Source of the DNA: an uncultured Lachnospiraceae bacterium | Lineage (GTDB): Bacteria > Bacillota > Clostridia > Lachnospirales > Lachnospiraceae | DNA: 64,000 nt | Reading direction: 5' to 3' | Assembly: GCA_947564735.1 (NCBI GenBank) | Contig: CANOEC010000003.1 | Span: 124,001-188,000 of the forward strand | Shown here: positions 1-64,000 of the stretch, one piece after another | Position numbering within the stretch: the first letter of the stretch is position 1 | How the letters are laid out: each line of letters starts with the position of its first letter | Translations under genes and position numbers: made by a program | Notes under the pieces: generated by a model | What the model was told of the DNA's origin: nothing | The model's input: the letters and a program-made list of their open reading frames with translations, nothing else | The model's database searches: none

Positions 1-41
1 ATTCTTCAAAAAACTCCGTATAGATGTCACGGAATTCAATG

Positions 42-659
42 CTACATATATGCTTTAATAAAAGCATCTGACAATTGAATGTCTGCTATGTCTGATAAAT
101 CCCCAATTTTAATTTTCATCCATTTTTCTTTATTTTGGGTGGCATCCATTACCAGATACCTATATTCTTTTTGAAACGACAAATCGGCCTCTCTTTTCAA
201 AAATGCAAAATTTTCTTTACCTGAAGACAATAATCGCATGGCTTCCATATCATCTTCAATACTTTCACTATAATAGAAAACATCTTTTCCCAAAAATAAA
301 CATGCTGTACTCTCAACTTCCCTATCTAATCTCCGTATAAATTCCCATTCGTCTTTAATAATGACAACATGATTTCCAAATTCAGCCATTCTTTTCAATC
401 CCTCTAAATCCAACTCATCACTCATATGATATAAACATAAGACATGACCAATCTCTTCATCAGGCTCAAGTCTAAAATTTATTGGGCTTCCATTCGGAGT
501 AGTATATTTTGGGGTAAAAAACCTTCCCTCCTCAAGGTCTTGTTTTCCGGCAACTATCGCATTCTCTTGATTTCTATATTCTTTTACCGCTTTCAACCAT
601 ATATTCCCACTTAAAAAGTTATCTGCTCCAACTTCATCAATAAACTTTAAAAATGCCAT
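42..659 (-). CDS. Hypothetical protein, last gene of the restriction operon
   Basis: A 205-aa soluble protein with no signal peptide or membrane segment. I do not recognise the family with certainty. The N-terminus (FLSGNIWLKAVKEYRNQEN) and the late motif FQKEYRYLVM resemble the general layout of DUF2971-like proteins found in phage and defence loci, but this is a weak resemblance. It begins 23 bp after the LlaJI/McrC-type nuclease gene on the same strand, and an AGAGGT ribosome site precedes its ATG, so it is probably the fourth gene of the operon that begins with the methyltransferase. Its AT-rich composition matches the rest of the island. It could be an accessory restriction subunit, an immunity factor or an unrelated cargo gene. 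Confidence 0.75.
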   Translation of the reverse strand: MAFLKFIDEVGADNFLSGNIWLKAVKEYRNQENAIVAGKQDLEEGRFFTPKYTTPNGSPINFRLEPDEEIGHVLCLYHMSDELDLEGLKRMAEFGNHVVIIKDEWEFIRRLDREVESTACLFLGKDVFYYSESIEDDMEAMRLLSSGKENFAFLKREADLSFQKEYRYLVMDATQNKEKWMKIKIGDLSDIADIQLSDAFIKAYM

Positions 660-682
660 ATCATACCTCTTTCACTTCTTCA

Positions 683-2152
683 CTACAATACCAATTCCTC
701 TATTGGCATTTTCTTCCTTGTAAGATAGTATTCATAAACCCTGTGTGCTGGCAGTTGGCGTATTTCTATGTTTTCCAATCCCAATGCTTCCAACATTGCC
801 AGTCTTACTGTGCCTTTAACAATAATATCTTTTTTTTCAGTAGGCATAATAAAACAATTTTTTACTATAGGAATTGACTGTTTTTTAATAAAATTCATAT
901 ATGCCAACTGATAAAGATATTGTTTTGTCACATCTCCAATTCCCGGATTGCCCCGCAGTGCTTTACCCTTTTCAAGTTGGATATTATAATACTTGGCATC
1001 CAAAATTATAAAATAATCTCCCTCCGCACTTTGTCCTGTTGTAATAATATCAGGTATGAGCGTATCCTTGGCAAGTATTGGTTTATCCATATCAGCAGCT
1101 TTCCATTCTGGCAAATCGATTATTTCTATCAGTTTCTTTTCCTGCTTAAACTCAACTGCCAAAGGCTTAGATAATCCAAGACCGCCAATAGGTGTTGCCA
1201 ACTTATTATTAAATACCTCTGCGCATATTTTTTCCCACACAACATGGAAAGCTGTCGTTCCAAACATACTGATTCCTTCGTTTTCCTCCAATACTCTCTT
1301 GTCCTGTGAAACATAGGTATACATTGTTTTCAGAAGTATCTGTCTTCTGGTGTTGAACTGTAAACTGAGTTCAGCTTGGATTCTATCCAATATGTATTCC
1401 TTGTCGCCAAAATCCTCTAAACTCTCATCAGACAGTTCCACAGAAGCCATCTCGAACAGTTCCTCCAACTCAGAATCATGAAGCTGCTCGGAGCATTCGG
1501 TCAAAATGCACTCATGAAGTCTCTTGAAGTAATCCATTTCATCGTCAATAGTTTTTTCGGTATATAGCTCTGTATAATAAGGCCGATTATCCCGAATAAT
1601 GGTAAATCCCTCATTAATAGTTTTTTCCCAAAGGATTGCCCCTTCTCCATTAACCTCCACTATATCTTCGCTGTTGTTGTACACCCCATACTCATGATAG
1701 TCATTGAGTAAATAAAGGATAATTGCAAGCAAATTGAAACTGCGGTTATCCCCATCGCCATTAAACAGATTTACAATCTGCTCCTCGGAATTGCTGTAAC
1801 GCTCTAAAACCTTCATGACCTGCTTCATCTCTTCTAGCGGATCAACCGCCGAAAGGAGATACTTTGGATATATTTTTATAATCCTGCTGCCATAGGTTAT
1901 AACGCCAACATAAGTAAAAACATACAGGTACTCATCGTTTCCAGCGGATTCATCTGCTATTTGGATATCCTCATCCACCAAATCAGAAAGCACCAGTTGT
2001 TCCATATTATTATTTACGGTTTTCAGGACGCTATAGGCCTTCAAATTCTTTATAAACTGTTCGACTCCCTGCTCGTCATAAGCAAATAGACTCCGAAGCT
2101 CATTCTTGGAATACCGCCTCTGCTCCCTGACATAGCTCGAAATGATTTTCAT
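683..2152 (-). CDS. LlaJI/McrC-type restriction nuclease subunit
   Basis: A 489-aa protein that fits the LlaJI-type restriction endonuclease family, the nuclease partner of McrB-like motors. The N-terminal two thirds is the helical/beta region expected to contact the motor. A PD-(D/E)XK nuclease core lies near the C-terminus: Pro-Asp at about residues 367-368 and ILDAKYY at 383-389 supply the Asp and Lys of the catalytic site. The stretch FHVVWEKICAEVFNN (about 302-316) is typical of LlaJI nucleases. The gene starts 5 bp after the McrB-type gene stops, so the two are surely cotranscribed and probably translationally coupled. Expected role: cutting DNA when its partner motor has translocated to it. 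Complete, with both catalytic motifs intact. Confidence 0.88.
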   Translation of the reverse strand: MKIISSYVREQRRYSKNELRSLFAYDEQGVEQFIKNLKAYSVLKTVNNNMEQLVLSDLVDEDIQIADESAGNDEYLYVFTYVGVITYGSRIIKIYPKYLLSAVDPLEEMKQVMKVLERYSNSEEQIVNLFNGDGDNRSFNLLAIILYLLNDYHEYGVYNNSEDIVEVNGEGAILWEKTINEGFTIIRDNRPYYTELYTEKTIDDEMDYFKRLHECILTECSEQLHDSELEELFEMASVELSDESLEDFGDKEYILDRIQAELSLQFNTRRQILLKTMYTYVSQDKRVLEENEGISMFGTTAFHVVWEKICAEVFNNKLATPIGGLGLSKPLAVEFKQEKKLIEIIDLPEWKAADMDKPILAKDTLIPDIITTGQSAEGDYFIILDAKYYNIQLEKGKALRGNPGIGDVTKQYLYQLAYMNFIKKQSIPIVKNCFIMPTEKKDIIVKGTVRLAMLEALGLENIEIRQLPAHRVYEYYLTRKKMPIEELVL

Positions 2153-2157
2153 ACGGC

Positions 2158-5100
2158 TTACCCTTCCTGATTGTTATAATAATCAGCTTTGAAATTATCT
2201 CCAAATATTCTGATTCCAATTTTATCAAACGCATCACATACAGATGAATATTTTGAATTATCACAGCCTTCAAACAGCTTATACTTGTGTTGTTTTGCAG
2301 CATCCTCATACAAATACATGATGACCTTGCTCTTGAAAGTCCGTATGAATCCTTCCGTATCCTCAATCATTCCTTCCTCATCCGTCTTCAGAACTTTCTT
2401 TGAAAGGAAAAATGGTCCCATCAGCTTATCTTCGTTTACCTTATACTGCTTCGCCAACTTGTCATTGATTGCCTTACGGAGCGTATTCCATTCGATAGGC
2501 TCCGGATCATCACCAAGCCGAATCATTCCCTCTACTTTTTCTTCATTTTCATTGATTCCAAGATATTCAAAACTCCATCTTCTCTTGAATGCCGTATCCA
2601 TAGGAAAAACCCCTTGGTCCGCACTGTTCATTGATGCCCAAATAAACATATTATCAGGCAGCTTTATTTTGAGCCAGTCTTCTGGGACACCTCCCAATTT
2701 TGATGCAAGGTACTTTCTCACATCTTCAGAGGTTTGGATTTCATATTCACTTACTCCATCATCGTCCCGGTCTAACAATTGAAACACATCTCCAAAAACT
2801 GCTGCCACCTTAGCTCTGTTAATTTCTTCAATAAGAAGCAAATATGGATTTGCAGGAATAATGGTATCTTTGATCAGTTCCATGATTTTATCACTTACTC
2901 TGCCGTTACTGCGGATATTTGGATTGAATTCCTTAAGCGTTTCATAATCCACAATCGGCCAATAATACGATACATAATCAAATCGAACTGCTGCGACGTC
3001 TTCGTTCTTTGATACTATTTTTCCAATGGCATATATACCGTTTTTGTAGCCAGGTTTGGTATTTGCCACATAGATAAGTGCCAAATCACCCACCTTGGCT
3101 TCTTTTGATGCATGGAATGTCTCCACTTGATTTACTTCCGTTATTTCCTCAAACAAGTCCCACTTCTCATCCTCATTTGTCGGATTCGGATTTGTTGGAA
3201 ACATATACATGGTATCTGCCTGTTCGATTGTTTCATACAATTTCATAATCTGCTGCGTATTTTTAACGGCATTAACATATACACGCATGAATGGTCCCGG
3301 CACAAAATCATATCGGATGTTTCCAGCCGTATCTGTCACGGGCTTATATGATCCGACAAACTGCGAATAAGAATAATCTGTGTGGAAAGTAACACGCTCC
3401 ATATGGTTTTCTGCACAACCTAAAAGTTCCTCTGACTCCTGTTTCAGTTTATAGCTCTTTCCCGTTCCCGGTGCACCGAACACAATTCTGTTTTTGTCAA
3501 AATCACATTCAAAACCTGTATTATAATTAGGCTCAATATATTCTTCTGTTTGCGACTTAATCTCTGACATTTCTTCCTCACCTTCTTCCGGCAAATCATA
3601 ATAATATTTTTTATACAGATATAGCAAATTTTCATCATCTTTCAGTTCAACACATGATGTCATATGCCCTTCTGCTTTCTTTGGCAGTCTTTCCTCTTCA
3701 TCAAAGCAGCAGTGCCATGTTACGGACTTATTGTGTGGCATATGGACATTATTCTCATTATATGTATAATTACCCACATCATCGCACAGTGCAAGCAACT
3801 CCTCCCCATCCATCATTACAAAAATACTGTCTTGTGTGGTTTTATAAAAGGTCTGCAATTCTCCTGCTTTTCGTGATGCAGTTCCGGCATCGTTGGGATA
3901 GTATTCATCCTGCATTTTTTCTGCAAGAGCCTTTTTTACAATATCCCTTCCCGTATAACCATTCGTCTGTACATAATTTTCTAATGAGCCAACTGCCGGC
4001 CAACCTATGGCTGCAATATTCTGTTTTCTCCAATCTTCTGCATAATTTCCATCATGATCAGAAGTTCCAAGCCTACAAAACTGCTTAATTCCCCCGAACT
4101 TATCATAGAACGCCTCCCCAAAATGCGTAGCCATCAATCCGGCATATTTTGCAACTATGGCTATCTGCCCGCTTCTGCCATAGGTCTTGCTACTTGGATT
4201 AATGAGCAGTGCCCGCAATCCATGTTTCTGCCAATCTTCGGAATGCCATGTTGCAAATTTATTTGGGAACATCATATAAAAATATTTATGCACCCAGTTA
4301 TTAGTAGCAAAATTACCCAAAGCATCCACAAGTTTATCATGGAGTTCTTCATAATCCGAAACATCATCGAGTGTGCTGTCTTCTATTATTTCTACACCTC
4401 TTGCCAATTTATCTCGGATAGACTTTCCAACTTGAACGGCCTCATCAAATGAAATAATCTCCTTTTTTGCCGGACTACCTGTAATCCACTCGCCTTCCTT
4501 ATTCTGATATAATCCAAACTTAAGAGAGGTTCCTCCCGTCACACTGCCAAACTGACTTCTGCAATCCTTCTGAAACTCTAACCAATAACACATACTGTCA
4601 TTAGTCTGTTCCGCTGTATAGAACATTTCACGCAACAAATCTTCATCAGACAGCTCCATAAGTCTTTCAGGTGCAAACTTTTTTCTAAACTCATCCAATA
4701 TTGAAACCAATTCATGTTCTGTTTTCTCATAAACAATTCCTGACTCCAAAATATACTCATTCAAAATTCTTGCTGCTCGTTGGTATTCATTTTCTAATTT
4801 TCCATCCTCATCCAAGATTTCATTTGAGTCAGCCAAAACCATAGTAGATAGTTCCCTTCTCAGCTTTTCATTATTAACATAGGCATATGTAATCGTTGCA
4901 ACATATGACTGGCTGGCGTTTACTAAATTTAAAATACCCAATATAGGAGAAACATAAAAATCATTTGTCCTTTCTATTCCCTTACCCCCATACCACCATT
5001 TATCATCAGATACAAACCTATATAACAATTCCACATTGTTTTCTACAATCTGCTTGTCATCTATATCTTTTTGCAACATTTCCGTCATTGAATCAATAAA

Positions 5101-5502
5101 AACATCTTTGAATTTACTTAGTTCATCAGTTTTTAATGATTTGTAAATGTCTTTTTTCTCAAAAGGCCTTCCATTATCTTGAATAAATCTATTTTTGTAG
5201 GTATCCAATAATTCTTCCGTAAGATTCCTGTACTTTATTATCTCTTGAACAAACTCCACTGCATATGCTGCTAATACAAACCACTGATTAGGCGCATATA
5301 TTTTTTGTCCAGCTGAATTTGAAATAATTACTGTAGTTTTCATATATTCCACACTACTTCCTGACGAAGTGGCGTAGTTACTAAATGCTTCCTTAAACCC
5401 TGTGCTTAACTGTATATCATCATGCGTAAACTCCTTTTCTATTTTTGAATGTATTATCTCAGCCACACTTCCCAAATCGGTTAATATATATTTTTCATCC
5501 AT
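2158..5502 (-). CDS. McrB-type AAA+ restriction motor with two PUA/EVE-like regions
   Basis: A 1114-aa motor subunit of an McrBC/LlaJI-type restriction system. The AAA+ core has Walker A GAPGTGKS (676-683), Walker B LLLIEEINRA (888-896), the McrB-type signature MNSADQ (958-963) and paired arginines (974-975). In McrB this core hydrolyses GTP and powers DNA translocation. About 200 residues separate Walker A from Walker B, because a segment (about 765-860, with VGDLALIYV and NGIYAIGKIV) that looks like a PUA/EVE fold is inserted there. A second PUA-like region (about 480-600, ending VTWHCCF) lies before the core. The first 450 residues are helical and unassigned. The gene begins 3 bp after the methyltransferase stop and ends 5 bp before the nuclease gene. 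Domain limits are estimated by eye. Confidence 0.9.
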   Translation of the reverse strand: MDEKYILTDLGSVAEIIHSKIEKEFTHDDIQLSTGFKEAFSNYATSSGSSVEYMKTTVIISNSAGQKIYAPNQWFVLAAYAVEFVQEIIKYRNLTEELLDTYKNRFIQDNGRPFEKKDIYKSLKTDELSKFKDVFIDSMTEMLQKDIDDKQIVENNVELLYRFVSDDKWWYGGKGIERTNDFYVSPILGILNLVNASQSYVATITYAYVNNEKLRRELSTMVLADSNEILDEDGKLENEYQRAARILNEYILESGIVYEKTEHELVSILDEFRKKFAPERLMELSDEDLLREMFYTAEQTNDSMCYWLEFQKDCRSQFGSVTGGTSLKFGLYQNKEGEWITGSPAKKEIISFDEAVQVGKSIRDKLARGVEIIEDSTLDDVSDYEELHDKLVDALGNFATNNWVHKYFYMMFPNKFATWHSEDWQKHGLRALLINPSSKTYGRSGQIAIVAKYAGLMATHFGEAFYDKFGGIKQFCRLGTSDHDGNYAEDWRKQNIAAIGWPAVGSLENYVQTNGYTGRDIVKKALAEKMQDEYYPNDAGTASRKAGELQTFYKTTQDSIFVMMDGEELLALCDDVGNYTYNENNVHMPHNKSVTWHCCFDEEERLPKKAEGHMTSCVELKDDENLLYLYKKYYYDLPEEGEEEMSEIKSQTEEYIEPNYNTGFECDFDKNRIVFGAPGTGKSYKLKQESEELLGCAENHMERVTFHTDYSYSQFVGSYKPVTDTAGNIRYDFVPGPFMRVYVNAVKNTQQIMKLYETIEQADTMYMFPTNPNPTNEDEKWDLFEEITEVNQVETFHASKEAKVGDLALIYVANTKPGYKNGIYAIGKIVSKNEDVAAVRFDYVSYYWPIVDYETLKEFNPNIRSNGRVSDKIMELIKDTIIPANPYLLLIEEINRAKVAAVFGDVFQLLDRDDDGVSEYEIQTSEDVRKYLASKLGGVPEDWLKIKLPDNMFIWASMNSADQGVFPMDTAFKRRWSFEYLGINENEEKVEGMIRLGDDPEPIEWNTLRKAINDKLAKQYKVNEDKLMGPFFLSKKVLKTDEEGMIEDTEGFIRTFKSKVIMYLYEDAAKQHKYKLFEGCDNSKYSSVCDAFDKIGIRIFGDNFKADYYNNQEG

Positions 5503-5505
5503 TTA

Positions 5506-6666
5506 TCATACCTCTTTCCTCGGCAATTTTTTTATTTCTATAACAATCCTTTTTGCAACAGCCCGCACAACCGGCACAGCAACAGAGTTACCAAATTGCT
5601 TATATGCCTGTGTATCAGAAACTGGAATAATGAATTTCTCTGGAAATCCCTGCAATCTTGCACATTCTCTCGGAGTGAGTTTCCTTGGATTTTTTCCCTT
5701 TCCCTGATCAATCAGTATTTCGCTACCATCTTTATAATAACGCGCACTAATTGTATTAGTATACTCTGATTCTTCATTAAACAAAGTGTAACCAAAGCCA
5801 TTCCCTTTTTCTTGATGCTCTTTTTTTCTACGCTGATGACCTTCCCATAATGCATCACTAATTGTATATTTCTCGTCCACACTTTTTTCCAATATATCTC
5901 CGAGTCTAGTTTTCTGATTCATTGGTTTAGGAAATTCAAAGGTATACCCTTCCGGCAAATCAAAATAATTTTTACTCAATCCCACAATGTAAATTCTTTC
6001 ACGATTCTGCGGAACCCCAAAATCTCCCGCTCGCAGAATTGCGTAATTTACATAATAATTCAATGAATCCAAATGCTCTAAAATTACTCGCAATGTCCTT
6101 CCTTTATCATGTCCTTTTAGCTGTTTAACATTTTCCAACAGAAATGCCTTTGGATTTTTTTCTTTTAGAATTCTCTCTATTTCAAAAAACAAAGTGCCTC
6201 TGGTGTCAGAAAACCCTTTTTTCAGACCTGCCTGAGAAAACGGCTGACACGGAAATCCTGCAAGTAAAATATCAAAATCCGGAATATCTGAGGCCGAAAT
6301 TTTTGTAATGTCTCCTTGTGGCTCATCCCCAAAATTTACCCGATATGTTTTCTGAGCAAATTTATCCCATTCAGAGGTAAATACACAAGTACCTCCAAGC
6401 TCCTGAAAAGGAATTCGGATTCCACCGATACCCGCAAACAAATCAATATATTTAAATTTAGCCTTTTTATGTTGTTCTTCATATGGCACAACATTAGCAA
6501 ACTGCATAATACTCTTATACTCCAATACAGATGGTGTAGATTCCCCATTCTCCCACCGTCTCAAAGTTCTCTCACCATTTCTCCCCATTCCAAGTGCATC
6601 TGCAAAATCCTTTTGAGTAAGACCCAAACTTTTTCTTTTTTCCTTAACTGCTTCATAAATATCCAT
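5506..6666 (-). CDS. DNA (cytosine-5) methyltransferase with N-terminal HTH
   Basis: A 386-aa C5-cytosine methyltransferase, transferring methyl from S-adenosylmethionine to cytosine within its recognition site. Visible motifs in order: I DLFAGIGG (75-82), IV GFPCQPFS with catalytic Cys140, VI ENV (178-180), VIII QNRERIY (220-226), and the C-terminal QFGNSVAVPV. The target-recognition region between VIII and the C-terminus is short, as expected for one target. Residues 1-60 are a Cro/Xre-like helix-turn-helix (LTQKDFADALGMG), as in M.SsoII/M.Ecl18kI, which repress their own genes. A 15-bp imperfect inverted repeat sits next to the -10 of its promoter. It heads the operon with the McrB-type and LlaJI-type genes and is divergent from a candidate restriction enzyme. 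Together with the downstream vsr gene this suggests a CC-containing target, which is an inference. Confidence 0.95.
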   Translation of the reverse strand: MDIYEAVKEKRKSLGLTQKDFADALGMGRNGERTLRRWENGESTPSVLEYKSIMQFANVVPYEEQHKKAKFKYIDLFAGIGGIRIPFQELGGTCVFTSEWDKFAQKTYRVNFGDEPQGDITKISASDIPDFDILLAGFPCQPFSQAGLKKGFSDTRGTLFFEIERILKEKNPKAFLLENVKQLKGHDKGRTLRVILEHLDSLNYYVNYAILRAGDFGVPQNRERIYIVGLSKNYFDLPEGYTFEFPKPMNQKTRLGDILEKSVDEKYTISDALWEGHQRRKKEHQEKGNGFGYTLFNEESEYTNTISARYYKDGSEILIDQGKGKNPRKLTPRECARLQGFPEKFIIPVSDTQAYKQFGNSVAVPVVRAVAKRIVIEIKKLPRKEV

Positions 6667-6691
6667 ATCCGGCTTCTCTCCTCTTGATAGT

Positions 6692-6706
6692 AGGTCAATC
6701 TGTCCT
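6692..6706. promoter_or_regulatory. Candidate autoregulatory operator of the methyltransferase
   Basis: A 15-bp imperfect inverted repeat (AGGTCA-ATC-TGTCCT, five of six arm positions paired) covers the probable transcription start of the methyltransferase operon, directly after its -10. From memory it resembles the palindrome bound by the HTH of M.SsoII/M.Ecl18kI, which contains GGACA and TGTCC arms. Binding by the HTH of the methyltransferase is inferred. Confidence 0.5.
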
Positions 6707-6707
6707 C

Positions 6708-6736
6708 ATTTTATCACATTTTGTCAATAAAGTGAA
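6708..6736 (-). promoter_or_regulatory. Probable promoter of the methyltransferase-restriction operon
   Basis: On the minus strand TTCACT and TAAAAT are separated by 17 bp, and the -10 has a TG extension (TGATAAAAT). It lies 42 bp or more upstream of the methyltransferase ATG, and the candidate operator overlaps its start site. Confidence 0.55.
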
Positions 6737-6782
6737 GTTGTTTTTCATTTATTTTTTATCTGTATACTAAATCTTTGGACTA

Positions 6783-6791
6783 TGATATAAT
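6783..6791 (+). promoter_or_regulatory. Extended -10 of the divergent candidate nuclease gene
   Basis: TGATATAAT forms an extended -10 hexamer, 30 bp before the ATG at 6821. A strong ribosome site AAGGAGGGG follows at 6807-6815. No good -35 is seen, as often with extended -10 promoters. Confidence 0.55.
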
Positions 6792-6820
6792 ATTTCTATT
6801 CCAACAAGGAGGGGTTAGAT

Positions 6821-7546
6821 ATGCCATTCATCAATGATTATATAGATGTGCAAAACAAAGCAAAAACCGATATTACCCAATCTCAACTAATTTTTGAAGA
6901 AACACTCAGACGAAGCGGTTTAACAAATGCCACTCCCCAAATTCAATACTCCAATATATATCAAATTTTATCTGCTAGGGATTCTGTCCATGCAGATATA
7001 ATAAATGCAGGACTTACTGAAGATGTTAAAGTGACCGGAGCTGTCACTGAATTAATCTGCAAAATTGCTCTCGATGCTGCAGCCCCAAATCGTTATGATA
7101 AACTCCCAAAAACTTGGGATTGGATCGGAGATTATGCAATAATGGGATCTCCGTTTAATCTTTTTATTTCTGTAAAAAGCTACAAAGCTAAAGAGCGTCT
7201 TATTGTTAGCGGTACCGGCCAAAATGCTGCTCCTGTTATTGGTTTTGGATTATTTGATGACCCTAAAGAATGGTCTCCTGATCGTGTAAAGCAATATAAA
7301 CAGAGAGGTTTCATTGCGATTTATATGCCACAAACACTTTACAACACACTAGATGCAATGATTCCTACAACTGCAGGACTTCCTCCAAGATTAGTCCGGC
7401 GATATTCTCCTGCGAACGGCTATCCTGCGACCAACATCAAAAATGTATATGATAAACCATTACTCAGAAAACTTGAAGATTTTTGTATTGATATTGCAAA
7501 TGTTTGCCTTCCCAATTCTTATACGCTAGATTTGTCCCGTTACTAA
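6821..7546 (+). CDS. Candidate type II restriction endonuclease
   Basis: A 241-aa protein divergent from the cytosine methyltransferase. I do not recognise a named enzyme. It has a plausible PD-(D/E)XK-type core: Asp104 in WIGDYAI, then FNLFISVKSYKAKERL with Lys119 of the SVK strand and a following KERL (124-127). The S-x-K ... K-E-R pattern resembles the K-T-S-x-R-E-R type motifs of many type II enzymes. The setting supports the call: methyltransferases with an N-terminal HTH are commonly divergent from the cognate nuclease gene. A 12-bp-stem terminator follows the stop. Alternatives are another island nuclease or an unrelated protein. Length is in the normal range for type II enzymes. Confidence 0.6.
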   Translation: MPFINDYIDVQNKAKTDITQSQLIFEETLRRSGLTNATPQIQYSNIYQILSARDSVHADIINAGLTEDVKVTGAVTELICKIALDAAAPNRYDKLPKTWDWIGDYAIMGSPFNLFISVKSYKAKERLIVSGTGQNAAPVIGFGLFDDPKEWSPDRVKQYKQRGFIAIYMPQTLYNTLDAMIPTTAGLPPRLVRRYSPANGYPATNIKNVYDKPLLRKLEDFCIDIANVCLPNSYTLDLSRY

Positions 7547-7562
7547 AATTATCCTTCCACCA

Positions 7563-7590
7563 AAAAAGATTGGCAGCAGCCAATCTTTTT
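7563..7590. terminator. Bidirectional terminator
   Basis: A perfect 12-bp stem (AAAAAGATTGGC / GCCAATCTTTTT) with an AGCA loop lies between the convergent candidate nuclease and vsr genes. The A and T runs allow it to work on both strands. Confidence 0.88.
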
Positions 7591-8029
7591 ATATATCATA
7601 ATTCTCTGTAATGATATCGAAGACAGTTTCATCAAGAACTTTAACGCATTCATCAACATTTTTCTTTATATCATTTCCCCAAAAGCGAATAACCGTCCAT
7701 CCCAAGAATAACAACTGCTTATTTACTTCATCGTCGCGTTCCCTATTTCGATTTATCTTCTTAATCCAAAAATCTGAGTTACTGCCTTTTTCTATTCGTG
7801 GTTTAAGAACTTCCCAATTTTTACCATGAAAAAACTCACTATCACAAAAAATTGCAATCTTATATTTTGTTAATACAATATCCGGCTTACCAGGAAGCAT
7901 TTTATAATTTTTTCTATATCTGTATCCATTTTTCCACAATGCTTTTCGTAAACATATTTCAATCGAAGTATTTTCTGATTTTATGTTAGCCATATTTTTA
8001 TGCCGCTGTTCTTTGGTTAAGTTATCCAT
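7589..8029 (-). CDS. vsr: Very short patch repair (Vsr) mismatch endonuclease
   Basis: A 146-aa Vsr-family endonuclease. Vsr enzymes nick next to T:G mismatches made by deamination of 5-methylcytosine at the site of a partner methyltransferase. Visible features: N-terminal LTKEQRHKNMANIKSENTSIE, the core motif MLPGKPDIVL with Asp50 of the active site, and IAIFCDSEFFHGKNW carrying the conserved aromatic and His68. The C-terminal WTVIRFWGNDIKKN block is also typical. The length is normal for the family. An RBS (GGGGTGAAAA) is immediately before the ATG. It lies 48 bp downstream of the GIY-YIG gene on the same strand and is probably cotranscribed with it. Its presence supports the reading that the island methyltransferase makes 5-methylcytosine. 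Confidence 0.95.
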   Translation of the reverse strand: MDNLTKEQRHKNMANIKSENTSIEICLRKALWKNGYRYRKNYKMLPGKPDIVLTKYKIAIFCDSEFFHGKNWEVLKPRIEKGSNSDFWIKKINRNRERDDEVNKQLLFLGWTVIRFWGNDIKKNVDECVKVLDETVFDIITENYDI

Positions 8030-8077
8030 TTTTCACCCCGCCTTAATCATACACCATTCCAAATACTCGCAACTTTT

Positions 8078-9001
8078 TTAATGCAAGTTATTATACCATT
8101 TGATAAATAGTCCTCTGTGATTATACTTATCAAACCATTCTTTGGTCAAAAGAACTTTGTATTTTCCATATTCTAACACCACTTTTTTTGGCGTATAATA
8201 CCTCTGCATTCCATTTAAATAATGCGGGCGTTCCTCCTCTTCATTGTAAATTTTAAAGAAAGCAACACCTGAGTTCTGTAAATTAAATAAATCTTTACTA
8301 TTACATAGTATCGGATCAAGTAAAACTGCCATATCTTCATCCGAAAATATGTATCCGGCATCTTGCAGATTTTTCATCGACTGCAAGATGAAATCTCCCA
8401 CTCCCTCAATCCCTTCAGGCAAAGGCGGGATAATTACTTTTGTTGCTGACTTACTACTGTAATTATTTGTTTGTATATTACTTTGAATATCCGCATTCTC
8501 AAAAACTTTATATCCTAATGCTCCTAATATCAGTTCTGCTTGATCTATAAACTCCTCCAATTCACTTTCCTTTTCTTCTGTAACAGTACCCATAGTGGGC
8601 TCATTACTATTTTTTACTTCAAATCGTCCAGCTTCCACCGCTTTATTATAAAAGCGATTTTCAAGATATGAAATGTCAGTTCGTCCTAATGAATTGTCCT
8701 TTGTTGTAAATATAACCACTTCATCCCAACAGTCTTTATATTTATCTACCTCATGATCAAGAATTCTTTGCTGAATCCCTTTTCCACTTTTACGCACTTC
8801 TGCTTGTCCAACATAAACCATTCTATTACCAAACAAAAAATAAACTCCACTCTGCTTAAACGCATCCAAATCTTTACATTCAGCCAAAAGGCTGCGTGGT
8901 ATTTTATAGGCAATTCCATTCCAATTTGATATTTGAGCCTTTATTTTTCCATTAGCTTCTCCATCAATTAGGTATACATTAATACTTTTTCCTCTAGCCA
9001 C
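8078..9001 (-). CDS. GIY-YIG nuclease-domain protein
   Basis: A 307-aa protein with a GIY-YIG domain in its first half: SGVYFL (51-56) and VYVGQ (62-66) are the two signature strands, Arg79 in IQQRI and Glu114 in YLENRFY are the expected catalytic Arg and Glu. The second half is not recognised; it has a basic C-terminus (YGKYKVLLTKEWFDKYNHR). GIY-YIG proteins of this size occur in many defence islands and can act as stand-alone nucleases or type II restriction enzymes. The start is GTG with a good ribosome site (AAAGGAAG). It has its own promoter and probably drives vsr. Target and partner are unknown. Confidence 0.85.
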   Translation of the reverse strand: MARGKSINVYLIDGEANGKIKAQISNWNGIAYKIPRSLLAECKDLDAFKQSGVYFLFGNRMVYVGQAEVRKSGKGIQQRILDHEVDKYKDCWDEVVIFTTKDNSLGRTDISYLENRFYNKAVEAGRFEVKNSNEPTMGTVTEEKESELEEFIDQAELILGALGYKVFENADIQSNIQTNNYSSKSATKVIIPPLPEGIEGVGDFILQSMKNLQDAGYIFSDEDMAVLLDPILCNSKDLFNLQNSGVAFFKIYNEEEERPHYLNGMQRYYTPKKVVLEYGKYKVLLTKEWFDKYNHRGLFIKWYNNLH

Positions 9002-9034
9002 TAAATCACTTCCTTTGTATGCATTCTATATGTA

Positions 9035-9063
9035 ATTTTAGCAGCATAGACTTACTCGGTCAA
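9035..9063 (-). promoter_or_regulatory. Promoter of the GIY-YIG/vsr unit
   Basis: On the minus strand TTGACC and TAAAAT are separated by exactly 17 bp, 34 bp before the GTG start of the GIY-YIG gene. This is a good sigma-A-type promoter. Confidence 0.75.
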
Positions 9064-9098
9064 GCAAACTTTATTTTTTATGTAAATCTATTGCAAAT

Positions 9099-9368
9099 CT
9101 ACTTTCTTCCATTCATCTGAAACCTGTCATGTTCCATAATATGTTGCAAGGCGGTTTGCAGATTAGGCTCGTCCCTATGAGCATGAAACTCATCTGACTG
9201 CTTATGTTTATGATACACTTTGTAATGCTGGAAATGAAGATATTCCTCAACAATCAAATGCCAATAGTGTCTTGTATTATTGGATTGAATACTAATAGCA
9301 AATCCGCCGGCTTGCAATATTGTGAAGTATTTTTTGTTTATCAATTTTAGTTCTTTATTTGTTATCAT
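9099..9368 (-). CDS. Small hypothetical protein of the island end
   Basis: An 89-aa soluble protein rich in His, Gln and Lys (for example YLHFQHYKVYHKHKQ). I do not recognise the family. It is the last island gene before the comEC junction. A GGAGAAGG ribosome site lies 5-10 bp before its ATG. Four phased CTTTTGC boxes lie in its upstream region (9394-9459), suggesting regulated expression. It could be a small regulator or phage/element-derived protein. Confidence 0.6.
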   Translation of the reverse strand: MITNKELKLINKKYFTILQAGGFAISIQSNNTRHYWHLIVEEYLHFQHYKVYHKHKQSDEFHAHRDEPNLQTALQHIMEHDRFQMNGRK

Positions 9369-9393
9369 GCATTACCTTCTCCATATTTTATCC

Positions 9394-9459
9394 CTTTTGC
9401 TGAACAGTATATCTTTTGCTAAATTTTATTTACTTTTGCAAAATTGTAGATACTTTTGC
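9394..9459. repeat. Four phased CTTTTGC boxes
   Basis: The 7-mer CTTTTGC starts at 9394, 9413, 9433 and 9453, that is every 19-20 bp or about two helical turns. The last two copies extend into 18-bp near-identical direct repeats (9431-9448 and 9451-9468, one difference). The array lies upstream of the 89-aa gene and near the island boundary. It may be an operator array or recombinase arm sites. Confidence 0.7.
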
Positions 9460-9572
9460 AAGATTGTACTCCAAACCTCTATCCCCCTCTTTTCCAACTA
9501 GGACAATGTGAAGATATTTGCCCCAAAAAGTCCTCAAAAATAATGTAACTTTCAGCAATATGTAACCGCACA

Positions 9573-9597
9573 AACGCCCAATTTACGGGCTTTTTTT
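9573..9597 (+). terminator. Weak terminator-like hairpin at the island boundary
   Basis: GCCC-AATTTAC-GGGC followed by seven T residues on the plus strand. The stem is short, extended only by an A/T tract after a mismatch. It would stop plus-strand transcription coming from the island toward comEC. Confidence 0.45.
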
Positions 9598-10363
9598 AAG
9601 GGTAGGGGGATACCAAAGATAACATCTTGACACCACTAATCGCCAGAATATGAATGATGCCGTTTTGCTGGTACAGTTCTTTTATCTGCGCATCAAGCGT
9701 CCCCTTTTCTCCCAAAAGCATCGCCTTCATGACGGAAGCATCCTGCTCGTCATAACAGTTATCCAGCAAAAGCGCCAGATACTCCTTAAGCCGGTACATA
9801 CTTTCCCGAAAGCCATGATACGCCGTACTCTCTCTGATACAGCGGCTCTTCATGATTTTTCCCTGCTGTCCCATTATCCGATAATAATCCGCCGCATCAA
9901 ATTCTCCCGGATTTGTAGCATGTGCAAAACTCCGATACTCTCCCTGTATCATCACAAGACTCCCTGTCAGCAGAAGTTCACCGTCCTCCGCCTCCGTATC
10001 ATCCATATAACAAAGAACGCCTTCTATCCCCGCAGCATCCTCTTTTTGCAGTCTCTCTCTGTTTTCTTTCCAAAAATGATGTAACCTGTATCTTGGAATC
10101 TTCTCAGAATCTGATAAGAATTGTTCCAGAATTGTGATTTGACTTTCTTTGATAACCACCGCCTCGGTCAATGAAATGACCTGCAGCTCCTTTCCCTGTG
10201 ACAAACGATGTTCTTTCCGGTCCACATAGCCCGCCACCGTGACCTGCTCCCTGTCCAATATCTCATAGGCGGGCGCGCCCCGCACCGAAAAAAACATGGC
10301 AGCCGTCAGCGCCGCTGCATACACCGCCCCTGCCAGACACAAAGGTCTTCTTAACCGTATCAT
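9596..10363 (-). pseudogene. comEC: comEC, 5' fragment interrupted by the island
   Basis: The first 250 residues of a ComEC/Rec2 DNA-uptake channel protein. The N-terminal transmembrane segment, the DUF4131-type region (TNPGEFDAADYYRIMGQQGKI) and the start of the competence domain (MLLGEKGTLDAQIKELYQQNG) are intact. The reading frame then reaches IIHILAISG, normally followed by LHIS and about 500 further residues, but here reads VKMLSLVSPYP and stops. Homology therefore ends near position 9631, where the AT-rich island begins. The membrane channel and metallo-beta-lactamase-like domains are missing from the window. It is the last gene of the operon after the GerMN lipoprotein. The simplest reading is integration of an element into comEC; a deletion is the alternative. 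Confidence 0.88.
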
Positions 10364-10381
10364 TTCTATACTCTTTCCCCC

Positions 10382-11323
10382 TTATTTTTCTTCCGGCGCC
10401 ACAAGCAAATCCAGATTTCTCTCAAAAACGCTGCTCAAATTAATCTTTTCCCTATAGGAAACATTCTTTTCCCCGTTAACCGTAATCTGAACCTTATTCA
10501 CATTGGATAACTCTACCAGTGAATTGGTGATGGCATAGACCGTCACCTCCGCACTTGTGTTGTAGGGCTGATTTAAAAAATCCTCGCTCAAGTTTACATA
10601 ACATGTTCCATCCTTGGTCGTGACACTGACAATTTTCGTCGAAGGATCCATAATCGGATACGCCCCCTCCGTCGCCGGACCCTCTATCAGCTTCTCCACC
10701 ACCAGTTTTTCCATGGAAATATTACTGCTGTACACCACATTCCTGCGGTTTTCTTCCACCAGTCCCACGCCGTCCCCGCTTGCAAAATACAATCTGAGGT
10801 TCACTTTCTCATAGGCGTTAATCTCATTCCCCGCATTGTCAATAAACGTATCCTTCGACATCGTACCGATGGCATTCCCTGCACTGTCCGCAAGTAATTC
10901 CCCCTGCACAGTAAACGTCACATAACTAATCTCCGGAATCTGCGTCAAGGTCCGGACAATCGCCGCCCTCACAAGCACTTCTTTGGTAATGTCCATCTCT
11001 TTATACTGCCCATCAAAATTCAACGTCAGCTGACCATTGTCCAGTGTATATCCCAGCAGACTAAAACCGTTTGACAACGGCGCCTCATATTCTAATTTAT
11101 CCGGAATTTTGGCAAGCTGCGCAAACAATTCACCAAGTAAAAGCCCCGCATCTTCAGTCTTACTGACATACTCTCTCGTGAGCGTCTTGGTTTCCTCATT
11201 GTTTACATAATATATATTATATACCTGACCATCCTGCACCGGCTCCTTCCTGCCACAAGAGGAACAGCACAAGACAGCTGCCAAAAAGCACAGCCATAAT
11301 GTGTATTTTATTACTTTTTCCAT
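10382..11323 (-). CDS. GerMN-domain lipoprotein
   Basis: A 313-aa secreted lipoprotein with two GerMN domains, the module first seen in the spore protein GerM. The signal peptide ends in a lipobox-like CCSSCG around residue 24. The first GerMN repeat spans about residues 50-170 (LSNGFSLLGYTLDNGQLTLNFDGQY) and the second about 185-300 (TKIVSVTTKDGTCYVNLSEDF). It is anchored on the outer face of the membrane. It follows the histidine kinase by 13 bp and precedes comEC by 18 bp on the same strand. In Bacillus a related GerMN lipoprotein is tied to cell-wall or spore functions. The role here is not known, but the operon suggests envelope sensing or competence. Confidence 0.85.
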   Translation of the reverse strand: MEKVIKYTLWLCFLAAVLCCSSCGRKEPVQDGQVYNIYYVNNEETKTLTREYVSKTEDAGLLLGELFAQLAKIPDKLEYEAPLSNGFSLLGYTLDNGQLTLNFDGQYKEMDITKEVLVRAAIVRTLTQIPEISYVTFTVQGELLADSAGNAIGTMSKDTFIDNAGNEINAYEKVNLRLYFASGDGVGLVEENRRNVVYSSNISMEKLVVEKLIEGPATEGAYPIMDPSTKIVSVTTKDGTCYVNLSEDFLNQPYNTSAEVTVYAITNSLVELSNVNKVQITVNGEKNVSYREKINLSSVFERNLDLLVAPEEK

Positions 11324-11336
11324 TCTACTCCTTTCT

Positions 11337-12803
11337 TTAAACGGCGATATAGGTCAGTGGAATACGCACCGTGAACGTGGTGCCTTCTCCCTCGATACTT
11401 TCCACTCTGATAGAACCTCTGTGCATAATAATCGCGCTTCTTGTAATCGCAAGTCCAAGCCCCGTCCCGCCTATCTCTCTGGAACGGGACTTGTCCACGC
11501 GGTAAAATCTCTCATAAATATGGTCTAAAGATTCTTTCGGAATACCAAGCCCCGAATCTGCCACTATCACGGTAAAAAACTGGTGGTCGGCGTCCAGCGT
11601 TACCTTCACCCAGCCGTGTTCCTTATTGTACTTGATTGCATTCTCCACCAGATTCGAGAAAATCATCGTCATCTTGACTTCGTCCACCGCTGCCATGACC
11701 GGACGTATGCTTTCATAGACAAGCTCCACATCCCTCTTCTGCGCGATCGGACGCAGCCTTCTCATAATCAGCTCAACCAGTACATTCATATCGACTTCCG
11801 TAATCGACAAATCTGCCGCCGTTCTGTCCATTTTGACCAGCGAAAGCAAATCCGTTATAATCTTATCTTCCCGTTCCACCTCTTTGGTGATATCTTCCAT
11901 AAACTCCTGATATACCTCGATCGGCACATCTTTCTGGCTAATCAGCGAATCCGCCAGTACTTTCATGGATGTAATCGGCGTCTTCAGCTCGTGGGAAACA
12001 TTCGATACAAATTCCTGTCTGGAATCGTCCAACATCTTCATTCTGCCGAGTACTCTGTTGAACGCATCCCCGATATGCTCCGTCTCCAGACAGTCCGTGA
12101 CAGAAATCGGCGTATCGGTATATCCTTCCTGCGCTTCGTTAAGCGCTTCCGTAATCTTCTCAAAGGGTCTGATCAGAACCTTCGCCGCCAGAACGGATAC
12201 GATAAAAATAGCAATGATTACTATCACTTCCACAATCAGCGCTTTCCGGCTCAGAATGTCCATCGTTATCATGATACTGTCCGTGGAAGCGCTTACCAGC
12301 ATAACACCGCGCACCTGTTCTTTATTCTCTGCATCCGGTCCTTCTCCCACATTAATTGTTTCCGTAATGGGAATGGTCATCTCAATGTATCTGTTGCCTT
12401 TATCGTACTTGCTTTCACTCTCACCCTTGATACAGCGAATGACTTCCTCCGAAATAATCGTCTTGTTCTCGCTGATTCCATAAGTGTCCTTGACAATGCG
12501 CAAATCATTATTGATAATCATAACCCGACCGTCATAGAGACTGGATAACTGATTAATTTCCGCATTGATTACCTCGGATGAGGTATCCTGCAAATAATGG
12601 TAAGTAATCAGGTGATTTGCCAGAATCCTAAGCTGCGTGGTGACGTCAGATGTCCTGACGTCAACGGCACGCTGCTCATAGTTCTGCAAGATTGCATATC
12701 GCATACTGATACAAGGAATCAGTCCTACAATAAACAAAATCAGAAAAATTCTCGTTTTCAGACTTTTTAGAAATTTTAATTTATGAACGTTTAACTTAAG
12801 CAA
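11337..12803 (-). CDS. Membrane sensor histidine kinase
   Basis: A sensor kinase of about 488 residues. It has an N-terminal transmembrane helix (LILFIVGLIPCISM), an extracellular sensor region of about 130 residues, a second helix (VEVIVIIAIFIVSVLAA), a HAMP linker, the HisKA box FVSNVSHELKTPITSM with the phospho-accepting His, and an HATPase domain (NLVENAIKYNK, DSGLGIPKES, GGTGLGLAI). The architecture is like WalK/PhoR. The start is uncertain: the frame stays open to 12863, but a TTG at 12801-12803, overlapping the response-regulator stop by 8 bp, gives the natural basic N-terminus (LKLNVHKLKFLKSL). It pairs with the upstream response regulator. Confidence 0.92.
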   Translation of the reverse strand: MLKLNVHKLKFLKSLKTRIFLILFIVGLIPCISMRYAILQNYEQRAVDVRTSDVTTQLRILANHLITYHYLQDTSSEVINAEINQLSSLYDGRVMIINNDLRIVKDTYGISENKTIISEEVIRCIKGESESKYDKGNRYIEMTIPITETINVGEGPDAENKEQVRGVMLVSASTDSIMITMDILSRKALIVEVIVIIAIFIVSVLAAKVLIRPFEKITEALNEAQEGYTDTPISVTDCLETEHIGDAFNRVLGRMKMLDDSRQEFVSNVSHELKTPITSMKVLADSLISQKDVPIEVYQEFMEDITKEVEREDKIITDLLSLVKMDRTAADLSITEVDMNVLVELIMRRLRPIAQKRDVELVYESIRPVMAAVDEVKMTMIFSNLVENAIKYNKEHGWVKVTLDADHQFFTVIVADSGLGIPKESLDHIYERFYRVDKSRSREIGGTGLGLAITRSAIIMHRGSIRVESIEGEGTTFTVRIPLTYIAV

Positions 12804-13482
12804 AGTAATATCCCACACCCCATTTAGTCCGCACATATGCAGGCTCGCTGGGGATATTCTCAATCTTCTCTCTCAGCCTTCTGATATGTACATCCACCGT
12901 CCTGACATCTCCCGGATAATCATTGCCCCACACAAGATTTAACAGCTTCTCCCTGCTGTATACCTTGCCCGGGTTTTTCATGAGCAGCTCCAGTACTTCA
13001 AATTCCTTGGCTGTCAGATTAATCTCTTTCCTTTCAATATAGACCCTTCTTCCGTCACAATCCACCCGCAGGCTGCCTTTCTCCAGCATCTTTGGCGATT
13101 CCTTGTCCTCGCCTTTGCGGTTGGTCCTGCGCATAATCGCTTTGATTCGCGCCTTTACTTCCAAAATATTAAAAGGCTTCGTGATATAATCGTCCGCACC
13201 ATAATCTAACCCCAGTATCTTATCCATATCATCGCCTTTTGCCGTCAACATCACAATCGGCACATTGGAAAATTCACGAATCTGCTGGCACACTTCAAAT
13301 CCGGTCATTTTGGGAAGCATCACGTCAAGCAGAATCATATCATACCGGTTCTGCTGCGCAAATTGCAGCGCTTCTTCACCATCGTAGGCACAGTCCACTT
13401 CCATGCCGTCCTGCTCCAGACTAAACCGTATTCCTTTCACTATCAATTTTTCATCATCAACTACCAAAACCCTCTGTCCCAT
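12796..13482 (-). CDS. OmpR/PhoB-family response regulator
   Basis: A 228-aa two-component regulator. The receiver domain (about 1-118) has the acidic pair VVDDEK, the phospho-acceptor Asp in MILLDVMLPKMTG, the conserved Thr (VMLTAKG) and Lys (YITKPF). The C-terminal winged helix (about 135-228) ends with the typical RTVDVHIRRLREKIE and RTKWGVGYYF, as in WalR/PhoB. It is 14 bp after comEA and overlaps the histidine kinase gene. Target genes are not visible, but its place in a comEA...comEC operon suggests it responds to envelope conditions. Confidence 0.95.
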   Translation of the reverse strand: MGQRVLVVDDEKLIVKGIRFSLEQDGMEVDCAYDGEEALQFAQQNRYDMILLDVMLPKMTGFEVCQQIREFSNVPIVMLTAKGDDMDKILGLDYGADDYITKPFNILEVKARIKAIMRRTNRKGEDKESPKMLEKGSLRVDCDGRRVYIERKEINLTAKEFEVLELLMKNPGKVYSREKLLNLVWGNDYPGDVRTVDVHIRRLREKIENIPSEPAYVRTKWGVGYYFA

Positions 13483-13496
13483 TCCTTCAGTCCGCC

Positions 13497-14378
13497 TTAA
13501 TACACTTTAATCTTGTCTTTTATCTTATTGTACGTCCCTTCCTTGATACCGCTTACATTCATGATATCCTCTAATTTCCTAAAGCCGCCGTTCTCCTGCC
13601 TGTATGCCACGATTGCCGCCGCTCTCGTACTTCCGATACCGGGAATGCTGCACAACTCATCTTCCGACGCCGTGTTGATATTAACCCGCCCGTCCGCCGT
13701 TTCACCATATGTACCGCCGGCTCCCGCAGTATCCGATACTGCATCCTGCACACCCTCCGTCTGTCCGGTCACGACATCGTCTGCCGTCCCCTGTCCTTCC
13801 TGCGCCTGCTCAACAATACCGATATCTGCTTCCGCCTTCGTCTCCAATGCTTCTTCTACCTGCTCCGTTGTCGGGATGACCAGCTTCGTGCCATCCGCCA
13901 GCCGTTGCGCTTGGTTTACATAACTCGAATCCGCATCCTCTGTAAATCCACCGGCTTTCTCCACTGCTTCGTAGACTCTGCTGCCTTCCTGCAACTCATA
14001 GACTCCGGGCTTTTCCACCGCACCACATACATGCACGAATATCTTCTGCGGCTCCTGCTCTGCTACAATCCGCTGCTCCGCATCCTGTGCGCCATCTGCA
14101 GTGACATCCTGATAAACTGGAGCCGTCCCTGTCTGTGCCGGCAAAACTGCCTCTATCTGCGTGTCGGCTTCTCCTGCCGTTTTCTCTGCGACCTGCCGTT
14201 CTTCTTCCTGCAGCGTCGCATCGCTTTCCAGCACAAGCTGCTCCCTGCGGGTACAGCCGGAGGAAATCACGCACAAAAATAACGTAAATAAAACCCCTGC
14301 AGGATAGACAATACAACGTAACCCCACCCTGCCGTTTCTTTGAATGACTGTCTGATATGTTCTTTTTTTTCTTTGCAT
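13497..14378 (-). CDS. comEA: ComEA-family DNA-binding protein with SLBB and HhH domains
   Basis: About 293 residues. The start is taken at 14378, where AAAGGA lies just before ATG (MQRKKRTYQT); the longer frame has no ribosome site. An N-terminal signal sequence ends in a lipobox-like ISSGC. A Glu/Gln/Ala-rich linker leads to an SLBB domain (IFVHVCGAVEKPGVYEL), a second low-complexity linker and a C-terminal double helix-hairpin-helix (VNINTASEDELCSIPGIG). ComEA binds double-stranded DNA at the cell surface and hands it to ComEC. It begins the operon that ends in the broken comEC, so uptake is probably impaired in this strain unless comEC is restored. Confidence 0.9.
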   Translation of the reverse strand: MQRKKRTYQTVIQRNGRVGLRCIVYPAGVLFTLFLCVISSGCTRREQLVLESDATLQEEERQVAEKTAGEADTQIEAVLPAQTGTAPVYQDVTADGAQDAEQRIVAEQEPQKIFVHVCGAVEKPGVYELQEGSRVYEAVEKAGGFTEDADSSYVNQAQRLADGTKLVIPTTEQVEEALETKAEADIGIVEQAQEGQGTADDVVTGQTEGVQDAVSDTAGAGGTYGETADGRVNINTASEDELCSIPGIGSTRAAAIVAYRQENGGFRKLEDIMNVSGIKEGTYNKIKDKIKVY

Positions 14379-14458
14379 AGTATCCTTTCCAAACCCTGTC
14401 GGATTCCCAAGGAAGCTCCCGCTATGCATTGTATTTTCATTGTAAAATAAATTACCTG

Positions 14459-14890
14459 CTATGTCCACTTAAAAATTATAATTCCGGCGATTGCAATTCC
14501 CATACCGACAAACTTACGCACTTCAAGTGGCTGTTTTTCCACGCCAAACAGTCCCAACAGCTCAATCAGATACGCGACGATTAACTGTGAAATGACTATG
14601 ATCATGACCGCCCTTGCAGGTCCTAACATCTCCATGCCCTTAATAACCGTATAAGTGATAAAAGCGCCAATGGCGCCGCCCAAAAGCATGTACTTCGGCT
14701 CCACCTTCCACAGCGTTGTAAAAGAAGACCGGTCCGTGACAAGCCATGCCGCCAGACAGACAAGCAGCGCCGTAAACTGTACGAATGCATTGGCGACCCA
14801 AATTCCCGACGTCTTCGTCACCTGTGTGTTAAATACGCCTTGAATGCTCATCAAAGCCCCTGACAATAATGCAATCAAAAATCCGAACAT
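14459..14890 (-). CDS. DMT-family small membrane transporter (YdcZ/DUF606-like)
   Basis: A 143-aa protein with five hydrophobic segments and little else, matching the DUF606/YdcZ branch of the drug/metabolite transporter superfamily. Typical elements are the N-terminal LIALLSGALMSIQGVFNTQ, the central GGAIGAFITYTV and the end FVGMGIAIAGIIIFKW. Such half-size proteins usually work as pairs, but no second copy adjoins it. AGGAGG precedes the ATG. A terminator lies upstream, so it appears to be separately transcribed from the solute-binding protein gene. Substrate unknown. Confidence 0.88.
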   Translation of the reverse strand: MFGFLIALLSGALMSIQGVFNTQVTKTSGIWVANAFVQFTALLVCLAAWLVTDRSSFTTLWKVEPKYMLLGGAIGAFITYTVIKGMEMLGPARAVMIIVISQLIVAYLIELLGLFGVEKQPLEVRKFVGMGIAIAGIIIFKWT

Positions 14891-14922
14891 GCTGTATTCC
14901 TCCTAATGATTTCCTATACATT

Positions 14923-14950
14923 AAAAACAAGACTGTTTCCAGCCTTGTCT
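14923..14950 (-). terminator. Terminator after the solute-binding protein gene
   Basis: On the minus strand a hairpin ACAAG-G-CTG / CAG-T-CTTGT with a GAAA loop is followed by TTTTT. One mismatch interrupts the stem. Confidence 0.6.
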
Positions 14951-15032
14951 TAGCATGTCCTCTATTTCCTTCAAATATGCACTGCACATATGATTTTGTC
15001 TGTTTTTATCTGTCCGGCAAACGAACCGTATC

Positions 15033-16613
15033 CTACTCTTCCTTCTCCTCTGCGTCTGACGGTTCTCCCTCACCCTCCGTAGACTCCTCATCCTCGTACT
15101 CTTCTACGACTTCTTCCGGAACATCAATATACGTCTCCTCATATTCGCCGCCTACCACCTGAGACATAATCTTTTCGGATAATGCTTTCAAGTCGCCGTT
15201 GGCATCCTCGCCTCCCCAGATCTTTGCAAAGGCAATCTCCAATTCCACCCAGAAATTGCTCGTCTCAATCATCTTTGGCATCGGAATGGAGCAGCTATAT
15301 TCCTGCAAAAATGCCGCTTTGTTGGGATCTGTATAAGTGTCCCCGCTATCGCAGAGCGGAAGCTTTCCTGTCCTTGCAAAAAGACCGTCGGCGGAATGCT
15401 CCGTCAGATACACTGCAAAATCGTTTGCCATCTCCTTTTTTAAGGAATAACCGTTTACGACTACGCACTGTGTCACCGACAGCGAAGCGGAGCTTAACTC
15501 GTCACTCACATCCGGCATCGTGGAGATACCGTATTCATAAACAAAATCGCCTGCAGACTTTGCCGATTCTATCTTGGTGAGCGCATCCGTCGTCGCCACC
15601 GTGTATACAATCTTTCCGTCAATAAAATCCTGTAAAACAGCGTCATAGCTGATTTCCTTCGTATCAATGGAAAAGAACTGGTTCAAATTCTGATAGACAC
15701 GCATACATTTGATGGCGTCTTCATTATAAATACGGATGGAATCCGCGTCATCTCCGTACTTTCCGCCCACGTCAATGGAATCTCCCACAAAAAAATAATT
15801 ATAGAAGATATCGGATACATCCCATTTAAAAACTTCCACCTGATCCGGAGCATCGTATACATCCGCAAAGGCAAGAATGTCATCTATGGTCTTCGGAAGC
15901 GCCTCCTCCACCTTCGCCTGCACCGCTTCTTCCGTGATGGTGCCTCCCGCCGACTCACCGGAAGCTTCTAAACCGTCACCTGCATCCGCGGACTCCTGTG
16001 TCTCTGCAGGCGCTTCCCCGCTCTCAAGCGCATCCTGCGCCTCCTGCGCCTCCTGTACATCCTGTTCCGCTTCTATCTGTGCCTTTGCCCAGTCTTGCAG
16101 ATACGTTTCATTATACAAAAAACAGCTTGTCTCAAAATAAAACGGATAGGCAATCTGTTTCCCATGATAGGTCACTGCATTCACCGCTGTCTCCGGAAAA
16201 AAGCTTTCGAGCGAAAGTACGCCTTCCGGAACCTTTATCGTTGACGCAAGTCCTGCAAGATAAGCCTTTTCCAAAGAGTCATTGCTGGCAATATAAAGAT
16301 CCGGTAATTCTTCGTCATGTAAAGAAGCCTGATTGATCGTTTCCAGATATTCCCGCCCGGATGTATAAACGGGTACTACCCGCACATCATCCTGATACTC
16401 ACTGTAGGAAACTGCCACACTGCTTAAGTAGTCCGTCAGCGCCTCGTCCGTATACCATAAATATAACGTCTCTCTATGCCCAAAAAGAGAGTCGTCTTCT
16501 ATTTCCTCTTCTTCGTCCTGCGGCACCGTAATGCCCAGCCTGCCGACTCCGTAGATGCCGCCCGCACAAAGTGCAATCAACAGAATCGTAGTCAATCTTT
16601 TCTTCAGAGTCAC
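15033..16613 (-). CDS. Extracellular solute-binding protein with low-complexity insert
   Basis: A 526-aa protein with the fold pattern of family 1 sugar-binding proteins: an N-terminal hydrophobic segment (TTILLIALCAGGIYGVG), ETLYLWYTDEALTDYL, PDLYIASNDSLEKAYLAG and later FAVYLTEHSADGLFARTGKLP. The lipobox is poor (Leu before Cys), so it may stay as a membrane-anchored protein. Two odd features stand out: an Ala/Glu/Gln/Ser-rich insertion at about 180-235, and a highly acidic tail after about 500. The start is GTG, 6 bp after AAAGGAGA. No ABC permease or ATPase gene adjoins it, so its partners and ligand are unknown. Confidence 0.82.
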   Translation of the reverse strand: MTLKKRLTTILLIALCAGGIYGVGRLGITVPQDEEEEIEDDSLFGHRETLYLWYTDEALTDYLSSVAVSYSEYQDDVRVVPVYTSGREYLETINQASLHDEELPDLYIASNDSLEKAYLAGLASTIKVPEGVLSLESFFPETAVNAVTYHGKQIAYPFYFETSCFLYNETYLQDWAKAQIEAEQDVQEAQEAQDALESGEAPAETQESADAGDGLEASGESAGGTITEEAVQAKVEEALPKTIDDILAFADVYDAPDQVEVFKWDVSDIFYNYFFVGDSIDVGGKYGDDADSIRIYNEDAIKCMRVYQNLNQFFSIDTKEISYDAVLQDFIDGKIVYTVATTDALTKIESAKSAGDFVYEYGISTMPDVSDELSSASLSVTQCVVVNGYSLKKEMANDFAVYLTEHSADGLFARTGKLPLCDSGDTYTDPNKAAFLQEYSCSIPMPKMIETSNFWVELEIAFAKIWGGEDANGDLKALSEKIMSQVVGGEYEETYIDVPEEVVEEYEDEESTEGEGEPSDAEEKEE

Positions 16614-16649
16614 TTTAATCTCCTTTTTATTTTCCGCCTATTCCCCAGT

Positions 16650-17861
16650 CTATTTACCCTCGCACACTTCTTTTATACTTTCTTTCAGAATCGCTGTCAT
16701 ATCATCTACATTTTCTCTGGTAATCACGAGGGCTGGCACAAACCGGATGATGTTCGTTCCGGCATTGATGAGCACAAGCCCCTTATCCATTGCCTTTACG
16801 ATAATATCCCCCACCGGTCTGTCAAAAACAAGTCCCTGCATCATACCGATACCCCGCCTTGTCTCCACACAGTCAAACTCTGCAGCCAGTTCATCAAGAC
16901 GCTGTCCTAAATAATCGCCCACATCACGCACATTGTCAAGTACATTCATCTTTTCAAACAATTCTATGACCTTACAGACAGCCGCACACGCCAGCGGATT
17001 GCCGCCGTAAGTGGTTCCGTGGTCGCCCGCAACAAGAGAATGCGCACCCACCTTTTCCGTCATGGCAAACGCCCCCACAGGCACGCCGCAGCCAAGCGCC
17101 TTCGCCATCGTCATCACGTCGGGTCTGATACCGTAACGCTGCCATGCGAACATCTCTCCGGTGCGCCCCATGCCGCACTGAATCTCATCCAGAATCATCA
17201 GTATATCTCTCTCGTCGCAAAGCCGGCGCACTTTCTGCATAAATTCTTCCGTCGCCGGATAGATACCGCCCTCACCCTGTACTGTCTCAAAAATAATCGC
17301 ACAGGTCTTATCCGTCACCTGCGAAAACACACTGTCGAAATCATTCAAATCTGCAAATCTGATATTACCTATCATCGGCTCAAAAGCCTCTCGGTAATGC
17401 GGATTTCCGGTTATCGACAATGCCCCCATCGTCCTGCCGTGGAAAGAATGATTCATGGCGATGATTTCATGGTCTGTTCTGCCGTCTTTTAAGTATGCAT
17501 ATTTTCTTGCTGTCTTAATCGCACCTTCTATCGCCTCCGCACCACTGTTGGTGAAAAATACCCGGTCCATACCGGAAATCTGCTTGATTTTCTTCGCCGC
17601 TTCAATCGCAGGCATATTGTAATAATAATTAGACGTATGGATAATCTTATCAATCTGCTCTTTTAAGGCATCATTGTACTCCTCATTATGATAACCAAGG
17701 GCAAACACGGCGATACCGGACACAAAATCCAGATACCGCTTACCGTCCGTATCATAAAGGTACACGCCGTCCCCCTTCTCGAATACAACCTGATAACGGT
17801 TGTAGGTGTGAAGAAGCGCCTGTTCCGCCTCATTTATATAATTCTGCATTGCTGTACTCAT
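16650..17861 (-). CDS. argD: Acetylornithine aminotransferase
   Basis: A 403-aa PLP-dependent class III aminotransferase, converting N-acetylglutamate semialdehyde plus glutamate to N-acetylornithine. The start at 17861 is chosen for AGGAGA upstream of ATGAGTACAGC; the longer frame overlaps argB without a ribosome site. Visible features are GDGVYLYDTDGKRYLDF, FFTNSGAEAIEGAIK for phosphate binding, SFHGRTMGAL, ILDEIQCGMGRTG for the cofactor Asp, and MAKALGCGVPVGAF with the Schiff-base Lys. It is the last gene of argJ-argB-argD, 44 bp after argB. GabT-type transaminases are similar, but the arginine context makes argD by far the best reading. Confidence 0.95.
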   Translation of the reverse strand: MSTAMQNYINEAEQALLHTYNRYQVVFEKGDGVYLYDTDGKRYLDFVSGIAVFALGYHNEEYNDALKEQIDKIIHTSNYYYNMPAIEAAKKIKQISGMDRVFFTNSGAEAIEGAIKTARKYAYLKDGRTDHEIIAMNHSFHGRTMGALSITGNPHYREAFEPMIGNIRFADLNDFDSVFSQVTDKTCAIIFETVQGEGGIYPATEEFMQKVRRLCDERDILMILDEIQCGMGRTGEMFAWQRYGIRPDVMTMAKALGCGVPVGAFAMTEKVGAHSLVAGDHGTTYGGNPLACAAVCKVIELFEKMNVLDNVRDVGDYLGQRLDELAAEFDCVETRRGIGMMQGLVFDRPVGDIIVKAMDKGLVLINAGTNIIRFVPALVITRENVDDMTAILKESIKEVCEGK

Positions 17862-17905
17862 CGTTTTCGTCTCTCCTATTATCCTGTTTTTGCACAGTGC
17901 ATACG

Positions 17906-18808
17906 CTATCTGTTCAGGCATTGCTCCGAATCTTTGTCCGCAATGATTGCCGTACCGATACCTTGATCCGTAAATATCTCCAGCAGCAGGCAGTGCGCAA
18001 TCCTTCCGTCCAGAATATGCACTCTGTTGACGCCTTCCTTAATGGCATCCGTACAGTTGCCAAGCTTAGGAAGCATCCCGCCGCCGATACATCCGCTTTC
18101 TATCAATTCGTCCGCCTGCGAAGCTGTCAGTCTGGAAATAAAGCTGGACTTATCATTGATATCGCGATACAGTCCTTCAATGTCTGTCAAAAAGACTAAC
18201 TTGTCTGCACTCACCGCCTTGGCGATTGCACATGCCGCATCGTCCGCATTGATATTGTAAGTCATAAACTGCTCGTCTAATCCGATGGGTGCAACAATCG
18301 GAAGAAAATCCTTTTCCAATAAATCATACAAAACCTTAGGGTCTACACCACAGATTTCTCCCACATAACCGATATCTTCGCCGCCCGGATATCTCTTCGT
18401 GCACTGCAAAAGCCCCGCATCCTTGCCGCTGATGCCGACTGCCTTGACGCCTAACTCCTCTACCATCCGCACAAGATTCTTGTTGACTTTATTGAGGACC
18501 ATCTCCGCAATCTCCATCGTCTCCTCGTCCGTTACACGCAGTCCGTTGACGAACTTCGCTTCCTTGCCCACCTTACCGACCCAGCGGCTGATTTCCTTTC
18601 CGCCGCCGTGCACGATAATTGGCTTAAAACCTACGAGCTTTAACAGTGTAACGTCTTTGATGACATTTCTCTGCAATTCTTCATTGCTCATGGCGCTGCC
18701 GCCATACTTTACAACGATAATTTTACGGTTAAACTTCTGGATATAGGGGAGCGCCTCGATAAGAACCTCCGCCTTTTCCAGAATCTTATTCATTTCTTTC
18801 TGTTCCAT
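17906..18808 (-). CDS. argB: Acetylglutamate kinase
   Basis: A 300-aa N-acetyl-L-glutamate kinase, the second step of arginine synthesis. Amino-acid-kinase motifs are [11 protein letters not shown] (nucleotide phosphate binding), [16 protein letters not shown] (acetylglutamate binding), [24 protein letters not shown] and [11 protein letters not shown]. The C-terminal [11 protein letters not shown] and [25 protein letters not shown] are also standard. The length and the N-terminal helix ([17 protein letters not shown]) resemble arginine-sensitive hexameric enzymes, so feedback inhibition is plausible. It lies 161 bp downstream of argJ and upstream of argD. Confidence 0.97.
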
Positions 18809-18969
18809 GACTGCCTGTATCCTCTTTTCTGTTCCTTTCCTTATATATGACTGTATGCCCTGCCGTCCTACCGCGCCCTCAGATGTCAGCTATGCCCTGT
18901 GGCTATTCCGCTTCTTCATTTGGTTGTTATTCTCTGCTGCAATGTTATGCATTCATGTTATGTAAACTC

Positions 18970-20193
18970 CTAACTTCTGTAGTCCGCATTGATTTTTACA
19001 TAATCATAGCTTAAATCACAGCCCCACGCCGTCGCTTCAGCGTCTCCCATATGCATATCCACAAGCACCCTGACTTCCGGAGACGCCAGAATCTGTGACG
19101 CTTCTTCTTCACTGTAATCCGCCGCCACGCCGCCTTTGTAGATTAAAATGCTCTTATCCTTATTTTCAAAATAGAGTTCCACCTTATCCGGGTCAAAATT
19201 CACGCCGGAGTATCCCAGCGCACACAAAAATCTTCCGAAATTGGCGTCATGTCCATAGATTGCCGCTTTACAAAGACTGGAACCGATGACCGAACGCGCA
19301 AGCGTTCTCGCCGCCTGTTTCGACTCCGCATGAACCACCTTCGTCTCAAATAATGCGGTCGCACCTTCGCCGTCCCCTGCCATCATCTTCGCAAGCGTGA
19401 CATTAATATAATGCAGCGCTTCCTTAAATTTATCATAATCACTGTTTTTCGTCGTGACTTCCGGATTGCCCGCCATACCGTTGGACAATACGACAAGCGT
19501 GTCATTTGTAGAAGTATCCCCATCCACAGAAATCATATTGAAGGTATCGACCACATCCTCACTTAGCGCCTCCTGCAGAAGCTCCTTGGAAATGGCGATA
19601 TCCGTCGTCACAAATCCAAGCATCGTACACATATTCGGATGAATCATGCCGGAACCCTTACACATGCCGCCTATGGTAACCGTCCTGCCGCCTATCTCAA
19701 TTTGAACCGCCGCCTGCTTGGATATCGTATCGGTGGTCATGATTGCTTCCGCTGCAAGCGTTCCCGCCTCTGTCGTATCGCTCTTTGTTTCAACAAGCTT
19801 TTCTACTCCTGCAAGAATCCTGTCTATAGGAAGCTGGCTGCCAATGACACCGGTTGACGCCACCAGAACTGCGTCCGCAGCAATCCCCAAAAGCTTTGCG
19901 GTCTGCTCCGCCGTCTGTTTACAGCACTCATAGCCCTGTTTTCCCGTCGCCGCATTGGCAATTCCCGAATTGGCAACCACTGCCTGTACATACGGCGAAT
20001 GCGCCACAATTTCTCTATCCCATCTGACCGGCGCCGCCTTCACCACATTGCTCGTAAAAACTCCGGCTGCCTTACAAGGCGCCTTGCTGTATACCAACGC
20101 CATATCTTTTCTATTCTGATATTTGATTGCCGCCTCAATGCCTGCCGCCTCGAAGCCCTGAGCGGCAGTAACGCCTCCTTCTATTACTTTCAT
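18970..20193 (-). CDS. argJ: Bifunctional ornithine acetyltransferase/N-acetylglutamate synthase
   Basis: A 407-aa self-cleaving enzyme that recycles the acetyl group from acetylornithine to glutamate, and may also use acetyl-CoA. The start at 20193 follows GGAGGATGGGT. Seen here are GVTAAQGFEAAGIEAAIK, the N-terminal domain ending in the cleavage site KGSGMIHPNMCTMLGF (Thr of CTML is the nucleophile; Cys replaces the common Ala before it), and the beta-domain motif SVDGDTSTNDTLVVLSNG. The C-terminal CDLSYDYVKINADYRS is complete. It is the first gene of the arg cluster on this strand. No argC is present in the window, so that enzyme must be encoded elsewhere. Confidence 0.96.
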   Translation of the reverse strand: MKVIEGGVTAAQGFEAAGIEAAIKYQNRKDMALVYSKAPCKAAGVFTSNVVKAAPVRWDREIVAHSPYVQAVVANSGIANAATGKQGYECCKQTAEQTAKLLGIAADAVLVASTGVIGSQLPIDRILAGVEKLVETKSDTTEAGTLAAEAIMTTDTISKQAAVQIEIGGRTVTIGGMCKGSGMIHPNMCTMLGFVTTDIAISKELLQEALSEDVVDTFNMISVDGDTSTNDTLVVLSNGMAGNPEVTTKNSDYDKFKEALHYINVTLAKMMAGDGEGATALFETKVVHAESKQAARTLARSVIGSSLCKAAIYGHDANFGRFLCALGYSGVNFDPDKVELYFENKDKSILIYKGGVAADYSEEEASQILASPEVRVLVDMHMGDAEATAWGCDLSYDYVKINADYRS

Positions 20194-20425
20194 ACCCATC
20201 CTCCATATCAAAACCGCCTGCCAGACATAATCTATTTCTCCTGTTCTTCATCCGCAGAGCAGTTTTATCCGTATTCAGTACATAACTCAGAAATTCTAAG
20301 TCAATGTCGGATACTGACTTAAAATTTCCACATATACTTTCCTATTTTAATACATTTGTTTCTCATTGAAAAGTCATATTTTGCAGATTTATCCACTTTC
20401 GGTATCAGTCTACCTTCGGATTAGT

Positions 20426-21043
20426 TTACTCTGCGCCATCCTCAAGGTTGATATCCGGAATATCAACGTTAATCTCCGTCTCAGCCGCCATCTCCATAGG
20501 ATCCGGATTTTCTCCCTTTTCCTCCTCGTCTTCCCAGAGCGAGTCATAATCCTTATGCTTCTTATCCATGTTCATCGCCGCCATGTTCTTTGCAGCCATG
20601 TAAAGCTCCATGTTAAAATCCATCAATTTCTTTTCATCCTGTGCCGGAACCCTGTCTCCGTTCCCGATACGCCTTGCAATCTCCAGACATTTCGCCATCT
20701 CCTCGCCGTAGTCCTTCATTGACTCACCCTGCTGCTTTGCCACCTCAGCGTTTGCGATGCCGACCTCCATTTCGATAACTTCATCCCTAAGCTTGATGCG
20801 CTCCTCAATCTGCTCCTTTACACTGTCAATTTTTTCCTGCAGCTGTTGTGCACGTTTCCGGTATTCCTCAGACAGTTCAATCATCACGCCGCCACTGCTT
20901 CCGTCACCGCCCAAAGACATATTACCCGCAGCGCCAAACGCCTGCGCCTCATGCTCTTCTTTCTGCTTAAGCAGTTCCCTCTGCCGCTTTCTCAAAATAT
21001 CCAGCTGCTGTGTGTACGCAGCTCTTGCCTCTTTAATTTTCAT
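20426..21043 (-). CDS. Hypothetical coiled-coil protein
   Basis: A 205-aa cytoplasmic protein without recognised domains. It is almost wholly helical: a first coiled coil (about 1-32, QLDILRKRQRELLKQKEEHEAQ), a Gly/Ser-rich gap, a second coiled coil (about 55-110), then a Met-rich segment (NMELYMAAKNMAAMNMDKK) and a very acidic C-terminus. A ribosome site (AAGGAAGTG) precedes the ATG. It is 214 bp from argJ and near a GNAT gene on the same strand. It may be a structural or scaffolding protein; function unknown. Confidence 0.75.
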   Translation of the reverse strand: MKIKEARAAYTQQLDILRKRQRELLKQKEEHEAQAFGAAGNMSLGGDGSSGGVMIELSEEYRKRAQQLQEKIDSVKEQIEERIKLRDEVIEMEVGIANAEVAKQQGESMKDYGEEMAKCLEIARRIGNGDRVPAQDEKKLMDFNMELYMAAKNMAAMNMDKKHKDYDSLWEDEEEKGENPDPMEMAAETEINVDIPDINLEDGAE

Positions 21044-21127
21044 GCCGTCACTTCCTTGCTTCTTCGTTGTTTGTTCTATAAATATATATCGGCAGAATGT
21101 TTCCGAATTTTTATTCTGATTGGAACA

Positions 21128-21574
21128 TCATTCACGGATAAAAGCCGTAATATTCTCCGTATTTAAGGTAAAATCATAATAATTCAAATCCTCTCTCTTC
21201 GTCCACCCAATCTGCCGCCAGAATGCATTGCCGACATCGTTCGCCGTAAAAGCAATCAGCGATACTTTGTTGATTTTTTCTTTCTTCAACGCTTCCATGC
21301 AGTAGACGACCATCTCCTTGCCGATTCCCTTCAAACGATACTCTTTTGCCACGCAGACATGGTACAGACAGCCTCGTCTGCCGTCATGTCCGCACAGAAT
21401 CGCCCCCACAATCCTGTCATCCTCCACTGCCACCACACTGGTGCCCGGATTCCGTTCTAAAAAACGTACAACTCCCTCTCTGGAATCATCTATGCTCCTG
21501 ATTGCGAAACCTTTGATTGTCAGCCAAAGCGCCTTAACCCCTTCGTAATCCCCGATTGTCATTGCCCTTATCAT
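21128..21574 (-). CDS. GNAT-family N-acetyltransferase
   Basis: About 148 residues covering one complete GNAT fold. Typical features are IRAMTIGDYEGVKALW at the N-terminus, SVVAVEDDRIVGAILCGHDGRRGCLYHVCVAKEYRLKGIGKEMV (strands 4 and 5 and the acetyl-CoA pyrophosphate loop RLKGIG), and NDVGNAFWRQIGWTKREDL toward the end, as in RimI-like enzymes. The start at 21574 is preferred because GGGAG precedes it; an ATG 15 bp upstream is possible. Substrate unknown. It is followed closely upstream (in transcription order) by the dCMP deaminase gene. Confidence 0.88.
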   Translation of the reverse strand: MIRAMTIGDYEGVKALWLTIKGFAIRSIDDSREGVVRFLERNPGTSVVAVEDDRIVGAILCGHDGRRGCLYHVCVAKEYRLKGIGKEMVVYCMEALKKEKINKVSLIAFTANDVGNAFWRQIGWTKREDLNYYDFTLNTENITAFIRE

Positions 21575-21608
21575 GCTCTGTTCTCCCATTCATTCCGTTG
21601 CCACATGG

Positions 21609-22097
21609 CTAGTACCCCAAAACTCCCTCTAAAGACTCATCATTCTCAATCCACTGTCTGACAGGAATTGCCCGATACTCATCCTCCGAATCCCTGACAT
21701 AAACCGTCTCAATCCCGGCATTAATAATCAGCCTCTTACACATGCTGCAGCTGCAGGAATTTTTCACATATTCTCCCGTGCCGGCTTCCACGCCTACCAG
21801 ATACAGGGAACTTCCAAGCATCTTATCTCTTGATGCACTGATGATTGCATTTGCCTCTGCATGGACGCTCCTGCACAACTCGTACCGCTCGCCTCTTGGA
21901 ATCTCCATTTTGATACGGATGCATTCCCCGATATCCGTACAGTTATTTCTCCCTCTGGGCGCCCCCACATAACCAGTGGAGATGACCTCGTCATTCTTCA
22001 CAATTACCGCCCCGTAATGCCGTCTTAAACAGGTAGACCGCTGCGCCACCATCTTGGCTAAATCCAAGTAATAGTTGACTTTATCCCTTCTTTCCAT
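21609..22097 (-). CDS. comEB: dCMP deaminase (ComEB family)
   Basis: A 162-aa zinc deaminase converting dCMP to dUMP for thymidylate synthesis. The catalytic motif is SVHAEANAI (His ligand and proton-shuttling Glu) with the Cys pair in SCSCSMCKRL. STCLRRHYGAVIVKND and STGYVGAPRGRNNC are the other family signatures. The start is placed at 22097, after AGGGAGGGACA; the longer frame adds 14 residues without a ribosome site. In Bacillus the homologue sits in the comE operon, but here it is about 8 kb from comEA. It lies between a GNAT gene and an SRPBCC gene. Confidence 0.94.
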   Translation of the reverse strand: MERRDKVNYYLDLAKMVAQRSTCLRRHYGAVIVKNDEVISTGYVGAPRGRNNCTDIGECIRIKMEIPRGERYELCRSVHAEANAIISASRDKMLGSSLYLVGVEAGTGEYVKNSCSCSMCKRLIINAGIETVYVRDSEDEYRAIPVRQWIENDESLEGVLGY

Positions 22098-22152
22098 CTT
22101 GTCCCTCCCTATCTGATTTTGCATATACATAAATGTCATCCTTAAAATGTTG

Positions 22153-22542
22153 TCATAGCGCTTTCCTTAAATCCTCCACGTATAATTCCTGCTGTTTTTT
22201 CAAATATAATTTTACAAAAGGCTTCATGATATTTTTCTTTGCTGTTACTTCTTCGGTGAAATCAACTTCCGTGCTTCCGCCCTTTTCCATAAAAACACCT
22301 GTCCAATGACCTTTCATATTACGATTTTCCATATCAAATTCCCAACGCTTATAGGGTTCTGTTACGGTAATTGTAAATGTCGTTGGAAAACCGTCTTTTG
22401 TGTACTCTGTAAATTGTTTTTCATTTATAATTTCGATTTTACTTAAGTCACTGCGCCATAAATAATTTTTGAGGGAGGTTACAACTTCCCACACTCGATG
22501 AATATCACTTTGAAAAACAGCTTTTATAGTTGAAACAGCCAT
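22153..22542 (-). CDS. SRPBCC-family protein
   Basis: A 129-aa START-like/SRPBCC protein with the usual pattern: an N-terminal strand (STIKAVFQSDIHRVWEVVTSL), a two-helix segment, a run of antiparallel strands (FTITVTEPYKRWEFDMEN, GHWTGVFMEKGGSTEVDFTEEV) and a long C-terminal helix (KPFVKLYLKKQQELYVEDLRKAL). Such proteins bind hydrophobic ligands or act as activators (AHSA1-like). No catalytic motif is evident. GAGGAGGACAG precedes the ATG. The next gene in this direction is comEB. Confidence 0.85.
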   Translation of the reverse strand: MAVSTIKAVFQSDIHRVWEVVTSLKNYLWRSDLSKIEIINEKQFTEYTKDGFPTTFTITVTEPYKRWEFDMENRNMKGHWTGVFMEKGGSTEVDFTEEVTAKKNIMKPFVKLYLKKQQELYVEDLRKAL

Positions 22543-22731
22543 ATCCTGTCCTCCTCATAAACGGAAATTACTCCGACACTTTACTATACCACGCCCTCTA
22601 ACCGTGCGCAAATGCATCTGCGCTTTTCCATGTTTGCATAATAATACGATATTTTTACATAATATTCAAGTCTTTTTTGTTTTTATACACTATTTATTAA
22701 AATATTCATATGATTATGCATAAATTTACAC

Positions 22732-22760
22732 TTGCATTCTGTATCAACTTGTTGTATATT
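22732..22760 (+). promoter_or_regulatory. argG promoter
   Basis: TTGCAT and TATATT are separated by exactly 17 bp, 87 bp upstream of the argG ATG. An AT-rich stretch just before it (22700-22731, with ATTCATATGATTATGCAT) could contain ArgR/AhrC boxes, which is a guess. Confidence 0.75.
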
Positions 22761-22846
22761 AACTTAGGAACAAATGTGTCGGAAAGTTGTTTTCCTATAT
22801 AAATGCAACACATAAAACTTATCATTTACAAAAAGGAGATTCTATT

Positions 22847-24070
22847 ATGAAAGAAAAAGTAGTTCTTGCTTACTCAGGCGGACTCGACACGACCGTTATC
22901 ATCCCTTGGTTAAAAGAAAATTTTGACTACGAAGTTATCTGCGTGTGCGGTAACTGCGGACAGGCGGAAGAACTTGACGGTCTCGAAGAAAGAGCTTTAT
23001 CAAGCGGCGCATCCAAACTCTATATTGAAGATCTGACAGATGAGTTCTGTGATGATTTCATCATGCCCTGCGTCAAGGCGCACGCTGTTTACGAAAATAA
23101 ATATCTGCTCGGTACATCCATGGCAAGACCTGTCATTGCCAAGAAATTAGTTGAAATTGCCCGCAAGGAAGGCGCTACTGCAATCTGCCACGGCGCTACC
23201 GGCAAGGGTAACGACCAGATTCGTTTTGAGCTTGGCATCAAAGCCCTAGCACCCGACTTAAAAATCATTGCTGCTTGGAGAAATGAGAAATGGACGTTAA
23301 ATTCCCGTGAGGAAGAAATTGAATACTGCCGTAAACATGGCATCAACCTCCCCTTCTCCGCAGACTCCAGCTACAGCCGTGACCGCAACTTATGGCATAT
23401 CAGCCATGAAGGTCTGGAACTGGAAGACCCTGCCAACGAGCCTAACTACGAACATTTGTTAGTTCTGGGCACCACACCCGAAAAGGCTCCCGAAGAAGGC
23501 GAATATGTGACTATGACATTTGAAAAAGGCGTTCCTACCTCCGTCAACGGCAAGCAGATGAAAGTATCGGAAATCATTGCTACCTTAAATAAACTGGGCG
23601 GAAAACATGGCATCGGTATTGTAGACATCGTAGAAAACCGTGTCGTAGGTATGAAATCCCGCGGTGTGTATGAGACCCCCGGCGGAACAATCCTCTACGA
23701 AGCGCACCAGCAGCTTGAGGAACTGATTCTTGACCGCGACACCTACGCGCTCAAAGCTGATATGGGCAACAAATTTGCACAAATCGTATACGAGGGCAAA
23801 TGGTTTACACCCCTTCGCGAAGCAGTGCAGGCATTCATCGAGTCCACACAGCAGTATGTGACCGGCGAAGTGAAATTCAAACTGTACAAAGGCAATATCA
23901 TCAAAGCCGGAACCACTTCTCCGTACACACTCTACAACGAAAGCATCGCTTCCTTCACCACAGGCGATATGTACGACCATCACGATGCAGAAGGCTTCAT
24001 CAATCTGTTTGGATTGTCCTGCAAAGTTCGCGCCATGAAAATGCAGGAGAACGGTGTGAAACTGATTTAA
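22847..24070 (+). CDS. argG: Argininosuccinate synthase
   Basis: A 407-aa enzyme joining citrulline and aspartate with ATP to form argininosuccinate. The start at 22847 follows AAAAAGGAGA; the frame upstream is open but lacks a ribosome site. Motifs are [18 protein letters not shown] (ATP pyrophosphatase loop), [31 protein letters not shown] and [15 protein letters not shown]. It has its own promoter and a strong terminator, and it is separated from the minus-strand argJBD genes. No argH follows in the window. Confidence 0.97.
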
Positions 24071-24135
24071 GCAGATTGCACTTTATTGTAAATACACGAT
24101 TGTTATAATTCTTGTATCTATTTTAAGGAACATAT

Positions 24136-24187
24136 AAACAACCTCCGATAAAAAATTGAAAACTTCAATAATCGGAGGTTGTTTTTT
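24136..24187 (+). terminator. argG terminator
   Basis: A 14-bp stem (AAACAACCTCCGAT / ATCGGAGGTTGTTT) with a 21-nt AT-rich loop is followed by T residues, 66 bp after the argG stop. Confidence 0.92.
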
Positions 24188-24453
24188 ATGAAAAGTATTA
24201 TAACCTTAAGGCATCGCAGCCGTCCCATCCAGTTCTAATAGCCTGCTATGGTATACTTTGCACATTTAGAGGTATACTTTGCATTTCCTTAATTTTTATA
24301 GATTTTTCCTATGTTTTTTCACATTTATTTCATATTCTTTTCCCAAACCAGCCTTTTTTTTTCCGATTTCATGTGATATGCTAATATCATATTTAGTCAA
24401 TACATTTCACTAACATCGTATGATATCACATAAAAAGGGACACTCTTATTCTT
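24188..24453. other. Intergenic region with a repeated GGTATACTTTGCA box
   Basis: No gene is seen here. GGTATACTTTGCA occurs exactly twice, at 24250-24262 and 24271-24283, spaced 21 bp. Nearer the DUF1294 gene are an imperfect palindrome (TGTGATAT / ATATCATA, about 24373-24393) and a further TATGATATCACA (about 24419-24430), which are possible operators. A ribosome site AAAAAGGGA lies before the next gene. Confidence 0.5.
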
Positions 24454-24747
24454 ATGAACACAATTACATTAATCATCATATATTTTGTTGCTATCAATTT
24501 CATAAGCTTCATTATGATGGGCGTAGATAAATACAAAGCCCGCAAACGCGCATGGCGTATTCCGGAATCCACCCTGTTTGTGCTTGCCATCATCGGCGGC
24601 AGTATTGGTTCTATTGCGGGTATGCACCTGTTTCACCATAAAACAAGGCATTGGTATTTTCTGTATGGAATGCCAGCCATCCTAGTGATACAGCTTCTGA
24701 TTGTTATTGCACTGGCAACCTCACCGATTGAATTTTTGATTATGTAA
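24454..24747 (+). CDS. DUF1294 membrane protein
   Basis: A 97-aa protein of the DUF1294 family. An N-terminal membrane helix (LIIIYFVAINFISFIMM) is followed by the conserved GVDKYKARKRAWRIPESTLFVLAIIGGSIGS, a HKTRHWYF motif and a second membrane helix (PAILVIQLLIVIALAT). The conserved basic block suggests interaction with nucleic acid or lipid, but the family has no established function. It appears to be transcribed alone, ending in a short hairpin terminator just after the stop. Confidence 0.9.
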   Translation: MNTITLIIIYFVAINFISFIMMGVDKYKARKRAWRIPESTLFVLAIIGGSIGSIAGMHLFHHKTRHWYFLYGMPAILVIQLLIVIALATSPIEFLIM

Positions 24748-24749
24748 AA

Positions 24750-24768
24750 AAACGAGCTTCGCTCGTTT
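24750..24768 (+). terminator. Hairpin after the DUF1294 gene
   Basis: A perfect 8-bp stem (AAACGAGC / GCTCGTTT) with a TTC loop directly follows the stop codon. It is also the first unit of the 17-bp tandem array. Confidence 0.55.
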
Positions 24769-24855
24769 GCGAGCTTCGCTCAATTGCGAGATTTGCTCAA
24801 TTGCGAGATTTGCTCAATTGCGAGATTTGCTCAATTGCGAGATTTGCTTCGCGAA
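24754..24855. repeat. 17-bp tandem repeat array, six units
   Basis: Units start at 24754, 24771, 24788, 24805, 24822 and 24839. The first two read GAGCTTCGCTC..., the next three are identical (GAGATTTGCTCAATTGC), and the last is partial. The first units form small GAGC-TTC-GCTC hairpins. The array is noncoding. Confidence 0.92.
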
Positions 24856-25123
24856 CTCGTGCATAAACAGAGTAATTTCCTATATGGATGATGTCGGGTG
24901 ACAAAAGGCGCTCTGCATCCAAGAGGCAAAATTATATGTGCAAAAAAAGACGACAACTGTGCACATGTGACATTCGCAAAAGTCAGACAGACAACTATCC
25001 TGCCTCCCATGCGTGGTCCCTCCACACAGATTGCCGACTTTGACATTTCTTCCCGATTTTGGAACATTTTTATCAATCGTCACTTCTCAAAAAACACCGG
25101 AAGATACCATGACCCATGCATAC
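24856..25123. other. Intergenic region with a dispersed-repeat copy
   Basis: No gene is seen. Positions 24877-24920 match the arm of the inverted-repeat element at 57432-57744 (GATGATGTCGGG-TGACAAAAGGCGCT) and a partial copy at 33753-33833. The rest is unassigned sequence between the tandem array and the DegV gene. Open plus-strand frames here look accidental. Confidence 0.55.
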
Positions 25124-25960
25124 TTACAGTGTGACGATAATTCCGCCGTCATTGGCATACATCGTGCTGACGCCTGCCGTATCCATAATCACGACATTCT
25201 TGAAAACCGCTCTCTTTTCCATTAAGGAGCGCATGTACTGTGCCCTCTCAAGACAGTTACAATGCGTAATCATAAGGGTTCTTTTTTCGGTCTGATGAAC
25301 ATCTGCTACCAGACAGTCCGCCATCTTTGCAAGTGCTTTGTTGATGCCAATCGCCTGACTTTTCTGTTCGATAACGCCCAGATTTCCTACCATAACAGGC
25401 TTAATACTGAGTGTGGACGCCACCAGTGCTTTAACGCCGGTAAGCCGTCCGTTCTTGCGGAGTGTCTCCAGATTATCCAGTACAAAATAAGTGCGCATCT
25501 TACGCTTGAAAACTTCTATCTTCTCTACTGTCTCTTCAAAAGATAACCCTGCTTCTTTGTATCGCATGATTCTTATTGCAAGCTGAGTTTCTCCACAGCT
25601 TGCAGATTCCGAATCCACCACATGAATCTTCTTTTCCCCATACTTCTCACAATACAGATTCTTGCCGAGTTCTGCGCTGTTGTAGCTGCCGCTTAAGTGG
25701 GACGACAATGTAACCACATAGACTTCATCCGCCTCACACTGATATGCCTCCATAAATTTCTCCGGCGAAGGGCAGGATGATTTGGGACACTGCGGACATG
25801 CCGCCACTTTTTCCAAAAATTCCTTCTGGTTAAACGTTGCATCATCCCAGATAAGCTCCTCATTCACTTCCAGCCCAAGCGGAATAATCTGGAATCTTTC
25901 ATCCCTTTTTAGCTTTGCCGGCAATTCACAACAACTGTCTACTACAATTTTATAACTCAT
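25124..25960 (-). CDS. DegV family fatty-acid-binding protein
   Basis: A 278-aa DegV-family protein. In Firmicutes these bind fatty acids, and some present acyl chains to a fatty acid kinase. Features are the start YKIVVDSCCELP, IIPLGLEVNEE, the conserved SCPSPEKFMEAYQ, VTLSSHLSGSYNSAELG, VHVVDSESAS-type strand (KKIHVVDSESASCG) and YFVLDNLETLRKNGRLTG. The start at 25960 follows GGAGG. It contains an unusual Cys-rich stretch (ACPQCPKSSCPS). It is transcribed alone and divergently from the DUF5721-like gene. Confidence 0.92.
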   Translation of the reverse strand: MSYKIVVDSCCELPAKLKRDERFQIIPLGLEVNEELIWDDATFNQKEFLEKVAACPQCPKSSCPSPEKFMEAYQCEADEVYVVTLSSHLSGSYNSAELGKNLYCEKYGEKKIHVVDSESASCGETQLAIRIMRYKEAGLSFEETVEKIEVFKRKMRTYFVLDNLETLRKNGRLTGVKALVASTLSIKPVMVGNLGVIEQKSQAIGINKALAKMADCLVADVHQTEKRTLMITHCNCLERAQYMRSLMEKRAVFKNVVIMDTAGVSTMYANDGGIIVTL

Positions 25961-26070
25961 AAAGCCTCCATTACCATTCAACATAGTTTTCGTTACCACT
26001 TATGATAACATGTTTTTCTATGTATTGCAAATAGAAAAGATACATCTTTCTTTTTTCCTGACACCTATGA

Positions 26071-26101
26071 TATACTAGACGCAAGCCCCGCGGCTTGCGT
26101 C
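26071..26101 (+). promoter_or_regulatory. Extended -10 followed by a 10-bp leader hairpin
   Basis: TGATATACT makes an extended -10 (hexamer 26071-26076). Directly after it, at 26078-26101, is a perfect hairpin (GACGCAAGCC / GGCTTGCGTC, loop CCGC). It has no T-run, so it would sit at the 5' end of the mRNA of the next gene. Confidence 0.5.
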
Positions 26102-26143
26102 ACAAGAATTATTAAAACACCCTATTCCGGAATGGAGCATATT

Positions 26144-26647
26144 ATGATTTCACTGAAAATAACGAACGTTAAACATTTCATGGGCAGGCTGCTTGGCAGC
26201 GATGACTTTGATTCCTTTTTACTGGAAGAAGCGACAGTCAGCACATACAACACCTTTCAAATAGATGGACATATGAACAGAGAGTTCTATACGACAGAAG
26301 AATGGGAGGATGAGACGATTCACCCCTATGATTTTTCCATGTGGAAAAATATGCGCCCAATCTGTTTTGACTTAATCAAAGGTACACACACACCTTCCGC
26401 ATTCCGGTTTGTGCTGCATCTGATTCCCCAATATGTGCAGCCTATCCTGTCAAAAGGCGATACAGCCATAACATCGCAGCAGATAAAGGCTTTTGTCTTA
26501 AACATAAAATACGACGGCACCGTTCTCACCCTCGTGACCGGCACCGCCTTTCATACCTTTCTTATGGATAAAACCCCCGACGCCTTGTGGGATCAGACGC
26601 TCAGGCAATTCCTCGACAAAAAGGGAATCTCTTACGAAGAACTGTGA
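26144..26647 (+). CDS. DUF5721-like protein
   Basis: A 167-aa cytoplasmic protein, beginning ISLKITNVKHFMGRLLGSDDFDSFLLEEA. It matches my recollection of the DUF5721 family of Lachnospiraceae, for which no function is known. The protein is alpha/beta with a conserved-looking centre (MRPICFDLIKGTHTPSAFRFVL) and a strand-rich end (VLTLVTGTAFHTF). The start at 26144 is preferred because ATGGAG precedes it at a suitable distance; another ATG lies 12 bp upstream. It converges on the minus-strand membrane protein operon. Confidence 0.78.
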   Translation: MISLKITNVKHFMGRLLGSDDFDSFLLEEATVSTYNTFQIDGHMNREFYTTEEWEDETIHPYDFSMWKNMRPICFDLIKGTHTPSAFRFVLHLIPQYVQPILSKGDTAITSQQIKAFVLNIKYDGTVLTLVTGTAFHTFLMDKTPDALWDQTLRQFLDKKGISYEEL

Positions 26648-26661
26648 TAAAACCCGGCTTA

Positions 26662-27099
26662 TTAGAAAAACCACATCGCTTCGTATCCCATCTTGTAAGC
26701 ATAGGCAAGCTCATAATCAATTGCCGCCATAATCATTGCGAAGAATAACATGACTCCCAGCATAATCACCGCCGGAAAATCATACACGATCTTCCATTCC
26801 TTCCTCCTGCACTTATAATTCTCCACCAATATCTCACTCCCCAGCAGAATAAAGATTACAGGCCAGCATCTAAAGATGACGCTGTATCTTACCATCGGCA
26901 CAAAGATATGCACCAAGAAAAGTATCCCATAGCATACCAGCGTAATCCCAAAGGTCACGGAGCCGACTCTGCGGGTCTGTATATCCTTCATCTCTTTCTC
27001 GTGGCTGACGTGCATTTTCTGACCTGCACCTGTCTCCTGCCTTGTATCTTCTATCTGGATCCTATCCATCCCTTGATTGTATTCTGCATTCTGTTCCAT
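26662..27099 (-). CDS. Hypothetical membrane protein of the sigma-factor operon
   Basis: A 145-aa protein with a polar N-terminus of about 45 residues and three hydrophobic segments: TFGITLVCYGILFLVHIFV, a short one containing CWPVIFILLGSEILV, and VIMLGVMLFFAMIMAAI. The middle motif (RCWPVIFILLGSEIL) resembles the membrane domain found near PspC/LiaF-type stress proteins. GGAGGGAGG precedes the ATG. It follows the other membrane protein gene by 39 bp and ends the ECF sigma factor operon. Its role may be in envelope stress sensing, which is an inference from the operon. Confidence 0.78.
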   Translation of the reverse strand: MEQNAEYNQGMDRIQIEDTRQETGAGQKMHVSHEKEMKDIQTRRVGSVTFGITLVCYGILFLVHIFVPMVRYSVIFRCWPVIFILLGSEILVENYKCRRKEWKIVYDFPAVIMLGVMLFFAMIMAAIDYELAYAYKMGYEAMWFF

Positions 27100-27138
27100 G
27101 TAAACATCCTCCCTCCAATGCGCCTGTTATTGGTTACG

Positions 27139-27750
27139 TTATCTGTCTGACTCCATATCATGTTCCTGTTCTCCACCCGGTTCAATCCAGCGTTCCGGCT
27201 GTCTGTCCAGTTCATCATAACCAGCCTCCGTTTTCCTGCCGCGAATCATGATGATTCCGCCCCAGATAATAGCAATACCGACCACAAACCGCGGTAAAGT
27301 ATCTCTCACAAAGTAGTGAATCTGGCGTAAGATATCATTATCCCATCCGAAAATATCACACAGAATATCAAATACTGCCTGCCACAGCATTGCTATACCG
27401 ATTAAGATAAAGATTGCCGCCATACCCTTTTTCCTACTCCCTGACAACTTAGCGCCAATTTTCCCGATGCTGTCCCATTCATCCAACCCGAAAAAGAATC
27501 TATCCTCAATTGCATGAAACGTCTGATCGTCTAAACCCGACAGATTATTCGCATGGAAAAAGCTGTAAAACCACATGGCGATCGGAAAAACCGACAACGC
27601 GCCAATATTCGTAAGCGCTGCAATTGCAATCAAGCACATAAACCCCAGCATGAGACTGACTCCCATCTTCATAAATCCCAGATACATCTCGCCTGCCCCC
27701 GGTACAAGCGACCACACAAATGACCAAAACCTGCTCTTTTTTCTCTGCAT
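27139..27750 (-). CDS. Membrane protein with TM2-like N-terminus
   Basis: About 203 residues. The N-terminus (SLVPGAGEMYLGFMKMGVSLMLGF) has the Pro-Gly-Ala-Gly and Tyr-Leu-Gly pattern of TM2-like or related small membrane domains. Two further helices lie at about 95-120 (AAIFILIGIAMLWQAVF) and 145-170 (FVVGIAIIWGGIIMI), separated by an amphipathic region. The C-terminus is acidic and cytoplasmic. The start at 27750 follows GGAGG at 8 bp; an ATG 15 bp upstream is possible. It lies between the anti-sigma-like gene and another membrane protein gene. Function unknown. Confidence 0.8.
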   Translation of the reverse strand: MQRKKSRFWSFVWSLVPGAGEMYLGFMKMGVSLMLGFMCLIAIAALTNIGALSVFPIAMWFYSFFHANNLSGLDDQTFHAIEDRFFFGLDEWDSIGKIGAKLSGSRKKGMAAIFILIGIAMLWQAVFDILCDIFGWDNDILRQIHYFVRDTLPRFVVGIAIIWGGIIMIRGRKTEAGYDELDRQPERWIEPGGEQEHDMESDR

Positions 27751-27768
27751 TTTATTTTCCTCCATCTT

Positions 27769-28266
27769 CTATCTTTTATTGAAACCAGAATACAAATGTG
27801 CTCCAAATTGCGTCACTTTTTCATTCACATCATCAAAGAATCCTCTCATGCCACCACGCTCGCGTTCTGCCAGATATCTTGCCCAATCCTCATCCCGCTC
27901 CTGCGCTCTCTGTCTTGCTATCTCATCAAGTTCCTCAACCGCCCCGCTCTCTTCCTGACGTACAGACGTCCTCTGTACGCTTTCCGCACGGTCGTTTGGC
28001 ATAAAGATTAGCGCTGCGAGTGCTGCCGCCATAGCTACCAGCACTTTCGCACGGTAGGCAAAGGTCTGTCTTTTCTTCGCAGCACGCCTTTCCCGCCGCA
28101 GACTGTCAAAAATATTTTGCTTAAGCTGCCTTGGGGCATGAAGCATTTCCTCCGACTCTACCTGCCTGATAAGCTCCGCGAGTGCCTCGTCAGTCAGACC
28201 ATCAAATAAACAATCATTTCGCGTCCGGCTTATTTTTTTCTTTTCATCGTCTATATGATATATCAT
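27769..28266 (-). CDS. Putative anti-sigma factor
   Basis: A 165-aa protein with a cytoplasmic N-terminal half (about 1-80), one membrane helix (VLVAMAAALAALIFM) and an extracellular, charged C-terminal half. Such single-pass proteins encoded right after an ECF sigma factor usually hold the sigma factor inactive until an envelope signal comes. The gene overlaps the sigma factor gene by 4 bp (ATGA), which argues for a stoichiometric partner. It lacks a zinc-type HxxxCxxC motif. The extracellular part has no recognised domain. Confidence 0.82.
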   Translation of the reverse strand: MIYHIDDEKKKISRTRNDCLFDGLTDEALAELIRQVESEEMLHAPRQLKQNIFDSLRRERRAAKKRQTFAYRAKVLVAMAAALAALIFMPNDRAESVQRTSVRQEESGAVEELDEIARQRAQERDEDWARYLAERERGGMRGFFDDVNEKVTQFGAHLYSGFNKR

Positions 28267-28835
28267 GCGCCCTTCTCCTTTCCATACAGCTTGCGCAGCA
28301 TTGACCGTGCCCGGTAAACCTGCGTCTGCACCGTTTTAAGCTTCATACCTTTTTGCCTCGCAATCTCCGCAGCATCCATTTCATCATAATAGTAAGCTTT
28401 GGCGATCTCATCATACGGTGGCTTCAATGCCCTGCACCTTGCCAATAATGTCTCTCGTACTTCCTCCTCCAAACAGATGCTTTCCGGTGTCTCACCCGAT
28501 ATATGGACTTCCTCCATCCCGACATCTTCTGTCGGGATACTCCGTCTTCCGGCGCTCTGCAGCCAGTCCAGACATTTATTCGTTGCAATCCTGCACAGCC
28601 ATGCCTTTTCATGGTTTCCGTCAAAGTCCTTCAAATGATTGTACGCAGATAGGAATGTATCCTGCGTCAAGTCCTCGGAGGCAAAATAATCCGATGTCAT
28701 CTTATAACATATAGAAAAAACAAGATGTTGGTAAGAATCAATCAGCGCTGACAACTGTTCTTCCCTGTTAATTGGATTTGCCCCCTTCCTATAAGTAAAT
28801 TTGTTCCACAAATTAACTTTGTAAATTTGTTCCAC
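28263..28835 (-). CDS. ECF-type RNA polymerase sigma factor (start uncertain)
   Basis: A group 4 (ECF) sigma factor. Region 2 is LIDSYQHLVFSICYKMTSDYFASEDLTQDTF (shown in pieces: Asp-Leu-Thr-Gln-Asp-Thr-Phe is the core recognition helix), followed by AWLCRIATNKCLDWL. Region 4 is YYYDEMDAAEIARQKGM with KTVQTQVYRARSML, an HTH for the -35. The longest frame starts with GTG at 28835 inside a tandem repeat. The only good ribosome site (AGGAAGGGGG) lies further in and points to an ATT at 28770-28772, giving a natural N-terminus INREEQLS. The next in-frame Met is already inside region 2. It heads a four-gene operon with its anti-sigma-like partner. Confidence 0.9.
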   Translation of the reverse strand: MEQIYKVNLWNKFTYRKGANPINREEQLSALIDSYQHLVFSICYKMTSDYFASEDLTQDTFLSAYNHLKDFDGNHEKAWLCRIATNKCLDWLQSAGRRSIPTEDVGMEEVHISGETPESICLEEEVRETLLARCRALKPPYDEIAKAYYYDEMDAAEIARQKGMKLKTVQTQVYRARSMLRKLYGKEKGA

Positions 28836-28872
28836 AAGTTAACTTTGTAAATTTGTTCCACAAGTTAACTTT
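28795..28872. repeat. Three 26-bp tandem repeats upstream of the sigma factor gene
   Basis: Units 28795-28820, 28821-28846 and 28847-28872; the last two are identical and the first differs at one base. Each holds the small palindrome TTGT-TCC-ACAA. They overlap the 5' end of the longest sigma-factor frame and may serve as operators. Confidence 0.92.
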
Positions 28873-29011
28873 GTAACTCTATCTATTATAACGAAGCGCT
28901 CCTTCAATTGTCTTCAACATTCTCAAAAATATATTTTTATTCTACTTTTTACGTTTGCTTCGCCGCTTGATTTTTATGAAAAAAATTTTCTCATAAAATT
29001 GAAAATCCCCC

Positions 29012-29040
29012 TTTACTTATTTTTCTTTTAGGACTATATT
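29012..29040 (+). promoter_or_regulatory. Promoter of the ABC exporter operon
   Basis: TTTACT and TATATT are separated by 17 bp, 45 bp before the ATG of the first exporter gene. Confidence 0.65.
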
Positions 29041-29084
29041 CATATCTAAGCGCACAAAAAGGATGAACAGAGAGGTACCTATTT

Positions 29085-30866
29085 ATGACTCCCATGAAAT
29101 GGTTTTATTCTTTCTTAAGAAAGCACAACCGGAGCATTTTCTTCGGTCTTGTGCTCGTCACAGTTATCTCTGTACTTGCAATCGTCAAACCGATTGTGTC
29201 CGGTTCTATTGTAGACGATGTCATCATGAACGGACAGTACGACCTATTACCCCGGCTTATTACATTACTGATTGTCATCACCATACTCAGAGGTGCCCTG
29301 CGTTATCTGTCACAGGTTATTTTTGAGACCTGCTCTCAGGATGTCCTCTACGCTATGCGTGATACGGTGTACCGCAAACTTTTACAGGAAGACTTTAACT
29401 TCTATAACAAGAAGAGAACCGGTGATCTGCTCAGTCGGCAGACCGGTGATATGGACGCCATTCGTCATTTCATAGCATTTGTTATTTATCAAGTGTATGA
29501 AAACGTATTTCTTTTCCTGTTTGCACTAATCATGGTGTTTACCGTAAATGTAAAACTTGCGCTGTGCATGTGCTTCGTGCTGCCTTTTTCCCTGCTCGTA
29601 ACATTGAGCCAGACGAAGAATGGACGCCCCTGCTTCCAGCATATCAGAGAGCAGTTTTCATCCCTGAACACCTTTGTGCAGGAAAATATCAGCGGAAACC
29701 GTGTGGTGAAAGCATTTTCCAAAGAAGACTATGAAATCGGAAAATTTAATAAAGAAAATGACGGCTACCGCGATGCCGAACTTGCTGCCGCCGAAATCTG
29801 GACGAAATATGTACCGCAATTTGAGTTTCTCTCCAATATGCTCACCATCATCCTTATGCTCGTGGGCAGTATCATGGTAATCCAAGGCTCCATGACATTA
29901 GGAAACTATGTAACCGTCAACGGTTATCTGTGGATGCTCATGAATCCGCTGCGTCAAATTGGCTGGCGCATCAACGATATACAGCGTTTTACAACCTCTG
30001 TTGAAAAAATATATGCCACCTACAGCGAAGAGCCCAACGTAAAGTTTCCGGCAAAGGCGATTCCCTGCAAACGCTTAAAGGGCGACGTCGAGTTTAGGAA
30101 TGTGTCCTACAGTGCAGATGATGAAGATATCATACACAACGTCAGCTTTCATGTAAAAAGCGGTCAGACCGTAGGAATCTTAGGTTCCACCGGTTCGGGC
30201 AAATCAACCATCATGAATCTGCTGTGCCGTTTCTACGATGTGACAGATGGCGAAGTTCTCGTTGACGGCAGAAACGTGAAAGATTTGGATCTATATAATT
30301 TACGCCAAAATATCGGTATGGCGATGCAGGATGTATTCCTCTTCTCCGACACGATTGAAGGCAATATCGCCTACAGCAAACCGGACTGTCCCTTTGAGGA
30401 TGTAGAAAAGGCTGCAATCATGGCGGACGCCGACGGCTTCATCCGTCAGATGCCTGATGGATATGACACGATTGTGGGGGAACGAGGCGTCGGTCTTTCC
30501 GGCGGTCAGAAGCAACGAATTTCGCTTGCCCGTGCCCTATTAAAGAATCCTTCGATACTGATTCTCGACGACACCACATCTGCTGTCGATATGGAAACCG
30601 AAAGTTACATACAAAAACAGCTTAGCACATTAGATAACAGGTGTACTATCTTCGTTGTCGCATACCGCATTTCTTCTATCAAGGATTCTGATTTGATACT
30701 GGTGGTCAACGACGGACGCATCGTGGAACAGGGTACACACGATGAGCTTATGAAGAATAACGGCTATTATGCTACCGTATTCCATCACCAGTACGGTGAA
30801 TATGAGAAATATGTAGACGAACTGAACCGGACTTCCGGGAAAGGAGGCGGATACTATGGCGCGTAA
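29085..30866 (+). CDS. ABC exporter half, degenerate ATPase site subunit
   Basis: A 593-aa type IV ABC half-transporter: six membrane helices in the first 320 residues, then a nucleotide-binding domain. Walker A is GSTGSGKST, the signature is LSGGQ. The residue after the Walker B Asp is Asp not Glu (LILDDTTSAVD), and the switch His is Tyr (VVAYRIS). This subunit therefore carries the noncatalytic ATP site, as in BmrC or TM287. The next gene overlaps by 11 bp and supplies the catalytic Glu, so the two form a heterodimer. Probable role: multidrug, lipid or peptide export. RBS AGAGAGG precedes the ATG. Confidence 0.95.
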   Translation: MTPMKWFYSFLRKHNRSIFFGLVLVTVISVLAIVKPIVSGSIVDDVIMNGQYDLLPRLITLLIVITILRGALRYLSQVIFETCSQDVLYAMRDTVYRKLLQEDFNFYNKKRTGDLLSRQTGDMDAIRHFIAFVIYQVYENVFLFLFALIMVFTVNVKLALCMCFVLPFSLLVTLSQTKNGRPCFQHIREQFSSLNTFVQENISGNRVVKAFSKEDYEIGKFNKENDGYRDAELAAAEIWTKYVPQFEFLSNMLTIILMLVGSIMVIQGSMTLGNYVTVNGYLWMLMNPLRQIGWRINDIQRFTTSVEKIYATYSEEPNVKFPAKAIPCKRLKGDVEFRNVSYSADDEDIIHNVSFHVKSGQTVGILGSTGSGKSTIMNLLCRFYDVTDGEVLVDGRNVKDLDLYNLRQNIGMAMQDVFLFSDTIEGNIAYSKPDCPFEDVEKAAIMADADGFIRQMPDGYDTIVGERGVGLSGGQKQRISLARALLKNPSILILDDTTSAVDMETESYIQKQLSTLDNRCTIFVVAYRISSIKDSDLILVVNDGRIVEQGTHDELMKNNGYYATVFHHQYGEYEKYVDELNRTSGKGGGYYGA

Positions 30867-32649
30867 TAAATATGATATTGACGAGATAATAGAAGAAAGC
30901 TACGACATCAAACAGCTTAGCAGACTGCTCAAATATGTCAGACCCTACCGCGGTCAGCTTGCACTTGCTCTGTTTTTGATGTTGTCCTCCTCAGCGCTGA
31001 CCATGCTCTTTCCCATCTTTATCAGCGAAATCATGGACACTTATATTCCAGCCGGTAATATTAAGGCTATTGTAATCATTACATTAATATCGCTCGTTAT
31101 TGTATTGTATGCCTGCGTCTGCATCCGTTTAAAAATCCGCATCACAAGCCGCGTAGGACAATCCGTGGTTCATGAACTTCGTTCGGACATTTTCTGCCAT
31201 TTGCAGGAGCTTCCTTTCTCCTACTATGATGAACGTCCGCATGGTAAGATTCAGGTACGCGTAGTCAATTACGTCAACAGCTTAAGCGATCTGTTGTCCA
31301 ACGGTATTATCAATACGATTACGGATATGTGTAATCTGATTTTTATCCTGTTTTTCATGTTTGCACTGCATGTAAGGCTTACCTTGATCTGTCTGTGCGG
31401 ACTCCCCGTACTGATGGCAGTCATTATTTTCGTGAAAAGAAGGCAACGGCGCGCATGGCAGATACAAAGCAACAAGCAGTCAAACCTGACCGCATACATT
31501 GCAGAAAGCATAAACGGTATCCGGGTCACCCAGTCGTTTGTCCGTGAAAAAGAAAATACTTCCATCTTTAACCGCCTCAGTGACAATTACCGCGGTGCAT
31601 GGATGCGCGCTGTAAAATACAATTTTATCATGTGGCCCTGCATTGACTCCATCTCTACTGTGACGACCGCTTTTATCTACGTCGTCGGCATCGGATGGAT
31701 TTCCGGAGAGCTCTACGGTGTAACAATCGGTATCCTGATTGCTTTTACCTCCTACATATCAAGATTCTGGGAACCGATCAATACACTTGCCTCCTTCTAC
31801 AACTCGCTGCTAACTGCAATTGCGTATCTGGAACGCATCTTTGAAACCATTGACGAACCGGTCAACGTAAAAGACGTGCCGGATGCCGTTCCCATCCCGC
31901 CAATACGTGGCGAAGTAGTATTTAAGGATGTGTGTTTCAGTTATGAAGACAATGTACAGATATTAAATAAGGTCAATTTTACCGCGCATCCCGGCGATAC
32001 CTTCGCCATTGTCGGACCTACCGGCGCAGGAAAATCGACCATCGTCAATCTTATCAGCCGCTTCTACAACGTGGATTCCGGCGAGATTCTGATTGATGGT
32101 ATAGACATCTCTAAAGTAACTTTAAAATCTCTGCATAAGCAGATGGGCATCATGATGCAGGACAGCTTTATCTTCTCCGGCACCATTATGGATAATATAC
32201 GTTATGGAAATCTCGAAGCCACCGATGAAGATGTCATCAACGCGGCAAAGACTGTCTGTGCCCACGACTTTATTATGGAAATGGAAAATGGCTATCAGAC
32301 GCAGGTCAACGAACGCGGAAGCCGTCTGTCCGCAGGACAGCGCCAGCTTATTAGCTTCGCCAGAGCGCTTCTGGAGAATCCGGCAATCCTGATTCTCGAC
32401 GAGGCGACCTCCAGTATTGATACAGAAACCGAAATCCTACTGCAGAAAGGACTTGACCGGCTGCTGCAGGGGCGCACATCCTTCATTATCGCCCACCGGC
32501 TGTCTACCATCAAGAATGCCGGCTGCATTATGTATGTTGATAAAGGAAATATTCTTGAGATGGGCACTCATGAAGAACTACTTTCCCTAAAAGGAGAATA
32601 CTATAAGTTATTCATGTCACAATATGATTTTCTCACGGAAAAGGGCTAA
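30856..32649 (+). CDS. ABC exporter half, catalytic ATPase site subunit
   Basis: A 597-aa ABC half-transporter, partner of the preceding gene, whose 3' end it overlaps by 11 bp. The membrane domain follows a cytoplasmic N-terminal helix (NKYDIDEIIEESYDIKQL). The nucleotide-binding domain has Walker A GPTGAGKST, Walker B with catalytic Glu (LILDEATSSID) and switch His (IIAHRLSTI). Its signature motif is altered to LSAGQ. The canonical ATP site is thus built from this Walker pair and the LSGGQ of the partner. A strong terminator follows. The substrate cannot be told from sequence. Confidence 0.95.
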   Translation: MARNKYDIDEIIEESYDIKQLSRLLKYVRPYRGQLALALFLMLSSSALTMLFPIFISEIMDTYIPAGNIKAIVIITLISLVIVLYACVCIRLKIRITSRVGQSVVHELRSDIFCHLQELPFSYYDERPHGKIQVRVVNYVNSLSDLLSNGIINTITDMCNLIFILFFMFALHVRLTLICLCGLPVLMAVIIFVKRRQRRAWQIQSNKQSNLTAYIAESINGIRVTQSFVREKENTSIFNRLSDNYRGAWMRAVKYNFIMWPCIDSISTVTTAFIYVVGIGWISGELYGVTIGILIAFTSYISRFWEPINTLASFYNSLLTAIAYLERIFETIDEPVNVKDVPDAVPIPPIRGEVVFKDVCFSYEDNVQILNKVNFTAHPGDTFAIVGPTGAGKSTIVNLISRFYNVDSGEILIDGIDISKVTLKSLHKQMGIMMQDSFIFSGTIMDNIRYGNLEATDEDVINAAKTVCAHDFIMEMENGYQTQVNERGSRLSAGQRQLISFARALLENPAILILDEATSSIDTETEILLQKGLDRLLQGRTSFIIAHRLSTIKNAGCIMYVDKGNILEMGTHEELLSLKGEYYKLFMSQYDFLTEKG

Positions 32650-32660
32650 AAAATATGCAA

Positions 32661-32687
32661 AAAGGGTAGAAGAAACTTCTACCCTTT
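32661..32687. terminator. Terminator shared by the exporter operon and spoVAE
   Basis: A perfect 12-bp stem (AAAGGGTAGAAG / CTTCTACCCTTT) with an AAA loop. Its right arm overlaps the last codons of spoVAE, so the two convergent units share it. Confidence 0.88.
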
Positions 32688-33035
32688 CATTTTCGGCTTG
32701 AAAACAAGACTTGCCAGATATCCGAACACAAGCGCAGCGCAGCACCCAACCGCACCTGTCTTGAATCCCCCTTGAAACAGTCCGATAAATCCGCTTTCCG
32801 AAACCGCTTCCTTAACACCTTTCATCAAAATGTTGCCATATCCGAGAAGCGGCACACTTGCACCTGCGCCCGCATACTCCATAAACGGTTCATACCATCC
32901 GAAAAAACTGATGACCGCACCCGTACAGACAAGCATCACCATGATGCGTCCCGGCATCAGTTTTGTTTTTTCCAGTAAAATCTGTACCAGTGCACAAATC
33001 AGACCACCCACCCAGAATGCGTTGAAATAATCCAT
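32679..33035 (-). CDS. spoVAE: Stage V sporulation protein AE
   Basis: A 118-aa integral membrane protein of the SpoVAE family, part of the complex that moves dipicolinic acid into and out of the spore. It shows FNAFWVGGLICALVQILLEKTKLMPG, FEPF-type WYEPFMEYAGAGASVPLLGYG and FQGGFKTGAVGCCAALVFGYLASLVF, all standard for the family. Related to SpoVAC in sequence. It stands alone here, away from spoVAD (about 4.3 kb) and spoVAA-VAB-VAC (about 22 kb), whereas these genes are usually one operon. The shikimate-kinase-like gene lies 123 bp upstream on the same strand. Confidence 0.92.
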   Translation of the reverse strand: MDYFNAFWVGGLICALVQILLEKTKLMPGRIMVMLVCTGAVISFFGWYEPFMEYAGAGASVPLLGYGNILMKGVKEAVSESGFIGLFQGGFKTGAVGCCAALVFGYLASLVFKPKMKG

Positions 33036-33158
33036 CCAAAATCACCGTCCCGTTCTTTTTGATGATATTCTCTGCAAATCCGGAAATAATATGCAGATGG
33101 TGGAAAGATTTTTCGTTTCTTTCCAATGATATATTATTCCATAAATATGTGTTTAAGT

Positions 33159-33659
33159 TTACATAACTTTATTTGCAATCTGCTCCACAATCTCACGAAT
33201 TGACAACACTTCACAGTCTACTGTGAAATCAGCATACTTTTCATATAGAGGAACTCTTTCGGTATAAAGCTCCGGCAGTCCTTGTCCCTCCCTCAGTGTC
33301 ACACCGCGCTCATTCAAATCCCCCAGCCTGTCAGCAATCGCAGCACAAGATAATTTTAGGTATATAAGGCTTCCAACCTGCTTAAAATGCCTCATTGCCT
33401 TATCACCGTATACCGCACTGCCTCCAGTGGCAATCACACATCTATGCGTCTCAATGGATGCATTGACTGTTTCCTCAATCTTCCAGAACCCTTCTACACC
33501 CCGCTCCGATATGATTTCATGTAACAATCTGCCCTCTTTGCTCTGAATTAACAAATCTGAATCCATAAAAGCATACCCCAGCTTTTTTGCCAGCACGACA
33601 CCTACCGTACTCTTTCCTGCACCGGGCATACCAATAAGAATGATATTGTCCTTGTTCAT
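33159..33659 (-). CDS. Shikimate-kinase-like P-loop kinase with altered substrate motif
   Basis: A 166-aa P-loop kinase that follows the shikimate kinase layout: Walker A GMPGAGKST (10-18), the D-x-D (MDSD, Asp33/35), a GG motif and the C-terminal ERVPLYEKYAD with the conserved Arg. Two substrate positions differ: the Arg of the FRxxE motif is Trp59 (FWKIEE), and the GGG motif is GGS (79-81). Typical shikimate kinases bind shikimate with that Arg. It may be a weak shikimate kinase or a paralogue with another substrate. No other aro gene lies nearby. I leave the symbol empty for that reason. Confidence 0.82.
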   Translation of the reverse strand: MNKDNIILIGMPGAGKSTVGVVLAKKLGYAFMDSDLLIQSKEGRLLHEIISERGVEGFWKIEETVNASIETHRCVIATGGSAVYGDKAMRHFKQVGSLIYLKLSCAAIADRLGDLNERGVTLREGQGLPELYTERVPLYEKYADFTVDCEVLSIREIVEQIANKVM

Positions 33660-33752
33660 AATTTATGTAAACCTCATAGTATATTATTTTTGCATCCGAT
33701 TTCCATATTATGCCTCTGTGTACTCTTACCGTGTCACATTTTCATCTTACCT

Positions 33753-33833
33753 TTTCTATATAGATGATGTTGGGGCAAATAAAACTTTTACAAAATACTA
33801 CCGGCAGATTGTGCAAAGCACCTTTTGACACCC
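33753..33833. repeat. Partial copy of a dispersed repeat element
   Basis: GATGATGTTGGGG (33763-33775) and, 27 bp on, GGCAGATTGTGCAAAGCACC... (33803-33832) match the outer and inner arms of the inverted element at 57432-57744 and the copy at 24877-24920. Here the arms are brought together, as after an internal deletion. Confidence 0.7.
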
Positions 33834-33892
33834 GAATCCTATATACTATTTCTGCACAGCATTTTCACGTCTCCATTATAGTTTACATAATA

Positions 33893-34270
33893 TCATTTCA
33901 AATACACTATCACTTCAACTTCGCACAGCACATCCTTAGGAAGCTGTTTGACTGCTACACAACTTCTGGCGGGCTTCTCTGTAAAATACTTCTCATACAC
34001 GGCATTAAAGGCAGCAAAATCTGCCATCTCGGCAAGGAAACACGTTGTTTTCACCACGTTCGTATAATCAGTCCCAGCCTCTTTAAGAATTGCCCCCACA
34101 TTTTTCATAACCTGCTCAGCCTGCTCCGTGATATCGCTTCCCATAATTTCTCCGGTTGCCGGATTGATAGGAATCTGCCCCGACGCAAATAGAAAATCTC
34201 CTGCAATAATCCCCTGTGAATAAGGTCCAATTGCCGCTGGTGCTTTGTCTGTAGATACTTTAGTTAACAT
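33893..34270 (-). CDS. ridA: RidA-family enamine/imine deaminase
   Basis: A 125-aa YjgF/RidA protein, a trimeric enzyme that hydrolyses reactive 2-aminoacrylate and related enamines. Family signatures are KAPAAIGPYSQGI, LFASGQIPINPATGEI, the catalytic Arg in PARSCVAVKQLPKDV and the CEVEVIVYL end. Length is normal. It follows a 77-aa gene and an epimerase gene on the same strand with gaps of about 20 bp, so the three are probably cotranscribed. RBS AAAGAGAGG precedes the ATG. Confidence 0.95.
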   Translation of the reverse strand: MLTKVSTDKAPAAIGPYSQGIIAGDFLFASGQIPINPATGEIMGSDITEQAEQVMKNVGAILKEAGTDYTNVVKTTCFLAEMADFAAFNAVYEKYFTEKPARSCVAVKQLPKDVLCEVEVIVYLK

Positions 34271-34291
34271 AATATATACCTCTCTTTCTTT

Positions 34292-34525
34292 TTATAATTC
34301 CCCGAACCGCGCCCGTACATAAAATCCCCGCGCATTCTCAATGACTTCCGTCACCACGCCTTCACGTTCCAACATTCGCTCCCGAAAGGGAAAATTTCCC
34401 GACATTGCCAGAGAAGGGTCAATCGTATAATAATAATTGCTTGGAAGAACTCCCTCTGTCACGGTAACATGATCCCCTTCCTTCAACAATCCGGGACGCT
34501 CCATCTTGAATTCCATCTCCCGCAT
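34292..34525 (-). CDS. Small hypothetical protein
   Basis: A 77-aa protein, predicted to be a small beta-rich domain (DHVTVTEGVLPSNYYYT and GVVTEVIENARGFYVRARF). The end resembles an SH3-like barrel, as in small translation- or hypoxia-related domains, but I do not recognise the family. AAAGGGGATAG precedes the ATG. It lies between the epimerase and ridA, with 18- and 21-bp gaps, in one probable operon. Confidence 0.75.
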   Translation of the reverse strand: MREMEFKMERPGLLKEGDHVTVTEGVLPSNYYYTIDPSLAMSGNFPFRERMLEREGVVTEVIENARGFYVRARFGEL

Positions 34526-34543
34526 CGTCTATCCCCTTTCAAT

Positions 34544-35569
34544 CTAATATCCTTTTACTCTTGCAACAGCCTCTTCCTGCGCCGCAATCACATTGTCGCA
34601 CCATTTGTCAAATTCTAGGTCTTCCTTCTGGCATTCCGGATGACTAAGCACATACTCTACCGCCATACGCGCTCCCTCATCGAAACGAATAGTTGCTGTA
34701 TAACCCGGTACAAGCCGCTTCAGCTTCGCATTATCAAATACCACACTATTTGCTTTATCGCCTAACAAACCACCTCGCAAATCCCACTTCGCCGGAGTTG
34801 ACGCCGCAGCAAACTCGCTAGAAACATAACAAGCCTTAAGCCCCACGCCAAGCGCGTCCGCTACTACCCGATAAATCTGATTCCACGTCAGCGTCTCATC
34901 ACTCGTAATCTGCACTGCCTCACCAAGCGCATGGACATTTCCCATCAATCCCACAAATCCATTTGCAAAATCATGACTGTGCGTCATCGTCCAAAGGGAA
35001 GTGCCATCTCCGTGAATAATGACCTTTTTCCCGTCAAGCATCCGCTTAAGCACCTGATAACTTCCACCCGGTCCGTGCAGACCAAGCGGCACCGCCCGCT
35101 CACTGTAGGTATGACTTGGGCGCACAATCGTAATTGGAAACCCTTCCTCACGATATAATTTCATCAGCAGTTCCTCACCCGCAATCTTGTTGCGCGAATA
35201 CTCCCAGTAAGGATTCGCAAGCGGCGTCCCCTCATTGATACGGTAATCCGACAACGGTTTCTGATATGCGGAAGCCGAACTGATATAGATAAACTGCTTT
35301 GTCCTTCCTTTGAATAACCGATAATCCCTCTCAAGCTGCTGTGGCGTAAATGCAATAAAATCCGCTACCACGTCAAAGGTCTGATCCGCCAGCTTTCGTG
35401 CCACATCTTCCTCATCTTCGATGTCAGCCCGAATGATATTTACCCCTAGCGGCAATACATTATTACGTGTTCCCCGGTTAATCAGCCATAACTCATGCCC
35501 TTCTTCCAAAAGCTTTACGGAGATTGCCGTACTAATCGTACCGGTTCCACCAATAAATAATGCCTTCAT
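34544..35569 (-). CDS. NAD-dependent epimerase/dehydratase
   Basis: A 341-aa extended SDR enzyme. The nucleotide-binding motif is ALFIGGTGTISTAIS (a GxxGxxx variant: GGTGTIS), followed by the acidic RADIEDEEDV. The active-site region is IYISSASAYQKPL with Tyr, then YSRNKIAGEELL with the catalytic YxxxK in variant form. The C-terminal substrate domain contains YVSSEFAAASTPAKWDLRGG and VVFDNAKLKRLVPGY. It resembles the atypical CSP41b-like group more than a sugar-nucleotide 4-epimerase, so the substrate is open. GGAGGAAATT precedes the ATG. Confidence 0.88.
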   Translation of the reverse strand: MKALFIGGTGTISTAISVKLLEEGHELWLINRGTRNNVLPLGVNIIRADIEDEEDVARKLADQTFDVVADFIAFTPQQLERDYRLFKGRTKQFIYISSASAYQKPLSDYRINEGTPLANPYWEYSRNKIAGEELLMKLYREEGFPITIVRPSHTYSERAVPLGLHGPGGSYQVLKRMLDGKKVIIHGDGTSLWTMTHSHDFANGFVGLMGNVHALGEAVQITSDETLTWNQIYRVVADALGVGLKACYVSSEFAAASTPAKWDLRGGLLGDKANSVVFDNAKLKRLVPGYTATIRFDEGARMAVEYVLSHPECQKEDLEFDKWCDNVIAAQEEAVARVKGY

Positions 35570-35696
35570 AATAATTTCCTCCTAATTTTCGTATTAAAAT
35601 CCGTGCGCAAAAGGTCCTCTACTAATTCGATATACGATTCTTATGGCAAAAAAAGCTCTATCAATCTTATATGCACATATTTTTCTAATTCCAAAG

Positions 35697-35981
35697 TTAC
35701 ATATCAAACATTTTTCTAATCGGATTCACGCCCTTCGCCTGTTCAAGAATCGCCGCTTTCTCCCCCACAAGATAATCTTCCAGCTTACTGATTTCTTCCT
35801 TTGTAAAGCCTTCAGAGTGCTCAATGATTCCGTCCGGAACGACGCCCTCCGCCCAATCTTCATCCCTAAAGAACGAAACTCGAACGAATTTCCTGTCTTC
35901 CCTGCGAAGCATCCCCGAAATTAGGATCTTCATTTCTTCAGAAGATGACTCTCTTTTTACGATTACTTTTCCGTCTTCCAT
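35697..35981 (-). CDS. Small hypothetical protein following the Rpn-type gene
   Basis: A 94-aa soluble protein, charged, with strand-rich N-terminal half (GKVIVKRESSSEEMKILISG, FVRVSFFRDEDWAEGVVPDG) and a C-terminal helix (ISKLEDYLVGEKAAILEQA). No family recognised. It begins 2 bp after the Rpn-type nuclease gene stops and is surely translationally coupled. It may modulate the nuclease, which is a guess from position only. Confidence 0.72.
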   Translation of the reverse strand: MEDGKVIVKRESSSEEMKILISGMLRREDRKFVRVSFFRDEDWAEGVVPDGIIEHSEGFTKEEISKLEDYLVGEKAAILEQAKGVNPIRKMFDM

Positions 35982-35983
35982 CT

Positions 35984-36988
35984 TTATCGCCGCCCTTTCA
36001 GTCCTTCAAGTTCTCTGCGGAGCATTGCAATTTCTTCATCTCTTTCTTGTATAAGCTTGGCACTCTGCGCTATTTCTTCTTCACGCTCCTGTATAAGCTT
36101 GGCACTCTGCGCTATCTCTTCTTCACGCTCCTGTATGAGCTTGGCACTCTGCGCTATCTCATTTTCTCTCTGTGCCAAAATATTTATCTGTTCTGCAATT
36201 TTACCATCTTTCTCCACGATAACCCTTTGATAATTTGCAATGTCCCTATCCCGCTGCGAAACCGCTCTCTCATAATTACGCAAATCCTGATAATATTCCT
36301 CACGGTCGCGGCACATCTTGCGTACCTGTTCGTCAGTATTAAATTTAAATATTGTTTCCGCTGCCTCATTCATACATTCGTCTTTCGATGCCAGCATTCT
36401 CATTTCCTCCCAAGTTATTGCCTTAAAAAGTAATGCCCACTCATGTATATGATACCTTTTATCTTCTTCCGTTGCCAAATCTATACGAGATAAGTCTATC
36501 ACATTCAGTGTGATGCTGTCACTATATTTTTGATGATTTTTTACGTTTATCAGTTTATAAGAAGCATAAAATTCAGGATATTCATCAAATAATGTATAAT
36601 TCAGAAAACCAATATGTATCACCGGTCTTGCCTCTGTATAATCCTGTCCGTGCTCCAATTGGTCAAAGGAACGGCACAGATACATGACTGAGCGTTCTTT
36701 CCAGTTCAATTTATTGGTAATCTGCATTTCAAGATTAATCAATGTACTATCATTTAGAAGCACATTGATATCCAGACGCATTTCCTTGTCTTCAACCGCC
36801 TTTCCCAAAATGACAGGGTTGACAATTTCGACAGAGATTACTTCCGTCTCTGACAGATGCAGCAGGGAGCATATCAGTCCACGAAGCACTTTGTTATTTG
36901 ACTGCAAAACTGCCCGGAACATATAATCATTCGTCATACCATAGGGGATTGCGCCATGCGCGCGTTGAAATTGTTGATTCAGATTCAT
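35984..36988 (-). CDS. Rpn-family PD-(D/E)XK nuclease/transposase with coiled-coil repeats
   Basis: A 334-aa protein of the Rpn/PD-(D/E)XK transposase-like family. The nuclease part covers about 15-200: MTNDYMFRAVLQ, EMRLDINVLLND (catalytic Asp) and LINLEMQI (Glu-x-Gln). YLCRSFDQLEHGQDY and PVIHIGFLNYTLF are family signatures. In Escherichia coli Rpn proteins promote RecA-independent recombination. The C-terminal third is a coiled coil with three near-identical 14-residue repeats (EIAQSAKLIQEREE). A GC-rich hairpin lies in its leader (37019-37033). Such genes are often abundant in Lachnospiraceae. The next gene starts 2 bp later. Confidence 0.88.
   Translation of the reverse strand: MNLNQQFQRAHGAIPYGMTNDYMFRAVLQSNNKVLRGLICSLLHLSETEVISVEIVNPVILGKAVEDKEMRLDINVLLNDSTLINLEMQITNKLNWKERSVMYLCRSFDQLEHGQDYTEARPVIHIGFLNYTLFDEYPEFYASYKLINVKNHQKYSDSITLNVIDLSRIDLATEEDKRYHIHEWALLFKAITWEEMRMLASKDECMNEAAETIFKFNTDEQVRKMCRDREEYYQDLRNYERAVSQRDRDIANYQRVIVEKDGKIAEQINILAQRENEIAQSAKLIQEREEEIAQSAKLIQEREEEIAQSAKLIQERDEEIAMLRRELEGLKGRR
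36051..36176. repeat. 42-bp in-frame tandem repeat, three units
   Basis: Units start at 36051, 36093 and 36135. The first two differ at one base and the third diverges in its second half. They encode the 14-residue coiled-coil repeats of the Rpn-type protein. Confidence 0.9.
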
Positions 36989-37306
36989 AGATGTGTTTCC
37001 TTTCGTTTACAATAATGACGGAGCGCTGCTCCGAAGATGCCGTGAATATAGCATTCTTAATCGTTCCACAGCAGTAGAATATGAAACAGGTATATCACAA
37101 ATCGAATCTGAATACAATTATCATTCATATTATTTTTCATGAAGTCCTGTAAAATTTTCGCAAACGAAATTATGATAACACTAAATACAATAACAAGATA
37201 TAGCGTTAAACACAAGACATTTCATGGTAAAGCGCCATATATTGTATATGCACTTTTCATAAACCTATGCGCGGGAGCATCTTTGAGCCCCACATCTCCT
37301 ACGCAC
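36989..37306. other. Intergenic region before the Rpn-type gene
   Basis: No gene found. It contains the leader hairpin CGGAGC-GCT-GCTCCG (37019-37033) and otherwise AT-rich sequence in which the Rpn promoter should lie. A plus-strand frame here (about 37139-37378) looks accidental. Confidence 0.5.
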
Positions 37307-37336
37307 AAAAACCGACGTGATACCCATCACATCGGT
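37307..37336 (-). terminator. spoVAD terminator
   Basis: On the minus strand ACCGA-T-GTGAT / ATCAC-G-TCGGT with a GGGT loop and a TTTTT tail, 39 bp after the spoVAD stop. Confidence 0.85.
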
Positions 37337-37374
37337 TCTGTTCTCACCGCCTCTGCACTTATCGCCAGTCACCT

Positions 37375-38391
37375 CTAGCCTTTATAATGCTCCAGCACCA
37401 CCCCATGCGCGATACCCGGTATCGTCTGCCCCTCATTAAAGCTTGTCTTGGACAGAAGCGCCCCCGTCGGCAGAAACAACACTCTCTTCCAGACACCTTC
37501 CTCGATTTTCTTAAGAATATAGGCTGACAACACAACCGCGCTGCATCCGCATCCTGAGCCGCCTGCATTGGTATCCTGCCGTTCGCTGTCATAGATTTCG
37601 ATTCCACAGTCCATATGCTGCTTCGTGATGTCAATCTGCTTTTCGGCAAGCAGGTCAAAAAGCAGTTTCTGTCCTACCGTGCCAAGGTCTCCGGTAATTA
37701 TTTTGTCATAGTCGCCGGGCGTCCTGCCAAAGTCCTCCAGATTCTGCCTGATTGTATCTGCGGCTGCCGGTGCCATACATGCACCCATGTTCATCGAATC
37801 CTTCAGCCCATAATCCATAATCTTGCCGATGGTGACACCCGATACAACGGCACGGACTTGTCTGCCCGGCTGCGCAGAAAGAATAAACGCGCCGCTCCCG
37901 GTCACCGTCCATGTCGCAGATTTCGGACGCTGATTGCCATAGGCAAGCGGAAACCGGAACTCTTTTTCCGCACTGGCAAAATGGCTTGAAGTAATACATG
38001 CCGCCTTTTCAACAAAATTGCCCGCCACTGCCATGCATCCCATGGCAATAGACAACCCACACGTAGAACAAGCCCCATATAGCCCCACATGCGGAATCTG
38101 ATAGCCGGCAAGTCCGAAACTGCTTGCAATGGACTGTCCCAGCAGATCGCCCGCATAAACCACCTGTATATCCTGCTTCTGCAGTCCGCCCTTCTGAAGC
38201 GCTATCTCCAATGCCTCTTTCTGTAAACTGCTCTCCGCCTCTTCCCATGTATCTGCGCCGAATTTATCATCATAACACACTTTATCAAACAACTGCCCCA
38301 TGGGACCCTTGGCTTCCTTGCTCCCCACAATGGCGCCGCTGCTAATCAGATATGGTTTATTGACAAATTGAAGGCTCTGTTTTCCTAACAT
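37375..38391 (-). CDS. spoVAD: Stage V sporulation protein AD
   Basis: A 338-aa thiolase-fold protein that binds dipicolinic acid in the SpoVA channel complex of the spore inner membrane. Family features are the start QSLQFVNKPYLISSGAIVG, QVVYAGDLLGQ, the Cys-rich VGLYGACSTCGLSIAMG, TSSHFASAEKEFRFPL, ITGDLGTVGQ and NAGGSGCGCSAVVLS. Length matches Bacillus SpoVAD. Here it is a single gene with its own sigma-G-like promoter (38458-38487) and its own terminator, split from spoVAA-VAB-VAC. AAAAAGGAGA precedes the ATG. Confidence 0.96.
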   Translation of the reverse strand: MLGKQSLQFVNKPYLISSGAIVGSKEAKGPMGQLFDKVCYDDKFGADTWEEAESSLQKEALEIALQKGGLQKQDIQVVYAGDLLGQSIASSFGLAGYQIPHVGLYGACSTCGLSIAMGCMAVAGNFVEKAACITSSHFASAEKEFRFPLAYGNQRPKSATWTVTGSGAFILSAQPGRQVRAVVSGVTIGKIMDYGLKDSMNMGACMAPAAADTIRQNLEDFGRTPGDYDKIITGDLGTVGQKLLFDLLAEKQIDITKQHMDCGIEIYDSERQDTNAGGSGCGCSAVVLSAYILKKIEEGVWKRVLFLPTGALLSKTSFNEGQTIPGIAHGVVLEHYKG

Positions 38392-38457
38392 CCTGCTATC
38401 TCCTTTTTCTACTCTCGCAAATTTCTCCGAATCTTCTTGAAAATATTTCCTATCAGA

Positions 38458-38487
38458 TAGTATGGATATTTTATATGAAAACTATAC
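38458..38487 (-). promoter_or_regulatory. Sigma-G-type promoter of spoVAD
   Basis: On the minus strand GTATA and CATACTA are separated by 18 bp, a full match to the Bacillus sigma-G pattern (GHATR-N18-CATWHTA). It lies about 70 bp before the spoVAD start, which fits late forespore expression. Confidence 0.7.
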
Positions 38488-38506
38488 TTCTTAGATCTTT
38501 TTCTCT

Positions 38507-39172
38507 CTAAAGCAGCACCGGTATCATGCTGTACGCAGCATCCCTGCTCTCCTCACAGCAGACTGCCACCCGGTAACCGGCAATATCCGGATATTCTTTC
38601 AGATGGTAATACTTCGCGTTAAACGTATGCTTTACGCGTATCTTATCCTTATTCATTATGACCGCAAAATCACCTAACGGCAGGGAGATACCTTTTCCGG
38701 TTGCCTTTAAAAAGCTTTCCTTCATCGTCCAGATGCGGAACATCCTCTGCGTGATTTCTTCCTCATCCTGTATTTCATACATCCATTCCAGCTCCTCTTT
38801 TGCAAAAAAACGGTCGGCTACCTTGAGTCTTCCCGGTTTAATCCGTTCAATATCATTTCCCATAGGCTTGTCACCGATACTGCATATCGCATAATCCCCC
38901 GAATGGGACAGTGAAAAATGAATGCTCTGCTGATATTTCAAAGACGGCTTACCCCATTCCCCAAATTCATATTCAATGCTTTTTTCCCTGAGCCCGTAGG
39001 TTTCCAGCGCATGATCCAAGGCGACCCCCGCGCCAAGGCTTCTGTTCTTGTCCTTTTCATGCTTCAGAATCGCTATCTTCTGCTGCCTGTACGGCGACAA
39101 TAGATTTAGCTTCTCCTGAAAAAGTTCCTCATTTTCAAATTGTGTCACATCAATATAGTAAGTATATATCAT
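38507..39172 (-). CDS. 4'-phosphopantetheinyl transferase (Sfp type)
   Basis: About 221 residues of an Sfp-type transferase, which moves the phosphopantetheine arm from coenzyme A to a carrier-protein serine. Motifs are GKPSLKYQQSIHFSLSHSG, the magnesium site GNDIERIK and WTMKESFLKATGKGI. The start is unclear: an AGGAGG lies one base from an upstream ATG (39184) and 13 bases from the chosen ATG (39172). No polyketide, peptide-synthetase or lysine-synthesis gene is nearby, so the carrier protein cannot be named. Confidence 0.9.
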   Translation of the reverse strand: MIYTYYIDVTQFENEELFQEKLNLLSPYRQQKIAILKHEKDKNRSLGAGVALDHALETYGLREKSIEYEFGEWGKPSLKYQQSIHFSLSHSGDYAICSIGDKPMGNDIERIKPGRLKVADRFFAKEELEWMYEIQDEEEITQRMFRIWTMKESFLKATGKGISLPLGDFAVIMNKDKIRVKHTFNAKYYHLKEYPDIAGYRVAVCCEESRDAAYSMIPVLL

Positions 39173-39288
39173 CTTTATAACCATGCCTCCTTCTCGGACT
39201 GCAATTCTTTCAACCTTTCCTTCCATTCCGAAGAGTTTTTACGCTGAAGGCGTGCACGGAATTTAAGTTTCCGTCAGAAAACCTTATT

Positions 39289-41463
39289 CTATCTCCACCT
39301 GCGGTCGTGCGGATACCTGTGCATGGAACGCCGCACTCTGTCGTCCTCCTCGCCTACCGCATGATAACATTCCTGACAAATCGGATAAGCATAATCCCAT
39401 GGAAGAACCGCTCCGCAGCCACGGCATTTTTTTTCAAACTGTCCCTTATCCTCCTTGAGCAGTTCACCAATCTCATGCTGCGCCCACTCTCTGTTGACCG
39501 CCACCTCTTCCTTATCCACTTCCCAATTCATCCTGCCGGAAAACTGCGTATATAAATCCAGCTGCTTATAATAGGACTCCAGCCCTTCCAATGAAAAATC
39601 CTGCGGCAGCATCGGACAATTATGAAACTGCGTCGGTTTCTCACAATACTTAAGCCACAGCCGCAGCACCTCCCTGTCTTTGACGTCAAAGGGACATGTA
39701 ATCAGCGACAGCACAAATTTCCGGTCTTCCATATATGTCAGCTTCTTACGGTAATTCTTAAGATAGCGGTATTTCTTCACGCTCTCCGCCATGGAAATCT
39801 TGTCGTACATGGGTAGATTCTTCGTCCGCTCCCACGCTTCAATGATTTCATCCATTTCCATATCAATATCCAATAGTACCTCCGGAAACCCAATCCTTGC
39901 TCTTTTTAACGAATAAAGCGGCTCTTCCAGCTTCTTACCGATATACTCGATATCCATCGCCGACTGCACATATCCCACATCATAATAACCGTATCTGCCC
40001 GCACGTCCCGCAATCTGCCTGATTTCCTCCGCTTCCAGCCTGCGCTTGTCCGTACCGTCAAACTTCATGCTGTTCATGAACACGATGCGCCTGATGGGCA
40101 GATTAATACCCATCCCGATAGCATCCGTCGCCACCACCACCTGATTGATTCCTTCCGTAAAAAGCCGTACCTGCTCCTGTCTCGTCTGGGGCGGCAGATT
40201 CCCATAAATAACACTTGCTTTGATTCCTCTGCCCTCAAGCGATGCCGCAATTGCCAGCACGTTTTTTTTGGAAAAAGCAATCAGCGCGTCGCCCGGTTCC
40301 ACGTCCTTGCCCATATCGAAGCGCTTGGGGATAAACTCCAGCTTCGTATTGCGCTCATGGCGTACAATCTCGTATGTGTCACTGCATCTTCTAATCATTC
40401 TGACCAAAAGATTCTCCGCCGTGCCGGAGCAGCACACATGAATCTCCTCGGCGCGAATGCCGAGAAGCGCCCGTGTCCAGAAACTTCCTCTGTTCTCGTC
40501 CGCCATCATCTGCGCCTCATCGATCACCGCGATATCGTACACTTCTCTGATATCCAGTATCTCCACCGTGGACGCCTGCACGAAGCTTCCCGGCGTGCGA
40601 ATCGCTTCTTCTCCCGTAATCATGCTGCACGGAATGCCCGCCGCCATCATCCTGTCATAGACTTCCAGCGCCAGAAGACGAAGGGGTCCTAAATAGATTC
40701 CATGATAAGCCTGTCTCAGCCTCTGCAGCGCCTGATAGGTCTTGCCGCTGTTGGTCGGTCCGATATGCAGGATAAAATGGCGTTTCATACCCCGCGCCTC
40801 CGGATACTGTTTCTCCGGCTCCGCTTCCATCAGTTCCTCAATCCGCTGTCCCACGAGATACTGCATATACTCCTCTTTGTAGATTTCATAAAGCGATTTC
40901 GTGCGCAGAAGCTCTGCGGTCTTCTTCATCTGCACCACGTCTTCCGGATTGACTCCATTAGTCATTTTATTTAAAAAGGAAATATCCAGCCTTACCAGCA
41001 TACGCAATGTATGTTTGTATTTTTTGAGCAGCCTTTTCTCCTTACGGGTCGCCACCGTATATCCGATTGCAACGGCGCGTTTATGCAGTTCTTTCATATC
41101 CGCCAGTATCTGGTGGCTTTCCTGTCCCTTCTTACGCGCGATACGTCTTTCCAACTGACCGATTTGTTTCTCGACGCCCTTGAGCAATCTGCGCTGTTCA
41201 TTCACTTCAAACCTAAGAAATGCATTGATGTAAGTCAGCCAGACCGTCTCAGGTATATCGTTCTTGATGCGGTTTTCTTCCACATCATACTCCTCTGCTC
41301 CATCTTCTTTCACATCTGTCTCTTCTGCTCCGGTTTCTAATGTCCTGCAGTCTTCCGCTCTGGTTTCTTCTGCTTTGGTTTTTTCCGCTCTGGTCTCTAA
41401 TATTTCATCCGCCATATTATGTTCTCTCTTCTTATTTTCCGGCATGTTTTTACCCTGTCTCAT
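39289..41463 (-). CDS. SUV3-like DExH RNA helicase
   Basis: A 724-aa superfamily 2 helicase that resembles mitochondrial SUV3, the RNA helicase of the degradosome. Walker A is GPTNSGKT (235-242), motif II is DEAQ (315-318), motif VI is QIAGRAGRYG, and the second RecA domain contains ATDAIGMGINLPI. Before the core is a coiled-coil region (about 85-155) and a repetitive acidic leader (ETRAEKTKAEETRAE). A four-Cys zinc knuckle (CRGCG ... CQEC) is near the C-terminus. It begins 38 bp after the GTPase-NYN gene on the same strand and is probably cotranscribed. Likely job: unwinding structured or ribosome-associated RNA. Confidence 0.92.
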   Translation of the reverse strand: MRQGKNMPENKKREHNMADEILETRAEKTKAEETRAEDCRTLETGAEETDVKEDGAEEYDVEENRIKNDIPETVWLTYINAFLRFEVNEQRRLLKGVEKQIGQLERRIARKKGQESHQILADMKELHKRAVAIGYTVATRKEKRLLKKYKHTLRMLVRLDISFLNKMTNGVNPEDVVQMKKTAELLRTKSLYEIYKEEYMQYLVGQRIEELMEAEPEKQYPEARGMKRHFILHIGPTNSGKTYQALQRLRQAYHGIYLGPLRLLALEVYDRMMAAGIPCSMITGEEAIRTPGSFVQASTVEILDIREVYDIAVIDEAQMMADENRGSFWTRALLGIRAEEIHVCCSGTAENLLVRMIRRCSDTYEIVRHERNTKLEFIPKRFDMGKDVEPGDALIAFSKKNVLAIAASLEGRGIKASVIYGNLPPQTRQEQVRLFTEGINQVVVATDAIGMGINLPIRRIVFMNSMKFDGTDKRRLEAEEIRQIAGRAGRYGYYDVGYVQSAMDIEYIGKKLEEPLYSLKRARIGFPEVLLDIDMEMDEIIEAWERTKNLPMYDKISMAESVKKYRYLKNYRKKLTYMEDRKFVLSLITCPFDVKDREVLRLWLKYCEKPTQFHNCPMLPQDFSLEGLESYYKQLDLYTQFSGRMNWEVDKEEVAVNREWAQHEIGELLKEDKGQFEKKCRGCGAVLPWDYAYPICQECYHAVGEEDDRVRRSMHRYPHDRRWR

Positions 41464-41501
41464 TATCCTATCCTGTTTATCTTTTGCCCTGCTGGGCGGT
41501 T

Positions 41502-44369
41502 TTACTCGTCCGTTCCCTGTCTCATACGCTCCACATATGCCGTCACATCATCGTCCGCGTCTTCCAGCAGATACTTTTTACCATCCGAAGGTTTTCCGGG
41601 ACGATCGAGAAACACCTGTCTCAGTTCCTTTGCAACAGCCATGATTTCATCCTGCAATTCCCTTGCCGACACGCGTACCGCGCCTGCACCCATGATGATA
41701 AGCTGTTCCAGCCCATCGGATGTCGCCACCCTCACACGGTGCTTCCTGCCAATCTCATGCGTCACTTTCTCGATATACTGGTCCGCCGTCTCAGCTTCCT
41801 TCGTGTACACAACGTCAATGTTATGATATCGGACCGTGCTTCCGGGATTCCCCTTCACTTTATAAGCGTCAAAGACTAAGATAAGTCTCATCTTGCGGTA
41901 TCCCTGAAAATTACTCAGAATATCCATCAGTCTGCCCCGCGCACTGTCAAGATTCGTCTGCGCCAGTTCATTTAAGGAATCCCACGCAAATATAATATTA
42001 TACCCGTCCACCAGTAAATACTCTTCGTCTGTGCGGCTGTCATGGCTCTGTCCTGCCGTATTCCCTGCACGTGCCGCCCCACCCGCCGCTTTTCCTTCCG
42101 AATCGGGTTTCGATTGCCGCATAGGGCTCTCGCCTGCTCTTCTGGCGCGTATCGTCCTTGCCCAGCCCTGCTTCTTTCTTTCTTTTGTGCCGTATGTGCG
42201 GTTCATGATTTCATCAATCTCATCCTGTCCGATAACATCTGATATGCCGCCCGATTGCTTCCTGCCGCCAATTCTCGCATGCCCGTTTCTGATTTCCCCG
42301 CTTGTATTCTGTCCCTGTCCGGTGCTCCCTTCCGATGGCAGTCCTGAGCCTTCTTCGCCAGCATCTGTCCGCGTATATTGACCGTCCTTTGTCACATACG
42401 CAAGATGCATATATTCTTCCACCTGATCCCATTCCACCACGAATCCTGCTCCATGGGCACAAAACACGGAACTGCACGGATTATCCATATCTCGCTCCGC
42501 CTCGTAGCCTGTCGCCGCAATCACCGCCTCGGCATTATGACACGGCTCATATCCTTTTAATTCTGTATACAGTCTGCCCTTTCCGCCCGAATAAGCCAAC
42601 ACCTGCGCCTGATATCCCGCCATCTCGGACGCCGGAACCGTACCCGTAAGCACAGCATACTCTCCCTCCGTCCAAGGCGCGTCAAACTGTCCGCACTTCG
42701 CCTGCATATCGGTCATTCCGCGTCCAATCATCGCCGCCGGCAGTTCCAGTCTGAACGCATATACCGGCTCTAACAGTATATTCTGTGTCCGGCATAAACC
42801 CTGTCTGACGGCACGGTAAGTCGCCTGCCTGAAATCTCCGCCCTCCGTATGCTTCAAATGCGCACGCCCTGTCACAAGCGTAATCTGTATATCTGTGAGC
42901 GGTGAACCGGTCAAAACGCCCACATGCTCTTTTTCCTCCAAATGCGTCATAACAAGGCGCTGCCAGTTCCGGTCAAGCACATCCTCGCTGCAGTCTGTAC
43001 GAAACTGCAGTCCGCTGCCCGGCTCCCCCGGTTCCAAGAGCAAATGCACTTCCGCATAGTGTCTGAGGGGTTCGTAGTGTCCGACACCTTCCACTGCAGC
43101 CGTTATCGTCTCCTTATAGACAATGCTGCCCGTATCAAAAGTTACTTCCACGCCAAACCGGTCGGCAATCAGATTGCGCAGAATCTCAATCTGCACTTCG
43201 CCCATCAGCTGCACCTGAATCTCGCCAACCTGCGCCTTCCACACGATATGAAGCTGCGGCTCTTCCTCCTCAAGTTGACATAACATATTATACATCCGAT
43301 GCACATCGCATCCTTCCGGCAGTACAATACGATACGTCATCACAGGCTCAAGCACCGGAACCGTATTGCCTTCCTCCATCCCCAGCCCTTCCCCGCTGAA
43401 CGTAGATGCCGGACCCGTCAGGGCACAGACGCACCCTGCCGTTACTTCCTGCTCCACGCTATATTTATCGCCCGAATAAACCCGAATCTGATCCACTTTC
43501 TCTTCCGTCACGTTATCCGCCGCGCCCATGTCCGCAGCATACTTTCCACCGCGTCCATGTGTGGAGATTGTCTGTTTTACCTTAAGCGCACCGCCCGTAA
43601 TCTTCACATGCGTCAGCCGGTTTCCCTGCGCATCTCTGGAAATCTTATATACTCTCGCCCCGAATGACTCTTCATATAAAGGCATTCTCATATACATGGC
43701 TAACCCGTCCAATAATTCCGTAACCCCTTCCACCTTGAGCGCCGAACCAAAAAAGCACGGAAATACCTTGCGTTCTTTGACTAATTTTGTAATTTCTTCA
43801 TCTTCAATGGTATCCACACCATCCGTCGCAAGATACTGCGTAAGAATTTCTTCATCACATACCGCAATATCCTCAAAAAACGCCGCGTCCCGGCTGCCAA
43901 ACGCAACACACCGCTCATCCAGCTTTTCCTTCATCTCGCCCATAAGCCACTCTGCATCGGTATCCGGCTGATCCATCTTGTTGACAAAAAGAAATACCGG
44001 CACATGATATCTTGCAAGCAGCCGCCAGAGCGTAGAGACATGTCCCTGTATACCGTCCGCGCCGCTGATCACCAGCACCGCGTAGTCAAGTATCTGCAAA
44101 GTCCTCTCCATTTCCGCCGAAAAATCCACGTGCCCCGGCGTGTCCATCAGGGTAATTTCCATATCTTTCCAGCGTAGTACAGCCTGCTTGGAAAAAATCG
44201 TAATTCCCCGGTCCCGCTCCTGCCTGTCCGTGTCCAGAAAGGCGTCCTTGTGGTCTACCCGTCCCATTTTGCGTATACTGCCGCTTGTATATAATATGCT
44301 CTCCGCCAAAGTGGTCTTTCCGGCGTCCACATGCGCCAGAATCCCAACTACCAGTTTCTTGCTGCTCAT
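41502..44369 (-). CDS. TetM-like ribosomal GTPase fused to Rae1/YacP-type NYN nuclease domain
   Basis: A 955-aa protein with two halves. Residues 1-660 are a full elongation-factor-G-like GTPase nearest to ribosomal protection proteins: AHVDAGKT (12-19), RGITIF (54-59), DTPGH (76-80), NKMD (130-133), and a C-terminal LAYSGGKGRLYTELKGYEP. The domain IV loop that in TetM holds the Ser-Pro-Val tip reads HLKHTEGGDF (504-513), so tetracycline displacement is unlikely. After a Gly/Ser/Arg-rich linker, residues 781-955 match YacP/Rae1: LLVDGYNIIFAW (Asp788), LVFDAYKVKG (Asp834), KEAETADQYIE (Asp863) and VATSDGLEQ (Asp885). Rae1 is a ribosome-dependent mRNA endonuclease. The helicase gene follows at 38 bp. 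Confidence 0.93.
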   Translation of the reverse strand: MSSKKLVVGILAHVDAGKTTLAESILYTSGSIRKMGRVDHKDAFLDTDRQERDRGITIFSKQAVLRWKDMEITLMDTPGHVDFSAEMERTLQILDYAVLVISGADGIQGHVSTLWRLLARYHVPVFLFVNKMDQPDTDAEWLMGEMKEKLDERCVAFGSRDAAFFEDIAVCDEEILTQYLATDGVDTIEDEEITKLVKERKVFPCFFGSALKVEGVTELLDGLAMYMRMPLYEESFGARVYKISRDAQGNRLTHVKITGGALKVKQTISTHGRGGKYAADMGAADNVTEEKVDQIRVYSGDKYSVEQEVTAGCVCALTGPASTFSGEGLGMEEGNTVPVLEPVMTYRIVLPEGCDVHRMYNMLCQLEEEEPQLHIVWKAQVGEIQVQLMGEVQIEILRNLIADRFGVEVTFDTGSIVYKETITAAVEGVGHYEPLRHYAEVHLLLEPGEPGSGLQFRTDCSEDVLDRNWQRLVMTHLEEKEHVGVLTGSPLTDIQITLVTGRAHLKHTEGGDFRQATYRAVRQGLCRTQNILLEPVYAFRLELPAAMIGRGMTDMQAKCGQFDAPWTEGEYAVLTGTVPASEMAGYQAQVLAYSGGKGRLYTELKGYEPCHNAEAVIAATGYEAERDMDNPCSSVFCAHGAGFVVEWDQVEEYMHLAYVTKDGQYTRTDAGEEGSGLPSEGSTGQGQNTSGEIRNGHARIGGRKQSGGISDVIGQDEIDEIMNRTYGTKERKKQGWARTIRARRAGESPMRQSKPDSEGKAAGGAARAGNTAGQSHDSRTDEEYLLVDGYNIIFAWDSLNELAQTNLDSARGRLMDILSNFQGYRKMRLILVFDAYKVKGNPGSTVRYHNIDVVYTKEAETADQYIEKVTHEIGRKHRVRVATSDGLEQLIIMGAGAVRVSARELQDEIMAVAKELRQVFLDRPGKPSDGKKYLLEDADDDVTAYVERMRQGTDE

Positions 44370-44457
44370 CCTGCATTCCTTCTATGAAAAATCATTAAAT
44401 TCCTTATATGATAACATCTGTTCTTATATGGAACATGATATCAACGCGCCTGTCAGT

Positions 44458-45222
44458 TTACATAATTCTTCCAATCATCCCAATTGTAAGAACACTGGAC
44501 AATTCACACAGGCATAAGAAATATCCTGTCAGTTCATCCGTAACGCCGCCAAATCGTCTCTTAGACATATAGTAATAGTAAGTCCACACCCACATCGCCG
44601 CCAGCGACATCACAGCGCCGATTACCGGCTGAATCAGTACCGCGCTGACAAAGGAAACCGCCAGAAGCGTAACCAGCACGATACGCACCTTCCTCTTGTC
44701 CGGGACAAAAGAAGCCTTCCGCGCACCTTCCTCCTTTGCCGCCGGAAACCAAACCAGACTCATACCGCTTAAAATCCTTGCTATCACATAACTAAGCCCC
44801 AGCAAAAGAAGCTGATTTTCTTTCCAGATTAAGGTCAGCCCTGCCGCATAAAGCATCCCAAAAGAAATTGCCGCAATCACGGAAAAATCACTTGTACGCG
44901 CCTCTTGCAACAGCTCAGGCTTCCTCTCCATCTTCCCATATGATTGCAGGATGTCTATGGTATGCATAAATCCACTGAAATGAATGCCGCCAGTGACAAT
45001 CACCGGGATTACCGTCCCCACCAGCGCGAAACAGACCTGCCCAAATCCGCACGCTTCGCAGATTCTGCTCCAAAAAAAGAGCAGTATCCCTATCACAAGC
45101 CCCGGCACCGGCATAAAGCAGAGCGTATACTTCGCATTTTTCTCATAGCGCGCTGCGTTTGGCATCGGAATCTTAGAGTATGTGGCGAGCGCCGTCATAA
45201 AACTATTGATGATTGACTGCAT
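44458..45222 (-). CDS. CobS-like adenosylcobinamide-GDP ribazoletransferase with altered motif
   Basis: A 254-aa membrane protein following the CobS layout (late cobalamin assembly: joining adenosylcobinamide-GDP and ribazole). N-terminal FMTALATYSKIPMP and C-terminal KRRFGGVTDELTGY match the family. The catalytic-type motif normally reads GG-x-H-x-D-G-x-x-D-T, but here it is GGIHFSGFMHTIDIL (78-92), with Ser83 and His87 in place of the Asp residues. No other cobalamin gene lies in the window. It begins just after the GH26 stop (ATG at 45222 with GGGAG; GTG at 45231 possible). It could be a degraded or repurposed enzyme. Confidence 0.82.
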   Translation of the reverse strand: MQSIINSFMTALATYSKIPMPNAARYEKNAKYTLCFMPVPGLVIGILLFFWSRICEACGFGQVCFALVGTVIPVIVTGGIHFSGFMHTIDILQSYGKMERKPELLQEARTSDFSVIAAISFGMLYAAGLTLIWKENQLLLLGLSYVIARILSGMSLVWFPAAKEEGARKASFVPDKRKVRIVLVTLLAVSFVSAVLIQPVIGAVMSLAAMWVWTYYYYMSKRRFGGVTDELTGYFLCLCELSSVLTIGMIGRIM

Positions 45223-45227
45223 AAATG

Positions 45228-46178
45228 TCACTCCCGTATCTTCGCCGGATATGTTACCGCATATGGACTGTCATATATCTCGCAAAGCGCCTCGTGACTG
45301 TTAAATTCCTCCGTCATTACAAATCCCTTGCTCCACGTCATATAATAACACCACGGTACACGGCTTCCCTCAAGCTGCCGGATGTCCGGAAGAATACCAA
45401 TCTCCGCCAAAGCCACCGGCTTTTTTGCCTGTGTAATCGAAATCAGTTCCTCATATTCCCTGCGATAATCCGTCTTCGTTCCTTTTTCGGCATATAAATC
45501 CCGCGAAATGATATCTACGACGTCATCGCCCGGATATCCCTCCTTAAGCGGACAGTTCCATACCCACAGCAGATTGTCCAAATGATGCACATTCACGAAA
45601 TGCTCGTACATTAACCGGTATAATCCTGCCGCCACCGCCGGACCCTTTCTGCCCCACCAGAACCACTCTCCCTCGGATTCGTGAAAAGGACGCCACAATA
45701 TCGGGATATCCTCGTCCAAAAATGGCTTTAAGTATCCTGCCATCTCATCCATGTCATGATAAAAGGCTTCCCGCTCCGCCGTACCGTCATAAAACACTCT
45801 TTCCGGGTCAAACTCCGTCTTCTCGGCATAAAAGCTCTTGTCCCATCCGCCAAGGGGTGAAAACCAGTGCCATGTAAAGGCGACAATACCGCCTTTTTTT
45901 CCAAATTCCCTTGCATGTTCCAGCGTATTGCGGTTCTCATCTATCTCAACCCGACAGTGCTCGTCTCCTGTCTCATATCGGATATTGGGAGAATAGGCAA
46001 GCAGCTCAAATCCACGAAGCGCCGGCTCCTTGCCGGTAATCTCCCGGATTTTATCAATTTCCTCCATCGCGGCCGTCTGGGTATGCTGACCCGTGACGAT
46101 TTGCCGCCCTCCAATTTCTGTCAGGTATTGTAACAATTTCTTAGCATGACATGTCGCCTGTGGATTCACCGGTGCCAT
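45228..46178 (-). CDS. Glycoside hydrolase family 26 (beta-mannanase-type), intracellular
   Basis: A 316-aa GH26 enzyme. The acid/base Glu167 is in LWRPFHESEGEWFWWG and the nucleophile Glu259 in VALAEIG; FTWHWFSPLGGWDKSFY is another family signature. GH26 enzymes cleave beta-mannans and related beta-1,4 or 1,3 links. There is no signal peptide, so it acts on imported oligosaccharides inside the cell. GGGATAGG precedes the ATG. The CobS-like gene follows with a 5-bp gap or overlap. A leader hairpin (ACGGGA / TCCCGT) lies upstream at about 46223-46253. Confidence 0.9.
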   Translation of the reverse strand: MAPVNPQATCHAKKLLQYLTEIGGRQIVTGQHTQTAAMEEIDKIREITGKEPALRGFELLAYSPNIRYETGDEHCRVEIDENRNTLEHAREFGKKGGIVAFTWHWFSPLGGWDKSFYAEKTEFDPERVFYDGTAEREAFYHDMDEMAGYLKPFLDEDIPILWRPFHESEGEWFWWGRKGPAVAAGLYRLMYEHFVNVHHLDNLLWVWNCPLKEGYPGDDVVDIISRDLYAEKGTKTDYRREYEELISITQAKKPVALAEIGILPDIRQLEGSRVPWCYYMTWSKGFVMTEEFNSHEALCEIYDSPYAVTYPAKIRE

Positions 46179-46365
46179 ATAAATACCTATCCCTTTCTGT
46201 ATTGCAAACCATCAATTTTCTACGGGAACTGGTTATCAACAGCTATCCCGTAAAATCTTCTCAACCTAGTATATCATTTCTCTAAGGTGAAATCATCTTT
46301 TTTATGTGAGATTTTATCAGCCCATCTTACCAGCCTGCATCGTTATCACGCTTAGACCACAGCTC

Positions 46366-47040
46366 CTACAGACTCCCTAAATTGCTCTCCTGTTTTTCAT
46401 AAACCTCATTCCACTCTTCTTCTGTCAACCGATCCGTATGCCATTCCATGCCATAATCGTCCTTAGAAGGAAGCATTTTGTTTGACAAATACTGACATCC
46501 GCCGTCCTGCATGGGACGTACCACCACCTCATGGGTATACGCCTTGGAGGTTCCCTCACCGGGATATACCGCATTGACGCTGAGCGTGACCGTTCCGTCA
46601 TCGTTTTCGGCATAACCGACCACTTCCGGATAGGGAATATTGGTGTATTCTGCTTCATAGAATCCCCTCGAACGGTACTCGTACACTTTCTTTTCGGGTA
46701 AATACCTTGTGTGGGAACGTATTCTCTCCCTGTCCACAGGAAGATATTCCATAAGCACGCCTTCAAATTCCTCCTGCGGAATCTGATATACCGTTCCGAC
46801 ACTGATATTTTCATCCGGCAAATAGGGAACCGTCCGTCCGTTTCTCATAGCATAGAAGCAGTCAAACGCGTCATAGAAATCCAGTTCGCCGAAATCTTCC
46901 ACGTTCCAGTCACACAGAAACATATTATTCCTCCCATAACCTACGGGAAGCATGTAAAGCCGGTTTAGTTCCCTGCACTTACTATCTAACGGCTCCACCC
47001 GCATGGCTGTCACTTCCGGCACATCGCTCATCGTAAGCAC
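46366..47040 (-). pseudogene. C-terminal part of a frameshifted DUF6070-like lipoprotein gene
   Basis: A 224-residue frame starting from an internal codon. Its reading frame stays open upstream to about 47130, encoding YHADTWQYTAEGYLIFTGSS before it, and there it abuts the frame of the next entry. The two pieces join if one base is added in the G run near 47126-47135. The product is a secreted beta-rich protein (VGYAENDDGTVTLSVNAVYPG) ending YEKQESNLGSL. It matches my memory of DUF6070, a Lachnospiraceae lipoprotein family of about 400 residues. Either a real frameshift or a sequencing error. Function unknown. Confidence 0.7.
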
Positions 47041-47120
47041 ATAGGACTGCGCAGAATAGGAACTGCCGGTAAAAATCAGATATCCTTCCGCCGTATACTG
47101 CCATGTATCGGCATGATAGC

Positions 47121-47648
47121 TTACCGCCCCGCTTTTTCAAAACATTCGTTATTATATTGGTAGTATTCTTTGATAACTTCCACTTGTCCGCTTTCCGTGT
47201 ATAAATAATACCCATATAATTTCTCCGGCGTTTCAAGTACCAGAATCGTCACCTCGGCTCCTTTTGACTGCTCCACCGCGTTGCAAAACGATAATACCCG
47301 TTCTCTCTGTGTCATGTCAATCTGATTCTTACTGTCTATCGCCGGGTAACCCTGTTCTCCGAGTCTTTGAATGATGATCTGCATCATTTCCGTATACTGC
47401 ATTTCTTCCACTGTATGAGAAGCCGTCTCTTCGGCATAAATATCTTGACAGAGTTTCAGGACATCATCCGTATCCACGGTGTTCTCCCTATCTACAATAC
47501 TATCCGTATCTATAGTATCCTCCGCCACACGCAAGGAATCTTGACTCTGTTCGGTTTCTTTACCCGCATCCGTCTGCACGCCGCATCCTGCCGCCCATAG
47601 TATACATATAGACAGCGCTATGGATAACATATGCTTTTTCATAATCAA
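47121..47648 (-). CDS. N-terminal part of a frameshifted DUF6070-like lipoprotein
   Basis: 175 residues with a lipoprotein signal (LSIALSICILWAAGCG, Cys about 22), a Ser/Asp-rich linker with TIDTDSIVDRENTVDTDD, and a folded part ending VIKEYYQYNNECFEKAGR. The protein stops just where the next frame (entry above) takes over in the same direction, so it is likely the first half of one broken gene of about 420 codons. A ribosome site (GGGAGGTTGATT) precedes the ATG. The protein would be on the outer membrane face if expressed. Confidence 0.75.
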   Translation of the reverse strand: MIMKKHMLSIALSICILWAAGCGVQTDAGKETEQSQDSLRVAEDTIDTDSIVDRENTVDTDDVLKLCQDIYAEETASHTVEEMQYTEMMQIIIQRLGEQGYPAIDSKNQIDMTQRERVLSFCNAVEQSKGAEVTILVLETPEKLYGYYLYTESGQVEVIKEYYQYNNECFEKAGR

Positions 47649-47686
47649 CCTCCCTGCCTGCCAACTGTTGTCACGGATATCATATC

Positions 47687-47730
47687 AAAAAGAGGCTCCC
47701 CCAGCAACATGCCTTAGAAGAACCTCTTTC
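47687..47730 (-). terminator. Terminator after the MacB-type permease gene
   Basis: On the minus strand AAAGAGG ... CCTCTTTTT, a 7-bp outer stem with a large loop and T tail. A second hairpin (TCTCTTGG / CCAAGAGA) lies at 47753-47774, closer to the gene. Confidence 0.65.
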
Positions 47731-47799
47731 AAATATACTGACTAACCTCTTTTCTCTTGGACGCTGCCAAGAGATAATCTGCTTCTTGTTTCTTGCTCC

Positions 47800-50481
47800 T
47801 TACTCCTCCCTCAGCCGCTCCACAATACTCTTTTTTCCAAGCTTCCTATATGCCGTCACCGGCGCAGCCACCGCCACCAGCATCAGAACCGGAATCATCA
47901 TCACAAACGACCAGATTTGAAACCGATACTCGAAGAACAGAAGCACATGATTTAATGCATTTACCGTCAGATAGGACAACACACTCCCCACAACCAGACT
48001 GATGCCACCTGCAATCACGATGTATCCGCAGCCTTCACAGACCAGTGTCTTCTGAAGCTGTTCATCCGTCATGCCGATGCTTTGCAGCATGGCAAACTCG
48101 CGTCTCCTAGAAATAACGCCTGTTACGACTGCATTGATGAAATTCAGGATGCCGATGAATGCAATCACAGCGGCAAGGGATATGCCGACGACGGCGATCA
48201 CCGTCACCATATTGTCAAACTCCTTGCGCAGATTGTCTTTCGTCACATAACCCATCGTCGCATGGCTGTCCGTGTATGACTTGACCGCCGCCTCGAACAC
48301 TGCCTGCTCTTCCTCGCTGACTTCGTAAGATACCATAAACCGCTGCCAGCCCTGCTGCATCCCTTCATCGCCGCTTTGCTGCTCTGATCCCGCAATATCC
48401 GCCTCCGTAAGCGGCAGTACCACATCGCATGCATTTGCGCTGTATCGATGCAGATTCATACTGTCGGGAATCTCGACGATCGCCATCACCTCATACTCTT
48501 TTTCCTCCATATTCTCGTAGATGACATCAACCGTCTCCCCTGCCTCGTTCGTAACCTCGCGCCATGTAGAATTTTCGGTAAACATTTCCAACGTCACCTT
48601 ATCCCCCGGATGATAGATATGGTCTTCCACAGGTAACCAGTCGCCCCCAAGAATCTGTGTCAGCAGAACATAATCCCCCGTCCGGAATTTCTCAATATCC
48701 AACGTTCCGTCAAGCACCTTTAACTGTGACAGCAGCCCGTCGTCATATCCGTAGAAATATCCGTTCATCGCCTTTTCTCCCCGCATGATCAGCTCAAGAT
48801 TCGCATCACTGTGTCCATCCCGTCGCAGTTTTCCCTCTGCATCCAGCTTCTGAAGCTGCTTGCGCGCCTGCTCATCCATCTGCAGATTGGTTCTGCGTAA
48901 GTAGGTCCACATTTCCCACCGCTCCTCGATGCCTGCCTGTTTATCTGCCAGCGCCAGATATGCCGGGTCGATCTCCACCACGCCGCTGCGCGGTGACCCG
49001 GATGTGAGATTGATATTCCCCAGCATGAAATCGCCCACAATCCTCTGTTCCATAAACTGCTCAATCCGAAAGCTTCCCACCGCAGTCATAATGATTGACA
49101 GCAGAATCATGCTGAATGAAATCGCCGCTATGACAACAAACGTGGTGCGTTTGTTTCTTCCCAGATTGGATACTGCCATGGAGACCACACCGAATCTCCT
49201 GCGTTCGGTGTGCCGCTTCTTTTTTCTTCCTGCGGTCTTGCCCGAAGGATTGGCTTCCGTATACTTGACCGCTTCCACCGGTGAAATGCTTCCCGCAATC
49301 TTAGCGGGCCTACGGCTGCTCAAAAAGACCGTCAACGCCGAAAACGCAGCGCTGAAGACCAAAATCCACGGATTGAACCGCAAGGAGACATCCACGCCCG
49401 AATAATCTGAGAAGCTCAGCATAAACGGCAGTGCACATTTTCCAACCCCAAAGCCGGTAGCCATTCCAATCGGGATGCCGATGACTGACAATAATAACGC
49501 CTGTCGTCTCACCAGCCTGCGAAGCTGCCTTGTCGTCGTCCCGATGGTCTTGAGCAGACCGTAGAATCTGATATCGCTGATGACGGAAATCTGAAAAATA
49601 TTATAGATAATCAGATAACCTGTCACCAGAATGACGAAAACCGCACTACACAAAATCACTATCGTAAAGGGATCCGCTGCCTCCACGCGGCTGCTCATAT
49701 ACGCCCAGTTGACACCGTACTCAAGTTCCGCGCCCGGCTCATACCCGGCATTCCGTATGACTGTCTGTATCTTTTCCTCCAGATTGGAGGCGTTATCAAA
49801 GAAAAGATTGCCGGCATACAAACCCACATCCCGGTCTTCCGGGTGTTCTTCCTGCCATCTTAAGAAATCTTCGTCCGTAAGCGAGCCCTTGATTCGCTCC
49901 CAGTAACCTGCCGATACGAAAAGTTCACTGGCATGTGACACATAATCGCCCTCATACCAGCCGCTTACCACGAACTCATCTTCTATCGTCTTGTCCATAA
50001 AGCGGAAGGTCAGCGGTATCTTCTCCCCCAGCGCATAGGGCAGATCCAATTCATCGAACACAAACGTGTTCACCACAATTTCATTCTCCGCCACTGGAAG
50101 ATGCCCCTCTTTCAGTTCGATGAACATATCGTACAGCGCATCCTCCTTAGGCAGATAGCGGATTTCCGCCTGCCATTTCACAAGATTATCCGCTATTCCA
50201 ATAAAAATATCATAACTGCTCTTTACCACCGCAGGGTCAGCAGCCACCTTCTCATACTGCTTTCTTGTGGCGCCTTTTAAGCCTGCATGGAATCTGCCGC
50301 CCACTTCCCGCATCGTACTTTCCTGCGCTGTCTGCATGGTGCCGCTCATCAGAGAAAAGACCGCCGTAAACAAAAGCCCTGTCAGTGCGATTGCCGCTAC
50401 CGCAAAAAGATTCCGCATACGGTTATTCTTAAGACTGCGGTCCGACAATTTCCGGATTGCAGCGCCGTTATTATTCTTCAT
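47800..50481 (-). CDS. FtsX/MacB-type ABC transporter permease
   Basis: An 893-aa permease with two FtsX-type membrane blocks: one helix after the N-terminus (LFAVAAIALTGLLFTAVFSL), three in the middle (about 275-400), a second signal-like helix (TTFVVIAAISFSMILLSII) and three more at the end (VITVIAVVGISLAAVIAFIGILN onward). Large extracytoplasmic domains follow the first and fifth helices. The domain motif YGLLKTIGTTTRQLRRLVRRQ is the coupling helix region. The start at 50481 follows GGGAGGTGG and overlaps the ATPase gene by 11 bp. With the adjacent two-component system it resembles peptide-antibiotic sensing and detoxifying modules, but the substrate is unknown. Confidence 0.92.
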   Translation of the reverse strand: MKNNNGAAIRKLSDRSLKNNRMRNLFAVAAIALTGLLFTAVFSLMSGTMQTAQESTMREVGGRFHAGLKGATRKQYEKVAADPAVVKSSYDIFIGIADNLVKWQAEIRYLPKEDALYDMFIELKEGHLPVAENEIVVNTFVFDELDLPYALGEKIPLTFRFMDKTIEDEFVVSGWYEGDYVSHASELFVSAGYWERIKGSLTDEDFLRWQEEHPEDRDVGLYAGNLFFDNASNLEEKIQTVIRNAGYEPGAELEYGVNWAYMSSRVEAADPFTIVILCSAVFVILVTGYLIIYNIFQISVISDIRFYGLLKTIGTTTRQLRRLVRRQALLLSVIGIPIGMATGFGVGKCALPFMLSFSDYSGVDVSLRFNPWILVFSAAFSALTVFLSSRRPAKIAGSISPVEAVKYTEANPSGKTAGRKKKRHTERRRFGVVSMAVSNLGRNKRTTFVVIAAISFSMILLSIIMTAVGSFRIEQFMEQRIVGDFMLGNINLTSGSPRSGVVEIDPAYLALADKQAGIEERWEMWTYLRRTNLQMDEQARKQLQKLDAEGKLRRDGHSDANLELIMRGEKAMNGYFYGYDDGLLSQLKVLDGTLDIEKFRTGDYVLLTQILGGDWLPVEDHIYHPGDKVTLEMFTENSTWREVTNEAGETVDVIYENMEEKEYEVMAIVEIPDSMNLHRYSANACDVVLPLTEADIAGSEQQSGDEGMQQGWQRFMVSYEVSEEEQAVFEAAVKSYTDSHATMGYVTKDNLRKEFDNMVTVIAVVGISLAAVIAFIGILNFINAVVTGVISRRREFAMLQSIGMTDEQLQKTLVCEGCGYIVIAGGISLVVGSVLSYLTVNALNHVLLFFEYRFQIWSFVMMIPVLMLVAVAAPVTAYRKLGKKSIVERLREE

Positions 50482-51169
50482 GAACGCCACCTCCCTGCAC
50501 GCAGTCATCCACAATCCTGCCGTCTTCTATATGAATGACCCTGTCGCAAAGCTGTGCCAGCGCTTCATTGTGCGTAATCATCACAATTGTCTGGTGGAAC
50601 TGTCCGCTGGTCAGCTTGAGAAGGCCCAGCACCTCCTGCGTCGTCTTGCTGTCCAGATTGCCGGTCGGCTCGTCGGCAAGGATAATCGCCGGTTTTGTCA
50701 CGAGTGCACGGGCAATCGCGACTCTCTGCTGCTGTCCGCCCGAAAGCTGCCCCGGAAGATTATCCAGCTTGCTTTCTAAGCCAAGGGTGTGCACAATACT
50801 TTGCACAAAGGACTGATCCGCATTTCTTCCGTCCAGTTGAAGGGGTAAAACAATATTTTCATATACACTCAATATTGGCACCAGATTATAGCTTTGAAAA
50901 ACAAATCCAATCTGTCTTCTCCGGAAAATCGTTAAATCCCGCTCCTTCAACCCAAAAATCTTCTTGCCTGCCACCGTCACCGTGCCGGACGTCGCATAAT
51001 CGAGTCCTCCTAACATGTGCAGAAGCGTGGACTTACCGGACCCGGAAGTTCCCACAACTGCGGCAAATTCACCCTCCTCTATGGACAAATTGATACCGTC
51101 AAGTGCTTTGACCTGCGTATCGCCGCTTCCGTAATATTTTTTTAAATCATGGGTCTCTAAGATTTTCAT
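50471..51169 (-). CDS. MacB/LolD-type ABC transporter ATPase
   Basis: A 232-aa ATP-binding protein, partner of the FtsX-type permease that it overlaps. Walker [11 protein letters not shown]-loop in [12 protein letters not shown], signature LSGGQQQR, Walker [13 protein letters not shown] and switch His in VMITHN are all intact. The start at 51169 ([13 protein letters not shown]) follows AGGAGTGCT. Proteins of this class power mechanotransmission rather than direct transport in many cases. Confidence 0.95.
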
Positions 51170-51314
51170 AGCACTCCTCCTTGTCGGGCATCTGCTGTAC
51201 AAAGCGTAGTTTCTTTTGACGCCCCGATTCTACAAATCTATTTTAACAGATGCATCTTACAGCATTGTGACAAGGAGAAGAAAAAGATGTGACAATTTTG
51301 TCATACAAAGCAGC

Positions 51315-52253
51315 CTAATTCTCATTCAGCAGAAACAGCGAGAAACTGCTCCCATATCCAGCCTTGGAGGACACCGTGATATAACCTTTCTCACACTGCA
51401 AAATAAGCTGCGCCAGATACAGTCCAAGTCCGCTGCCTTCCTGCTGCTCCACATCCCTGCCACGGTAAAAGCGCTTGAAAATCAAATGATACTCGCTCTC
51501 CGGAATACCGATTCCTTCATCCGTAATCGTAATCTTTGTATAGAAATCCAATCTGGTCAGGGTAATCCGTACCGCACTGTTCGCCGGGGAGTATTTCACC
51601 GCATTTTCCAGAATATTCGCCATCGCCTCCGCCGTCCATTTCGGATTATGGTAAAGATTAAAATCCTTAAATTCTTCTACTATCAGCTCAATGTTCTTTG
51701 CTGATACCTGCGCATAAACCGCGTTTACGGCTCTCGCAATCGTCTCCTTAATTCCGTTATTTCCAGCATCAAAGCGTATCATGCCGTTTTCCAGTCTGGA
51801 AGCTTTCAGAAGGTCAGCCATCAGCCATTGCAGTTTGTCCGCCTGCTTTTTTGCATGGTTTAAAAATTCATGGCGTCGCTCCTCCTCAAGCAGATCATCC
51901 TGCAGAATCTCCATGTCCATCACGATATTTGCAAGCGGCGTCTTAAACTGATGCGCTAAGTCTGATATCAGCTCCATCACCTGTTCTTTGTCCTCTACTG
52001 CCTGAAGCTCTTTATAACGTGTGCTATTTAATATGTGCAACAACTGGCTCACAATCCGGGATTCCCGCGTCTCAACGATATCCGCATCCTGCGGCATATT
52101 CTGTGCCCCATTACCATCCATCCCCCAGAAATTCTCCAAAATCCGATCCATCTTCCTCCACTGCACCATAAAATACGCTGTGCCCGCGATGAGCGCAGCA
52201 AGACACAGCGTAAGACAGACCGCCAGTATCAGGATTACGGTTTGCTGCGTCAT
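51315..52253 (-). CDS. Sensor histidine kinase with one membrane helix
   Basis: A 312-aa sensor kinase. The only membrane segment is VILILAVCLTLCLAALIAGTAYFMV at the N-terminus (cited in part), with no large extracellular domain. The HisKA box is ISDLAHQFKTPLANIVMDME with its phospho-accepting His, and the ATPase boxes are NILENAVKYSP, DEGIGIPESE and GSGLGLYLAQ. Such intramembrane kinases often sense through an ABC transporter, and the MacB-type pair lies just downstream. The start at 52253 overlaps the response regulator stop (ATGA). Confidence 0.92.
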   Translation of the reverse strand: MTQQTVILILAVCLTLCLAALIAGTAYFMVQWRKMDRILENFWGMDGNGAQNMPQDADIVETRESRIVSQLLHILNSTRYKELQAVEDKEQVMELISDLAHQFKTPLANIVMDMEILQDDLLEEERRHEFLNHAKKQADKLQWLMADLLKASRLENGMIRFDAGNNGIKETIARAVNAVYAQVSAKNIELIVEEFKDFNLYHNPKWTAEAMANILENAVKYSPANSAVRITLTRLDFYTKITITDEGIGIPESEYHLIFKRFYRGRDVEQQEGSGLGLYLAQLILQCEKGYITVSSKAGYGSSFSLFLLNEN

Positions 52254-52999
52254 ACGCCCTCCTCCGTTCCAAGACGTTTCACAGCAGAATGCGCCCCACC
52301 GTCTTCCCACAGATATCCGATTCCCTGAATGGTGCGGATATAGTTCCCGCCCAGCTTCTTTCTAAGACGGCTGATATTGACAGAGAGCGTATTTTCCTCG
52401 ACAAAATTTCCATCCGAATCCCATACCCGGCGCAGAATCTGCTCTTTTAATAACGCTTGGTTTTTATTCTCCAGAAAATACTGCAGCAGCCGGAACTCCG
52501 TTATGCTCAAATCCAGTTCCCGTCCGCCCAGTAAGGCGCGAAAGGTCTTGCAATCCAAGACCACATCCCCCGACATGAGCACATGACCCATATCCCCTCC
52601 GGAATTTTCCATACTTCCATCCGTTTTTACTCTTTTCCGGCTAAGGATATTCTGCAGACGGATTTTTAAGACCGCAACAGAGAAAGGCTTCACCATATAA
52701 TCATCTGCGCCGTTCGACAGCCCCATAATTTCATCCGTTTCCAGATCCCGCGCAGTCAGCATCAGAATTGCCGTCTCTTCCGATAACCGCCGTATCCTTT
52801 TACAAAAATCCAGACAGTCTCCGTCGGGCAGATTCAAATCCAATATCACAGCAGCCGGATTTTCTCTCTGATACAGCGTCTCCGCCTCCCGCAAAGAGCG
52901 AGCGCATACGACCGCATACTCTTCCTGCTCCAATGCAAAAGAAATACCACGGTTTAACCCCTCATCGTCCTCTACAATCAATATTTTCTCCGTTGTCAT
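52250..52999 (-). CDS. OmpR-family response regulator
   Basis: A 249-aa response regulator, partner of the kinase it overlaps by 4 bp. Receiver: ILIVEDDEG, phospho-acceptor Asp in AVILDLNLPDGD, MLTARD and DYMVKPFSV. DNA-binding winged helix: LDLSITEFRLLQYFLEN, VEENTLSVNISRLRKKLG, TIQGIGYLW. It is likely to control the ABC pair downstream. A long hairpin (53020-53061) lies directly upstream of its ribosome site. The start at 52999 is chosen for GGAGAATGG; an ATG-like start 15 bp upstream is possible. Confidence 0.94.
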   Translation of the reverse strand: MTTEKILIVEDDEGLNRGISFALEQEEYAVVCARSLREAETLYQRENPAAVILDLNLPDGDCLDFCKRIRRLSEETAILMLTARDLETDEIMGLSNGADDYMVKPFSVAVLKIRLQNILSRKRVKTDGSMENSGGDMGHVLMSGDVVLDCKTFRALLGGRELDLSITEFRLLQYFLENKNQALLKEQILRRVWDSDGNFVEENTLSVNISRLRKKLGGNYIRTIQGIGYLWEDGGAHSAVKRLGTEEGV

Positions 53000-53019
53000 G
53001 TTTCCATTCTCCACGCCTT

Positions 53020-53061
53020 ACGCTGTTTCCGGAAAAGCTTCATGCTTTCCAGAAACAGCGT
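53020..53061 (-). promoter_or_regulatory. Hairpin between the GH112 gene and the response regulator
   Basis: A 42-nt hairpin: ACGCTGTTTC with GAAACAGCGT outside, and GGAAAGC with GCTTTTCC inside. It lacks a T-run, so it is a weak terminator for the phosphorylase gene or a leader structure for the regulator mRNA. Confidence 0.6.
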
Positions 53062-53077
53062 AGCATATGTTATTTTA

Positions 53078-55282
53078 TTAAATTTCCACCCAGCGCATCT
53101 CCATCGGCTCTAAATCAAGCGTCTCCTGCAGCTTGCCGTACACGTAAAGCTGCGTCCGTTTCGGCTCCTTGGAATTATTGATGACGGCAATTCTGCCACT
53201 CTTTTCAAAAACGGCAAGCTCCGTCTCCACGTTGGTGACATAGTACTTCTTCATCTCCTCTTCCTTGTGCGCCGCAAAGTAAATTGCCCGAAGAAGAATC
53301 CTGCAGTTTTGCGGGGAATACGGGAGTCCCGTAAAGTAAACACTCCTGCCCTTACCATATTCATTGACCACGAGACGGCTGTATTTCCCGTCCATATCAA
53401 GTATCTGATAATTCTCGCCCTGCGCATAGATACGGCTCTTACCCTCTCCGAAATCAATCGCTCCCTCGATATCCTCCAGAATAAAGTGTCTTCCTTTCGA
53501 CTCATCATACAATTCATTATACTTATCCGTACTCATGGAAAAACCTAGTTCCCTGTCAACTCCCAGCACATCGCTTAACTGAAAATACCGGCCCTGATAC
53601 TGACATGCGCTTGGCTCGCCCACACCGATGAAGCCGCCGCCCTCATCCACAAATCGACGGATTGCGCACACCACCCTTTCATCCTTCCAGTTTTCGGCGC
53701 CGCTCCACGAGGTATAAGCGTCTCCCGCATTTATGATTACCTTGATTGCCGGATCGATTCCATTCCGCACCTCATCAAAGGTAATAAATTCTACATCAAC
53801 CGGCATTCCGCTTAAGCATTCAATCACACCCACATAAGAGTATATCTCACGATACCATAGTGCATGGTGCACCTGATTCGCCATCCATCTTCTTAAATTC
53901 CCCCAGCAGTTTAAGATTGCAACCTTAAAAGGCGCCGTATAGGCTTTCGTCCCCTGCATATTCTCGTGAATCTGCCGAAACTCATTTACCACCTTCTGAA
54001 TCTGCTCCACAAAGCCCTGCCACTCGCTTGCAAGCTTTAAATAACCCCCGTATCCAATCCGGTCAAGGGGTGAGCGCAGAATGGCACGTCTTGCTTTCAA
54101 CCAGTTGTCCTGTGCTTCCCCAATCGGGTCGCCGCCCTCGGTAAACACATCCGGAAAGAAATACGGAAGCAGTCTTCCCTCCGTGTACTTCACACCCTTG
54201 ATATCAGAAATCATGCGCAATGTAACACCATCACCCACAGAACCAACAACTGCATCCAAGCCGATATTCCCAAAATACTTGCCAAAAGGCTCTGTGCCAA
54301 TCCAGTGATCGCCAAGAAACATCATGGCTTCCTTGCCGTAACTGTGCACAATATCGACCATCTCCTTCGCAAGCTTGGAAACTTCTATCTGCTGGAACTC
54401 TATAAAATCTCTAAATTCCTTGGAAGGCACCCTGAAGATAGAGTTGTGATATCCCTGATCCACAATGTATTCCGGACGGAACGGATAGCCTGCCCATTTT
54501 TCAAACTGTTCGAGGATATATGGACTGACACTGGCGCTGTAGCCGAACCATTCCACGAACTTCTCCCTTTTTAAGTCGTCGAAGGTAAGGGTAAACTGAT
54601 GGAAAAATGTGGTGAAACGCACCACATCCACATCCGGATTCTCCTCGCACCACCGCCTTAGCTTGTCCTTCACATACGCCTGCGTCTTAGGCTGTCTGAC
54701 GTCATATGTGAGCTGGTGCGGCGCATCCTTCCAATCATTTGTAATAAAATTATACATATGTACCGGATCCCATATCAGAAACGCAAGGAAACTGACGGTA
54801 TACTGATGATATGGAATCGTCTCAATAACGACTTCCCCGGTCGCCGCATCGTATTCCCATTGACTCACAGGGACCACTTCCCCCGTCGTCCGGTCAACCA
54901 CCTCCCACCATCGTTTCGGATCGTCAATCGTATTCACCTTTAGCTGCTCCGTATGAAAACCTTTCATGAGTTCTATACGCAGACGCTCCCCCTTCGCCGT
55001 CAGCCGGTCACTGATTAAGTATTCCTGCTGTATCTCCTCCGGATTTTGCATCGCCCACTCATTATCTTTTCTCGTCGTATAATAAGTCGCATATATCTTA
55101 GCATCCTGACTTAGAAGCTCCGCCGGCATATTCGTACCGTCACAGTCTCTGAGGGCATCCGCCCCCAGTAGATTTTTGAGACGGATTGTCTCCTCAACCA
55201 TATCCACATCCGTCGGCAAAGTCAGCCTTCCAGTCCGTTCCGGATGATGGTTCTTAAGCTCTGCCGCTGTCTTATTCATCAT
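53078..55282 (-). CDS. gnpA: GH112 galacto-N-biose/lacto-N-biose phosphorylase
   Basis: A 734-aa GH112 enzyme, which splits beta-1,3-galactosyl-N-acetylhexosamines with phosphate to galactose-1-phosphate and HexNAc. It shows GRLTLPTDVDMVEETIRL, WWEVVDRTTGEVVPVSQWE, DVVRFTTFFHQFTLTFDDL (catalytic region precedes the barrel acid residues), RAILRSPLDRIGYGGYL and EGGGFIGVGEPSAC-like turn (DEGGGFIGVGEPSACQYQG). Length is normal. No signal peptide, so it acts on imported mucin or milk disaccharides. No N-acetylhexosamine kinase, epimerase or sugar ABC genes adjoin it. It precedes the two-component system on the same strand. AGGGGATTACG precedes the ATG pair. Confidence 0.95.
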   Translation of the reverse strand: MMNKTAAELKNHHPERTGRLTLPTDVDMVEETIRLKNLLGADALRDCDGTNMPAELLSQDAKIYATYYTTRKDNEWAMQNPEEIQQEYLISDRLTAKGERLRIELMKGFHTEQLKVNTIDDPKRWWEVVDRTTGEVVPVSQWEYDAATGEVVIETIPYHQYTVSFLAFLIWDPVHMYNFITNDWKDAPHQLTYDVRQPKTQAYVKDKLRRWCEENPDVDVVRFTTFFHQFTLTFDDLKREKFVEWFGYSASVSPYILEQFEKWAGYPFRPEYIVDQGYHNSIFRVPSKEFRDFIEFQQIEVSKLAKEMVDIVHSYGKEAMMFLGDHWIGTEPFGKYFGNIGLDAVVGSVGDGVTLRMISDIKGVKYTEGRLLPYFFPDVFTEGGDPIGEAQDNWLKARRAILRSPLDRIGYGGYLKLASEWQGFVEQIQKVVNEFRQIHENMQGTKAYTAPFKVAILNCWGNLRRWMANQVHHALWYREIYSYVGVIECLSGMPVDVEFITFDEVRNGIDPAIKVIINAGDAYTSWSGAENWKDERVVCAIRRFVDEGGGFIGVGEPSACQYQGRYFQLSDVLGVDRELGFSMSTDKYNELYDESKGRHFILEDIEGAIDFGEGKSRIYAQGENYQILDMDGKYSRLVVNEYGKGRSVYFTGLPYSPQNCRILLRAIYFAAHKEEEMKKYYVTNVETELAVFEKSGRIAVINNSKEPKRTQLYVYGKLQETLDLEPMEMRWVEI

Positions 55283-55454
55283 CGTAATCCCCTGCTCCTT
55301 TCTTCCTGCAAAAATTTCATTTTTCGCACCTTGTCCATCGCCGCCACTTCAAAACTTCTGCATATACTCGCATCCATGTTTTTATATTGTATACCATATT
55401 ATTTCTTTTTCCTATTATTTTGCATGATAACAATTGATATTTATTTAACTTCCG

Positions 55455-55943
55455 CTACGCCATACCGAGTAATTTCCCAATCCAGTAAAGCAATCCCAAT
55501 CCCCAGCTTGTCACGATGCCAAATAGAATGACCGGACCGGCAATCGTAAAAATCTTACAGCCGATACCGAATACCTGTCCTTCCTTCTGGTACTCGATTG
55601 CCGCAGACGCTACAGAATTGGCAAACCCCGTAATCGGTACGAGGGCGCCGCCGCCGCCCCATTCTACCAGCTTTGGATAGAGATTACATCCTGTGAGAAT
55701 CACGCTGGTCAGCACTAACAGCATGGAGCACCACGATGCCGCTGTCTCTTTATCCAGTCCCATCCGGTTCGTCGCATAATTTAGGATACATTGTCCCAGC
55801 AGACATATAATACCACCTGTTATAAATGCCTTAATCATTTGAACGGGCAGGCTGTGCTTTGGCGTCACCTGCTCAACATGTTTCCTGTAATCCTGTTCCT
55901 TTTTTTCCTGCATTGTCTGTGGTTTCTGTTGACTCTGTGCCAT
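55455..55943 (-). CDS. spoVAC: Stage V sporulation protein AC
   Basis: A 162-aa membrane protein of the SpoVAC family, part of the dipicolinic acid channel; Bacillus SpoVAC is mechanosensitive. A basic cytoplasmic N-terminus (QEKKEQDYRKHVEQVTPKH) is followed by ALLAFITGGIICLLGQ-type helix (AFITGGIICLLGQCILNY), GALVPITGFANSVASAAIEY and a final VILFGIVTSWGLGLLYW. The start at 55943 follows GGAAAGGAAG. The frame continues further upstream, overlapping spoVAB, but without sense. It ends the spoVAA-VAB-VAC cluster. A 15-bp direct repeat (AAAAGCCGTCTATCA) occurs twice upstream at about 55982-56011. Confidence 0.95.
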   Translation of the reverse strand: MAQSQQKPQTMQEKKEQDYRKHVEQVTPKHSLPVQMIKAFITGGIICLLGQCILNYATNRMGLDKETAASWCSMLLVLTSVILTGCNLYPKLVEWGGGGALVPITGFANSVASAAIEYQKEGQVFGIGCKIFTIAGPVILFGIVTSWGLGLLYWIGKLLGMA

Positions 55944-56074
55944 ATTCTTTCTTCCTTTCCACTTTCCATTTTTTACTTTCCAAAAGCCGTCTATCAAAAA
56001 GCCGTCTATCATACAAAATTTTTGAACAAAAAAGCCCGTAACAGCCCAGCCATCCATGTCCATTGAAGCATTCA

Positions 56075-56572
56075 TCAGCCACCATATAAAAACACCTGTT
56101 GCGTAAAATAAATCAGGCTGCCGAGCAGTTTTCCAAGCGCAACCGCCAGAATCGCGATTCCTAGTCCGTGCCGGAATCCGATTCTTCTTGCAAAAACCGG
56201 TATCGTATTCAGCATTTCCGCAATCGCAAGCGCAAGGCATCCTACAAAAATTCCTGCAAAAACACCAAAGATAAGCAAAAACAATGTCCCTGTCAGATTC
56301 CACACGCCCTCCGTCGCGCCCTCTCCAAACAGCTGGTGTTTCTTCACAAATTCACCTACCATGCCCCAATCGCCAAAAATACTAAAGAATCCTCCAAAGA
56401 GCGTGCCGAACACTACCATCTCTTCCAACACAAATATTTTACGCGCCACATGCATCTTACCGGCAAACCGGGGAATTAATCCCACCGAAATCAATACCGT
56501 AAAGACCCCCGCAGACACGATCAGTCCGCTGCTGACTCCGATGATTCCCAGAAGCATCTGTTTTAACAGCAT
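56075..56572 (-). CDS. spoVAB: Stage V sporulation protein AB
   Basis: A 165-aa integral membrane protein with five hydrophobic segments that matches SpoVAB: SSGLIVSAGVFTVLISVGLIPR, VVFGTLFGGFFSIF, FLLIFGVFAGIFVGCLALAI (cited in part) and AEMLNTIPVFARRIGFR. Bacillus SpoVAB is about 140 residues; the loop after residue 70 is longer here (GEFVKKHQLFGEGATEGV). Predicted in the forespore membrane with SpoVAC. Transcribed from spoVAA, which lies 67 bp upstream. Confidence 0.92.
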   Translation of the reverse strand: MLLKQMLLGIIGVSSGLIVSAGVFTVLISVGLIPRFAGKMHVARKIFVLEEMVVFGTLFGGFFSIFGDWGMVGEFVKKHQLFGEGATEGVWNLTGTLFLLIFGVFAGIFVGCLALAIAEMLNTIPVFARRIGFRHGLGIAILAVALGKLLGSLIYFTQQVFLYGG

Positions 56573-56639
56573 ATGCTATCCCCCTTTCCGGATACTGTCC
56601 ACCTCACGGATTTTCCGCCATTTGATACCGTAGTCTTCT

Positions 56640-57275
56640 TCATTGTACATCCATCGTCTTTCCTTCTCTGTCCGCCGTCTCTATCAGCGCCTTATTGACG
56701 TCCGTTTCATATACCCGCATCTCCACCTCGATTGGCGTCGGGTCCTTCGTAATCCTTCTGCCGCCGATGTGGTTAAAGAAAACGATAATGCCTATGGCAA
56801 GTCCAATCGAATAGGCTAGCTCCAAAATGCCGTAGCCGTCGCCCGGCTGTCCCATAACCATCTCGTAAATCTTGGAAAATACATCATTGATCCCGATGTC
56901 ATTATGAAAAGCCATAATGGTAAAAGCCGTACCAAAAAAGCTGACCATTGCCACAAATATCAGTTTTATCATCTGCAGCGGTCCCTTGTGCTTATTGACA
57001 TTAATATATTCCACCATAACGGCGGATTCCCCGATACTTTCAACACTCACCCCCGGACAGACCTTGTCAATCTCTTCAATCACCTTCAACAGACTGATAA
57101 CCTGTCTTTTCGGTTCACCCTTTTTGAAGCAGTGCAATTTGACCGCCTTGACCTTTGCCAGTATATGAGCATCCCTGCAGGTCAGCTTCCCGATATCTTT
57201 CACATAGACGTCTTCCGACTGCAATTCTACATTCTGCTGCGCATTGATATAAATTGTAGCGCTATTAGTTGACAT
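56640..57275 (-). CDS. spoVAA: Stage V sporulation protein AA
   Basis: A 211-aa protein of the SpoVAA family. The N-terminal half is a soluble domain (ATIYINAQQNVELQSEDVYV, VCPGVSVESIGESAVMVEY); two membrane helices follow (MIKLIFVAMVSFFGTAFTIM and LELAYSIGLAIGIIVFF). The C-terminal cytoplasmic tail is acidic. The start at 57275 follows AGAGGAG; the 24 upstream residues have no ribosome site. A sigma-G-like promoter lies at 57358-57387, so the gene starts the spoVAA-VAB-VAC transcript. Confidence 0.92.
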   Translation of the reverse strand: MSTNSATIYINAQQNVELQSEDVYVKDIGKLTCRDAHILAKVKAVKLHCFKKGEPKRQVISLLKVIEEIDKVCPGVSVESIGESAVMVEYINVNKHKGPLQMIKLIFVAMVSFFGTAFTIMAFHNDIGINDVFSKIYEMVMGQPGDGYGILELAYSIGLAIGIIVFFNHIGGRRITKDPTPIEVEMRVYETDVNKALIETADREGKTMDVQ

Positions 57276-57357
57276 AACTATACTCCTCTGCTTCCTTATC
57301 TGCTTATCTGGCAATTTCCGTTTTATATTCCTTACCATATCATCCACTTTTCCATGT

Positions 57358-57387
57358 TAGTATCTTGGATTGTGCCGTTTTTTATTC
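57358..57387 (-). promoter_or_regulatory. Sigma-G-like promoter of spoVAA-VAB-VAC
   Basis: On the minus strand GAATA and GATACTA are separated by 18 bp, one base from the sigma-G pattern (GHATR-N18-CATWHTA). It lies about 85 bp before spoVAA. Confidence 0.55.
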
Positions 57388-57431
57388 ATATAAGAAAATC
57401 TGCTTCGCAGATTATCTTGATTTCCTATCAT

Positions 57432-57744
57432 GATGATGTTGGGGTCAAAAGGTGCTCTGGCGATTTTATATCGGCAGATTGCACAAAATATTCGCGAAGC
57501 TGTCCTGTGTAGTCATATGAGATTTTCTTATATGTTCCGTACAATATTCAGAAATTTCGGGACACGGATGTCCCGAAAAGCCCGTCATGAGCCCGGATGG
57601 AGAATAGAGGGCGGTTTCGTCCGCGTCCAAAACCTTTCATGGAATATTTAGAAAATCCATATGACGAAACCCAACACAAGGGAATATTTTGTGCAATCTG
57701 CCATCTTACATTTACCAAAAGCACCTTTTGACCCCAACATCATC
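57432..57744. repeat. 313-bp inverted-repeat element, MITE-like
   Basis: The ends are perfect 25-bp inverted repeats (57432-57456 and 57720-57744, beginning GATGATGTTGGGG). Inside them are perfect 21-bp inverted repeats (57473-57493 and 57682-57702, beginning GGCAGATTGCAC). The centre has a 9-bp hairpin (TTCGGGACA / TGTCCCGAA, 57556-57577) and GGTTTCGTC / GACGAAACC arms (57613-57671). Partial copies occur at 24877-24920 and 33753-33833. It holds no convincing gene. It is either a nonautonomous mobile element or a large structured RNA. Confidence 0.85.
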
Positions 57745-57810
57745 CTATCATAAAAAAATCATCCGCACGAATCCTTTGCTGCTTTCGGATTCATACGAAC
57801 GATTCTATAA

Positions 57811-58584
57811 TCAAACTTTTTCTCTTAGCTGCAATAAAATACGCTTCTCCATACGGCTGACCTGCACCTGACTGATTCCCATATGCTTCGCCACCTCAAC
57901 CTGCGTCTTATCTTGAAAATATCGCATATGAATCAATTCACGTTCTTTCTCCTCAAGTTGACCTAAGAGTTGTTCAAGCAGCATATGATTTAATATTTTT
58001 TCTTTCTCCACATCTTCGCAGTCGCTGCTCATGCCCGTTACCGTCTTGCCAACGCCAAAACTGCCCTGACCGTTTCCTCTTACTACCTGATCTACCAGAT
58101 ATATCTCATTTCCATCGGATTGATAAACCGACTTGTAAATTGATTCCACCTCCACGTTTGCGTCAAGCGCCATCACAATGTCCTCGACAGACAGCCCCGT
58201 CGCCCCGGATAGTTCCTGCAGAGTCGCTTCCCTGCCATACTCCTGTGACAGATGTTCCGCCGCCTGTTTTATTTTCCAGCCGTTTTCCTTAAGCGTCCGG
58301 CTGACCTTGACCATGCCGTCATCCCGCAAGAATCGTTTGATTTCTCCCTGAATCATAGGAACCGCATAGGTAGAAAAGCGTACTTCATAGCTGAGGTCAA
58401 ATTTGTCAATCGCTTTCATCAATCCGATACATCCGATTTGGAATAAATCCTCCATATCATACCCACGCCCTACGAAACGCTTTACGATATGCCTAACCAG
58501 TCCCAGATTTTCCTCTATCAGTTTCTCTCTTGCCTCTTTATCTCCTGCCTGTGAACGTTCGATTAATACGGCAGTCTCTTCCAT
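57811..58584 (-). CDS. sigF: RNA polymerase sporulation sigma factor SigF
   Basis: A 257-aa sigma-70 family protein of the sporulation group. Region 2 is NLGLVRHIVKRFVGRGYDMEDLFQIG and FDLSYEVRFSTYAVPMIQGEI (cited in part), region 3 SRTLKENGWKIKQAAEHL, region 4 DKTQVEVAKHMGISQVQVSRMEKRIL. SigF starts the forespore programme after polar division. The preceding spoIIAB (anti-sigma) and spoIIAA genes leave no doubt that this is sigF, not sigG. The gene begins 3 bp after spoIIAB. Confidence 0.96.
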   Translation of the reverse strand: MEETAVLIERSQAGDKEAREKLIEENLGLVRHIVKRFVGRGYDMEDLFQIGCIGLMKAIDKFDLSYEVRFSTYAVPMIQGEIKRFLRDDGMVKVSRTLKENGWKIKQAAEHLSQEYGREATLQELSGATGLSVEDIVMALDANVEVESIYKSVYQSDGNEIYLVDQVVRGNGQGSFGVGKTVTGMSSDCEDVEKEKILNHMLLEQLLGQLEEKERELIHMRYFQDKTQVEVAKHMGISQVQVSRMEKRILLQLREKV

Positions 58585-58587
58585 CGG

Positions 58588-59076
58588 CTATTCCTCGCTG
58601 TCTATCCATGAACTGGTTCCGATTTTCTTATACATCTTCACGCTTGTCCCAATATCCGGCTCCGACTGCACTTCCAGATTATCCATAAAGGCTTCCATAA
58701 AGGCAAACCCCATGCCGGAACGTTCCAGCTCCGGTCTTGAAGTATAAAGCGGCTCCATTGCCATTCTGATATCGTCTATTCCGATTCCTCTGTCCGCAAC
58801 TTCCACTTCCAGAACATCTCCCTGCAGACGGCATTTCATATATACCCTGTCATCCAGACGGCTCCTGTTCTCATATCCGTGTATGATTGCATTGGTCACC
58901 GCCTCTGAAACGGCGGTCTTTACATCCGACAGTTCTTCCAAAGTGGGATTTAACGGCGCAATGAAAGCTGCAATTGCCATTCTTGCAAAAGACTCATTAT
59001 CCGATATTGCTGCAAATTCAATCCGCATTTCATTTGTAATCCGTTCCGTATCTTTCTTTTCAATAATCTCTATCAT
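58588..59076 (-). CDS. spoIIAB: Anti-sigma F factor SpoIIAB
   Basis: About 162 residues of the GHKL kinase fold. It binds and inhibits SigF and phosphorylates SpoIIAA. Motifs are MRIEFAAISDNESFARMAIAAF, LEELSDVKTAVSEAVTNAIIHGY (N-box), VEVADRGIGI (G1) and ERSGMGFAFMEAFMD (G2). The start at 59076 is preferred for GGAGG five bases upstream; an ATG at 59088 is possible. It lies between spoIIAA and sigF with gaps of 3-15 bp. Confidence 0.96.
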   Translation of the reverse strand: MIEIIEKKDTERITNEMRIEFAAISDNESFARMAIAAFIAPLNPTLEELSDVKTAVSEAVTNAIIHGYENRSRLDDRVYMKCRLQGDVLEVEVADRGIGIDDIRMAMEPLYTSRPELERSGMGFAFMEAFMDNLEVQSEPDIGTSVKMYKKIGTSSWIDSEE

Positions 59077-59090
59077 CATATCCTCCATTC

Positions 59091-59399
59091 CTATGCCTTC
59101 ACTATTTCCACAATATTCTGCAGCCCGGACATCAGCAGAATCCTGCGAATCCGGTTATCCGCATTGATTGCATACACCTTGCCCCCGAAACATGAAATCT
59201 TCTTATATCTGCCCAGTATAATCCCAATGCCGGAACTGTCCATAAAGGTTGTCCTCTCAAAATCAAATACCACGTTTCCAACCTTTTTTGATAAAATATA
59301 ACGGTCCGCTTTTGCACTTATGTCAACCGATTTGTGATGGTCTATTTCATCCGGCAGCCTTATCATCAGATAATTGTCAATCACTTTAAAGTCTTCCAC
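59091..59399 (-). CDS. spoIIAA: Anti-sigma F factor antagonist SpoIIAA
   Basis: A 102-aa STAS-domain protein that, when unphosphorylated, frees SigF from SpoIIAB. The phospho-accepting Ser is in FERTTFMDSSGIGIILGRY. IRLPDEIDHHKS and GLQNIVEI are also typical. The longer frame adds 19 odd Cys-rich residues; the GTG at 59397-59399 with GGAAAGGAG upstream gives the normal length. First gene of the spoIIA operon. The sigma-H promoter expected in Bacillus is not clear here. Confidence 0.95.
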   Translation of the reverse strand: MEDFKVIDNYLMIRLPDEIDHHKSVDISAKADRYILSKKVGNVVFDFERTTFMDSSGIGIILGRYKKISCFGGKVYAINADNRIRRILLMSGLQNIVEIVKA

Positions 59400-59442
59400 G
59401 TTATGTAAACTCCTTTCCGTTTGGCAAAATTTCCTATCACAG

Positions 59443-59470
59443 AAAGGACATGGCAAATGCCATGTCCTTT
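59443..59470. terminator. Terminator between the TPR gene and spoIIAA
   Basis: A perfect 12-bp stem (AAAGGACATGGC / GCCATGTCCTTT) with a 4-nt loop, 34 bp after the TPR gene stop. The T-run is weak on both strands. Confidence 0.75.
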
Positions 59471-59503
59471 GTCTTTCGTGTCTTTATCTGATTTTATCAA
59501 CGC

Positions 59504-60922
59504 CTACTCTGCGTTACCCATATCCTCCAAGAACGCCTCCGACTTACTTGCCTTCTCCGTTCCCGGGAACAACTGGATAATCTGTAGGTAAGTAGTTCTC
59601 GCCTTATCTTCCTCCCCTATGCGATAATACGCATTGGCAAGATTGTAAAGCGCCTCCCCGTTCGTAGCGTCATACTTAAATGCTTTCTCCAGATTCGGAA
59701 TCGCATCTTCATAGTTCTCCTGCCTGTATGCCTCATAGCCGTCATTATAATATGACTCCGCTATACTTGGTCCTACAAGCGCAAGCAACGTATTGTAAAG
59801 ACTCTCAAAGGCTTCCGAATTGCTTGTCTCTTCCTCTGCATCCTCTTCTTCTATCTCTTCCAGATAATCCGCAACTACCGTAACTTCTTCCGGATTCGTC
59901 AGATATGCGCCAGCCGCTTTCATCAGGCTGTCAACTGACTTAAGCGTACCGTCCGTACCAAGATAAGCCTCCAAATCCTGCTGTAAATTATTATTCGTCT
60001 CCGTCAGCTCGCTAATCTGAAGCTGCAATTCATCAATCGTAGCCGATTTGCCATCCGATTGTTCACTCACCCTGCGCAGTTCTTCATCAATGCTTGCCTT
60101 TGCCGTCTGCACTCTCGCCGGCAGAATCAGAAATACAGCAATCGCCACACCAATGATAATGCCGATTCCGAGATTCAGAAGCGAAGTGACTCCCCTGCCT
60201 TCCTTCACATTAACCGGCTGGATAATCGTCTCATTTCCGCTCTGATACTTGATGATTTCATCTGATTTATGCTTTTTCTTCGGAGGATTCTTAACGCCCT
60301 CCTCCGGCACGAGCATTTCGTCTACTTCCTTCAGATACCGCAGCGTCGCAATATTATTCGTATCGATATCGAGACACTTCATCAGCTCCCGCTTGGCTTT
60401 CTCCCACTCTTCATTGTTGATATATAAAAGCGCCAAAAGCTGATGTGCCCTGATAAATCTTGGATTTAAAGAAAGCACCTTTTTCAACTGGATGACAGCC
60501 AGATCCAGACTGTCCTGATTACAATAAGTGAGCGCCTGATTATACTTTTTAATCGTCTGATTGATAATATCCAGACGGTTCTGGTTCGTCTGAATCATAT
60601 CGATATAATCATCCGCTATATTCTTTTTTGGTCTTAAATTCTTACTGATTACCCATTCGCTTAATGCCGCCACCACTTCTCCGGTCTCAAAATACACGAG
60701 TCCCAGAAGATTACGGGCTTCTACGTTATTTTTATTAAATTTTAAACTCTGTCTTAAACTGGTAATTGCTCCTGTCAGATCCCTGACATTTGCCCTCTCC
60801 AGACCTTCATTGTAAAAACGGTTGGAGATATATATGATTTTCTTATACAGGGCTACATCGGCACCGCAACTCGTGCAAAAATCATGCTCAGACAGATTAC
60901 ATCCACACCGATAACAAATCAT
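59504..60922 (-). CDS. Zinc-ribbon and TPR membrane protein
   Basis: A 472-aa protein. The N-terminal zinc ribbon is CYRCGC ... FCTSCG. Tetratricopeptide repeats cover about 30-200 (GAITSLRQSLKFNKNNVEARNLLG is one, cited in part) and again 390-460 (EDAIPNLEKAFKYD, ALYNLANAYYRIGE). A single membrane helix lies at about 250-270 (GIGIIIGVAIAVFLIL), with a coiled coil after it. The C-terminal TPRs are therefore on the other side of the membrane. Such proteins scaffold complexes; no partner is known. It is in a run folC - 51-aa ORF - this gene, with a ribosome site GAGGATTGG. Confidence 0.85.
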   Translation of the reverse strand: MICYRCGCNLSEHDFCTSCGADVALYKKIIYISNRFYNEGLERANVRDLTGAITSLRQSLKFNKNNVEARNLLGLVYFETGEVVAALSEWVISKNLRPKKNIADDYIDMIQTNQNRLDIINQTIKKYNQALTYCNQDSLDLAVIQLKKVLSLNPRFIRAHQLLALLYINNEEWEKAKRELMKCLDIDTNNIATLRYLKEVDEMLVPEEGVKNPPKKKHKSDEIIKYQSGNETIIQPVNVKEGRGVTSLLNLGIGIIIGVAIAVFLILPARVQTAKASIDEELRRVSEQSDGKSATIDELQLQISELTETNNNLQQDLEAYLGTDGTLKSVDSLMKAAGAYLTNPEEVTVVADYLEEIEEEDAEEETSNSEAFESLYNTLLALVGPSIAESYYNDGYEAYRQENYEDAIPNLEKAFKYDATNGEALYNLANAYYRIGEEDKARTTYLQIIQLFPGTEKASKSEAFLEDMGNAE

Positions 60923-60935
60923 CTATGCCAATCCT

Positions 60936-61091
60936 CTATTCTACGCCCGTTTTCTTCGCTTCTGATTCCTTGACGATCTTGACCATCAAGTCTGCCATAT
61001 CTGTCAAATCCTGATTATAAATAGCTTCCTCCGCGTCTTCCACTTCCAGACTGGGATGAAACTTCTTTAACTCTTCTTCAAAATTAATCAT
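60936..61091 (-). CDS. 51-aa acidic small protein, coupled to folC
   Basis: A small frame below usual length cut-offs: ATG at 61089-61091, TAG at 60936-60938, 51 codons, starting MINFEEELKKFHPSLEVED and ending KESEAKKTGVE. It overlaps the end of folC by 8 bp, and AAGGAG lies 9 bp before its ATG inside folC, so translation is coupled. The peptide is helical and acidic with a short amphipathic helix (DLTDMADLMVKIVKE). It fills the gap between folC and the TPR gene exactly. No family recognised. Confidence 0.82.
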   Translation of the reverse strand: MINFEEELKKFHPSLEVEDAEEAIYNQDLTDMADLMVKIVKESEAKKTGVE

Positions 61092-62418
61092 GCTTATGAC
61101 TCCTTAAAAGGGCTTTCATCTCGCCCACCAGATATAATGAACCGACAATATACACGTTATCTCCGTCATCCTTACCAAGTATCAGCTCCTTATATGCTGC
61201 ATCCAAACTGTCATACGCTTTACACCGGAGTCCGGTATACTGTCTATACAAATCTTCTAACATATGAACCGGCAGTGCGCGCTCGTTTGTAAGCGCCACA
61301 ACTCCGATTTTATAAAACAGTCCTGAAGAAGCTATCGCTTCAATCACTGCCTGATATTGTTTGTCTTTCACGACGGAAAACAGCAAAACCCGTTTCCCGC
61401 TGCAAGGCTGTGTTCTTACTGTCTCCATAAAGGCATAAATCCCGTCTATATTATGGGCGCCGTCAACATATACCGATGGAAGCACTTCTTCCATCCTGCC
61501 CTCCCAGACCATCTTACGGATTCCCTCCTGCATGATGCGCACCGTAATCCGTTTATCAGAAAGCCGCTCCAATGCCTTGACCGCCAGCGCCGCATTTTCA
61601 ATCTGATAGACCGCCGAAGTGGACACAGTAAAACCAATATAATCATAATAGTTTAAATGGAGAGAAAAATCAATTGTTTTATTCTTAATCTTTATTTCTT
61701 TTATCGCCTGCGCGAATACCGGGATTTTCTCTGCACCTATACAGTCCGCACATTCCGCTATCTTTCCGGCAGCCTCTTCAGGTCTGTCAAAATAGATGAC
61801 CGGAACGCCTGCCCGCATAATCCCCGCTTTTTCTTCCGCAATCTGCGCTAATGTATCCCCCAGATATTCCATATGGTCATAACCGATAGACGTAATAATG
61901 CACATCTTCTTATTCTCCACCGCATTCGTAGCGTCCAGTCTGCCTCCAAGCCCGGTCTCTAACACCACATACTCCACGCCCGCATCTTCAAACAGAACCA
62001 TCGCCATAAAAAAGAGAAATTCAAAAAAGCTCGGATGATACCCTCTCCCTGCAAGATCCGGCGGCAAATCAGCCAGTTTATCCATAACAAGACAAAAGGC
62101 ATGTAAAAATTCCGCCTCCGTCACCATTTTGCCGTTCACGGCTATCCTTTCCCGCATCGTAACAAGATGGGGTGACGTAAACATCCCCGCCAAAATTCCG
62201 GCTTGTGCAAACACCGAACACAAATAAGCACAAACGGAACCTTTTCCGTTTGTGCCTGCTACGTGAATTACTTTACAACTGTGTGCCGGCTTCCCCAGAT
62301 GCACCAAAAACTTCCGGGTATCCTCCATACTGCTCTTACCGGTAAATTTCGGAATCCTGTTAATATACGCTTCCGCTTCACCGTAAGTAAAAATCTGACC
62401 TGTCATGATATCTTCCAT
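61084..62418 (-). CDS. folC: Folylpolyglutamate synthase/dihydrofolate synthase
   Basis: A 444-aa Mur-ligase-fold enzyme that adds glutamate to folates. Motifs: VIHVAGTNGKGSVCAYL (P-loop), SPHLVTMRERIAVNG, VLETGLGGRLDATN, CIITSIGYDHMEYLG and VYVDGAHNIDGI. A normal length. The start at 62418 leaves 5 bp after the FapA-like gene, so the two are coupled. It may also serve as dihydrofolate synthase (FolC type); other folate genes are not in the window. A small ORF follows and overlaps its end. Confidence 0.95.
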   Translation of the reverse strand: MEDIMTGQIFTYGEAEAYINRIPKFTGKSSMEDTRKFLVHLGKPAHSCKVIHVAGTNGKGSVCAYLCSVFAQAGILAGMFTSPHLVTMRERIAVNGKMVTEAEFLHAFCLVMDKLADLPPDLAGRGYHPSFFEFLFFMAMVLFEDAGVEYVVLETGLGGRLDATNAVENKKMCIITSIGYDHMEYLGDTLAQIAEEKAGIMRAGVPVIYFDRPEEAAGKIAECADCIGAEKIPVFAQAIKEIKIKNKTIDFSLHLNYYDYIGFTVSTSAVYQIENAALAVKALERLSDKRITVRIMQEGIRKMVWEGRMEEVLPSVYVDGAHNIDGIYAFMETVRTQPCSGKRVLLFSVVKDKQYQAVIEAIASSGLFYKIGVVALTNERALPVHMLEDLYRQYTGLRCKAYDSLDAAYKELILGKDDGDNVYIVGSLYLVGEMKALLRSHKHD

Positions 62419-62423
62419 ATCCG

Positions 62424-63965
62424 CTAATTATGAATAATTACGGTTCCTTCTATTATACTCTTAGGCGCAGCATATTTCATAAAGCAGGTCGTCCTGTCAA
62501 TCACCTTCTGTTCGGCATTCACGCTGATAACTACATTGCGGTACAGATTGCCGTCCACCTTGATAGAGGCGCCTTTACTCTCTTCCATAATCTCTTCTAA
62601 CGTTTCCCGCTCCCTGCCAATTTTATCCAGTTCTTCAAAATACTGGTCTTTCAGCCTGTTCCACTGTGACAGCTTCGCTTCCGTCGCAGCCGACGTGCTC
62701 GCTCCGCGCATTCGCTTTTCACGCAGCGCCTCTGTCATCGTCTCCACAAGCTCCGATATCTTATCCTTCGTTTCCCGTTCTCTCTGCCGCACATCCACAA
62801 GACGGCTGAAAGCCTCCGGCTCATACCCACAGTGCAGAATTGTTTTAACTTCCGCATCGTTACCGGCTGCCATCACCTCAATCCCTTTGAGTCCATGCGT
62901 ATAACCGCCGATGATCACGCCCTTTTTCCCTGTCGTAATCACCTTATCCTTGGCATATATCCGGGCGTTCAAAATTGTATTCGACTGCACCGTTCCGCCC
63001 GCATCTACCATGGTATTCTCAATAAAATCAGCAAAAACGCTGCCTCTTGCCGATATCTTACCGCCGCCCTGAATTCCGCGGCTTAAGACCACATCTCCGC
63101 CGGCAAAAAGCGTCGCTGCACCTGTCGTACCGTGAATCTCAATGTTACGTCCTGCCCGGATGACCACACCGCTCTCCACATTGCCGTTGATAATCACATC
63201 ACCGAAGAACTCAACCTTACCGATAATCATATCCACATCGCCCATAATCTCATGGACATTCTGGATATCTACTTTACCGTCCTTTACCTCAATCTTACCG
63301 TCAGACTGCGCATAATAAATATTGTTCTCCCGCAAAATACCTTTGCCACGCATCGGCGGCAAATCTCTGCTCGGCTTCACCTTCATCTCGGCGCCACAGA
63401 CCGTATAACCGTCCGTCCCCTGCACCGCATAATGATAAATGGCAACCTTATCGCCCTTGCGCACATTCTGGAGCGCACTCATATTCGTATAGTCAACCGT
63501 GCCGTCTTCCCGGATTTTAGGAACGCCGTACTCCTCTGGCGAAAACAGATATTCAAAATATCCGTCCTGCCCTTCCACGCACTTTGCTCCCTTCGCCACC
63601 AGAATCTCTCTGTCATAAACCTTCTTCTTAATCATTGCCGAGAGATTCGAGCTGTGATAACCTTTCACCACACCGTTCCGCTCCAGATAGGTAATCAACT
63701 CATTCTTCGTATATATCTGTCCGTCGTCAGGAGGCGCCAGATAAAGCCACGCCGCCATTTCATCTTCTTCCACACGCAGATAAGTGCCCTTCGCAAGATT
63801 CGTGCCTTTCGCATCCCATCCTGCTTCTTCCGTTCCCCGTGCATTCTGTGTCTCTTCCGTCGTTGTCACCAATGACCCTGTACCGGGCATTGCCGCCCTG
63901 TGCATGGCATTTTTTAATTTATCCATCTGCTCTGATGAAAACTTGATTCCGCTCACATGGCTCAC
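62424..63965 (-). CDS. FapA (DUF342) family protein
   Basis: A 513-aa protein with the FapA architecture: an N-terminal domain (AAWLYLAPPDDGQIYTKNELITYL), then a right-handed parallel beta-helix of repeats (IGKVEFFGDVIINGNVESGVVIRAGRNIEIHG and GGDVVLSRGIQGGGKISARG, cited in pieces), then a coiled coil (about 415-470, RQRERETKDKISELVETM). The family is linked to flagellar or polar assembly in some bacteria, and no mechanism is established. GGGAGGTG precedes the ATG. It is the first gene in the window of the folC run and continues close to the right edge. Confidence 0.9.
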   Translation of the reverse strand: MSHVSGIKFSSEQMDKLKNAMHRAAMPGTGSLVTTTEETQNARGTEEAGWDAKGTNLAKGTYLRVEEDEMAAWLYLAPPDDGQIYTKNELITYLERNGVVKGYHSSNLSAMIKKKVYDREILVAKGAKCVEGQDGYFEYLFSPEEYGVPKIREDGTVDYTNMSALQNVRKGDKVAIYHYAVQGTDGYTVCGAEMKVKPSRDLPPMRGKGILRENNIYYAQSDGKIEVKDGKVDIQNVHEIMGDVDMIIGKVEFFGDVIINGNVESGVVIRAGRNIEIHGTTGAATLFAGGDVVLSRGIQGGGKISARGSVFADFIENTMVDAGGTVQSNTILNARIYAKDKVITTGKKGVIIGGYTHGLKGIEVMAAGNDAEVKTILHCGYEPEAFSRLVDVRQRERETKDKISELVETMTEALREKRMRGASTSAATEAKLSQWNRLKDQYFEELDKIGRERETLEEIMEESKGASIKVDGNLYRNVVISVNAEQKVIDRTTCFMKYAAPKSIIEGTVIIHN

Positions 63966-64000
63966 CTCCCTTTCCGCGTCTGAATTTCTTATCTTGCACT

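Follow-up and report, generated by a model that had tools for sequence, protein, structure and literature searches.

A ribosome-type GTPase joined to a Rae1-like NYN nuclease in Lachnospiraceae: a candidate translation-coupled endoribonuclease that seems to stand in for Rae1

How bacteria choose the ribosome-bound mRNAs that they cut is only partly understood, and a gene found in the genome of an uncultured Lachnospiraceae bacterium (4.52 Mb in 102 contigs) bears on that question. The window, that is the whole stretch of DNA that was analysed, comprises 64,000 nucleotides (C3:124001-188000). On its minus strand, at 41502..44369, lies a gene for a protein of 955 aa in which an EF-G-type translational GTPase, a disordered linker and a YacP/Rae1-type NYN nuclease follow one another. 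The next gene downstream on that strand, 38 bp away (39289..41463, minus strand), encodes a Suv3-like DEXQ-box helicase of 724 aa. A sequence-only reading of this DNA had described the first gene as a TetM-like GTPase carrying an NYN nuclease, and the two genes together as a possible system for ribosome rescue and mRNA clearance. Is the joining real, what is each of its halves, and does the helicase belong with it?

The features of the fusion gene all lie on the minus strand. Pfam placed the G domain at residues 7-227 (43689..44351; GTP_EFTU, 174.8 bits), with the motifs AHVDAGKT, DTPGH, NKMD and GSAL present. Domains III, IV and V were located at residues 341-613 (42531..43349) by Pfam and the structure model; the matches to EFG_III (341-411, 32.9 bits), EFG_IV (415-527, 63.3 bits) and EFG_C (532-613, 60 bits) were, like that to GTP_EFTU, above their cut-offs. 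No Pfam model matched domain II, and the corresponding region (residues 237-330) appeared as beta strands in the structure model. With its four G motifs and its EF-G-type domains, domain II being taken from the model only, this half belongs to the EF-2 family of translational GTPases. Alignments delimited the tip loop of domain IV, GRAHLKHTEGGDFR, at residues 501-514 (42828..42869) and a conserved C-terminal extension of the GTPase at residues 634-655 (42405..42470). A linker at residues 660-781 (42027..42392), mostly with pLDDT <50, leads to the NYN_YacP nuclease domain at residues 785-950 (41520..42017), which scored 167.5 bits against a Pfam cut-off of 24.6 and contains Asp 788, 834, 863 and 885. 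Open reading frame, Pfam matches and alignments thus agree with the earlier description of a single gene that combines an EF-G-type GTPase with a YacP/Rae1-type NYN domain bearing four aspartates.

The GTPase and the NYN domain shared one frame in all 40 regions that were fetched, which had mostly been picked for a long frame and one of which ends at a contig edge. Frames of at least 800 residues were treated as fused-length, a definition confirmed by sequence in the fetched regions and by position in the class sample, where the NYN match lay within 1 kb after the GTPase and on the same strand in 80 of the 82 genomes with both matches listed. In the two exceptions, G224 and G328, the NYN match was on another contig. 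The joining is confirmed as real and not a chance artefact. At two loci, L130 (in G415) and L170 (in G221), the fused gene was broken into two frames, by decay or by assembly error.

Both activities, GTPase and nuclease, look intact from the residues that are kept. The four G motifs were retained in 50-51 of 51 fused rows. The four aspartates were invariant in a 24-row alignment and were also found in 50/50 fused and 32/32 standalone NYN rows; because the fused NYN rows were chosen by the string DGYN, the conservation of D788 and N791 is circular there. One fused row omitted for lack of this string, L186, reads DAYN and by eye has the four aspartates. The NYN part aligned to B. subtilis YacP/Rae1 (PDB 5mq9 and 5mq8) with E values of 4e-27 and 5e-27.

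The fusion provides the only NYN_YacP match in its own genome. There the gene order YgbB-cysS-mrnC-rlmB-[GDSL hydrolase]-sigma factor is kept, as named from Pfam matches, with yacP absent from its slot, and no standalone NYN gene stands beside rlmB as it does in relatives. Such a gene was found between rlmB and the sigma gene in G402 and, by eye, likewise in G421 and G210; the standalone NYN gene of G243 sits outside the rlmB slot. Among the class genomes with a fused-length frame, NYN_YacP was a single match in 120 of 125, and two matches were present in the other five (G133, G136, G201, G242 and G330). Since it is the sole NYN_YacP protein in nearly all of these genomes and the yacP slot is empty here, the fusion seems to stand in for ordinary Rae1. 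In the family sample, seven genomes with an NYN frame of 174-260 aa were searched for the GTPase; the count of standalone NYN genes excludes a split fusion (G415) and a gene at a contig edge (G454). Five of the seven (G243, G402, G421, G426 and G457) also had an unfused GTPase of the fusion kind, although the match in G457 spans residues 5-528 only; G431 had only a more distant GTPase (33%), and in G394 no GTPase of the fusion kind was found at E 1e-40.

The surroundings of yacP in relatives, where it adjoins mrnC- and rlmB-like genes, suit a different task for the nuclease, namely that the GTPase takes it to the ribosome or to a precursor subunit where it trims structured RNA. A role of the NYN domain in rRNA and tRNA maturation has been proposed (Anantharaman and Aravind 2006, as cited in the passages available from PMC4342817), but the literature passages at hand on Rae1 deal with mRNA, and we judge a function in maturation to be very improbable.

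In most of the family genomes sampled, the NYN_YacP protein is one chain that combines the ribosome-type GTPase with the ribosome-associated nuclease: 120 of 130 had an NYN_YacP match and 109 a fused-length frame. The remaining 10 of the 130 had no NYN match, from which it follows that the factor is dispensable. Among the 391 genomes of the class sample, 249 had NYN and 164 had the GTPase with an E value of 1e-100 or better. GTPase frames were listed for 147 of these 164; 125 had at least 800 residues, 2 had 755-799, 16 were of unfused length and 4 were fragments. A cut at 755 instead of 800 would give 127 rather than 125, the proteins excluded at 800 being those of G081 (789) and G224 (760). 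Both domains occurred in 156 of the 391 genomes, the GTPase only in 8, NYN only in 93 and neither in 134, counts that ignore kinship and in which it is mostly the fused gene itself that is counted as both. The 8 GTPase-only genomes, one of which holds a contig-end fragment, led to the rejection of the idea that NYN always accompanies the GTPase. When 17 NYN-negative genomes were checked, no GTPase of the fusion kind was found, and two had Tet-type matches. In the phylum sample the GTPase was present in 24 of 348 genomes. A search of named records used two generic G-domain patterns; most of its 80 rows were distant GTPases of 26-31% identity; the upper rows, which were the ones used, came mainly from Lachnospiraceae and other Clostridia.

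The sequence-only reading had called the GTPase TetM-like, and in the narrow sense this did not hold. The best NCBIfam match of the fusion was indeed tet_protect (NF012153), for which it scored 398.5 bits where 775 are required, and five unfused relatives scored 391-451 bits on the same model, whereas the Tet rows L145, L147 and L149 reached 880.5, 852.6 and 892.4 bits. With 285.7 bits, the fusion also fell short of the 659.4-bit cut-off of the EF-G model TIGR00484. A domain IV tip of the form KHTxGGDFR, or close to it, was present in 49 of 51 fused proteins (the exceptions being L172 and L194) and in all 28 unfused relatives. The four Tet reference rows had the Tet tip, of SPxSTPADFR type, and none of these 79 kin, fused or unfused, did. 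In a tree of 87 rows, built by a quick method and containing some long branches and open forks, the four Tet rows all fell outside the branch of the 79 kin, with support 100. By its sequence, the GTPase is outside Tet and forms a clade of its own with a near-invariant domain IV tip. Atkinson 2015 filed NYN-bearing GTPases as Tet, probably wrongly.

These results bear directly on the suggestion that the protein protects against antibiotics, being a Tet-type ribosomal protection protein to which the RNase domain adds a further resistance mechanism. This suggestion is in print (Atkinson 2015, in the passages available from PMC4342817), and the shared superfamily and the rank of tet_protect among the matches agree with it. 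In TetM a conserved proline of the tip region sits in the drug site (in the part seen of PMC8161019); TetM can stay active when residues of its tip loop are replaced (in the passages at hand from PMC4750697), so a differing tip would still be compatible with protection. Score, tip and tree position argue against it, as does the presence of the fusion in most sampled family genomes without a shared neighbourhood. A conserved operon around the fusion was rejected, since no neighbour was conserved among 51 loci and the largest cluster comprised 8 of the 51. We consider protection against antibiotics improbable.

The fused proteins fell into a single clade (SH-aLRT 99) that encloses two unfused rows from Actinomycetota, those of Collinsella (L188) and Bifidobacterium avesanii (L191), whose genes contain no NYN domain; to judge from the tree, transfer into Actinomycetota and subsequent loss of the nuclease probably account for them. 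The other 26 unfused rows clustered together with support 89, and the fused clade mostly has an unfused group as its sister. In the tree of NYN domains, a single branch of modest support (75/82) separated fused from standalone domains, which would fit a single origin and does not prove it; this tree and the genus tree of fusions also contain open forks. Most of 13 aligned unfused proteins stop directly after the conserved C-terminal extension, which indicates that the nuclease was appended to a protein that was already complete.

The GTPase appears to be useful without the nuclease as well, since 7 of the 16 listed class genomes with a GTPase of unfused length had no NYN match, these GTPases being complete, and since the two actinobacterial members lack the domain too. 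The same observations favour the reading that the two halves are merely tethered, the GTPase being a special-purpose translation factor in its own right and the NYN domain an ordinary Rae1 that gains co-expression and nearness to the ribosome. So does the linker, which is long and of variable length (67-140 residues in 40 proteins). In an AlphaFold2 model computed from 24 rows (mean pLDDT 78.3, pTM 0.60), the GTPase and nuclease parts were folded and confidence was low at residues 663-714 and 727-780; with this pTM and the linker disordered, no packing of the GTPase against the nuclease was indicated. Between the two low-confidence stretches lies a helix at residues 715-726, itself of low confidence, with which the short linker motif EIDEIMNRTY (residues 717-726; 42192..42221, minus strand) coincides. 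Its pattern, E[LIV]xx[IVL][FI]xxT[YF], was found in slightly looser form in 47 of 51 fused proteins. A conserved motif within the linker suggests more than a passive leash, and the joined state persists across many GTDB families; both speak against mere tethering, which we regard as unlikely.

The reading preferred here is that the fusion is a chromosomal, translation-coupled endoribonuclease, a GTPase-delivered, Rae1-like cutter of mRNA that would replace yacP/rae1; we put the chance of this at about even. It agrees with the earlier proposal of translation-coupled mRNA cleavage, which is supported, as an inference, by the ribosome-type GTPase, the Rae1-type nuclease and the apparent replacement of Rae1. 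EF-G-type GTPase relatives bind the ribosomal A-site region (in the passages available from PMC8161019), so the nuclease could be brought there in a GTP-dependent manner; delivery, the order of steps and the targets are inferred. The GTPase part, whose fold is seen in sequence and model, would in its GTP form bind the A-site region, and the KHTxGGDFR tip of domain IV would reach the decoding centre. The NYN domain, on its flexible leash, would then cut the mRNA of the bound ribosome in the fashion of Rae1, and hydrolysis of GTP would free the factor from the ribosome. The Suv3-like helicase would be a separate RNA-handling gene, linked in the genus, that may help to clear fragments and would be unneeded for the core reaction. 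Because all of this would take place on one polypeptide, the order of events lends itself to tests that use GTP analogues and mutants in which the GTPase or the nuclease is dead. More tentatively, the fusion may be a GTP-gated cutter, in which a distinct GTPase subfamily senses the A-site state through its near-invariant tip and the linker motif licenses cutting by the tethered Rae1; this is possible but doubtful. If it were true, the fusion would be the main form of Rae1 in the family Lachnospiraceae and in many other Clostridia.

The helicase gene was found as described by the sequence-only reading, a SUV3-like helicase 38 bp from the fusion, with DEXQc_Suv3 matching residues 216-368 at 208.5 bits (cut-off 27), Helicase_C also above its cut-off and SUV3_C, with 20.3 bits, short of its 27-bit cut-off. 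The scan listed no minus-strand terminator-like site in the 38-bp gap, and the two genes are possibly co-transcribed here. Their spacing and common strand fit the idea of a two-gene module, in which fusion and helicase act jointly in ribosome rescue and mRNA clearance. The genus sample of 61 genomes fits it as well: the helicase was present in 58, the NYN gene in 55 and both in 55. Of these 55 pairs, 37 lay on one contig, always on the same strand and with the fusion upstream (37/37), and 18 on different contigs. The one-contig pairs comprised 36 within 20 kb (13 less than 2 kb and 23 at 5-17 kb apart) and one at 152 kb. Gaps in 11 inspected close pairs were 6-298 bp in 8 and 843-916 bp in 3. 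In a tree of 22 genus fusions the close pairs formed one subclade (89/87), which also includes one member with a 4.6-kb insert.

Other counts tell against the module. In part of the inspected pairs separated by 5-17 kb, genes on both strands lay between the two. The helicase matched in 18 of 130 family genomes, one of them below cut-off, against 109 with a fused-length frame, and in all 15 family genomes outside the genus that have both, helicase and NYN gene were on different contigs, these 15 being draft assemblies with some short contigs (5.3 kb in G456, 9.3 kb in G432). Conservation of the pair therefore held within the genus (36/55 within 20 kb) and failed elsewhere in the family. The family sample by itself had suggested that the pair lacks any conservation, a view rejected on the linkage in the genus sample. 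The order of fusion and helicase is a genus-level trait and does not belong to the wider system. The helicase as partner of the fusion is weakly supported, for by the genus linkage and against by the separate contigs, and to a joint module we give little credence, a shade less than to antibiotic protection. At L080 and L281-L284, where genes on both strands separate fusion from helicase, three of the intervening genes encode ~830-963 residues in similar order, and some resemble signalling genes by their first residues.

Further features were recorded in the window and the genome. At its gathering threshold, Rfam gave a single match in the window, a TwoAYGGAY RNA (RF01731) of 103.1 bits at 57505-57672 on the plus strand. 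At 35984-36988 on the minus strand lies a gene for a PD-(D/E)XK transposase-family (Rpn-like) protein whose tail is, by eye, repetitive and charged. Six tmRNA matches in the genome all stayed below cut-off; the strongest was at the beginning of contig C78, where ARAGORN listed none. A separate EF-G-like gene adjoins an EF-Tu-like frame on contig C37, both named by similarity.

The architecture as such is already known. In the passages available from Atkinson 2015 (PMC4342817), ten clostridial species (Clostridiales) were reported to have 'Tet' proteins with NYN domains, and an RNase-based resistance mechanism was suggested for these proteins. This was the only paper describing the fusion found in a literature search that did not reach the key Rae1 papers and that returned no functional study of it; nor did the literature searched contain a description of a GTPase-controlled ribosome nuclease of this kind. 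What is added here is the separate clade with its own tip, the apparent replacement of Rae1, the breadth of occurrence and the linker motif.

Compared with known systems, the fusion resembles the NYN-'Tet' proteins of Atkinson 2015 in having the same architecture, a comparison made by description only; there, in the part of the paper at hand, they are filed as Tet, whereas here the GTPase forms a separate clade, differs in its tip and is more widely spread. With the Tet(M)-type ribosomal protection proteins the GTPase shares an EF-G-like domain order and 26-29% identity, and it differs from them in tip loop, NCBIfam score, tree position, C-terminal extension and the NYN domain. Foldseek returned proteins of EF-G or EF-2 type throughout the 50 matches listed, and the domain order is that of EF-G, but the fusion is only 24% identical to the EF-G of its own genome, has a different tip and falls below the TIGR00484 cut-off. 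The neighbouring helicase is like SUV3/SUPV3L1 in its DEXQ core (E 6.6e-72 to PDB 6f4a) and differs in its SUV3_C match below cut-off; it is Suv3-like by sequence, and the fusion is at most a candidate nuclease partner. The closest likeness of the nuclease half is to Rae1/YacP of B. subtilis, with which it shares the NYN_YacP domain and the four aspartates and is colinear over residues 784-934. Unlike Rae1, it is tethered by a long linker to a ribosome-type GTPase and is encoded outside the rlmB-sigma slot.
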